Below, in pieces: positions 1-39,255 of a DNA stretch of 39,255 nucleotides (its first letter is position 1; every line of letters starts with the position of its first letter). Location of the stretch: positions 1 to 39,255 of the forward strand of contig CAMCGZ010000022.1 of NCBI GenBank assembly GCA_945874535.1. The letters run 5' to 3'. Below the pieces are notes generated by a model. That model saw only the letters and a list, made by a program, of their open reading frames with translations, was not told the origin of the DNA and searched no databases. This DNA comes from Bdellovibrio sp. ZAP7 (GTDB lineage Bacteria; Bdellovibrionota; UBA1018; CAIMNF01). Position numbers and translations under genes: made by a program.

Positions 1-1
1 A

Positions 2-133
2 GTGCGGGAGCTTCGCTCAAAGATCAAAACCCTACTCGGGGAGATTCAAGCCCTTCAACGGCCTGCTCCGGAACAAGACCTAAGGCGTCTTGAGGAGCAA
101 GAACGAAAATGGGAGCAGGAACTCCAAAATTAA
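2..133 (+). CDS. 3' end of an unidentified gene (hydrophilic, probably coiled-coil C-terminus)
   Basis: The frame is open from the left edge of the window to a TAA at 131-133 and encodes 43 residues rich in Glu, Gln, Arg and Lys, with leucines spaced as in an amphipathic helix and ending in WEQELQN. This looks like the C-terminal helix or coiled coil of a longer protein that starts outside the window. Its stop overlaps the stop of the convergent lipoprotein gene by a few bases. The function cannot be named from this fragment. Confidence 0.5.
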   Translation: MRELRSKIKTLLGEIQALQRPAPEQDLRRLEEQERKWEQELQN

Positions 134-315
134 AAAGAAGGTGCTGAACCGGACCTCGAGCATGCACCAGAACCGGAAGAATGAACACAAGGAGCGGCAC
201 CGCCCCCCGAATCACTTCTGCTCACAGGATCTCCCGCGCCAGCAACCGACTCTAAACAGGCGCTGGTCCCAAAACTCAGTACCAATACAGCAATCAAAAC
301 GTAGGCTTTTTTCAT
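130..315 (-). CDS. small predicted lipoprotein
   Basis: A 61-residue protein begins with MKK, followed by a hydrophobic stretch of about 14 residues and a lipobox-like TSAC at residues 17-20, so Cys20 would be lipidated after cleavage by signal peptidase II. The remaining 41 residues are rich in Ser, Gly and Ala and contain two more cysteines; no domain is recognisable. A purine-rich ribosome-binding site (GAGGGTGG) sits 5 bases before the ATG, and a good promoter lies just upstream. The lipobox is imperfect (Thr rather than Leu at -3). The low-complexity tail means the lower part of the reading frame could be partly fortuitous, but signal sequence, ribosome-binding site and promoter agree. 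Confidence 0.6.
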   Translation of the reverse strand: MKKAYVLIAVLVLSFGTSACLESVAGAGDPVSRSDSGGGAAPCVHSSGSGACSRSGSAPSF

Positions 316-335
316 AAATCCACCCTCAGTCTTTC

Positions 336-363
336 AGTATATATTCTTGACTAAATTGGTCAA
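336..363 (-). promoter_or_regulatory. sigma70-type promoter of the small lipoprotein gene
   Basis: On the minus strand TTGACC (363-358) and TATACT (341-336) are separated by 16 bases in an AT-rich stretch. Each matches the housekeeping consensus at five of six positions. Transcription would start near 329, giving a leader of about 14 bases that includes the GAGGGTGG ribosome-binding site. Confidence 0.6.
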
Positions 364-419
364 CAAAAATTAAAGAATGTGTTCTTTTTTCCTCGTTAAA
401 AGCCTAAACCATTGAAAAC

Positions 420-454
420 AAAAGGCCCCAAGGGAATACCCCCCGGGGCCTTTT
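420..454 (-). terminator. rho-independent terminator of lon
   Basis: AAAAGGCCCC (420-429) pairs perfectly with GGGGCCTTTT (445-454) around a 15-base loop, and on the minus strand the stem is followed by TTTTGTTTT. It lies 22 bases beyond the lon stop codon. Confidence 0.85.
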
Positions 455-475
455 CAGCTTCTGTTCAATCAGGGC

Positions 476-2941
476 TTAGTGCTTCACTGCCGTGCCTGGC
501 TTGGTCTTGGTGGTCGCCTTCTCGAGGATGGCGGCAGGGATCTCACCCACTCCGCCGGCCTTCGCCAGGAACTCTTCAGGCTTCTCGAGCGACAGAGCGC
601 AACGAAGCACCTGATCCACATGGTCGACCGGGATGATCCGCATGCCTTCCTTGATCTCGCTCGGGATCTTTTTCAGATCCGCCACGTTGTCTTTAGGAAT
701 GAGCACGGTTTTCACGCCCGCGATCTTGGCCGCAAGGAGCTTTTCCTTGAGACCACCGATCGGGAGTACGCGACCGCGGAGGGTCACCTCTCCGGTCATG
801 GCCACATCGCGCTTCACGGGGATCTTGGTCAGAGCGCTCGTGATCGCAGTGGTCATGGTGATCCCGGCAGAAGGTCCGTCCTTCGGCACGGCCCCTTCAG
901 GCACGTGCAGGTGGATGTCGATGTTCTGGTAGAAGTCGGGGCTGAGGCCCAGAGCTTCCGCGCGAGACCGTACGTAAGACATCGCCGTCGTGGCCGACTC
1001 TTGCATCACATCGCCGAGTTTACCGGTGATTTTGACCGCACCCTTGCCCGGAACCACCGACACTTCGATTTGGAGCATTTCGCCGCCCATCTCAGTGTAA
1101 GCGAGACCGTTCGTGAGACCGACCTCGTTGTTCTCCTCGAGCTTGTTCTGGAGGTAGCGTGGTGGCCCGAGCATTTCTTCGAGATCCTCGGATTTCACGC
1201 GGATCGCCGCGATCTTTTCGGACTTTTTGCTCCGGGCGGCCTCGATCTTCAGGTCGACCAGTTTCTTGGCCACCTTCCGGCAGAGGGTCGCCATCAAGCG
1301 CTCGAGATTCCGCACCCCGGCTTCGCGGGTGTAGAGACGGATCACATTCCGGAGGGCATCGTCATCGACCGAGATGTCCTCGGACTTCAGACCATGCTGA
1401 TCCATTTGCTTGGTGAGCAGGTATTTCTTGGCGATGTTGTACTTTTCGATCTCGGTATACCCGGAGATCGTGATCACTTCCATGCGGTCGAGGAGCGGGC
1501 GTGGGATTCCGCTGATCGAGTTCGCAGTGAGCACGAACATCACCTTCGAGAGATCGTAATCCACTTCCAAGTAGTGATCGCCGAAGTTCATGTTCTGCTC
1601 CGGATCGAGCACTTCAAGGAGTGCCGAGGACGGATCGCCACGGAAGTCCATGCTCATCTTGTCGACCTCGTCGAGGAGGAACACGGGGTTCGAAGATCCG
1701 GCCTTTTTCAGGCTCTGGATGATCTTCCCGGGAAGAGCTCCCACGTAGGTACGACGGTGACCGCGGATCTCGGCCTCGTCGCGAACCCCACCCATCGAGG
1801 CGCGCACCATTTTCTTGTTGAGCGCTTTGGCGATGGAACGGGCGAGAGAGGTCTTACCGACCCCCGGAGGCCCGAGGAAACAAAGGATCTGCCCTTTGGA
1901 ATTTTCGGTCAGGGTCCGGACCGCGAGGTACTCGAGGAGACGTTCTTTCACGTCTTCGAGTCCGTAGTGGTCTTCGTTCAGGATGTCTTCGGCCACTTTC
2001 AGATCGTGGCTGTCTTCGGTGTACTCACCCCAAGGCAGGTTGATGAGCCAGTCGATGTAGTTCCGGACCACGGTGGCCTCGGCCGACATCGGAGACATCA
2101 TCTTCAGCTTCTTGACTTCCTTGATGGCTTTCTCTTTGGCTTCTTTGCTCATGGCCTTGGACTTGATCTGCTTTTCGATCGCCATGATTTCGGCCTTGAA
2201 CTCGTCTTTTTCGCCGAGTTCCTTCTGGATGGCCTGCATCTGCTCATTGAGATAGTACTCTTTTTGAGACTTCTCCATCTGCTTCTTCACGCGAGTGCGG
2301 ATACGACGCTCGACCTGGAGGATCTCGATCTCGCCCTGCATGAGTTCGAGCAAGCGTTCCAGGCGTTTGGTCGGATCGGTGATCTCGAGCACGCCCTGCT
2401 TGTCTTCGAAACGGAGGTTCAGGTGGGCGACGATCACATCCCCGAGGCGGGAGGGATCTTCAATCCCGTTCACACTCATCAGCATCTCGGGTGGAATGCG
2501 CTTGTTGAGTTTTACGTAGTTTTCGAAGGTGGCCTTCAGCGAGCGGACCAGGGCTTCGGCCTCGACACCTTTGTCGGAAGCTTCAGCGATCACTTCGACG
2601 TCGGCTTCGATCATGGCTTCGCCGTCCGAGAACTTCAGCATCTTCGCGCGACGCTTGCCTTCGATGAGCACCTTCACCGTGTTATCGGGGAGACGGAGGA
2701 TCTGAAGGATGGTCCCGAGAGTTCCGATTTGGAAAATGTCTTTCTCACCCGGATTCACCGTGGTGGCGGCGCGCTGGGCGACCAGGAACAGTTCCTTCTT
2801 TTTCTCGACGCATTCCTCGAGTGCGCGAATGGATTTTTCGCGACCGACGAAAAGTGGAACCACCATGTGGGGGAACACGATGACTTCACGAAGTGGAAGC
2901 ACCGGTACCGTGATTTTCTCAGTTTTCGCTTGCTTGCTCAT
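476..2941 (-). CDS. lon: ATP-dependent protease Lon
   Basis: The 821-residue product is a full-length LonA serine protease, which unfolds and degrades damaged and regulatory proteins in the cytoplasm as a hexamer. The N-terminal substrate-binding domain spans about residues 10-200, followed by a helical coiled-coil segment to about 300. The AAA+ domain has Walker A GPPGVGKT at 357-364 and Walker B LLDEVDKM near 422-429. The protease domain has the catalytic Ser691 in KDGPSAGI and Lys734 in GGLKEKLL. The ATG at 2941 gives the usual N-terminus ([12 protein letters not shown]), but no clear ribosome-binding site precedes it. The gene is followed by a strong intrinsic terminator. In many proteobacteria lon directly follows clpX; here two opposite-strand genes lie between them. 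Confidence 0.97.
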
Positions 2942-3171
2942 GTTGAGATTGCGTAGGTCGGGTGAGTCCTTCCCTACGACTCCTTCCTGATCCTTAGTTC
3001 ATCATAAGCGCGGCCGCGAAATAAAGGAGAAAGGACAGGAACCTTGCCGGAAAATCGCACGATGACGTTGCCATGACGGTTCAAGGGGGAAGGAAGTGAC
3101 ATTGGTCCCGGTGTCATGCGTTTTTTCTTTACTTTTGGATTCGATTTCGGAGCAGCTTGATGTAGGGTGTC

Positions 3172-4092
3172 ATGACCATGTTGACCCTGGCCCTGATCTG
3201 GAACCTGCTGACTCCGTCACCCGTCTTAGCTGACGAGTTGGTCCTCCATTTGATCCCGGCTCCGACCCGGACCGACTGGCGCTCGCCCCGCAAACTGGCG
3301 ATTTCTGCCATTCGCAATGAAATCATCCGGTACGAAGGACTGAAACGACACGGAATCGGGCACCTCTATGTCGAACTGAATTGCGGAGGCACGCGGATCC
3401 TGACGGGAGCGACCTCGACCGGCAACACCGAAGAACGCCAGGCTCTCTTCAAGGAAGGCTACGGTCTCGGCGTGGTTTTCAAGAATTACCAAGGAAAACT
3501 CGATGCTCCGGCAGAGATTGAAGAAGACCTTCGCTCGACTTTTTCTTCGGGCAGAAGCTCGTTCATCCGGTTCCTGATCTCACCGGCCTCTTGCCAGAGA
3601 GCCCTCGCCTACTGGATCGAATACCAGTTCCGCGGGTACGACCGGATCTATGCCGGACTGAATGCCCGCCCCTTGAAAGGGGAAAGCGCCGGGTGCACGG
3701 CTTTTGGCATGAGCTTTCTCGAGATCCTCGGACTGCAGACTCCACACTTCGAGGAGCAATGGAAAACCCGTCTCGTGGTTCCCCGCAAGTTCGTGGGAGG
3801 CCCCCTGACCGGAAAGCGCGTGCGGATTTGGAAGCTCTTGTTCGCTTTCAGTGCCGATTGGGACACCGACCTCTCAGAAGGGGGATTCGGGCTCGACTTC
3901 TGGGACCCCGAAAAGATGGATGAATGGATCCGGAATTCCTCAGACTCCTTAGCCTCTGAAAACGCCCCCACCCTGCCTTGGCCGGCCTCCCCCTCCCGGA
4001 TCGAGGCAAGCCCGGGCTTGGAAGTCGATGCCCGTGAAGTTCCGGTCCCGACCGGCCCCTTCTTTGAAACTGGTTTGATTTCAAACCCTTGA
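3172..4092 (+). CDS. exported protein of unknown family, possibly papain-like
   Basis: The 306-residue product starts with a signal peptide (hydrophobic to about residue 18, likely cleavage after PVLA) and is therefore periplasmic or outer-membrane associated. I do not recognise the family. GIGHLYVELNCGG near residue 62 and ESAGCTAFG near 167 place a His before a Cys, the order seen in circularly permuted papain-like (NlpC/P60-related) hydrolases; this is only a hypothesis. The last 60 residues are Ser/Pro-rich and probably disordered. Two start codons are possible, ATG at 3172 or 3178; AGGG at 3164-3167 lies 4 or 10 bases upstream, respectively. The gene is divergent from lon and 64 bases upstream of the monooxygenase-like gene, with which it may be cotranscribed. 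Confidence 0.75.
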   Translation: MTMLTLALIWNLLTPSPVLADELVLHLIPAPTRTDWRSPRKLAISAIRNEIIRYEGLKRHGIGHLYVELNCGGTRILTGATSTGNTEERQALFKEGYGLGVVFKNYQGKLDAPAEIEEDLRSTFSSGRSSFIRFLISPASCQRALAYWIEYQFRGYDRIYAGLNARPLKGESAGCTAFGMSFLEILGLQTPHFEEQWKTRLVVPRKFVGGPLTGKRVRIWKLLFAFSADWDTDLSEGGFGLDFWDPEKMDEWIRNSSDSLASENAPTLPWPASPSRIEASPGLEVDAREVPVPTGPFFETGLISNP

Positions 4093-4156
4093 CTACCACA
4101 CGGCAGGCACAATTCGGGGTGTCATTTTTGCCGTTTTTTTGTTAAAACCAAGGGCC

Positions 4157-5395
4157 ATGAACGCACTGAATATTTATGCCCTGGTTGCTCCAGCAGTCCT
4201 TTCCCTGGTCCTGATCGAATTCGTCTACTGCATCTGGAAGAAGAACGGATACTACTCCTTCCAGGACAGCATCATGGGAATGGGAACGATGATCATCGCC
4301 CAATGCGTGAACGTGCTCGTCTCCGTATTGGTGATGATGAGTTACGGATGGATTTACGATCACTTTGCTGTCACCCAGCTTGAGCCGACGGCAATCAATC
4401 TGTTCATCTGCTATGTGGGCGTGGACTTCCTGTTTTACTGGTTCCACCGTGCCGGTCATCGGATCAACTTTCTCTGGGCAGCCCATGCCACTCACCATTC
4501 AGCAGAAGAACTCAATTATGCGGTGGCGCTCCGAACCAGCTTCACCCAGCGCGCCGCCTCGTTCTTGTTTTACTGGCCCCTTGCTGTGATGGGATTCGGA
4601 CCCGAAATCATCATCCCGGTCGTGGCCGGAAACCTCGTATTCCAATTCCTTCCCCACACCCGGGTGATCGGCCGCTTTCCGAAGTGGATCGACGCTTGGC
4701 TGAATACTCCTTACCACCACCAGGTCCATCACGGCGCGAACCGCGTATACTGGGATAAGAACTACGGCGGGACCTTCATCATCTGGGACAAGATTTTCGG
4801 TACGTATCAGGATCAGGTCGAAGAGGTGTACTACGGCATCACCATCCACCCGAAAGCCTGGGACCCGACCTACCTCAACTTCCACTGGTTCATGGTGCTT
4901 TGGAGCGACATGAAGCAAGCGACCCACTTTGTGGACAAGATCAAGATCTGGTTCATGCCTCCGGGATGGCGTCCGCGCAACCTCGGACCGTATGAGAACA
5001 AGAGCCCCCACAGCACTGCCAAGGATCAGATCAAGTATGTTTCGAAGGCTTTGCCAAATTCTTCGATTTACCTGACCCTTCAGATGATCCTGTCGATGGG
5101 TATCCTGATTCTGATCATCCGGAACGATTCTCCGCTCACCATTCTGGAGCGGGTATTGATCGGATTTTCACTCTGGCTCGGCATCTCGCTTTGGGCAGCC
5201 ATTCTCGAGTCGAAGACCTGGGCACGCACGGGCGAGATCGCCCGGATCGCGATCAGTGCATCCCTACTGGGAAGTGTGATCGTGACCCACGACTTCGGAA
5301 CCTTCTGGATGGGTGCTCTCGGAACCGTCACCCTCGCCTCGGCGGCTTGGGTCCTGTTCAGTATGCGCCCCAAATCGGAGATGGCTCGCGCCTGA
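4157..5395 (+). CDS. sterol desaturase / fatty acid hydroxylase family membrane enzyme, alkylglycerol monooxygenase-like
   Basis: The product (412 residues from ATG 4157) is a polytopic inner-membrane di-iron enzyme. The family's histidine clusters are present: HRAGH, HATHH and HHQVHH. The stretch VHHGANRVYWDKNYGG followed by IIWDKIFGTY is much closer to alkylglycerol monooxygenases (ether-lipid cleaving, TMEM195-type) than to plain sterol desaturases, as are the TPYHH lead-in and the later PPGWRPR. Ether-lipid or other lipid oxidation is therefore likely but the substrate is unknown. Extra hydrophobic helices follow at the C-terminus. An in-frame TTG at 4139 would add six residues; ATG is preferred, with AAGGG close by. 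The stop codon abuts the clpX stop with no space between. Confidence 0.85.
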   Translation: MNALNIYALVAPAVLSLVLIEFVYCIWKKNGYYSFQDSIMGMGTMIIAQCVNVLVSVLVMMSYGWIYDHFAVTQLEPTAINLFICYVGVDFLFYWFHRAGHRINFLWAAHATHHSAEELNYAVALRTSFTQRAASFLFYWPLAVMGFGPEIIIPVVAGNLVFQFLPHTRVIGRFPKWIDAWLNTPYHHQVHHGANRVYWDKNYGGTFIIWDKIFGTYQDQVEEVYYGITIHPKAWDPTYLNFHWFMVLWSDMKQATHFVDKIKIWFMPPGWRPRNLGPYENKSPHSTAKDQIKYVSKALPNSSIYLTLQMILSMGILILIIRNDSPLTILERVLIGFSLWLGISLWAAILESKTWARTGEIARIAISASLLGSVIVTHDFGTFWMGALGTVTLASAAWVLFSMRPKSEMARA

Positions 5396-6682
5396 TCAGG
5401 CAGTCTCGCGTTTTTCGCCCGTGACGAGGAGAGGCTTCTCTCCCTTCACGATCGAATTCTTCGTGATGACGCACTTCTTGATCGTCTGATCGCCGGGAAG
5501 GTCGTACATCACGTCGAGCATCGCCTGTTCGACAATCGCCCGAAGTCCGCGCGCTCCGGTGTTCCGTTTGATCGCCTCTTTGGCAATCGCATCGAGGGCA
5601 TCCGGCTCGAACTCCAGCGTGACTCCGTCGTACTCCAGAAGCTTGGTGTACTGTTTCGTCAGCGCATTCTTAGGCTGGGTGAGGATGTTCACCAGAGCCG
5701 CCTCATCGAGTTCCTCGAGGGTGGCAATGACCGGCACGCGGCCGATGAATTCGGGAATCATCCCGAACTTGACCAGATCCTCGGGCTCCGCCTTGGCGAA
5801 CAATTTGGAGAGCGAAAGATCTTCCTTGTTAGTGATATTGGCATTGAAGCCGAGCGAACGCTTGCCGCTTCGCTGGGCAACGAGCTTATCGAGCCCCACA
5901 AAGGCCCCACCCACGATGAACAGGATGTTCCGGGTATCGACCTGGATGAATTCCTGCTGGGGATGCTTTCGGCCGCCTTTGGGCGGAATATTGGCAATGG
6001 TGCCTTCCATGAGTTTGAGCAGCGCCTGCTGAACCCCCTCGCCGCTCACGTCGCGGGTGATGGATGGATTCTCGCTTTTGCGGGAGATCTTGTCGATCTC
6101 GTCCACGTAAATGATTCCGCGTTGCGCTTTTTCGACATTATTCTCGGCATTTTGCAAGAGGTTGAGGATGATGTTCTCGACATCTTCACCCACATACCCG
6201 GCTTCGGTGAGAGTGGTGGCATCGGCAATCGCAAAGGGAACGTTCAACACCCGTGCCAGAGACTCGGCCAGAAGGGTTTTCCCGGATCCGGTCGGACCGA
6301 CCAGAAGAATATTACTCTTTGCGAGCTCGACTCCGCCCTTATCGCCCTTTTTCAAGTTGGACTGATGATTGATCCGCTTGTAGTGGTTGTAAACCGCAAC
6401 CGACAGGATGCGTTTCGCTTTTTCCTGGCCGATCACGTACTCATCCAAGAATGACTTGATCTCGGCAGGCTTCGGAAGACTGCCCGAGGCAGGTCCAGTG
6501 CCCGGAGCGGCAGTTCCTGTCTTCTGGCCCTCTTCACGGATGATGTCATTGCAGAGGTCGATACACTCGTCACAGATGTAAACGGTGGGACCCGCAATGA
6601 GCTTCTTTACGTCCTTTTGGCTCTTTCCACAGAAGGAACAAGTGAGGTTTCCGGAGCTGTTCCCGTATTTAGGTGTATCCAT
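5396..6682 (-). CDS. clpX: ATP-dependent Clp protease ATP-binding subunit ClpX
   Basis: The 428-residue product is a typical ClpX unfoldase that recognises substrates and feeds them to ClpP. The N-terminal zinc-binding domain has Cys15, Cys18, Cys37 and Cys40 (CSFC and CDEC). The AAA+ module has Walker A GPTGSGKT at 129-136, the GYVGED pore loop at 162-167, Walker [11 protein letters not shown], and sensor 2 TGARGLR. The ClpP-docking IGF loop is not obvious; the closest match is SLGF within GKRSLGF, near 274-280. The gene begins 3 bases after clpP and is surely cotranscribed with it. Confidence 0.97.
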
Positions 6683-6685
6683 CGA

Positions 6686-7363
6686 TCAAGCCCCTCTCTT
6701 CTCGACCACTTTGTCGATCAAGCCGTATTCGGCCGCTTCATAAGCACTCAGGTAATTGTCACGATCCGTATCTTTCTCGATCTGCTCGATCGGACGTCCG
6801 GTATGACGGGCGAGCGCCTCGTTCAAACGTTTTTTGAGATACAGAATCTCTTTGGCCTGGATCTCGATATCCGAGGCCTGACCACGCGCTCCACCGAGCG
6901 GCTGGTGGATCATGATCCGGGCGCTTGGCAGTGAGAATCGCTTGCCCTTGGCTCCGGCAGAAAGCAGGAAGGCCCCCATGGAGGCGGCCATACCGATACA
7001 GTAGGTGGCCACATCGCACTGAATGAAATTCATGATGTCGTAAATTCCGAGGCCGGCATAAACCGAACCGCCCGGAGAGTTGATGTAAAAGTGAATGTCT
7101 TTGTCGGGATCGTTCGACTCGAGGAAAAACATCTGGGCGATCAGAAGGTTCGCCACCGTGTCGTTCACCTCGGTTCCGAGAAAGATGATCCGGTCGATGA
7201 GAAGACGCGAATAGATGTCGTACTGACGTTCGCCTCGTGCGGTCTGCTCCACAACGATGGGATTGGGAATGTAACCCTGAGGAGAGAGTTCCGGGCTGAA
7301 TCCCACCACATCGGGCTGAATGAGACTGGAAGGAATCTTGGGTCGTGAGGGAAGAATCAGCAT
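6686..7363 (-). CDS. clpP: ATP-dependent Clp protease proteolytic subunit ClpP
   Basis: This is the serine peptidase chamber that works with ClpX. The triad is visible: Ser in GMAASMGA, His in MIHQPLGG and Asp in KDTDRD (Ser128, His153, Asp202 from this start). The family core begins at [19 protein letters not shown]. Start choice: the frame stays open to an ATG at 7399, which would add 12 residues, but that ATG has no ribosome-binding site. The ATG at 7363 has AAAGGAG 12 bases upstream and leaves an N-terminal extension of about 35 residues, already longer than the usual 15-20 and probably a propeptide. The 7399 start remains possible. clpX follows after 3 bases. Confidence 0.95.
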
Positions 7364-7460
7364 GGGGTTCGGTTTCTCCTTTGAAAGCCTATCGGCCATG
7401 ATACGTGATCACTCAAGAAAATAAAACCGTATCGCGACGGAAGTGCGCGTCATTTTTTAT

Positions 7461-8006
7461 CTAAATTTCGATTAAAAATTGAAGACCTGCATGAATTCCG
7501 AAGAGGAGGTAGCGTGCCGCAACCCCGCCCGGACTGTGGAAGAAAGTCCCGACTCGGAGCTCCGTGAAAAACTGAGCGCCACTGACCCGGTAATCGATGT
7601 CAATTCCGACGCGCCCCGAGATGCCCGTGGGTTGATCGGCTCCGAAAAAGGAATCCGTGATCAGCCCACCATAAAATCCGACACTCGGAGGGGGCTCGCG
7701 GAACCCGGCAATGAATCCCGCACTCAAAAAAGAGGGATAGCTCGAGTTGAGCCCGGTCATGACTCCGAGACCGATATCCGGAGCGAAGTACATCCCGTCG
7801 AGCTCGATCTTGAGACGGGTATACACTTTCGGGCTCAGGTGAAACCCCATACTGCCGGACAAGTCTCCGATCCCGAGCCCGGTCTCAACTCCGGGTTGTA
7901 AGAAAAACTGAAAGGGCTGGGTGAACACGCCATCAATCCCCTTCACTTCAGCAAGGGAGCTCTGGGGAGACCCAATCAAGGCCGCGAGCAGAACGAGGAA
8001 TCTCAA
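7461..8006 (-). CDS. predicted outer-membrane beta-barrel protein
   Basis: The 181-residue product has a signal peptide (hydrophobic core to about residue 15, cleavage near SLA/E) and then alternating hydrophobic and polar strands with many Gly and aromatic residues (for example SVGFYGGLI and YLLFGIHAGLQF). This pattern fits a small eight-stranded barrel, although I cannot name the family. It starts at a TTG that overlaps the TGA of the upstream 82-residue gene by 4 bases (TTGA), so translation is probably coupled. No strong terminator follows: only a weak CCGT/ACGG stem with a T-rich tail downstream (minus strand, about 7444-7418), inside the clpP promoter region. Confidence 0.7.
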   Translation of the reverse strand: MRFLVLLAALIGSPQSSLAEVKGIDGVFTQPFQFFLQPGVETGLGIGDLSGSMGFHLSPKVYTRLKIELDGMYFAPDIGLGVMTGLNSSYPSFLSAGFIAGFREPPPSVGFYGGLITDSFFGADQPTGISGRVGIDIDYRVSGAQFFTELRVGTFFHSPGGVAARYLLFGIHAGLQFLIEI

Positions 8007-8251
8007 TGCTTGCTCTGGGCGGATTCGGACTCGACCATCTCGTCATTGACAGTTTCGAGGTAGCTGAGAAGAACGGAACGGAGCTGATCGAGCGTCAACT
8101 GACTGACGCCTTCGCCCGGGGTGCCGAGCAGCTGGGCGATCTGGGGTCCGAGGACATCCTCGGGGAGACCGGTCATTTGTACCACTTCTTGTAATACCGC
8201 TGCTCCATCCGGTTGAACCGTTTTGATCGAGCCGCCTTGCTCTTTTTCCAT
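8003..8251 (-). CDS. small acidic protein of unknown function
   Basis: The 82-residue product is soluble, acidic and mostly helical (VLQEVVQMTG, LTLDQLRSVLLSYLETV), with no signal peptide and no motif I recognise. A strong ribosome-binding site (GGAGG, 8260-8256) lies 4 bases before the ATG. Its stop overlaps the TTG start of the barrel-protein gene, so the two form an operon in which this gene is first. A cytoplasmic protein coupled to an envelope protein suggests a shared role, but none can be specified. Confidence 0.7.
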   Translation of the reverse strand: MEKEQGGSIKTVQPDGAAVLQEVVQMTGLPEDVLGPQIAQLLGTPGEGVSQLTLDQLRSVLLSYLETVNDEMVESESAQSKH

Positions 8252-8325
8252 CGTTCCTCCAGTGAACTCCGCTCCTGAAATCCATGGAGCGGCTCATTCC
8301 CGAATCAAGTATCCACCCGCGTTGA

Positions 8326-8358
8326 AAAAATTTGCAACTGAATATTTGGCAAATTTTT
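8326..8358. promoter_or_regulatory. 10-bp perfect inverted repeat upstream of the thioesterase gene
   Basis: AAAAATTTGC (8326-8335) and GCAAATTTTT (8349-8358) are exact reverse complements separated by 13 bases. The site ends 14 bases before the thioesterase start codon and overlaps a poor -35-like TTGAAA at 8322-8327. It is not a terminator, because no upstream gene on this strand needs one. An operator for a dimeric regulator, or an mRNA hairpin near the start codon, are both possible. Confidence 0.5.
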
Positions 8359-8372
8359 GTTTGAATGAAGGC

Positions 8373-8876
8373 ATGAACCTTGCCCCCAAAGCCCCATCGG
8401 AATCAGCGGTCACCATGACGGAAATCGTCCTCCCCCAGCACACCAATGCGCTCGGGACCATCTTCGGGGGGACTGTGATGTCCTGGATCGATATTGCCGG
8501 TGCCATCTCGGCTGGAAAGCACGCCCGGACGTCGGTGGTGACGGCCTCGATCGACGCCCTTCACTTCATCGCCCCGATCCGCTTGGGCCACTTTGTCGAA
8601 CTCAGAGCCAGTGTGAACGCCACCGGGAAATCCTCGATGGAGGTCGGAGTCCGGGTCGACTCCGAGGATCCCAAAACCGGAGAAAAATTCCATAACGTGA
8701 GCGCGTACCTGACCTTCGTAGCCGTGGGAGCCGATGGAAAACCTCTGCCTGTTCCGCCGCTGGCACCCGTCAGCGAGGCTGAGAAGCGGAGAAACCAGGC
8801 CGCAGCCCTCCGCCGGGCCTCGAGGGTGAAGCTGGCTCAGGAACTCAAACTCGAGGAACAGCGCCAAAAACCATGA
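8373..8876 (+). CDS. acyl-CoA thioesterase (hot-dog fold, YciA/BFIT-like)
   Basis: The 167-residue product has the single hot-dog domain of acyl-CoA hydrolases: QHTNALGTIFGG near residues 21-32, then SWIDIAGAISAGKHA, a loop with ASIDALHFIAPIRLG, and FVELRASVNATGKSSMEVGV. It would hydrolyse acyl-CoA thioesters in the cytoplasm. The tail (about residues 130-167) is charged and helical and lies outside the domain. The ATG at 8373 is preferred because the open frame upstream overlaps the divergent small acidic gene and carries no family similarity; GAAGG directly precedes this ATG. The last 4 bases overlap the DUF1285-like gene. Confidence 0.85.
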   Translation: MNLAPKAPSESAVTMTEIVLPQHTNALGTIFGGTVMSWIDIAGAISAGKHARTSVVTASIDALHFIAPIRLGHFVELRASVNATGKSSMEVGVRVDSEDPKTGEKFHNVSAYLTFVAVGADGKPLPVPPLAPVSEAEKRRNQAAALRRASRVKLAQELKLEEQRQKP

Positions 8877-9343
8877 GTGCTCAATCCGACACCAGCCTTT
8901 TCGGGCTATTCGAGGACCTGATCCTCACCCGGAACGGGGTGTGGTTGTCCAATGGTGAGCCCATCGCCCATGAGCGGACCCTGCAGGCCTTCTCGAGGAA
9001 TCTCTACCGCTGCAAAGAAGGATTCGAGATCCGGATCGGTCAGGAGCATAAGACCGTCCACGTCGAGGACACGATTTATTTCGTCCAATCCATAGACGGA
9101 CTTCCCGAGCTCGGGTTCAGCCTGCGCCTGAATGACGGGAGGACGCTCGAACTCGATCCGACCACGCTGAAATACTCACCCGGACGGCTCACCTGCTCGG
9201 TTCCCCATCCGAACGAGGGAACTCACGAAGATGCCCGATTCTTGTCGAATGCCTACCACGAACTCCTCCGTCACATCGAAACCGATGAGCGGGGGTTCAT
9301 CATCACGATCGACGGGAAGACGATCCTTCTGGCGAAGGCATGA
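8873..9343 (+). CDS. DUF1285-like protein
   Basis: The 156-residue soluble product resembles the DUF1285 family. It shows the pattern RNGVWLSNGEPI near residue 20, then a stretch like LQAFSRNLYR and VHVEDTIYFV, which matches the family's 'G.W...G.PI.R..LV..F...L...' and 'V.VED.PF.' layout. Its biochemical function is unknown. The ATG overlaps the thioesterase stop (ATGA), so the pair is probably translationally coupled. Its 3' end overlaps the convergent DUF3817 gene by about 41 bases. Confidence 0.75.
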   Translation: MSAQSDTSLFGLFEDLILTRNGVWLSNGEPIAHERTLQAFSRNLYRCKEGFEIRIGQEHKTVHVEDTIYFVQSIDGLPELGFSLRLNDGRTLELDPTTLKYSPGRLTCSVPHPNEGTHEDARFLSNAYHELLRHIETDERGFIITIDGKTILLAKA

Positions 9344-9605
9344 ACTTCCGCTCGAAGATCCAGGTTCCGAACGGAACCGAAGACAGAATCAAAGCTGCCA
9401 CCAACACCCTGGCAGACCACTTTTCACGATCATAAAGGATGAAGGCCAGGGCGACGTAGGCCATGAACAGTCCGCCATGAGCGGAGCCGATGATCCGCAC
9501 AGGAAGCGGATCCCCTGCCAGGTACTTCATCGGCATGGCATAAGCGAACAAAGCCAATAACGACAAACCCTCGATCCATCCGACTCTCACAAACCAGTTT
9601 CTCAT
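9303..9605 (-). CDS. DUF3817-family integral membrane protein
   Basis: The product (100 residues from ATG 9605) has three hydrophobic helices and the DUF3817 signature: RVGWIEGLSLLALF, AMPMKYLAGDPLPVRI and GSAHGGLFMAYVALAF. Function unknown; inner membrane. Longer starts exist at TTG 9617 and ATG 9611, but GAGG at 9615-9612 is placed 6 bases before ATG 9605. The gene follows the Xre/MbcA/ParS-like gene with an 8-base gap, and its 3' end overlaps the convergent DUF1285-like gene. Confidence 0.8.
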   Translation of the reverse strand: MRNWFVRVGWIEGLSLLALFAYAMPMKYLAGDPLPVRIIGSAHGGLFMAYVALAFILYDREKWSARVLVAALILSSVPFGTWIFERKFMPSPEGSSSRRS

Positions 9606-9613
9606 GCTCATCC

Positions 9614-9991
9614 TCAATCTTTAGCGGTCAAACGGAGTCCGCTCTCGACGGTGTACCCGACAAAGGCCAGGTGTTCGGGCGACATCGCCATCACATCGAT
9701 GGGCCGATGCCCCTCAAAAACACTGTTCTCCTTCTGGAGCCATCCGTTCTGATCTTTGGGTTCGGGATAAGTCGATCGGATGTTTTTGAAGATCCCGATC
9801 AGGGTCACGGCCGAATCGAAGCCTGCAGGGACTGTGGGGAGAATCTCGATCTCGGACGCAGAAAAGGCGAGATGCTGCTGAAGCACCTCCACCGGACAGT
9901 GACAGAGCCGGGCTAACTGATCCACGGGCAACTCCCACTCGAGTTGGACCTTCCGGAGCCATTCGATCACGTGAAGATTGGATTCGCTCAT
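9614..9991 (-). CDS. Xre/MbcA/ParS toxin-binding-domain-like protein (orphan)
   Basis: The 125-residue product has an N-terminal helical part (LPVDQLARLCHCPVEVLQQHL, residues 22-42) that looks like a degenerate helix-turn-helix, and a C-terminal segment NGWLQKENSVFEGHRPIDVMA (near 82-102) matching the 'W(L).. N..L.G..P.DLL' pattern of the MbcA/ParS/Xre antitoxin C-terminal domain (DUF2384). Classical members neutralise RES-domain toxins and lie next to them. Here the neighbour is a DUF3817 membrane protein and no RES gene is present, so an antitoxin role is not supported by context. Confidence 0.65.
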   Translation of the reverse strand: MSESNLHVIEWLRKVQLEWELPVDQLARLCHCPVEVLQQHLAFSASEIEILPTVPAGFDSAVTLIGIFKNIRSTYPEPKDQNGWLQKENSVFEGHRPIDVMAMSPEHLAFVGYTVESGLRLTAKD

Positions 9992-10056
9992 GTCGGGGAG
10001 TCTAGCCGAATCCGAGCCGGAATTAAAGGACTGACACCTCCGTCAAGTCTCTGGGA

Positions 10057-10085
10057 TTGAGGCTCCGTCCAAAAGCGCATAAACT
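10057..10085 (+). promoter_or_regulatory. candidate promoter of the chemoreceptor gene
   Basis: TTGAGG (10057-10062) and TAAACT (10080-10085) are 17 bases apart, each matching the sigma70 consensus at four of six positions. The -10 box ends 9 bases before the ATG at 10095 and there is no ribosome-binding site, which suggests a leaderless or nearly leaderless transcript. Confidence 0.4.
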
Positions 10086-10094
10086 TAAGAAATC

Positions 10095-11510
10095 ATGAAA
10101 CTTTCCCTCACCCAAAAAGTGTCCCTCTCGACCCTGCCCCTCATCCTGTGTTCGGCTTGGGTCTCCTGGCACATTTACCTGACCTCGCACCAGACGGACG
10201 CCCGCGCCGATCGGGCGATTCGAATGAGTCGCCTGATGCGGGAGGGAGAACTCCACATGGTCACCATGTCGGAAGCACTCCGTGGATACCTCCTGAATCC
10301 GGACCAGACTTCCGAAGCCGACCGAAAGGAAGCGGCGGATGCCGCCTATGCCAAGGGCGCTGAAGAAATCGGCAAACTACTCGATGACGACGCAGAAGCA
10401 CAAAACCTGAACCGCTCGATGGCCGAATTCGACGAAAAGACCCTCGATGCGGCCGAGGACGAAGTGGTGGTGTTGATTCAAAAACAGAATCCGGATGCAT
10501 CGAAGGTTTATCGTGAAAAATACGCTCCGGCACGGGCGATTCAGAACAAGAACTTCATCAAGCTGAAAGAACTCGTCGATCGCAGGTCTGAAACCATCCT
10601 CGCAACGATCGAAGCCGAAAAACGCGCAAACGGACTCCGCATGGTGATTTTCCTGGCGCTGGCCACCCTGATCGGAATCGGCGGGGTGCTCGGAATCACC
10701 CTGAGCAGCATCAGATCGGCATTCTCGGTGTTTACCCGGGTCGATAGCGTCGCGCGTGCTGTTGGAGATTCCGCAAGTTCACTTACGCGCACGAGTGACA
10801 GCCTCTCGGCCAGCTCGACCGAGCAGTCGGCAGCCATCACCGAGACGGCAAGCGCCATCGAAGAAATCCGTTCGATGATCGAACGGAACGCCGACCATAG
10901 CTAAAAATCGAAACAACTCTCAAAAGAAAGCCGGGGTACGGCTCACGACGGGCAAGAATCCATCGCACAGATGAAAGAAGCCATGCACCAGATTTCGGCT
11001 TCACAGGAAGCCATCATCCGCCAGATCCAGAGCGGAAACCGGGAGATCGGAAAGATCACCGAGCTGATCCAAGAGATCGCAGAGAAAACCAAAGTCATCA
11101 ATGACATTGTTTTCCAGACGAAGCTGCTTTCTTTCAACGCATCGGTCGAAGCCGCCCGGGCAGGTGAAGCAGGAAAAGGCTTTGCAGTGGTCGCAGAAGA
11201 AGTCGGTAAGCTGGCTGAAATGAGCGGCACTGCGGCTCACGAGATTTTCGAAAAGCTCCAGATGAGTTCCGAGCGAGTGAGCTCCATTGTTGCCGAAAGC
11301 ACCTCGAAGGTCGACCAGGGCGTTGGAATCAGCACCCGTTGCGCTGATATTTTCGACGAGATCAATCAAGCGGTCACGCAGCTCAATACTGCGACTACCG
11401 AGAACACCAAGCTCGCTCAAAACTCGAACCAGGAGGCGGTGGCCATGAAAACCCAGTCCGACTCGCTACTCAAGTCGATGCAGGATCTGCGTTCGATTTT
11501 CAAGGGCTGA
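10095..11510 (+). pseudogene. methyl-accepting chemotaxis protein gene interrupted by one in-frame TAA
   Basis: Residues 1-269 comprise a transmembrane segment (about 10-30), a helical periplasmic sensor domain, a second transmembrane segment (about 182-205) and the start of the cytoplasmic coiled coil, ending ERNADHS. The codon at 10902-10904 is TAA. The same frame then continues without a break as [16 protein letters not shown] and on through the receptor tip ([20 protein letters not shown], then [17 protein letters not shown]) to a TGA at 11508-11510. No HAMP domain is evident. No ribosome-binding site precedes the next ATG (10971), so separate translation of the signalling half is unlikely. 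Without readthrough the receptor cannot contact CheA/CheW. A recent nonsense mutation is the simplest reading; a sequencing error or recoding is not excluded. Confidence 0.85.
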
Positions 11511-11514
11511 TCCC

Positions 11515-12534
11515 TCAGCCGTGTCCGCCCATGAGGAAGGGCTCCTCAAGAAAGCTCATGTCCCGTTTTTTAAGTGAAATCTCGAAGAACTGGATCGCCT
11601 CGCTCCACAGTTCTTCTTCCTCGGGAATGTGGAAGACCTTCTTCCGGAATTCGGCTGCACCGGGATAACCGCTCGAATACCAGGCCAGGAATTTCCGGGC
11701 ATGGAGCATGACCGAACGACCCTCGAAACACTCTGAAAGGTACGCCCGCTGGGTCTTCAGGAGAGTGATGATCCGCTCGGCAGTGACGGGACGACTCTCG
11801 CGCCCGGCGAGCAAATCTCGGCTCTGTTCGAATAAAAACGGATTCCGGAGAGCCCCACGCCCGATCATCACGGCATCCACTCCGTAAGTTTTATAGCGAC
11901 TCACCGCCTGATCGGGTGTGTTCACGTCGCCGTTGCCGATGATCGGCAGGGCGCTCTTCGCCTTCACTTCACCGATGAAATCCCAATCGGCGAGGCCGCT
12001 GTACCCTTGTGCCCGGGTCCGGCCGTGAATGGCCACCCAAGCGACTCCGGCATCAGTGGCCACCTTTACAATCTCGTGCGCATTTCGGAGCCCGGAATCC
12101 CAGCCGGTCCGGATCTTGATCGTGACCGGAATCTTGACCGACTTCACCATGGCGGCCAGTACCGGCGCGAGTAGGGCCGGGTTCCGGCACATGGCGGCAC
12201 CACCGCCTTTTTTGACCACCTTGGGTACCGGACACCCCATGTTGAGGTCCACAAAATCGGCACCCATCCGTTCGACCACCTGGCAGGCACGGACGAGATT
12301 CTCCTCGTCCTCGCCGAAGATCTGGAGACCCACGGGGCGCTCGGTCTCGACGAACTTGAGGAGCTCGAGAGTCCGGTGCGAGGCGTGCTCGATTCCGTTT
12401 GCCGAGACCAGCTCGCTGATGACCACCGAGCTTCCGTATTGGCGCATGAGACGGCGAAATGGAGAATTCGTGATGCCGGCCATCGGTGCGAGCAAGAAGG
12501 GATGATCGACCTGGAGCGGTCCAAGGCGGATCAT
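11515..12534 (-). CDS. dus: tRNA-dihydrouridine synthase (DusB-like)
   Basis: The product (339 residues from ATG 12534) is an FMN-dependent TIM-barrel enzyme that reduces uridine to dihydrouridine in tRNA D-loops. Visible motifs are LLAPMAGITNSPFRRL at the start, LQIFGEDEE, DLNMGCPVPKVVKKGGG with the catalytic Cys at AAMCRNP, IHGRTRAQGYSG, PIIGNGDV and VMIGRGAL. The DusB subgroup is likely from length and motif wording but not certain. The ATG overlaps the stop of the aminopeptidase gene (ATGA), with GGGAG about 7 bases upstream. A 6-bp stem (GGCTGA/TCAGCC, 11505-11520) covers the stops of this gene and the convergent chemoreceptor gene. Confidence 0.93.
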   Translation of the reverse strand: MIRLGPLQVDHPFLLAPMAGITNSPFRRLMRQYGSSVVISELVSANGIEHASHRTLELLKFVETERPVGLQIFGEDEENLVRACQVVERMGADFVDLNMGCPVPKVVKKGGGAAMCRNPALLAPVLAAMVKSVKIPVTIKIRTGWDSGLRNAHEIVKVATDAGVAWVAIHGRTRAQGYSGLADWDFIGEVKAKSALPIIGNGDVNTPDQAVSRYKTYGVDAVMIGRGALRNPFLFEQSRDLLAGRESRPVTAERIITLLKTQRAYLSECFEGRSVMLHARKFLAWYSSGYPGAAEFRKKVFHIPEEEELWSEAIQFFEISLKKRDMSFLEEPFLMGGHG

Positions 12535-13832
12535 GACCAAACTCCCCCGCTCCGTACGGACTCGATTTCTGCGACGGTCCTGGGAAGTCCGGCCGTCAGC
12601 ACCTCAGAACCGGAGTTGGTGACCAAAATATCGTCTTCGATCCTGACTCCGATACCGAAGTACGGCCCGGACTCGCGAAAGTAGAGCCCCGGCTCATTGG
12701 TCAGGACCATTCCCGGCTTCAATAAGAAGTCCTGGCCGCGTTCGTGATAAATTCCGGCATCGTGGACATCGAGTCCGAGGTAGTGCCCCACCCCGTGCGG
12801 ATAATACTTGCGATAGGCACCGGTCAACACGAGCTCTTTAGCATCGCCTTCAAGAACGCCGAGAGACAATAAAGACTCTGTGAGGCATTCCACCGATCTC
12901 GAATGAAGCTCCCGGTAGCTGACTCCGGGCTTGATCATGGCGGTGATCTCGCGGTTCACGCTGAGGACCTGCTCGTAAACCCGGGCTTGCGCGGGTTGAA
13001 ACTGACGGGAAACGGGGAAAGTCTGGGTCAGATCTGCAGTGTACCCTTCGCACTCACCTGCGGCATCGATCAAAAACAGATCACCCTCCTTCAGGACTTC
13101 GTTGTTCCGGGTGTAATGGAGAGTGGTGGCGTTGAACCCCGAGGCGAAAATGGGACCGTAGCCCAATTCCGAACAACCTTGGCGGAGCAAGGTGTACTGG
13201 AATTCGATGAAGGCATCGAACTCGGTCATCCCCGAGCGAACCTTGCGCAATACCTCGGCATGGGCTTTCGTCGTGGCTTTACAGGCTTTACGGATGAGGC
13301 CGAGTTCCACCTCGTCCTTGATCGAGCGGAGTTCGGAGAGCTCCGGCAAAGGAGACTGAACCGGAAGGTGACCGAAACGCCCCTTCCCCCTGAAGCGCGA
13401 GGCTCCGTGGAGGGTCTTCAAGAGGGACTGATCCCGTTCCGGATCCCAACCAAGAGTGGTCCGGATGGAGGTCGCGTCAGTCAACAGGGTATCGAGCCTG
13501 GAGTGGAATTCATGAACCGGATGGGTCTCATCGACTCCAAAAACAGACCGGGCACGATCGAGACCGTAACGCTCACCGTCCCAGATTTCGCGGGTTTCAT
13601 CACGCTCCAGAAGAAACAAATGGGACTTCCCACCCACCAGAACGAGGATGGCACCCGGCTCATCGAACCCGGTCAGATACAGAAAATCCGAATCCTGCCT
13701 GAACGGGAAGTGGGTGCTATTGCTCCGAACTATCTCTTGGGCTCCGAAAAAAATGAAACAAGCGTCCGGGGCCGAGGTCAACAACCGCAACCTTCTTTCT
13801 CGGTGAACGCCGGGGACGGTCGACTTCAACAT
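12531..13832 (-). CDS. pepP: Xaa-Pro aminopeptidase (M24B)
   Basis: The 433-residue product removes N-terminal residues preceding proline. The N-terminal domain has SNSTHFPFRQDSDFLYLTGF, the typical PepP sequence. The creatinase-fold catalytic domain carries the metal ligands: DAAGECEGYTADLTQTFPVS (two Asp), PHGVGHYLGLDVHD (His), LTNEPGLYF (Glu) and GVRIEDDI (Glu). It is cytoplasmic. The gene begins 6 bases after hpd and overlaps dus by 4 bases, so it is part of the speA-hpd-pepP-dus operon. Confidence 0.95.
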   Translation of the reverse strand: MLKSTVPGVHRERRLRLLTSAPDACFIFFGAQEIVRSNSTHFPFRQDSDFLYLTGFDEPGAILVLVGGKSHLFLLERDETREIWDGERYGLDRARSVFGVDETHPVHEFHSRLDTLLTDATSIRTTLGWDPERDQSLLKTLHGASRFRGKGRFGHLPVQSPLPELSELRSIKDEVELGLIRKACKATTKAHAEVLRKVRSGMTEFDAFIEFQYTLLRQGCSELGYGPIFASGFNATTLHYTRNNEVLKEGDLFLIDAAGECEGYTADLTQTFPVSRQFQPAQARVYEQVLSVNREITAMIKPGVSYRELHSRSVECLTESLLSLGVLEGDAKELVLTGAYRKYYPHGVGHYLGLDVHDAGIYHERGQDFLLKPGMVLTNEPGLYFRESGPYFGIGVRIEDDILVTNSGSEVLTAGLPRTVAEIESVRSGGVWS

Positions 13833-13838
13833 GGGCGA

Positions 13839-14920
13839 TTACGCTTTCAGCGTACCCCGCTCGATCTGATCGCGCTCGATCGCTTCGAACAGGGCGCGGA
13901 AGTTCCCTTCTCCGAACCCGTCGTTCCCTTTTCGCTCGATGAACTCGACAAAGAAGGGGCCGACCAGTTCCTGGGTGAAAATCTGCATCAGGTATCCGCC
14001 ACCCTCACCATCAAGAAGGATTCCGAGGTCTTCGAGTACCTTCAAATCCTCTTTGACTCCCGGAACCCGGGTCGGAACCATTTGGTAATAGGTCGAAGGC
14101 ACTGCCAGGAACTTCAGGCCCTGGGCTCGATAAGATCGCAAGCCCCCGATGATATCGCGGGTCTGGAAGGCAAGGTGCTGGACGCCGGCTCCCTTGAAGC
14201 GATTGACGAACTCCTGCACCTGGCTTTCGGGCTCGGTCGCTTCGTTGATCGGCACCTTGATCTTCCCGCAGGAGGATTGGACCACATCCGAGAGAAGACC
14301 GGTTCTTCCGGTTTTGATGTTGAAGCGACGGACCGCCTTGAATCCGAACACTTCGGTGTAAAACTTGAGCCAAATGTCGAACTGACCCATGTCGATGTTG
14401 TTGGTGAGGTGATCGATCCGGAAGATACCGGTCGGTGACGGGCTTTCGAGGCGCGCGACCTTCACCCCGTCGATCAGAGGTGCAGGCACCGACAGATCAG
14501 AAGAGGCCCGGCGCTGGACAAAACGGTAACGGAAATCAGCAGGAGAAAACACCTCGGCCAGAATGAGCGTGCCTTCGGGAGATTCGAACGCGGTGGGTTC
14601 GAGGGCAGGTCTCGCACCTTTCGATACGAGATCGCGATAGGTGCTGGCAGCATCCTCCACTTCGGCAGCCAGAACACAGATCCCGTCGCCGTGCAGGCGG
14701 TGGAATACGAAACCCGCCTGTTTTTCGGCAGCGGGAGACGCATCATACGCAGTCAACAGGATCCGGACGAACCCCTGGGACATGACGACCTGTCTGCAAC
14801 CTTTGGAGGGCACCTGCACATCGGCAGTCTTCTCGAATCCGATTTTCTCCCACATTTGCTCGTGTACGGAAAGATCCGCCACGACGAACTCCACATGGTC
14901 GAAGCCCTGATTCAGAAGTT

Positions 14921-14924
<4 letters not shown>
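13839..14924 (-). CDS. hpd: 4-hydroxyphenylpyruvate dioxygenase
   Basis: The 361-residue product converts 4-hydroxyphenylpyruvate to homogentisate in tyrosine breakdown, using one Fe(II). Two vicinal-oxygen-chelate halves are seen: the first begins FDHVEFVV, the second contains the iron ligands in RIDHLTNNI (His), GVQHLAFQTRDI (His) and the C-terminal QIFTQELVGPFFVEFIERKG (Glu). Length is typical. No homogentisate dioxygenase or maleylacetoacetate isomerase genes are in the window. The ATG overlaps the speA stop by 4 bases, so the two are coupled, an unexpected pairing of tyrosine catabolism with polyamine synthesis. Confidence 0.95.
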
Positions 14925-16900
<1,976 letters not shown>

Positions 16901-16908
16901 GCGCCTGC

Positions 16909-16914
16909 ATTATC
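16909..16914 (-). promoter_or_regulatory. candidate -10 box of the speA operon
   Basis: GATAAT (16914-16909 on the minus strand, preceded by T) is five of six to the consensus and lies 8 bases before the speA ATG. The best-spaced -35 (CATTTG) is poor. If used, the transcript would begin at or next to the start codon. Confidence 0.35.
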
Positions 16915-16959
16915 ACGCTTTGTGTCTAGCTCAAATGGAATTCCTTGAAATCTTTGCGC

Positions 16960-16988
16960 TTGCTGCCTGATTGTGAAGAAAATATCAT
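16960..16988 (+). promoter_or_regulatory. candidate promoter of the HD-GYP-like gene
   Basis: TTGCTG (16960-16965) and TATCAT (16983-16988) are 17 bases apart. The -10 box ends 8 bases before the ATG at 16997. An upstream in-frame GTG at 16973 would lie inside the promoter, so this promoter argues for the ATG and for a leaderless message. Confidence 0.45.
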
Positions 16989-16996
16989 TGTTGAGA

Positions 16997-18331
16997 ATGA
17001 GACAGACTCTGTTCATCCATCCCGATCTGGAATTCCTGAATCGAATCAAGACTGAGGGCGGAGAGCAGGTCATTTCTTGTGCCTCCATGCTTCAGGCGGT
17101 GCAATGGCTGACGAACCCGGAAATCGCCTTGCTCGGGATCTACGTCAACCCGAATGATCCCCACTACAGCGCCCTCCGCTTCCTTGAGGTCTGCTTGGTC
17201 CAGCGTCCTTCGACCCCGGTGTTCCTGATCGATGCCGAGAACGAAATGGGGCCGGATCGCCCCCTCACATTCCTGAAGCACATGAATGTGAAGGGTGTAT
17301 TCCGCGGAAGCGAATCATTCCCTGATTTTTTAAAACCTTTGAACACCGGCCCCGGCGTGGATCTCTCCGGCATTTTGAGCAAAGTCACTTCCCGGAACCT
17401 GCATGCGGGGTACATCGAGATTCCGATCACGGACTATGCCCACCTGAAATCCCACCCCTTCGATGTCTTTGTGGAAGATCAGAACCGCGGCCTCCGGCTC
17501 TTTGCCTCAAAAGGAAGCGCGGTCGATCCGGCCTACCTTCAAGAACTCAAGAAGCAAACCTCATGGCTGTTCATCGAGGAGAAGTCCGTCAGCTCGATCC
17601 GGGGTCGGATCCGCGAGATCCAGTCAGAATACCAGAACCTCGAAGGGTTCCCGATCGCCTGGAAGACCGCAGAAATCCTGTTCAATGCCCGCATGCTGCT
17701 GAAGAGCATCCAAGCCGGCGGGATCAACGATACCGCCGTCGAACAAGCGGGCATGATCATCGGCGACCTGCTTCAACTCGTGTCTCATCTCGGTCAAACT
17801 CCTAACCTCCGGCGTTTGGTCCAACAAGCCAAAGAAAGCGACAAGAACGTCGCCTGCACGACCCTCGCTGTGTTGATTTGCAAGATCCTCAAATTCGAAA
17901 CCGTATCGGTGACAGAGATCCTCGGAGTCGCAAGCTTTTTCCAGGACATCGGACTCTACCACACCCCCTATGGCGACCTGAGCTCGACTCCCGTGATGAA
18001 GATGTCGGAAGAAGCGGCGAAGAGGTACGTGAATCATCCGAATGAGAGCGCCGACCTGTTGGCAAAAAATGCCAACCTTCCGGAGGTGGTCCTCCAGGTG
18101 ATCCGTCAGCATCACGAACGGAAAGACCGGTCCGGGTTTCCGAACAAAGTCGGCGGTCTGCAGCTGCACCCGATGGCCGAGGTCTTGAGCCTCATCAACG
18201 CCTACCTCGACTACGATCACGAGTTCGACGACGTGAAGGAAGAGGTGTTTTCGCATTATTCAGAACGGGTCGTTGCCGCGTTCCGGGGATTGCTCGACCT
18301 ACTCGAACCGGTCCGACTCTCGTTGAAATAA
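16997..18331 (+). CDS. degenerate HD-GYP-type regulator with an N-terminal receiver-like domain
   Basis: The product (444 residues from ATG 16997) starts like a response-regulator receiver (MRQTLFIHPDLEF) but has no clear phosphoacceptor Asp. A middle module near 130-205 (PITDYAHLKSHPFDVFV, then the LQELKKQTSWLFI helix and strand) resembles segments found before HD-GYP domains. The C-terminal part follows the HD-GYP layout: FQDIGLY at about 315-321 in place of HDIGK, NHPNESADLL, and HHERKDRSGFP at about 372-382 in place of HHE..DGSGYP. The first His is replaced by Cys (VACTTLA) and the HD His by Gln, so metal binding and c-di-GMP hydrolysis are doubtful. It could be a ligand-binding or protein-binding relic. 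A GTG at 16973 would add eight residues. Confidence 0.8.
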   Translation: MRQTLFIHPDLEFLNRIKTEGGEQVISCASMLQAVQWLTNPEIALLGIYVNPNDPHYSALRFLEVCLVQRPSTPVFLIDAENEMGPDRPLTFLKHMNVKGVFRGSESFPDFLKPLNTGPGVDLSGILSKVTSRNLHAGYIEIPITDYAHLKSHPFDVFVEDQNRGLRLFASKGSAVDPAYLQELKKQTSWLFIEEKSVSSIRGRIREIQSEYQNLEGFPIAWKTAEILFNARMLLKSIQAGGINDTAVEQAGMIIGDLLQLVSHLGQTPNLRRLVQQAKESDKNVACTTLAVLICKILKFETVSVTEILGVASFFQDIGLYHTPYGDLSSTPVMKMSEEAAKRYVNHPNESADLLAKNANLPEVVLQVIRQHHERKDRSGFPNKVGGLQLHPMAEVLSLINAYLDYDHEFDDVKEEVFSHYSERVVAAFRGLLDLLEPVRLSLK

Positions 18332-18335
18332 AGTT

Positions 18336-18724
18336 GCCACATCAGACTGTAAGCCGGGTTCTGTCTTCGGCCCTTGCGGACCGGAGGCAATCATTCCTCT
18401 AGACGCCCGGTTGCCCGGGTCATTCATCAGCAACCTATACCCGAAGGTCAAACGAGCAAAGCTACTCTTCCTTCCTATTTGGTCTTGCTCCCGACAGGGT
18501 TTTCCATGCCCCGTTCCTTACAGAACGGGCGGTGAGCTCTTACCTCGCCTTTTCACCCTTACCCCGTCCGTTTGCACGGACCGGGCGGTATCTTCTCTGT
18601 GGCACTTTCCGTGGAACAGGCATTACACCCGCCCCCCCGGCCGTTAGCCGGTGTCGCGCTTTGTGGAGCCCGGACTTTCCTCCCGCCTGCTTGCGCAAGC
18701 CAGCGATTGCCCGTCTGATGTGGC
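18336..18724 (-). ncRNA. rnpB: RNase P RNA, bacterial type A
   Basis: On the minus strand the RNA that trims tRNA 5' leaders is complete at about 389 bases. The outermost helix P1 is a perfect 12-bp pairing of GCCACATCAGAC (18724-18713) with GTCTGATGTGGC (18347-18336). The conserved core is clear: GGAGGAAAGTCCGGGCTCC (18683-18665), the P8/P9 region with GGGTGAAAAGGCGAGGTAAGAGC, the AGAGGAATGATTGCC joining region, and ACAGAACCCGGCTTAC at the 3' end. The apparent reading frames here are not genes. Its 3' end lies 4 bases from the stop codon of the convergent HD-GYP-like gene. This fills the 400-base gap between protein genes. Confidence 0.97.
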
Positions 18725-18731
18725 GGACCTG

Positions 18732-18761
18732 ACCTTAGCCCGACTGTTGTTCGCCTGTCCA
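18732..18761 (-). promoter_or_regulatory. promoter of rnpB
   Basis: TGGACA (18761-18756, five of six to consensus) and TAAGGT (18737-18732) are 18 bases apart, and the -10 box ends 7 bases before the P1 helix at 18724. The promoter overlaps the last codons of the ferredoxin-like gene, so rnpB may also receive readthrough from the aldehyde dehydrogenase operon. Confidence 0.65.
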
Positions 18762-19058
18762 TTCGATAGTGGCCCGGATCCGGAGGCCATCCGCAGAGGG
18801 GAAAGTCTGACAAGCCAGACGCATGCCCCGGGCCAACTCATCCGGACTCAATTGATGCACTTCGATAGGACTCGGCGGATTCACGTACTTTTGCGAATCC
18901 GGGTCGAGAATCAACCGATCAGCACCACATTTGCCGTGGCCACCGCAACGGCTTCCGGTGGGAAGCTCGATCATCTGGGCGTGCGCGAGAAGATTCAAAC
19001 CGCGGAGGCAAATCTCCGAATCGAACTCGGCACCGCCCCGGACGAACACCACACTCAC
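18735..19058 (-). CDS. 2Fe-2S ferredoxin-like protein with Asp at the third ligand position
   Basis: The product (107 residues from GTG 19058) has the beta-grasp ferredoxin layout: SVVFVRGGAEF, LNLLAHAQMIEL, then the cluster loop SRCGGHGKCGADRLIL and, about 45 residues later, RLACQTF. The canonical loop is C-x5-C-x2-C; here the third cysteine is Asp (codon GAT). The long spacing with LSPDELARGMRLACQ resembles the ferredoxin part of ASKHA/DUF4445 corrinoid-activating proteins. It may bind a cluster with an Asp ligand or not at all. The frame is open to a GTG at 19097, but the GTG overlapping the dehydrogenase stop (GTGA) gives the natural N-terminus MSVVFVRG. It probably serves as partner to the dehydrogenase, but that is an inference. 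Confidence 0.75.
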   Translation of the reverse strand: MSVVFVRGGAEFDSEICLRGLNLLAHAQMIELPTGSRCGGHGKCGADRLILDPDSQKYVNPPSPIEVHQLSPDELARGMRLACQTFPSADGLRIRATIEWTGEQQSG

Positions 19059-20599
19059 AGGCGGCGCTCGTTCTTCAGGAACTTTGTCATACTCCACAGA
19101 AAATGCGGAAGATGGGTGAGTTTCTCGAACACCCCTCCCTGGTAAAGCCGGATCCAGGAACGGAAAAACTCACGCTGGGATTCAGAATACGGAAACCACC
19201 ACAAGGCCTTGAATGTCAGCAGGCCGATGGCGGGGCGATTGATGTGACGGACGTGCACGAACTCATACAAGCCCATTTCGGCGTGCTTGCGGCCGAATCC
19301 ACTGTCCTTCATCCCGCCCCAAGGGGTCTCAGGAAGCCCGGCCGAGAACAGCACTTCATTGATCATCACCGACCCGACATGAAGCTCGCGGGCGATTTCC
19401 TCCGCCAAGGCCATGTTCGAAGAGATCACACTGGCCAGCAATCCGTATTCACTGCGATTCGCTTTCTCGATCGCTTCTTGAACCGACTTGAAGGTGGTCA
19501 TGGCAATCACTGGTCCGAAAGTCTCTTCATTGTAAATCCGGGTCTCTTCGATTCCTTTTCCACCGACCAGAGTCGGAATCATGCGGGTCCGATCACTGCT
19601 CATGATGCCACCACAGATGAACTCGGCACCGCGCTCCTTGGCGTCTTTCAGGTGGTCTTCATAGATCGTTTTCTGCTTGTCCATGGTCGCGACCCCGAGA
19701 TCGATCCCGGGAGTCAGGCGGAGTACTTTTTCCTTCAGCATTTCAGCAAAAGGCTGGGCAATGGACTCATGGACGATCAATCGCTCCACCGAAGCGCAGG
19801 CCTGTCCGGAATTGGTGAATCCGCCCCATAGCGCAGCGGAGGTGGCGAAGTCCAAATCCGCATCCGGGAGCACGATCATGGCGTCCTTGCCGCCCAATTC
19901 CAGCGTGACCGGAATCAGGTACTGTGAAGCCTGCTTCATGATGGCCTTCCCGGTCCGGACGCTTCCGGTGAAAAAAATCTTCGCGGGCCGCTGGTCAATG
20001 ATGGCAGCCCCGAGATCGCCTTCTCCCATCAGGGTTTGAAGGATGTCGCGAGGGAATCCGGCTTCTTCAAACAAGTCCTGGATCATCTGCCCCACCTGGG
20101 CGCTGTACTCGCTCGGCTTGAACACCACGGCATTTCCGGTCAGGAGGGCGACCGCAATATCACCGAAGGCCAGGAAAAAGGGGTAATTCCAGGGTGAAAT
20201 CACCGCGACAGTCCCGAGTGGCGCGTAGGTCAGGAGGCTCTTGCGGTAGCGTAAAAACGGATTGCGGAGAGAGACTTTCTTATCTCGGAGTTTGGAGGGT
20301 CCGATGCCGGCGAAATAGGTGAGCAGCTCGATGGCGGGCAGGATCTCGCAAATGTAGGCTTCGATGTGAGGCTTCCCGTTTTCTTCATGGATCACCCGAG
20401 CGATGTCGTCGACACGACGGCACAGAGTCTCACGGAGTTGAAGCAACTTCTTGGCCCGTTGCTTGACACTGAGCTTCGACCAGAGGGCCTGCGCCCGGGC
20501 GGCTTTCTCGAAAACCCGGGGGAGATCATGAGTGGGGCTTTTCGGGATTTCCTTCAGAACGGACCCGGTGCGGGGATTGCGGCTGATCAACATTTCCAT
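19055..20599 (-). CDS. NAD(P)-dependent aldehyde dehydrogenase
   Basis: The 514-residue product oxidises aldehydes to acids. Motifs: ISPWNYPF near 134-141, FTGSVRTGK, the general base Glu234 in LELGGKD, the nucleophile Cys268 in NSGQACASVER, NEETFGPV and PWGGMKDSGFGRKHAEMGLYEF. The basic, aromatic C-terminal tail (about 470-514, with FKALWWFPY) is longer than in soluble class members and resembles the membrane-associating tail of fatty-aldehyde or coniferyl-aldehyde dehydrogenases; the substrate remains unknown. The start codon is 33 bases after the RNase H stop, and the ferredoxin-like gene overlaps its end. Confidence 0.93.
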   Translation of the reverse strand: MEMLISRNPRTGSVLKEIPKSPTHDLPRVFEKAARAQALWSKLSVKQRAKKLLQLRETLCRRVDDIARVIHEENGKPHIEAYICEILPAIELLTYFAGIGPSKLRDKKVSLRNPFLRYRKSLLTYAPLGTVAVISPWNYPFFLAFGDIAVALLTGNAVVFKPSEYSAQVGQMIQDLFEEAGFPRDILQTLMGEGDLGAAIIDQRPAKIFFTGSVRTGKAIMKQASQYLIPVTLELGGKDAMIVLPDADLDFATSAALWGGFTNSGQACASVERLIVHESIAQPFAEMLKEKVLRLTPGIDLGVATMDKQKTIYEDHLKDAKERGAEFICGGIMSSDRTRMIPTLVGGKGIEETRIYNEETFGPVIAMTTFKSVQEAIEKANRSEYGLLASVISSNMALAEEIARELHVGSVMINEVLFSAGLPETPWGGMKDSGFGRKHAEMGLYEFVHVRHINRPAIGLLTFKALWWFPYSESQREFFRSWIRLYQGGVFEKLTHLPHFLWSMTKFLKNERRL

Positions 20600-20632
20600 A
20601 CCGAGGACTGTACCGCCTTTTCAAGGCGGGGT

Positions 20633-21331
20633 CTAGATTCGAGGAACACCCCAGTTTTCGAGGGTTTCCCTCTCTTCCAGACGGTTTTTCACCTTCTTGT
20701 AGCGCGCACCGGCCTTGCCTTCCACACTTGCCCGACACTCATCCCAGGTCCGATGACGCCCGAGCTTCCCACCGACCCAGCTCAAGTACACCGGCTCGAA
20801 CTTTTCGTCGGTCCGGAAAGAAATCGGGTAGTTTTCAAATCCTCCAGAATAAAGCTCCACCGGCTCATTCCGTGAGAACCGCACGGCGATCTGGTCTGTC
20901 CGTTCATTGACCTCGCTCCCGGCATGCCCCTTCACCAACTCGTACTTCAACCGGAAACCCAGACCTGTCAGGACTTCCTGGCCTTTCAGAATTTTCTCCC
21001 AAAGATCGCGGTTCTTCACGTCCTCACCCGCCCGGGTCTTCCAACCCTGGGTGGACCAGTTTCTGAGATTCTTCTCGGCACCTTCCAGAACGTACTTGGA
21101 ATCGGAAATCACCCGGAGCTCGCGTGACGCACTTTCAGAAGAGAAACGAAACACCTCCTGAAGCCCCCTGTAGAACCCGAAGAGCTCCATCCGGTTATTG
21201 GTGGTCGCCGGTTCAGAGCCACCCCACTCCCTGACCCCCACCCCGGGGATCGAAAGGATGAGTCCCCAGCCCCCCGGGCCGGGATTCTGGGAGCAAGCAC
21301 CATCCGAGACCAAAACCCATGCAGTATTCAA
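20633..21331 (-). CDS. rnhA: ribonuclease HI with a C-terminal viroplasmin-like hybrid-binding domain
   Basis: The 232-residue product cleaves RNA in RNA-DNA hybrids. The RNase H fold covers about 1-153 with catalytic Asp10 (SDGAC), Glu49 (NNRMELFG), Asp77 (VISDSKYV) and Asp146 (NERTDQIA), plus His136. Residues about 181-228 (VYLSWVGGKLGRHRTWDECR, then EGKAGARYKKV) match the caulimovirus viroplasmin/hybrid-binding domain that in eukaryotic RNase H1 and several bacterial enzymes sits at the N-terminus; here the order is reversed. The start is TTG, supported by AAAGGAG six bases upstream. The gene is divergent from the heme operon. Confidence 0.93.
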   Translation of the reverse strand: MNTAWVLVSDGACSQNPGPGGWGLILSIPGVGVREWGGSEPATTNNRMELFGFYRGLQEVFRFSSESASRELRVISDSKYVLEGAEKNLRNWSTQGWKTRAGEDVKNRDLWEKILKGQEVLTGLGFRLKYELVKGHAGSEVNERTDQIAVRFSRNEPVELYSGGFENYPISFRTDEKFEPVYLSWVGGKLGRHRTWDECRASVEGKAGARYKKVKNRLEERETLENWGVPRI

Positions 21332-21375
21332 AAAATCTCCTTTGATTCAAGCCATTTGTCATTCGATCGACTTTT

Positions 21376-21392
21376 TGACACAACCATGACAC
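21376..21392. repeat. TGACAC direct repeat in the rnhA-hemA divergent promoter region
   Basis: TGACAC occurs at 21376-21381 and again at 21387-21392, 11 bases apart, on one face of the helix. The first copy is part of a perfect -35 hexamer (TTGACA, 21375-21380), but no acceptable -10 lies 16-18 bases downstream. It could be a regulator site for the heme operon. A TAAGGT -10-like box, identical to that proposed for rnpB, is at 21412-21417. Confidence 0.3.
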
Positions 21393-21432
21393 TCGGACCC
21401 CTGAATCAGGTTAAGGTGTTCGTTGAATCCCT

Positions 21433-22335
21433 ATGGAACTTCACATTGAGGAATACCGAGCCCACTCGCCTCTGGAACCGAAATCACCGGTTTTGGAGAT
21501 CCGTACGTGTCAGCGTACCCTGAAAATCTCGGCCCGTCCCTTGGAAATCGAGGGCTCTCCCAGACGCCGGTTTTCCGGAGCGGATGCTTACGAATTCCTG
21601 CTGCGTTTCGCATCCGGCCTCGAGAGCGAAATCAAGGGTGAAACCGATGTGTTCGGCCAAGTGAAGACTGCCTTCCGTGATTTTTCGACCGCACATGCCG
21701 AACTGGCGGCCGAACTTCAATCCGTGTTCCAGACCCTGTTCGAGGATACGAAAGAAATCCGGGCCCAGTACCTCCAGGGAATCGGCGGAAACACCTACGG
21801 AGCACTGGCTCGCCGGGTGCTCGATCCCCACCCCTCGCACCGTGTGCTTTTGCTCGGCGCAGGCCAGATTGCGAAGAGTGTAGCCCCCTATTTCGCAGAC
21901 TCGGAACTCAAAGTTTTCAATCGTTCACCCGAACGGCTGATGGAACTCCAGGTTTCATTGCACCAAAAGGGTTATGCGGGCGTGACGATCCTCGCGGCCG
22001 ATTCGGACCTCACAACCGAGATTGCCTCGGCAGAGATCATCCTCCTGGCCACACCGGTCGGATCTCCCCTCGATGCCCTGGTGCTCCGTCACCGCAGTTC
22101 CGGAACCCGCATTCTCCACCTGGGGGGCCGCGCTGAAGATCTGAATCTGCCCGAAAATGAGGCGGATCTCCTCACCCTTTCCGACCTGTTCGAATTGGAA
22201 AAAGAGCAGAGCACGCTTCGCGAAAAGAAGATTGCCCAGGCCATGGATGCCTGCCGTCAGCGCGCGCGTCTGCGCTCCTTGGCCCGATCGATCCACATTC
22301 ATCACGGCTGGGAAGACCTGGCCTACTTCAACTGA
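21433..22335 (+). CDS. hemA: glutamyl-tRNA reductase, compact form
   Basis: The 300-residue product would reduce glutamyl-tRNA to glutamate-1-semialdehyde, the first step of the C5 heme pathway. Motifs: EIRTCQRTLKI with the catalytic Cys26, ASGLESEIKGETDVFGQVKTAF (residues 60-81), and the NADPH-binding LLLGAGQIAKS at 139-149. It is about 120 residues shorter than usual: some 24 residues are missing at the N-terminus and the C-terminal dimerisation domain is absent. ATG 21433 has no clear ribosome-binding site. Its position directly before hemC, hemB and hemL supports the assignment. Either it is a trimmed but active enzyme or it depends on a partner. Confidence 0.85.
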   Translation: MELHIEEYRAHSPLEPKSPVLEIRTCQRTLKISARPLEIEGSPRRRFSGADAYEFLLRFASGLESEIKGETDVFGQVKTAFRDFSTAHAELAAELQSVFQTLFEDTKEIRAQYLQGIGGNTYGALARRVLDPHPSHRVLLLGAGQIAKSVAPYFADSELKVFNRSPERLMELQVSLHQKGYAGVTILAADSDLTTEIASAEIILLATPVGSPLDALVLRHRSSGTRILHLGGRAEDLNLPENEADLLTLSDLFELEKEQSTLREKKIAQAMDACRQRARLRSLARSIHIHHGWEDLAYFN

Positions 22336-22338
22336 GCC

Positions 22339-23844
22339 ATGTTGCCGATATTGAGACTCGGAACCCGCAAATCACTCCTCGCTGTGGCCCAGAGCTCCTG
22401 GGTGGCCCGTGAGGTGGAACGCCTGAATCCCGGTGTCAGCGTCGAACTGGTGGGCATCGAGACCCGCGGAGATGTGATCCTCGACAAGCCTCTGAGTCAA
22501 ATCGAAGGGAAAGAGTTTTTTACAGCGGAACTGGATCACGCACTCCTCGACGGATCGGTGGACTTCACCGTGCACTCGATGAAGGACCTGAGTATCGAGC
22601 GCCCGCCGGCATTCTGCTTGGCCGCCGTGCCGGAACGCGAGCTCGCGCACGACGTGATCCTGTTTCATGAATCGGTGACAGATCGGATCCGGAACGGACT
22701 CCCGGTCAGAATCGGAACCTCGTCTCCGCGGAGATTGACCTTGATCCCGGAGTTCTTGAAATCGGCGTTGCCACGGTTCCGTCCGGACGCCGAGCCTTCA
22801 CTTCAGTTCATCGAAATCCGCGGGAATGTGAACACCCGCCTCGGCCGGGTTCACGAGCCTGAAGGATACGAGAGAAAACTCGACGGAGTGGTTCTGGCAT
22901 TCGCGGGACTCGAACGCCTGGCCAAGGATCCCTTCGCATCGATGGAACTTCGCCGCCTGCTCCTTCGCACCCGGATGATGGTTTTGCCACTCAAGACCTG
23001 CCCGTCGGCTCCCGCTCAGGGCGCACTGGCCATCGAGACCCGGAGCGACCGTCCGGAAGTGATTGCGTGCATTGAGCGCCTTCACCACCCGGGGACGCTC
23101 GATGCAGTCCGTGCCGAACGCGGCATCTTGGAGGAATGGGGAGGCGGCTGCCATCAGAAGCTCGGTGCGAGTCGTTTGGCTTCGGGCGTGCTCTTCATCA
23201 AGGGAGTCAAACCTGACGGAACCCGCGTGGAAGAAACCCGTGGAAACCCGAGGCCGCAAGACATCGATTTCACCCGGATCGAAGCCGGAGATGTGTTCGA
23301 CTTCGCGGCAGCACCGACCGGGCCGCGCGAAAAAGCCCTGCTGGAAAGCGAAGCCCCGGTCTTCATCGCCCACACCCGTGCCTTCGATCATCTCGAGCAC
23401 TCCGCAGCCTTGAGAGGATCTGCAAAAAGGATCTGGGTCTCGGGCACGCAAAGCTGGTTCAAGCTGGCAAGGCAAGGGCTCTGGATCGAGGGTTCGCTCG
23501 ATGGGCAGGGCTTCGAGTCGATGGGACCTTTCGTGAGGAAGGCATTGCTCGGTTTTGAAGGAAAGGACTTCACCTTCCTGAGTCACTCTCAGAGTCCGCC
23601 TGCTCCGGGCACGGTTTTACTGTCGACTTACACCCACCAGTTCCGTGAAGTTCCGCGCAAATTCATCGAAAATGACCGCCTGTACTGGAGTTCCGGCTTA
23701 CCCTTTCAGGAACTTTGGAGTAAGGTGGGAGCCGAAGTTTTCAAGGGCAAAACCCATGCATGCGGCCCCGGACGGACCGCTCAATTGATCAAGGAGAAGT
23801 TGGCCGAAATCGGGATGGACCCGGTCATTCTTTCCGTGGAGTAG
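22339..23844 (+). CDS. hemC-hemD: fused hydroxymethylbilane synthase / uroporphyrinogen-III synthase
   Basis: The 501-residue product is longer than HemC alone. Residues 1-~325 are porphobilinogen deaminase: RLGTRKSLLAVAQ, VHSMKDL with the catalytic Asp83, RIGTSSPRRL, and the dipyrromethane-cofactor Cys271 in GGGCHQKLGA. Residues about 338-501 look like a divergent HemD: RIWVSGTQSW, TVLLSTY, LYWSSGLPFQEL and THACGPGRTAQLIKEKL match the pattern of uroporphyrinogen-III synthases. This would explain the absence of a separate hemD in an otherwise complete set. The ATG is 3 bases after the hemA stop. The HemC call is firm; the HemD call is a strong inference. Confidence 0.9.
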   Translation: MLPILRLGTRKSLLAVAQSSWVAREVERLNPGVSVELVGIETRGDVILDKPLSQIEGKEFFTAELDHALLDGSVDFTVHSMKDLSIERPPAFCLAAVPERELAHDVILFHESVTDRIRNGLPVRIGTSSPRRLTLIPEFLKSALPRFRPDAEPSLQFIEIRGNVNTRLGRVHEPEGYERKLDGVVLAFAGLERLAKDPFASMELRRLLLRTRMMVLPLKTCPSAPAQGALAIETRSDRPEVIACIERLHHPGTLDAVRAERGILEEWGGGCHQKLGASRLASGVLFIKGVKPDGTRVEETRGNPRPQDIDFTRIEAGDVFDFAAAPTGPREKALLESEAPVFIAHTRAFDHLEHSAALRGSAKRIWVSGTQSWFKLARQGLWIEGSLDGQGFESMGPFVRKALLGFEGKDFTFLSHSQSPPAPGTVLLSTYTHQFREVPRKFIENDRLYWSSGLPFQELWSKVGAEVFKGKTHACGPGRTAQLIKEKLAEIGMDPVILSVE

Positions 23845-23847
23845 ACC

Positions 23848-24828
23848 ATGTATCCTGAAGGCTATCGAAGGATCCGACAGAGTCCGGTACTCCGGAACCT
23901 GACCCGTGAAGTGACGATCGATCCGCTGAAACTGATTCAGCCGCTTTTCGTGGTGGAAGGAATTCCCAACAAAGAACCGGTCCCGGGCCTGACCGGCGTT
24001 TACCGCGAGACTCCCTTTACTCTCATCAAGCAGATCGAGCGCGATCTCGAGAAAGGCGTGAAGAGCTTTTTGCTTTTCGGTGTCCCGGGCGCGAAAGCGG
24101 ACCGTCACTTCGATTCCTCTTTCACTGCGAATCAGATCGCGGCGATCAAGAAGCGTTTCGGACAGGAGGTGTTCCTCGCGGTCGATGTGTGCTTGTGCTC
24201 TTACACGACCCACGGCCATTGCGGCATCCTGAACGACTCGCACGATCATGTGATGAACCATGAAACGGTCGAAGCTCTTGCAGACGCAGCCCTTGCTTTT
24301 GCACGGGCGGGAGCAGATTGCGTCGCTCCGAGCGACATGATGGACCATCGCATCGCCGCCATCCGCGAAAAACTGGATGCGAACGGATTTCATCGAACCC
24401 TGATCATGAGCTACTCGGCCAAATTCCACTCCGGATTTTACGGCCCCTTCCGTGCTGCGGCGGATTCCGCCCCGAAGGGCGATCTGAAGATCAAGGACCG
24501 TGCGACCTACCAGATCGACCCGGCCAACCCATCCGATGCCTACCTCTCGAGCGTTCGCGACATGGAAGAGGGTGCCGACATACTGATGGTCAAGCCCGGT
24601 CTGCCCTACCTCGATGTGATCCGCGATCTTTCAGACAGAATTCCATTGCCCTGGGCGGTGTATGAGGTCAGTGGAGAATATGCGGCCGTGGAGCTCATGG
24701 CCGAAAAGGGTCTGATCGACGGACGCAGAGCCCACTTGGAGTCGTGGACGGCATTTTTCCGTGCCGGCGCGGAAATGATCATCACTTACGGCGCGCGCCA
24801 TGCGCGAGATTGGATGGAGAGCAAATGA
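23848..24828 (+). CDS. hemB: delta-aminolevulinic acid dehydratase (porphobilinogen synthase), zinc type
   Basis: The 326-residue product condenses two aminolevulinate molecules into porphobilinogen. The Schiff-base lysines are Lys192 (SYSAKFHSGFYGPFR) and Lys249 (MVKPGLPYLD). The metal loop DVCLCSYTTHGHCG contains Cys115, Cys117 and Cys125, the zinc-binding triad, rather than the Asp-rich magnesium version. It begins 3 bases after the hemCD stop and overlaps hemL by 4 bases. Confidence 0.97.
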   Translation: MYPEGYRRIRQSPVLRNLTREVTIDPLKLIQPLFVVEGIPNKEPVPGLTGVYRETPFTLIKQIERDLEKGVKSFLLFGVPGAKADRHFDSSFTANQIAAIKKRFGQEVFLAVDVCLCSYTTHGHCGILNDSHDHVMNHETVEALADAALAFARAGADCVAPSDMMDHRIAAIREKLDANGFHRTLIMSYSAKFHSGFYGPFRAAADSAPKGDLKIKDRATYQIDPANPSDAYLSSVRDMEEGADILMVKPGLPYLDVIRDLSDRIPLPWAVYEVSGEYAAVELMAEKGLIDGRRAHLESWTAFFRAGAEMIITYGARHARDWMESK

Positions 24829-26120
24829 AACACGATCAATCACAAGCCTTGTTCGAACGCGCTAAACTCACGGCTCCGGGAGGAGTCCACTCCCCTGTAC
24901 GCGGTTTCCGCGGAGTGGGTGGAGCACCCGTATTTGTCGAGTCGGCTCAAGGAGCCTGGCTCCGGGATGTGGATGGCAACTCTTATCTCGACTTCTGCAT
25001 GAGCTGGGGCCCCCTGCTCTTCGGTCACCAGGATCCGGAAATCAAAAGCGCCATCGAAGGGGCGCTTTCCAGAGGATGGTCCTACGGAACAGCAGAGCGT
25101 TACTCGCTCGAGTTCGCCGAAGACCTGATCCGGGCGATTCCGCATCTGCAAATGGTGCGCTTCGTGAGTTCCGGCACCGAGGCCGTCATGTCGGCGATCC
25201 GATTGGCCCGTGGATTCACCGGAAGGGACTGGATCCTGAAGTTCGACGGCTGCTACCACGGCCACGTGGACTCTCTCCTGGTGCGGGCGGGATCGGGGCT
25301 CGCGGAAATGGCCTCCCCCGACAGCGCAGGAATCTCGGCAGCCACCGCGTCGGAGACTCTTGTACTTCCCTTGGATGACGAATCGGCTCTCGAACAGGCT
25401 TTCGAACTTCATGGCGCCAAACTCGCAGCCGCCATCATCGAACCGCTTCCTGCCAATAACGGCCTGTTGCTCCAGCGCAAAGAATTCCTGCAAAAGCTCG
25501 CCGCGCTTTGCAAAAAGCACGGCGCACTCCTCATCTTCGATGAAGTGATCTCCGGCTTCCGCACCGCACTCGGAGGCATGGCGGAACTCACGGGCATCAC
25601 CCCCGATCTCGTAACCTACGGAAAGATCATCGGGGGCGGAATGCCGGTGGGAGCATACGGCGGTAAAAAGGAAATCATGGAAATGGTCGCCCCCTCGGGC
25701 CCCGTTTACCAGGCAGGAACCCTTTCAGCGAATCCGGTCGCCATGCAAGCCGGCCACGCGATGCTGAGAAAAATCCAGCGTGAGAACCCTTACCCGCATC
25801 TGGCCTCGATGGGCGAGTGCCTGGTGGGAGGACTTCAGAAGTTGGCCGATCAGCATCTGCCTTTCCCGGTTTCGATCGCATCCTTCGGATCGATTTCGTG
25901 GATGGTCTGCGGTGAAACCCGCCCGGTCCGTCGGATCGAGTCCATTCCCGGCAGTCAGAAAGCCAATTATGCAAAAATCTTCCACGCACTGCTCGATGAG
26001 GGTGTGTACTTCGCTCCGAGCGGGTACGAGGTCGGATTTCTGAGCACGGCTCACACCGGAAAAGATCTGGACTTCGCCATGGCGGCGGCGCAAAAAGCGT
26101 TCAAAACCGTGCGGGGCTGA
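24825..26120 (+). CDS. hemL: glutamate-1-semialdehyde 2,1-aminomutase
   Basis: The 431-residue PLP enzyme converts glutamate-1-semialdehyde to 5-aminolevulinate, completing the C5 route with HemA. Motifs: SPVRGFRGVGG near the start, RFVSSGTEAVMSAIRLARG, CYHGHVDSLL, LIFDEVISGFR and the PLP Lys267 in TYGKIIGGGMPVGAYGG. The frame is open further upstream, but the ATG overlapping the hemB stop (ATGA, 24825) gives the family N-terminus. The sensor kinase gene follows after 7 bases. Confidence 0.97.
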   Translation: MKHDQSQALFERAKLTAPGGVHSPVRGFRGVGGAPVFVESAQGAWLRDVDGNSYLDFCMSWGPLLFGHQDPEIKSAIEGALSRGWSYGTAERYSLEFAEDLIRAIPHLQMVRFVSSGTEAVMSAIRLARGFTGRDWILKFDGCYHGHVDSLLVRAGSGLAEMASPDSAGISAATASETLVLPLDDESALEQAFELHGAKLAAAIIEPLPANNGLLLQRKEFLQKLAALCKKHGALLIFDEVISGFRTALGGMAELTGITPDLVTYGKIIGGGMPVGAYGGKKEIMEMVAPSGPVYQAGTLSANPVAMQAGHAMLRKIQRENPYPHLASMGECLVGGLQKLADQHLPFPVSIASFGSISWMVCGETRPVRRIESIPGSQKANYAKIFHALLDEGVYFAPSGYEVGFLSTAHTGKDLDFAMAAAQKAFKTVRG

Positions 26121-26127
26121 GGTTGGC

Positions 26128-27096
26128 ATGAGCCGGGGTGATTTCATCAAAAAGCCGGATCGGAGATTCAAGCTCCTGGTACTGACCCAGGGACTCTGGA
26201 TGACCACGCTCTTGATCCTGGCGCTTTGGTGGGGGACCTTGCTTCTGCAACAGGGCGAAGAAATTGCCGGGCTCGAATCCCAATTGGGAATGGCACCGAA
26301 CAAAGTCCAAACCCGGCTCGACAAAACCACGCGGATGATCGCAGCCGAATCCGGGGCCTTCATCCTCCTCATCCTGATCACCAACGGGGTGCTTTTGTTT
26401 TTTTTCGCACGGGACACGCGCCGATCGAGGAGCCTCGAGGCTTTTTTCGCTTCAGTGACTCATGAGCTCCGGACTCCGCTCACGAGCATCCGCTTACAAG
26501 CTGAGGCACTCCAGGACATCGAGGACAACCCCAAGCACACGCCTTTCTTGAACCGTTTGCTCGAGGATGTGGGCCGGCTCGAGGGTCAGGTCCAGCAAAC
26601 ACTCGAACTCGCACGAATCGAGGGGGGCGGTGGCCTCACTCTCCAATCGGTCCGGATCAGGAATTTTATTCAGACCCGGGTTCTGCCTCATTACTCGCTG
26701 AATGAGGGAAGGATGAGACTTTCTTCGGATATCGAAGAATCGTTCATTCAAGCCGATCCTTCGGCACTGATGGTGATTTTGCGAAACACCCTCGATAATG
26801 CGATCAAGTACACTCGGAACGCCCCCACCCTCCTCGAACTGAAGGGGCGTCCGGAAGGCTCCGGGTACCGGCTCGAGATGCTCCATCGGAATTCGACTTT
26901 CACAGGAAATGCCGAGCAACTGGGCAAATTGTTTTATCGAGGACCTGAGTCCCAGGGTGCCGGTGTGGGCCTGTACCTCATCCGGACCTTGATGGAAAAG
27001 TGCGGAGGGAAGGCCGAGTACACCCCCTCGGAATCCAATTTCCTGACCCGTTTAGAATTCAAGATCGATCCGGGGAGCGACCACCATGGGGCATAA
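26128..27096 (+). CDS. sensor histidine kinase inside the heme operon
   Basis: The 322-residue membrane kinase has transmembrane segments at about 17-41 and 76-93 around a short periplasmic loop of about 35 residues. The H box VTHELRTPLTS has phospho-acceptor His112, and the N box RNTLDNAIKYT is normal. The G2 box reads GAGVGLYL (277-284) for GTGLGLYI. The G1 motif (DxGxG) is not recognisable: the expected place reads EMLHRNSTFTG (250-260). ATP binding may therefore be altered. It starts 7 bases after hemL with GAGG five bases before the ATG and overlaps the regulator by 11 bases. The tiny sensor loop suggests a membrane or membrane-protein signal; heme or precursor sensing is an inference from position. 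Confidence 0.9.
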   Translation: MSRGDFIKKPDRRFKLLVLTQGLWMTTLLILALWWGTLLLQQGEEIAGLESQLGMAPNKVQTRLDKTTRMIAAESGAFILLILITNGVLLFFFARDTRRSRSLEAFFASVTHELRTPLTSIRLQAEALQDIEDNPKHTPFLNRLLEDVGRLEGQVQQTLELARIEGGGGLTLQSVRIRNFIQTRVLPHYSLNEGRMRLSSDIEESFIQADPSALMVILRNTLDNAIKYTRNAPTLLELKGRPEGSGYRLEMLHRNSTFTGNAEQLGKLFYRGPESQGAGVGLYLIRTLMEKCGGKAEYTPSESNFLTRLEFKIDPGSDHHGA

Positions 27097-27787
27097 GATT
27101 CTCCTGCTCGAAGACGAATGGAATGTGGGCTCCACCCTGACCGAGCGCATGAAGCTCGAGGGCTATGAAACCCGCTGGTGCACATCCGCCGAAGAAGCAC
27201 TCGCCGCCATAGAGTCCGGACACCCGGACCTGGCGCTCCTGGATGTCCAACTGCCCGACGGGAGCGGGTTTGATGTGGCCCGGAGCCTGCGTTACCGCTC
27301 TCCTCGAACGGCTATCGTGTTCCTCACCGCAGCCGGAACCCCTGAAGACCGGATCCACGGTCTCGAGCTCGGGGCCGAAGATTACATCGTGAAACCCTTT
27401 CATACGAAAGAGCTCCTGCTCCGGGTCCGGAATGTGCTGAAGCGCATGGAGTACATCCAGGAAGTCCGCGAGCCCGCACCGGGCTCGGTCTTGATCGGAA
27501 AGGCGAGAGTCGACTTCCAGGAATACCTTTTGGAAGAGTCCGGACAGACCCACCGCCTCTCACACAAGGAGTGCACCCTGCTGAAGCTCCTTCACGACAA
27601 GCGCGGTCAGGTGGTCAGTCGGGATGAGATCCTGGATCTGGTTTGGAGCGAGGATGAATATCCGACCCCCCGGACGATCGACAATTTTGTCATGAGACTC
27701 AGAAAAATGATCGAACCCGACCCAGAGAACCCCACCGTCATCCGGAGTGTTCGCGGAGTCGGTTACCTGATGGAGAAATCGAAATGA
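27086..27787 (+). CDS. OmpR-family response regulator inside the heme operon
   Basis: The 233-residue product has a receiver domain (1-~120) with the acidic pair Glu9/Asp10, phospho-acceptor Asp53 (LLDVQLPDGSG), Thr81 and Lys103 (IVKPF), and a winged-helix DNA-binding domain (~130-230: HRLSHKECTLLKLL, TPRTIDNFVMRLRKMIE, IRSVRGVGYLM). All catalytic residues are intact. It overlaps the kinase by 11 bases and hemE by 4 (ATGA), so its synthesis is tied to the heme enzymes. Target promoters are unknown; self-control of the heme operon is the natural hypothesis. Confidence 0.95.
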   Translation: MGHKILLLEDEWNVGSTLTERMKLEGYETRWCTSAEEALAAIESGHPDLALLDVQLPDGSGFDVARSLRYRSPRTAIVFLTAAGTPEDRIHGLELGAEDYIVKPFHTKELLLRVRNVLKRMEYIQEVREPAPGSVLIGKARVDFQEYLLEESGQTHRLSHKECTLLKLLHDKRGQVVSRDEILDLVWSEDEYPTPRTIDNFVMRLRKMIEPDPENPTVIRSVRGVGYLMEKSK

Positions 27788-28839
27788 ACCCGACTCTGTA
27801 CGCTTCCGCAGTGGCCAAGAACAATCTGTCCCGTCCTCCGGTCTGGTTCATGCGTCAAGCCGGCCGATACCACTCGCATTACCAGAATCTCAAAAAGAGT
27901 CATTCTTTCATGGATCTTTGCAAGGTTCCGGAGCTTGCGGCCGAAACCACTTTCGGTCCCATCCGGGATTTCGATTTTGATGCTGCAATTCTGTTTTCTG
28001 ACCTTCTGTTTCCTCTCGAGGTGCTCGGAATGGGACTCGAATACTCTCCGGGTCCGAAGCTCGGTTGGCACTTGCACGGCACGACCGACCTGAAGAAGCT
28101 GAACCCGGAGGGAAAATCCACTACCGAACTCGTGAACGGTCTCGCTTACCAGGGAGAGGCTCTGAAGCTCATCCGCGCGGGGCTGGACTCCTCCAAGTCC
28201 TTGCTCGGCTTTGTGGGTGGACCGCTGACCCTTTTCTTTTACGCGGTGGAAGGCTCGCATCAGGGCGGGCTCGAGCTTGCCAAACGCGGAATCGTGGACG
28301 GACGCTATGACGGGTTCTTGAAGTTGATGGTTCCCTTCTTGATCGAGAACATGAGTCTTCAGGCGCGGAGCGGCGCCGATGCCGTGGCGATCATGGACAC
28401 TTGCGCCGGTGAGATCGATCCGGTTCTTTACCGGGAGGCGATAGTCCCTGCCCTGAAAGAAGTGATGGAGGGTTTCAAGGCGCGGCACCCGAATCATCCC
28501 ATCGTATACTATTCAAAAAAAACCGACCGCGCCCACTGGCAGCATTTGGAAGGGCTCCCCTTCGAGTGCCTGGGAATCGACTGGCACCCCGAGCTGGCAC
28601 CGGTCCTCGGTGAATTCGGTTCGAAATGGGCGATCCAGGGCAACTTCGATCCGAACTTGATGCTCCTTGAGCCGGAAGCGTGCATGAAAGAGATCGAGAA
28701 GTTTTTCGCTCCGATTCTCGCTCTTCCCCGCTCGGCCCTGAAAGGCTGGGTCTGCGGCCTCGGCCACGGAGTGATCCAGTGGACGCCCGAACAGAATGTG
28801 AGGAATTTTCTCCGCTATCAGCGGGAGATCTTTGCGTGA
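27784..28839 (+). CDS. hemE: uroporphyrinogen decarboxylase
   Basis: The 351-residue product converts uroporphyrinogen III to coproporphyrinogen III. Motifs: the substrate-binding PPVWFMRQAGRY near 18-29, AAILFSDLLFPLEVLGMG with the catalytic Asp, GFVGGPLTLFFYAVEG with the conserved Tyr, and GLGHGVIQWTPEQNVRNFL with the conserved His near the C-terminus. The ATG overlaps the response-regulator stop and the TGA overlaps the GTG start of hemN. Confidence 0.97.
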   Translation: MNPTLYASAVAKNNLSRPPVWFMRQAGRYHSHYQNLKKSHSFMDLCKVPELAAETTFGPIRDFDFDAAILFSDLLFPLEVLGMGLEYSPGPKLGWHLHGTTDLKKLNPEGKSTTELVNGLAYQGEALKLIRAGLDSSKSLLGFVGGPLTLFFYAVEGSHQGGLELAKRGIVDGRYDGFLKLMVPFLIENMSLQARSGADAVAIMDTCAGEIDPVLYREAIVPALKEVMEGFKARHPNHPIVYYSKKTDRAHWQHLEGLPFECLGIDWHPELAPVLGEFGSKWAIQGNFDPNLMLLEPEACMKEIEKFFAPILALPRSALKGWVCGLGHGVIQWTPEQNVRNFLRYQREIFA

Positions 28840-30194
28840 TCCACCAGGCTCTCCTCGAGAAATACAACGTTCCCGGACCGCGGTATACCAGTTATCCCAC
28901 GGTTCCCTATTGGGAACGGAATCCCACCACCGAAGAGTGGCTCGACTCGCTCCGGAACGCACTCCAGTCATCCGAAGGTGCGGCTATTTACGTGCACATT
29001 CCATTTTGTGAATCCTTGTGCACCTATTGCGGCTGCAACAACCGCATCACCCGCAACCGATCGGTGGGAATGCCTTACGTTCAAACTCTTCTCAAGGAGT
29101 TCGCCTTGTATCGGGAGCGCTTGCAGACCCGCGTTAAAATTCCTCTGGGTGAGCTCCACCTCGGTGGAGGCACCCCGACCTTTCTGGCCCCCGATGAGCT
29201 GGCAGTCCTGCTCCGGGGCATTCTCGATCACTGCACTCCGGTGAACGATCATGAGTTTTCGGTAGAAGTCGATCCTCGTGTCACCTCCGGTGAACATCTT
29301 GCCCTACTCCGGGAATTCGGTTTCCGCCGGATCAGTCTCGGCATCCAGGATTTCGACCCCAAGGTCCAGGAAATCGTTCATCGGATCCAATCGGTGGAAC
29401 AAGTCCGGACCGTGACTGCCGAAGCCAGAAAGCTCGGCTTCGACAGTGTGAACTACGATCTGATTTACGGTTTGCCCTTTCAGACAGTCGAAAGTGTGGA
29501 GGGAACCATCCGGCACGTGTCGGCGCTCCGTCCCGATCGCATCGCTTTTTATTCCTATGCCCATGTTCCCTGGATCCGCGCAGGTCAGCGCCGTTTCACA
29601 GAACTGGACCTGCCGGATGGAGCAGAAAAAAGACGCCTTTACGAGCGAGGACGGGAACTGCTCGAACAGGAGGGATATGTCGAAATCGGGATGGATCATT
29701 TTTCTCTGAAATCCGACGCCCTTCACACCGCTACTCTCGCCGGCGGACTGCACCGAAACTTCATGGGGTACACGGCCCGTCATGTGAATCCGATTCTGGC
29801 ATTGGGCGTTTCCGCCATCGGTGATGCTTGGACGGCATTCGCCCAGAATGAGAAGCTGCTCGAAACTTATTGCGAACGGGTCGAACGGGGCGAAATTCCG
29901 GTTTCACGCGGACATGTTCTCGATCCGGAGGATCTTGTACTCCGGAAGCACATCTTGAATCTGATGACCCGGATGGAAACCTCCTGGGAAACCGCTGAAA
30001 TGAGAACTCCCTACCTCGAGACCGTACCGAGCAGACTGTCCGAGCTCGAGAAAGACGGACTGATCCGGATTTCTGAAAATCGCTGTACAGTGCTCGAGTC
30101 CGGAAGACCCTTTCTGCGGAATATTTGCATGGCCTTCGATGCGCGACTCGAAAGAAAGGCTCCGGGGATACGTCTGTTCTCGAGCACGGTTTGA
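28836..30194 (+). CDS. hemN: oxygen-independent coproporphyrinogen III dehydrogenase
   Basis: The 452-residue radical-SAM enzyme converts coproporphyrinogen III to protoporphyrinogen IX without oxygen. The cluster motif is YVHIPFCESLCTYCGCNN (CxxxCxxC followed by the extra Cys), the CGCN form typical of true HemN rather than HemW. Other motifs: LHLGGGTPTFL, EVDPR and FRRISLGIQDFD. The start is GTG 28836, overlapping the hemE stop (GTGA). Upstream in-frame codons lie inside hemE and do not resemble HemN. The sequence MDHFSLKSDAL and the C-terminal helical domain are as expected. Confidence 0.96.
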   Translation: MIHQALLEKYNVPGPRYTSYPTVPYWERNPTTEEWLDSLRNALQSSEGAAIYVHIPFCESLCTYCGCNNRITRNRSVGMPYVQTLLKEFALYRERLQTRVKIPLGELHLGGGTPTFLAPDELAVLLRGILDHCTPVNDHEFSVEVDPRVTSGEHLALLREFGFRRISLGIQDFDPKVQEIVHRIQSVEQVRTVTAEARKLGFDSVNYDLIYGLPFQTVESVEGTIRHVSALRPDRIAFYSYAHVPWIRAGQRRFTELDLPDGAEKRRLYERGRELLEQEGYVEIGMDHFSLKSDALHTATLAGGLHRNFMGYTARHVNPILALGVSAIGDAWTAFAQNEKLLETYCERVERGEIPVSRGHVLDPEDLVLRKHILNLMTRMETSWETAEMRTPYLETVPSRLSELEKDGLIRISENRCTVLESGRPFLRNICMAFDARLERKAPGIRLFSSTV

Positions 30195-30204
30195 GGGTGC
30201 CCCC

Positions 30205-31473
30205 ATGATCGGACGTCTGGATCCCAACCACCGCGAAGTGACAGTGATCGGAGCAGGCATCAGCGGCCTTCTTGTCGCATATACGCTCAAGAAGCGTGGA
30301 TTCAAGGTTCGCGTGTTCGACTCCGCATCCCGCGCTGGTGGCCTGATTGAAACCCGCACCACCGCTTTCGGGCCTGCTGAAACCGCGGCCCACAGTTTGA
30401 TGGTGAATCCGGACGTGTCGGCTTTTTTCTCAGAGCTCGGGATCGAACTCGAAGCCGTACATCCGGAGTCCAAAGCCCGGTTCATTTACCGGAATGGCAA
30501 AATGCGGCGTTTTCCTCTCACTTTCTTGGAGACACTCCGTACGATTTGGCGTTTTTTCTCTAAGCCCGCCCACCCCATTGATCCGACCCGTGCCACACTG
30601 GCAGAGTGGGCCCGAGCCCACCTGGGAGAGCCGGTTCTCAAGAACCTACTCGCTCCTTTTGTGACCGGTGTCTACGCTGCCACTCCCGAGGAACTTCGAT
30701 TGGCGACCGCGTTTCCGTCCCTGGTCCCGTCGGATCCCCGGCGCTCTCTCTTTTGGAATTTTTTGGAAGCCCGGAGAAAGCCGGGCCCGAAGAAGACCCG
30801 CCCGAAAATGATGACTCCGAAGGGTGGCATGGAATCGGTGATCCTCAGGCTTCAAGCCGTGCTCGGCCCGGACTTGGTTTTAAATCAACCGATCCAGGAA
30901 CTTCCGGAAGTCCCGAACCTGGTCGTGTGCGTTCCACCCCCGGAGCTCGCCCGCTTGATCCAAAAGCACGACCCGGCATCCGCTTCTGCGTTGAGATCAG
31001 TGAGTTCGTCGCCCTTGGTGACCGTCACGGCATTTGCGAAGGGCACTGACTTCCGGAACGGTCCCCCCAAAGGAGTCGGGGTGTTGATCCCGAGAAATGA
31101 AGGGCTCCGGATCCTCGGAGTGCTCTTCAATTCGAGCAGCTTTTCGGGTCGGGTCCTCCACCCCGGGACGGTGTCGATGACGGTCATGCTTGGGGGGACC
31201 ACCGACCCCGGAGCCTTGAGGCTCGGCGATGAGGAGATCACCGGTCTGATCGTTCAGGAACTCGGCCTCTTGCTTGGCTTCCAGGGAAACCTTCTCCACC
31301 GGGAGATCACACGCTGGGATTCGGCCATCCCCCTGTACTCGGGCACCCTCGACGGTGTCAGGGGACTGTTATCAAAGGGGTTTTTCTCTAAACAGGGAAG
31401 GATTCTGTTTACCAATTATTCCAAAGAGGTTTCCATCCGGGGAATGATCGACACCCTGAGACTCCTTTCCTAG
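30205..31473 (+). CDS. hemY: protoporphyrinogen oxidase, HemY type
   Basis: The 422-residue FAD enzyme oxidises protoporphyrinogen IX. The N-terminal dinucleotide fold reads TVIGAGISGLLVAYTLKKRG, followed by SRAGGLIETR. TPKGGMESVI near 200-210 and the C-terminal GILFTNYSKEV-like region (GRILFTNYSKEVSIRG) match HemY. HemY is often oxygen-dependent while HemN is not, so this pathway mixes both modes. ATG 30205 is supported by GAGGG 7 bases upstream. It is the last gene of the operon; no ferrochelatase follows. Confidence 0.9.
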   Translation: MIGRLDPNHREVTVIGAGISGLLVAYTLKKRGFKVRVFDSASRAGGLIETRTTAFGPAETAAHSLMVNPDVSAFFSELGIELEAVHPESKARFIYRNGKMRRFPLTFLETLRTIWRFFSKPAHPIDPTRATLAEWARAHLGEPVLKNLLAPFVTGVYAATPEELRLATAFPSLVPSDPRRSLFWNFLEARRKPGPKKTRPKMMTPKGGMESVILRLQAVLGPDLVLNQPIQELPEVPNLVVCVPPPELARLIQKHDPASASALRSVSSSPLVTVTAFAKGTDFRNGPPKGVGVLIPRNEGLRILGVLFNSSSFSGRVLHPGTVSMTVMLGGTTDPGALRLGDEEITGLIVQELGLLLGFQGNLLHREITRWDSAIPLYSGTLDGVRGLLSKGFFSKQGRILFTNYSKEVSIRGMIDTLRLLS

Positions 31474-31515
31474 GTTCGAAGTGGCGATTTTTTGCATCCT
31501 TGCGTCATTTAGAAA

Positions 31516-31544
31516 TTGATCTTTTACCGAATTTTCGGTAGGAC
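31516..31544 (+). promoter_or_regulatory. candidate promoter with a 16-bp palindromic operator
   Basis: A perfect 16-bp palindrome (TACCGAATTTTCGGTA, 31525-31540) lies between TTGATC (31516-31521) and a weak TAGGAC (31539-31544), spaced 17 bases. A second, shorter palindrome ACCGTCGGT is at 31553-31561, repeating the CGGT half site. There is no T tract after it on either strand that would make it a terminator of hemY. It most likely controls the secreted protein gene at 31594. Confidence 0.45.
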
Positions 31545-31593
31545 TGCGCCAAACCGTCGGTAATGGCAACTGCCACCTAGAGAGGGGATTGAG

Positions 31594-32421
31594 ATGAAAG
31601 TGTCACTGTTAGTTCTTTTGACCACGCTCACCATCAGCCAAAGCGCGCTTGCGCAATCGAGGAGTGCTCGCCACCCCAAAGCTCCCCTGTCGGTTTCAGT
31701 ACGCGAAGTGACAGGTGAATATGAAATAAACCAAGGCGAAGTGTCGATCTATCCGACCCCGGCTCCAAACCCGGGAACCAAGCCGAACACCGGTGGCGCC
31801 TACCCGACGCCCACCCCTTTTGTCGATCAGCTGCCGCCATTCCCCGGCTCGGATCCGACCAATCCGAATAATCCCAACAACCCGTACCCTTATCCCAACA
31901 CCAATCCACCGAACCCGAATCAAGTCACCCTCGATCACTTGATCACTCTCGGCAGCAAGGTGTGGGACTTTGTGATCAATAACAAACCCACCACCACCTA
32001 CCAGACCCTGAAGGCCTCGGTCGTTCCGGCCGGGATCAGCAGCTGGACCCAGCTTCGTGGCTGGTCCAAACCGATTGCTAAGGTTTATCGCGTGGAGTTC
32101 AAGAACATCTACGGCAAGTTTTCAGGAAGCTTCGACTACCGCATCACCTTCGTCTACGGTGGAAGCTTCAACGGCAAGGGCAAGTACATCGGACAAATCT
32201 CGTTCGTACCCGCCAACGTCAAGCTCCACACCGATCGTTCCCTGGACGTGAAGGCAGAATTGCTCGAGCCTCTCAACTTCGGAACCGAGGAAGATCCGAT
32301 TGCGGCAGCCCAGCTGCAGATCACCTGGACTTCCCCGACCACCACCCGTTACCAGCTGAACTCGGTGGACTTGTTCCTCTACGCCACTGGCGAGATCCAG
32401 AATCTCACCGATGGCAACTGA
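31594..32421 (+). CDS. secreted protein with a Pro/Asn-rich linker, unknown function
   Basis: The 275-residue product has a clear signal peptide (hydrophobic core from about residue 4, cleavage after SALA near 20). Residues about 50-110 are low-complexity, rich in Pro, Asn, Thr and Tyr (PNNPNNPYPYPNTNPPNPN), probably a flexible linker. The remaining part (about 112-275) is predicted beta-rich (FSGSFDYRITFVYGGSFNGKG, SLDVKAELLEPLNF, ATGEIQNL). I do not recognise the domain. AGGGG lies 6 bases before the ATG. The end overlaps the speB start by 11 bases, an unlikely partner in function. Confidence 0.85.
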   Translation: MKVSLLVLLTTLTISQSALAQSRSARHPKAPLSVSVREVTGEYEINQGEVSIYPTPAPNPGTKPNTGGAYPTPTPFVDQLPPFPGSDPTNPNNPNNPYPYPNTNPPNPNQVTLDHLITLGSKVWDFVINNKPTTTYQTLKASVVPAGISSWTQLRGWSKPIAKVYRVEFKNIYGKFSGSFDYRITFVYGGSFNGKGKYIGQISFVPANVKLHTDRSLDVKAELLEPLNFGTEEDPIAAAQLQITWTSPTTTRYQLNSVDLFLYATGEIQNLTDGN

Positions 32422-33544
32422 GTCGCGCAGTCTTCCTGAATATAATCCGAATGCCCCCGCAGATGCTTCTGCGGGGGTTTTCGGCGTTCCGGGGTCTTAC
32501 GAAACAGCCTCTGTGGTTTACCTTCCGGTACCCTGGGAAGCGACGACCTCTTATGGAGGAGGCACGGTGCATGGCCCGGAAGCCATCCTGGGAGCGAGTG
32601 CTCAGCTCGACCTCTTCGATCTCGAAGTCCTGAATCCCTACCTTCATGGTCTGTACTGGGCCCCTGAGATCCCGGGCATCCTGGCAATGAATGAGGAAGC
32701 CTCGGCTCGTGCGGCTGCTATCAAAGAGTCGGGAGGCGTTCCTGAGAACCGCACGGATCTCGCTGAGTCGCTTGCCTTCGTCAATCGGGCTTCAGATGAG
32801 CTGAACCGGAAAGTCCGGTCCGAAACTGCTAAAATCCTCCGTGACGGGAAGCTTCCTGCCATCATCGGCGGTGAGCATTCGGTCCCTTTCGGGGCGTTTC
32901 AAGCGGCTGCTGAATGTGCGGGCGAGTTCGGTATCCTCCACTTCGATGCCCACTCGGACACCCGCTCGGCTTATATGGGGTTCCGCCACTCCCATGCCTC
33001 GATCATGCGGAACGCGGCCGAGCAGATTCCGGCCATCACCCGATTCGTACAGGTCGGGATTCGAGACTTCTGCGAAGAAGAGCTTCAGTTCACCCGTGAT
33101 CAAGGATCTCGCTTCGAGGTCTACTACGACCAGATCCTTCAGACCCGGAAAATGTCCGGAACTCCGTTCTCGAAGATTTCGGCCGACATCATCAAGAACC
33201 TCCCCGAGCAGGTTTGGGTGAGTTTTGACATCGACGGATTGGATCCACGCTTTTGCCCGCATACCGGGACTCCCGTCCCGGGTGGACTGGATTTCATGGA
33301 GGCATTGATGATTCTTCGCGAGCTCGCCAAATCCGGGCGCAAGATCATCGGATTCGACCTGGTCGAAGTGGCTCCGCCTTTGAGCGCCGATGGCACTCCG
33401 CTAGAGCCGGTCCAAGCCATCGATGAGTGGGATGCGAACGTGGCCATGCGCTTGCTCTACAAGCTGAGTGCCTATGCCCTCGCGTCCAGAGGGGCTGCCG
33501 ATTGGAACAATCTGCTCAAGACGCCTGACGCTTCATCAAAGTAG
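32411..33544 (+). CDS. speB: agmatinase / ureohydrolase family
   Basis: The 377-residue product is a manganese ureohydrolase. Ligand motifs: GGEHSVPFG (His156), HFDAHSDTR (Asp179, His181, Asp183), SFDIDGLDP (Asp273, Asp275) and DLVEVAPP. The N-terminus (NPNAPAD, FGVP, VVYLPVPWEATTSYGGGT) resembles the longer agmatinase subgroup. With speA in the window, agmatine to putrescine plus urea is the likely reaction, though arginase- or formimidoylglutamase-like activity cannot be excluded. The ATG lies inside the end of the preceding gene. Codons 15-23 form a terminator-like hairpin. The 3' end overlaps the convergent coiled-coil gene by 29 bases. Confidence 0.9.
   Translation: MATESRSLPEYNPNAPADASAGVFGVPGSYETASVVYLPVPWEATTSYGGGTVHGPEAILGASAQLDLFDLEVLNPYLHGLYWAPEIPGILAMNEEASARAAAIKESGGVPENRTDLAESLAFVNRASDELNRKVRSETAKILRDGKLPAIIGGEHSVPFGAFQAAAECAGEFGILHFDAHSDTRSAYMGFRHSHASIMRNAAEQIPAITRFVQVGIRDFCEEELQFTRDQGSRFEVYYDQILQTRKMSGTPFSKISADIIKNLPEQVWVSFDIDGLDPRFCPHTGTPVPGGLDFMEALMILRELAKSGRKIIGFDLVEVAPPLSADGTPLEPVQAIDEWDANVAMRLLYKLSAYALASRGAADWNNLLKTPDASSK
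32454..32481 (+). terminator. terminator-like hairpin within the start of speB
   Basis: CCCCCGCAG (32454-32462), a six-base loop and CTGCGGGGG (32469-32477) form a perfect 9-bp GC stem followed by TTTT. It lies 33 bases after the stop of the secreted-protein gene, where its terminator would be expected, but also inside the speB frame. A TATAAT at 32441-32446 is just upstream. Confidence 0.6.
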
Positions 33545-35003
33545 CGATCTGCCCCTGGGCTTTGACGAGCTCGTTTTGAATCCGGTTTTTTTCGGCCTCC
33601 GCCTGAACCAGTCGTTGCTTGACCGTTTCGACTTCTTTTTTGGCCTGATTCGAGGTCTTCATCACTGTCTCAACCTTGGCTTCCAGATCCTGGATCATGG
33701 GAGCTGTTTTGGCGAGCTCTCTCTCGGCAGACATCGCACGGGCTGACAACTGGTTGGACTTGGCTTTCTCGGCATCGAGGGCCCGGTTGGCACGCTCGAG
33801 CTTCTTGTTGAGGTCATCGAGATTCCGTTGCGCCGCCGCCCGCTCGGACTCAGCGATCGAATCTTCCACCCCGACGTGGTTCTCTTTCCGCTTCAGATCA
33901 GCCAGTGCCTTTTCGAGGATCTGGTTCTCGCGCTTGGATTTGGAAAGAGCGTCGAACATTTGCATGGCTTTTTCTTTGAATGGATTGTTGTTCTTGAATT
34001 CGAGCTCCGCAGCACGCAAATCGGCCACTTCCTCGGTCAAGGACTTTTGCCGGCTCTGCAAGCGGAGAATCATCCGTTCCTTCCGGTTCAGGAGACTCTC
34101 AAGTGCGGTCACCTTGCTATTCACTATCCAGGCGTCCCGCTTGAGGGTGCGCTCCTGGAGCTTCATCTCCTCGATGAGCGCTTCGATCTCGGGAGAGCGG
34201 GTGATCTGCTGTTCCTCTTCCGCGTCATCCGGTTGATCGGCCCGTCCCTTTACCTTTTCAAGTTCTTCCGCTGCTGCCTCGTCGGATCCTTTGACGATCC
34301 TGCTTTCCTCGTCCGAGATCTCGCGGTCCACCGTGAATCGTGCGAGCTCCACCTCTTCGAGGGTTTCTCCCTCTTCCAGGGTCACTTCACCGGAACCTGC
34401 GGCGTTTTTATTGGCAGCACCATAGGTCTGCTGCAGCCATTCCTCATAGGGGAGGTCTCCCAGATCGCGGTAGGAATCGTGACGACTCGTCACTTCATCC
34501 CGGGCGTCGACCATCACCACGAACGAAACCCCCATATCCTCGGGATTCACGTTCCCGAGAGGTCGGACCACCCGCCACTCGACCAGACGGGTGGAGGGCT
34601 GATAGCGAACCTCGATCCGATCCTCCGGATTCAGAATTCTTTTCAAGAGCCCGGCCTCGGGGCTGTTCAACCAATGCTGCGTAAAAGTCTTTTCGGCGTC
34701 TTCACGCGAGCATTCGATCCAGCTCGTGAAGCGGATCGCCACGATCACGCTCGAAGACGGCGCTGCGAATTCCACCATCGGAATCCCTTGTTGCTCGCCA
34801 CGGATCGAGAACTCCAGCATGGCCTGGACCAGCATCCTGAGTCCGCTCACGGAGTCGAGTTGGAATCCATGCTCACGCTCAGCCCACTCACAAAGGAGAT
34901 CGGCGACACGTCCGAACGCGGCACGACCGCTGATGGTCGTGTGGACCACCGGATCGGCGTCCGAAACCGCGTTCGAGATGCCGATGCACTCAAGCTGCTT
35001 CAT
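33516..35003 (-). CDS. large coiled-coil protein of unknown function
   Basis: The 495-residue product has no signal peptide. Residues 1-~190 are a folded domain of unknown type (LLCEWAEREHGFQLD, MLEFSIRGEQQG, WRVVRPLGNVNPEDMG). An acidic linker follows (~205-270, rich in Glu and Asp). From about 275 to the end it is almost entirely heptad coiled coil (for example NLDDLNKKLERANRALDAEK). The layout suggests a cytoplasmic scaffold or a localisation factor. It overlaps the gene upstream by 14 bases on the same strand, so the two are probably coupled, and it overlaps the end of speB by 29 bases in the convergent direction. Confidence 0.8.
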   Translation of the reverse strand: MKQLECIGISNAVSDADPVVHTTISGRAAFGRVADLLCEWAEREHGFQLDSVSGLRMLVQAMLEFSIRGEQQGIPMVEFAAPSSSVIVAIRFTSWIECSREDAEKTFTQHWLNSPEAGLLKRILNPEDRIEVRYQPSTRLVEWRVVRPLGNVNPEDMGVSFVVMVDARDEVTSRHDSYRDLGDLPYEEWLQQTYGAANKNAAGSGEVTLEEGETLEEVELARFTVDREISDEESRIVKGSDEAAAEELEKVKGRADQPDDAEEEQQITRSPEIEALIEEMKLQERTLKRDAWIVNSKVTALESLLNRKERMILRLQSRQKSLTEEVADLRAAELEFKNNNPFKEKAMQMFDALSKSKRENQILEKALADLKRKENHVGVEDSIAESERAAAQRNLDDLNKKLERANRALDAEKAKSNQLSARAMSAERELAKTAPMIQDLEAKVETVMKTSNQAKKEVETVKQRLVQAEAEKNRIQNELVKAQGQIATLMKRQAS

Positions 35004-35799
35004 TGAAGAAGCCTCCTGTGCGATTCAAACTGAGTGATTCATATTTCTGGGTGACCGAGTTCTCGCCGAGCTTCTTGACCCGGGAAGCCAACCTTCTGGC
35101 CCAGTCTCCTTCGATTGAATTCAGAACCGGTATACTCAGAACGGATTCGCCCACGAAAGCGCGCTTGAGGTCGCGAACCATCGTTTCCCAGTCCGTTTCA
35201 GGACTCTGCCAATCCTCTCCCTCGACCGTGCGCAAATAGACCTGCTCGCGAATCCATTTGAGCGTGAACAGGGAGTGCCAACCCAGTTGAACAAGAGCGA
35301 AAGTCAGAGCACCACCGAGGAGAATCCCCTCTTCGTGCCGGACAATCGCCGTCTCTCTTCCTTGCATGAGCCGCTCGGCCGGGAGCGGCCCACAAAGCTC
35401 ATCTGCATAAATCGATGCAAAAAACGCCTCAACACAGAGTCCTGAACCCCACAGGGGAGCTATTGCTCTCATGACCTGATGGGAAATCTCGAAAGGGGCA
35501 CGGGTTGCCCCCTCGTTTACGGGTTCGATGAAGCTCCGGTGCAAGCGTGCGGCAGTCTGGAATCGCCCCACCTCCTTCACCGATACGGGAACGTAGATCA
35601 CCTCATAACGCTTGAGTGACTCGAGCTCGTCGCCCGTGAAAAAATCGAGGGGGGCCTTCACACAGACCAGTTTCTCGTTCCGTCGCATCAGGACATAGAC
35701 CGGTGCGATCATCAGGGCATAAGGGTTCACCGTATCCACCCGGCAGGGGTAGAGACTCTCGATCTCAGATAATTCGATTGTCCGGTCCTTGAAGTTCAT
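34990..35799 (-). CDS. unknown protein with a module similar to the region preceding HD-GYP domains
   Basis: The product (269 residues from ATG 35799) begins with MNFKDRTIELSEIESLYPCRVDTVNPY and a segment YVLMRRNEKLVCVKAPLD followed by ELESLKRYEVIYVPVSV. This arrangement is similar to the middle module of the degenerate HD-GYP protein at 17-18.3 kb. The rest is helical with no metal-binding histidine motif visible. The frame stays open to ATG 35892 (300 residues); 35799 is preferred because AGGA lies 8 bases upstream, whereas the longer starts have no ribosome-binding site. It is followed by, and overlaps, the coiled-coil gene. A signalling role is only an inference. Confidence 0.7.
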   Translation of the reverse strand: MNFKDRTIELSEIESLYPCRVDTVNPYALMIAPVYVLMRRNEKLVCVKAPLDFFTGDELESLKRYEVIYVPVSVKEVGRFQTAARLHRSFIEPVNEGATRAPFEISHQVMRAIAPLWGSGLCVEAFFASIYADELCGPLPAERLMQGRETAIVRHEEGILLGGALTFALVQLGWHSLFTLKWIREQVYLRTVEGEDWQSPETDWETMVRDLKRAFVGESVLSIPVLNSIEGDWARRLASRVKKLGENSVTQKYESLSLNRTGGFFNEAA

Positions 35800-35920
35800 C
35801 CTGACTTTCCTGATATTCGTTTCGGACAAATCACCAGAATTCATGAGTCGGGTTCGAGGTCGGATCACGGTCGGCAGAAGATCCTGCGTCATGGAATTGA
35901 CGCAAGGGTGGAGTCGAATC

Positions 35921-35949
35921 TTGACCCTCTACCCGATCAGAGGTAACCT
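35921..35949 (+). promoter_or_regulatory. promoter of the 33-residue basic protein gene
   Basis: TTGACC (35921-35926, five of six) and TAACCT (35944-35949, weak) are 17 bases apart. Transcription would start near 35956, leaving a short leader with AAAGGA at 35960-35965. Confidence 0.5.
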
Positions 35950-35972
35950 TCAGAAAACGAAAGGAATTTTCC

Positions 35973-36074
35973 ATGGGTAAAGGACGTAAAGGCCGCACGC
36001 AAAAAATGAAGAACCGCAAGAACCAGGCGAAGAAGAAAGCTTCGATCAAGCGCAAGATCACTGCCAAGAAATAA
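35973..36074 (+). CDS. 33-residue highly basic protein
   Basis: ATG at 35973 to TAA at 36074 encodes 33 residues with 12 Lys, 4 Arg and no acidic residue, starting MGKGRKGRTQKMKNRKNQ. A strong ribosome-binding site (AAAGGA) lies 7 bases upstream, a promoter 24 bases upstream, and a 12-bp hairpin follows. All signals are in place for an independent, well expressed gene. The MGKG start and length are reminiscent of the small ribosomal protein bTHX, but the rest does not match that family clearly. An RNA- or DNA-binding role is likely from charge alone. Confidence 0.7.
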   Translation: MGKGRKGRTQKMKNRKNQAKKKASIKRKITAKK

Positions 36075-36082
36075 TTCACCGC

Positions 36083-36118
36083 CCCCTTTCCCTGAGCGCG
36101 ACTGCACAGGGAAAGGGG
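36083..36118. terminator. bidirectional hairpin between convergent genes
   Basis: CCCCTTTCCCTG (36083-36094) pairs perfectly with CAGGGAAAGGGG (36107-36118) around a 12-base loop. It lies between the stops of the basic-protein gene and the exported-protein gene. Neither strand has a T tract after the stem, so it may be a weak terminator or an RNA 3'-end stabiliser. Confidence 0.5.
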
Positions 36119-36121
36119 CAC

Positions 36122-37939
36122 TCAGCGCGGAGCCATCCGGGCAATCACCCGTCCCCAGGCCTGAGCCATCCCGCCATCTCCGCTTTCGAATTTCATCTTC
36201 AGGACCAAGCGTCCTCTACCGTCCGACTCCAGCACCACTTTGCCAAGATCCATGCCCTGGAGCATGTGGAGAGGAATCCGCTTGATCTCCTTTCCTACAG
36301 AAGGGGCAAGCACCTGGCGGATCTTCTTGATCAGCCACTTCCGGTTGATCCCCTGGTTCAGATTCGAAGGGACCCCGTCGATTCCATTGCGAAGGGTTTC
36401 ATCGCTCAAATCGAAATCCCGGATCCTCAAACTGAGCTCCGGACCCTCGTCACTTTCAACGATCACCCACTCCGGACGGATGACCACCGGGAACTGCAAT
36501 TTCCGCTTCAGGGTTGCCAGGGCCAAGGCAATCGAAGGAAAAAAGCCCGGTTTCACCTCGAGATCGATCACGACCCGTCCCAGCTTCTCCTCTGGACGAT
36601 CGAGCATCAGGAAGACCCCGGATCGGCCGATATGGATCCAATCATCCATTTTCGAATCGGGATTCTGAGGAAGCTCGATTTGCCCTCGTGTGGCGGTAAA
36701 AATGGACTCATTGATGAAGTCCTGGCCGAGCCCTACGATCGCATCGGCTTCTCCATCACGAATCGTACGCGTGATCTCAGCCTCACCTGCTTCAGCCTGA
36801 GAAGCATCGGCCACAGGAAACGGAAGAGCATCCGGAACCAAAAACGCATTGTTCAACCAAATGAGACTCTGATCCATACCCACATGCAACTGGGGTCTTG
36901 CGCTGTCCGCATCTACGATTCCGATCGAGTGCAATCTGGACTCGAGCGCCAATTCAAGAAAGGGCCCGGGTCTAGCGAATCTCAAGTAGCGAGAACCGCC
37001 GATCTCGACACGATCGATGGCTGTCCGCAATGCAGTCTCGATTTTGGATCCGTTCAAGGACTCGGAAGCCTGGGCGGCGAGCAGATCAATCAGCATCGTC
37101 TTTTTCGCCTGAACCAGACCTGAAATGTCATTCTTGAACCGGAACTCGGATTTGCCGAATTCTATGGCGTCGAGTCCACCGATCCGTGACCTCGTCCCGA
37201 GATTCACCACCAACCCGTCACCGAAAAACTCGATTTGATGTCCGCCGAACCCGAGCTTCAAAGATCCGCCTGCGCCCTCCCGGACATTCAGAGTGATCCG
37301 GCCACTGATCACAGGGGCAGCTCCTTCAGCGCTTTTTATCGAGATCAAAGGCAGCTCATCGGGACTCTCCAGCCGCACATAGATATCATCGATCAGGGTC
37401 ATGTGCTCTTGCCCCTCGACCCGGACGCGTCCTTCGTCATCCGTCGGAGAAACGTTCACTCCGGGAGAGTGGTGACTCACCTGAAGATGCTCGACATCCA
37501 CATCCAGAGATCTGACCTCGAAACCGACAGTCAGGGCAAGCTCATCACCGTTCTGTACCGAGGACTGTAGATAAAGTCGGGGCATGCCCGCACGGTAGCT
37601 CATTTTGTAAATCTCGAGGGATGTCGAGATTTGTTTCAAACTGAAACCGATCGCGTCACGAATCACCTTCACGAGCTTCCGGTCCATGTAGTCTTCGAGC
37701 GAAATGCCGCTCTCGATCGGAGCAAGCGGCTTCAAGTGCAAAGGCCCCTGGAGCAGATCCTTGCCATTCCATTGCCGGAGAATCTCGCGAGAGAGATCGA
37801 AAGCCTGTCCGAGCTGATCCGAACCCACCGCAGCACGCACCATCACATCCGGGGATCCGGCCCGCAATCGGACCATCCGGTCTTCAGCACGGGTTCCGAG
37901 AGGAGCTAGAATCAAAAAAGCGATGATCCAGGACTTCAT
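36122..37939 (-). CDS. large exported protein of unknown family
   Basis: The 605-residue product has a signal peptide (MKSWIIAFLILAPLGTRA/E). The mature part alternates amphipathic helices with many beta strands. Features such as SREILRQWNGKDLLQGPL, VGMDQSLIWLNNAFLV, and the C-terminal NLNQGINRKWLIKKIRQVL followed by IPLHMLQGMDLGKVVLESDGR recall the layout of elongated lipid-binding (TULIP/BPI-like) proteins, where helices cross a long beta sheet; this is a hypothesis, not a match I can confirm. It overlaps the preceding exported-protein gene by 4 bases (ATGA), so the two are an operon and may act together in the periplasm. Confidence 0.8.
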   Translation of the reverse strand: MKSWIIAFLILAPLGTRAEDRMVRLRAGSPDVMVRAAVGSDQLGQAFDLSREILRQWNGKDLLQGPLHLKPLAPIESGISLEDYMDRKLVKVIRDAIGFSLKQISTSLEIYKMSYRAGMPRLYLQSSVQNGDELALTVGFEVRSLDVDVEHLQVSHHSPGVNVSPTDDEGRVRVEGQEHMTLIDDIYVRLESPDELPLISIKSAEGAAPVISGRITLNVREGAGGSLKLGFGGHQIEFFGDGLVVNLGTRSRIGGLDAIEFGKSEFRFKNDISGLVQAKKTMLIDLLAAQASESLNGSKIETALRTAIDRVEIGGSRYLRFARPGPFLELALESRLHSIGIVDADSARPQLHVGMDQSLIWLNNAFLVPDALPFPVADASQAEAGEAEITRTIRDGEADAIVGLGQDFINESIFTATRGQIELPQNPDSKMDDWIHIGRSGVFLMLDRPEEKLGRVVIDLEVKPGFFPSIALALATLKRKLQFPVVIRPEWVIVESDEGPELSLRIRDFDLSDETLRNGIDGVPSNLNQGINRKWLIKKIRQVLAPSVGKEIKRIPLHMLQGMDLGKVVLESDGRGRLVLKMKFESGDGGMAQAWGRVIARMAPR

Positions 37940-39255
37940 TTCGCCACCCCTGTCATTTCATCCATGAATCGTAGTTCTTTGATCCTGAATGCGGCTTCCA
38001 TCGCCGACTGGCCACCGGGCAGTTTCTTGAATGACAACTGGGTGGGCAGCATTCCGGATTCCTTCACAAAATCGGTCAAGTCGATTTCTTTCGAGTTCTT
38101 CCGGATATCATTGATATAATCCTGCATCTCACTGCGCATTTGTTCGAGCGCAGCTGCCGACACCGTGTTGGTCAGAAGAGGCCCGAAGAGCAGGTTCGAA
38201 ATAATGTAAACCGTACTCACTTCGGCGCTGGGCCTCATGTTTGAAATGATTCTCGAGGCATCCGGCACATCGAGATTGAGCCGAAGCCAGGTTTTTCCGT
38301 CCTGACCGGTGAATACCACAGGCTTGGCCTTCACGGTGAAAGTCACCTTGAGGAGATCCACCCCGGAATAATCGAGTTCGATACGGGGTGAGAGATCGAT
38401 CCTTCCCTGTGAATCCATCGAGAAAAAATCATCGTCCATCTTCACATGAAACGCGCCGGGGGTATAAGTCTTGAGCAGGTGATCCTTGATCGGGTTGATG
38501 ATCTTGTTCAGAAACCGGCCGCTCACCGCAGCAGAAACCTCGGATCCCGCTACCTCGGTCCAAGGAAAACTCGAATCCGGCGCCTTCAGTCCGGTATCCT
38601 CACGGTATTCCATCGTTCCAGAATTCACCGAAAGATCCGCGTTCACGCCGAGCTCAAGGGAGTTCCCCGTCTTCACGGTTTTAAGCTCACCCAAGCCGAG
38701 TGCCGCCCGATACGAAGCGAAGTCCTTGAACACTCCGTAGAGGTCGTTCGTGAAATCAAATCCGAGACCGGTGAGGTACTTCCGGCTGTCGACATCGACC
38801 TGGAGCTGCCTCTCCGCAGGAGTCAGGACCAGACGGGAGGGCAATTCCGGAATCGCAACATTGGCGAGCCATTCATTGGCCAACCCCATCCATGCATTCA
38901 CGTTCTTTTGGGTCAGATGGGTTCCGATCGCCTGTGCGAGAGTTTTTGAGAGCAAGGGAACCAGATCGCTCAGAGGATGGTGATCCACATGGGTGCAACG
39001 GGTGATTTCCTCGGTGGTCATGAAACCATCGACGATTTTCCGGGACTGGGTTCTGACGAATGTCGGTGGAATGATGATCCCGTTTTGCGGGATATGGACC
39101 GGCAGTCGGGCTCCGCCTTTTTTATTGAGATTGTGGGTGAAAGAAACCAAACGGATCCCTTCCCCCCCTTTTTTCGGGTCGACCTTGAGCTTCAGAGTGA
39201 CGATCAAGCGGTTCCTGTTGTCAGAATAGGCCTTGCCGGAATTGTATCCGATCTG
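37936..39255 (-). CDS. exported-type protein of unknown family, N-terminus outside the window
   Basis: The frame is open to the right edge of the window (residues QIGYNSGKAYSDNRNR precede the first possible internal start, a TTG at 39207), so the gene is 5'-truncated and 439 residues are visible. It has no transmembrane segments in the visible part, contains repeated beta-rich segments (SRLVLTPAERQLQVDVDS, RIELDYSGVDLLKVTFTVKAKP) and a C-terminal helix followed by GMLPTQLSFKKLPGG. The structure seems related in style to the next gene, with which it overlaps by 4 bases. A signal peptide is expected but not seen. Confidence 0.8.
   Translation of the reverse strand, partial: QIGYNSGKAYSDNRNRLIVTLKLKVDPKKGGEGIRLVSFTHNLNKKGGARLPVHIPQNGIIIPPTFVRTQSRKIVDGFMTTEEITRCTHVDHHPLSDLVPLLSKTLAQAIGTHLTQKNVNAWMGLANEWLANVAIPELPSRLVLTPAERQLQVDVDSRKYLTGLGFDFTNDLYGVFKDFASYRAALGLGELKTVKTGNSLELGVNADLSVNSGTMEYREDTGLKAPDSSFPWTEVAGSEVSAAVSGRFLNKIINPIKDHLLKTYTPGAFHVKMDDDFFSMDSQGRIDLSPRIELDYSGVDLLKVTFTVKAKPVVFTGQDGKTWLRLNLDVPDASRIISNMRPSAEVSTVYIISNLLFGPLLTNTVSAAALEQMRSEMQDYINDIRKNSKEIDLTDFVKESGMLPTQLSFKKLPGGQSAMEAAFRIKELRFMDEMTGVAK

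Follow-up and report, generated by a model that had tools for sequence, protein, structure and literature searches.

HssRS and ChrAS, which are likewise two-component systems concerned with heme, control heme efflux or detoxification and are not known to lie within a biosynthetic operon. HemKR, to our knowledge, has been studied essentially in Leptospira only. The L. interrogans pair (Hklep/Rrlep) lies between hemL and hemE, the L. biflexa pair is encoded outside the hem locus (PMC2266917), and the same linkage in Bdellovibrio bacteriovorus has been mentioned as data not shown (Louvel 2008, PMC2266917). L. biflexa HemK kept its function when its periplasmic loop of 32 residues was exchanged, whereas the membrane part was needed (PMC2266917). 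Phosphorylated HemR binds TGACA-N6-TGACA (PMC11426443), and in Leptospira it activates the hemA operon and represses hmuO. ALA, not iron, switched the L. biflexa HemK, and residue T102 was needed for this response (PMC11426443). Stimulation of the HemK phosphatase by ALA or a derived porphyrin has been demonstrated in L. biflexa only, and heme itself has not been told apart from ALA or other intermediates as the Leptospira signal. Deletion of hemKR in L. biflexa had little effect on hemA transcription in standard medium (PMC11426443), indicating that other regulators act too, and hemKR also influences iron-responsive transcription (PMC11426443).

The window, which is the whole stretch of 39,255 nucleotides of Bdellovibrio DNA that was analysed, contains a close-packed heme operon, hemA-hemC-hemB-hemL-kinase-regulator-hemE-hemN-hemG, on the + strand at 21433-31473, as assigned by open reading frames (ORFs), Pfam and NCBIfam. 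Its features are as follows.

21376..21391, + strand: hem-box TGACA-CAACCA-TGACA, predicted HemR operator; exact match to the published L. biflexa HemR box
21412..21417, + strand: predicted -10 element TAAGGT, 20 nt after the hem-box (phased TAnnnT)
21433..22335, + strand: hemA, glutamyl-tRNA reductase, short (300 aa); Pfam GlutR_N 6.9e-11, NCBIfam hemA under cut-off
22339..23844, + strand: hemC extended at its C terminus, probably a hemCD fusion; TIGR00212 above cut-off in the N-terminal part
23848..24828, + strand: hemB, porphobilinogen synthase; ALAD 4.8e-114
24825..26120, + strand: hemL, glutamate-1-semialdehyde aminomutase; NF000818 565 bits
26128..27096, + strand: HemK ortholog, two-TM histidine kinase; Pfam HisKA 6.5e-17, HATPase_c 2.6e-8
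26884..26895, + strand: H253-R-N-S codons replacing D-x-G of the kinase G1 ATP-binding box (alignment)
27086..27787, + strand: HemR ortholog, OmpR/PhoB-type response regulator; Pfam Response_reg 1.1e-24, Trans_reg_C 1.2e-22
27784..28839, + strand: hemE, uroporphyrinogen decarboxylase; URO-D 3.2e-77
28836..30194, + strand: hemN, oxygen-independent coproporphyrinogen III oxidase; TIGR00538 above cut-off
30205..31473, + strand: hemG/hemY-type protoporphyrinogen oxidase; TIGR00562 above cut-off

The preliminary description had placed a kinase and an OmpR-type regulator between hemL and hemE, and this was borne out by ORFs and Pfam. The pair sits between the end of hemL (26120) and the start of hemE (27784), with a 7-nt gap after hemL, an 11-nt overlap of kinase and regulator and a 4-nt overlap of regulator and hemE; the hemL start ATG likewise overlaps the hemB stop. 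The operon had also been called complete, which is not strictly so, since it has no separate hemD gene and hemH is located on another contig of the genome (G000:C4:78895-79905). The missing hemD is probably fused to hemC, whose L. interrogans counterpart is annotated as a bifunctional hemCD. The hemC extension comprises about 190 residues without a Pfam match and is probably a diverged hemD. The start position given for hemG is a selected one. The start codon of hemA is uncertain, and many orthologs begin nearer the hem-box. A gene for an RNase H that carries an additional Cauli_VI-type domain (20633-21331), divergent from hemA in many relatives, shares with hemA the intergenic region that holds the hem-box. 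A proline-rich ORF after hemG (31594-32421), probably encoding a secreted protein, is conserved in the genus and has no NCBIfam match.

Sequence comparison indicates that the pair is the HemKR (Hklep/Rrlep) two-component system, orthologous to HemK and HemR of Leptospira. In a search of 72,556 plasmid records, the window regulator matched the L. interrogans regulator best, with 45.9% identity, and the window kinase matched the L. interrogans kinase in a profile comparison with a probability of 100% and an E value of 4.6e-60. A single tree, built from hem-linked pairs only, holds the window and the Leptospira pairs. The L. interrogans locus (NZ_CP020413.2, L110) has the order hemCD-hemB-hemL-HK-RR-hemE-hemN-(DUF5683)-hemG and a hem-box at L110:4302-4317. 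Assignment of the pair to NCBIfam equivalogs (PhoR, PhoB, CreB/CreBC, QseC, RpaB and others) was rejected, as all scores were far under the cut-offs, and a PDB sequence search with the pair retrieved generic kinases and regulators only. The regulator resembles PhoB/OmpR-class activators in its domain architecture and in a direct-repeat operator with an 11-bp period upstream of the -10 element, but it differs in lying far under the equivalog cut-offs of RpaB, CreB, PhoB and others.

Like Leptospira HemKR, the window pair has two TM segments flanking a short loop, the same phospho-acceptors and phosphatase Thr, and the TGACA-N6-TGACA operator before hemA; with the L. interrogans pair it also shares its place between hemL and hemE. 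It differs in a family-wide change of the kinase G1 box and in a predicted regulon of about one site. A further difference is that no heme oxygenase of the PF01126 family was detectable in the window genome, and the hmuO repressor arm of Leptospira therefore has no visible target here. A regulator pair inside a heme biosynthetic operon had been presented as novel. That claim cannot be upheld, because the known HemKR of L. interrogans had been missed and the Bdellovibrio linkage had already been mentioned (PMC2266917). The additions made here are that the operator and its phased promoter are conserved through the phylum and outside it, that the predicted regulon has a single site and that the G1 change is specific to the family. 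The locus of B. bacteriovorus strain kdesi (L173), hemA-hemC-hemL-kinase-regulator-hemE-hemN-hemG-hemH, shares with the window the order hemL-kinase-regulator-hemE-hemN-hemG and an exact hem-box before hemA; it differs in a divergent hemB, in the presence of hemH in the cluster and in a -10 region TAAACC instead of the strict TAnnnT.

The kinase was searched in 58 relative genomes, and the fetched regions were scanned with all operon proteins. In order/class loci of sufficient length, the order hemL-kinase-regulator-hemE was kept essentially throughout, at kinase identities as low as about 30%, and the exceptions were contig-edge cases, e.g., L030, where hemL was undetected. Loci sampled from further families of the phylum had the same order. 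This recurrence across order, class and phylum indicates that the arrangement is not due to chance, and comparison of relatives favours linkage, with the pair staying with the hem genes rather than at unrelated loci. The hemE gene was found in 46 of the 58 genomes, all 46 of which also have a kinase ortholog (in G050, the match is partial, split at contig ends and on another contig). The 12 genomes without hemE also lacked the kinase. This joint absence is supportive but is not independent proof, since the two genes are adjacent and one deletion or one missing contig may account for both.

The exact TGACA-N6-TGACA sequence occurs once in the window, about 40 bp upstream of hemA, and twice in the whole window genome. 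Of the 34 order/class loci in which the DNA upstream of hemA could be read, 33 have an exact hem-box there, and the remaining locus has a single mismatch. In dinucleotide shuffles, exact boxes averaged 0.015 and never exceeded 1, versus the 33 observed. When a first set of loci was aligned on the box, TAnnnT was found at exactly +20 in 27/32 boxes. The phasing was then checked on boxes from other, independent loci, where TAnnnT was present at +20 in 28/41 and at any other offset in at most 7. The composite of hem-box and phased -10 matched 36 times in the 58 genomes, versus 3 times for a reversed-pattern control. The composite occurs once in the window genome, indicating that the predicted high-stringency regulon is essentially the hem operon itself. 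A generic promoter scan of the operon region was negative for sigma-70 sites, as expected if the hem-box stands in for the -35 element. In many relatives, the hemA ATG lies about 33 nt after the hem-box, near the expected transcription start; this position suggests that their hemA mRNA may be leaderless or nearly so.

The second exact hem-box of the window genome (L070:1501-1516; G000:C10:17157-17172) overlaps a possible start codon of the heme O synthase gene (ctaB), which is divergent from a SCO1-coxB cluster. Its sequence is identical in two sister species only, and it may be a chance occurrence; reversed-pattern controls gave an expectation of at least one exact hem-box per genome by chance. 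This site was set aside as a regulon member, as it has no phased -10, overlaps the start codon and is within the chance expectation.

Hydropathy indicated two hydrophobic segments in the kinase, at about 14-35 and 67-97 across orthologs, and a loop of about 30-35 residues between them that is kept across orthologs. At the membrane edges, residues W34, R69, M70 and E74 were invariant in the order alignment. The phospho-acceptor H112 and T116 of the kinase and the phospho-acceptor D53 of the regulator were also invariant in the alignments. T116 (His+4) is the counterpart of the phosphatase residue T102 of L. biflexa HemK. Sensing inside the membrane, as proposed earlier from the short loop, would fit the Leptospira results, because exchange of the loop in L. 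biflexa kept the function (PMC2266917).

The N box and G2 box of the kinase are intact. The G1 box reads H-x-N-(S/A) instead of D-x-G in 13/13 genomes of the window's family, a change fixed across kinases with 36-91% identity to the window protein, and the Asp is kept by nearly all other orthologs, in a count that takes in redundant loci. In GHKL proteins, the Asp of the G1 box D-x-G-x-G contacts the adenine of ATP. With His in place of this Asp throughout the family, canonical autophosphorylation therefore cannot be assumed. Within the kinase, conservation is highest in the HisKA region (81% mean identity). A test for relaxed selection on the ATP domain was negative; the conservation of this domain relative to HisKA was 0.604, versus 0.612 in a neighbouring family. 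Compared with two sister species, dN/dS was about 0.05 for both the whole kinase and the ATP domain, a rough ratio with synonymous sites near saturation. Because purifying selection is strong and relaxation of the ATP domain does not exceed that in the neighbouring family, the kinase with the changed G1 box is, on this evidence, functional in some way.

It is highly probable that the pair regulates its own heme operon. The orthology, gene order, operator, promoter phasing and conservation are observed. The autoregulation suggested in the preliminary description is strongly supported by the HemKR orthology, by the exact box with its phased -10 and by the occurrence of a single such promoter, all features of sequence. 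Weighing against it are the His in the kinase G1 box, the slight effect of hemKR deletion on hemA transcription in L. biflexa and the lack of a detectable PF01126 heme oxygenase in the window genome. Phosphotransfer, DNA binding, the direction of control and the signal are those that we infer from Leptospira. A dimer of phosphorylated HemR would occupy the TGACA-N6-TGACA direct repeat (21376-21391) and bring RNA polymerase to the -10 element located 20 nt further downstream, and hemA-hemC(D)-hemB-hemL-hemK-hemR-hemE-hemN-hemG would be activated. Build-up of ALA or of a later porphyrin would turn HemK into a phosphatase, and the operon would be shut down. HemK would sense this signal via its membrane segments, not via its short loop.

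Other readings were weighed against this one. A passenger role, in which a general two-component system lies in the operon by chance and regulates unrelated genes, is very improbable; the position of the L. biflexa pair outside the hem locus does show that linkage is not strictly required, but the linkage is conserved across the phylum and beyond, and the cognate operator lies before the same operon and is rare elsewhere. It is unlikely, though less so, that the pair senses a non-tetrapyrrole cue, such as oxygen, redox state or iron, matching heme supply to respiration. Such a cue would agree with the effect of L. biflexa hemKR on iron-responsive transcription (PMC11426443) and with the second exact hem-box at the heme O synthase gene start beside the SCO1-coxB cluster. 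However, it was ALA and not iron that switched L. biflexa HemK (PMC11426443), and the second box is within chance expectation, has no phased -10 and is found in two sister species only.

The G1 change allows a further, tentative reading, which is possible but not favoured. In the window's family, autophosphorylation may be altered or lost, and HemK may act mainly as a signal (porphyrin)-gated phosphatase of HemR. A different kinase or a small donor would then phosphorylate HemR. Alternatively, nucleotide binding in the pocket may be altered. The replacement of D-x-G by H-x-N-S/A in all 13 family genomes over the whole 36-91% identity span, the retention of the phosphatase residue T116 and the high conservation of the HisKA region (81%) are consistent with such a change, whereas the ATP-binding domain that is not relaxed (0.604 vs 0.612; dN/dS of about 0.05) and the intact N and G2 boxes argue against it. 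This reading is compatible with autoregulation by HemKR as to operator and target and differs from it on signal flow.

HemKR is also found beyond the phylum. A scan of genome contigs detected the pair with hemE in Leptospiraceae, in six Verrucomicrobia MAGs and in two MAGs titled Gammaproteobacteria, with an exact hem-box in 5/6 of the Verrucomicrobia loci and 2/2 of the 'Gammaproteobacteria' MAG loci. The six Verrucomicrobia loci (L154, L156, L158, L160, L167 and L170) have kinase-regulator-hemE-hemN near hemA and/or a hem-box; hemB and hemL were undetected in these clusters. In both the kinase+regulator tree and the hemE tree, which are midpoint-rooted with modest support in places, the Verrucomicrobia and the two 'Gammaproteobacteria' MAGs grouped within the window's side of Bdellovibrionota, with Leptospira on the opposite side; the MAG labels may be wrong. 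Block transfer of the hem operon is a reasonable reading suggested by these trees, not a proof.

The pair, operator and promoter geometry shared by Bdellovibrionota, Verrucomicrobia and the two 'Gammaproteobacteria' MAGs suggest a general, transferable design for heme feedback. The family with the changed G1 box raises the question of whether HemK can work without canonical ATP binding. The spread of HemKR makes Bdellovibrio a tractable test organism.
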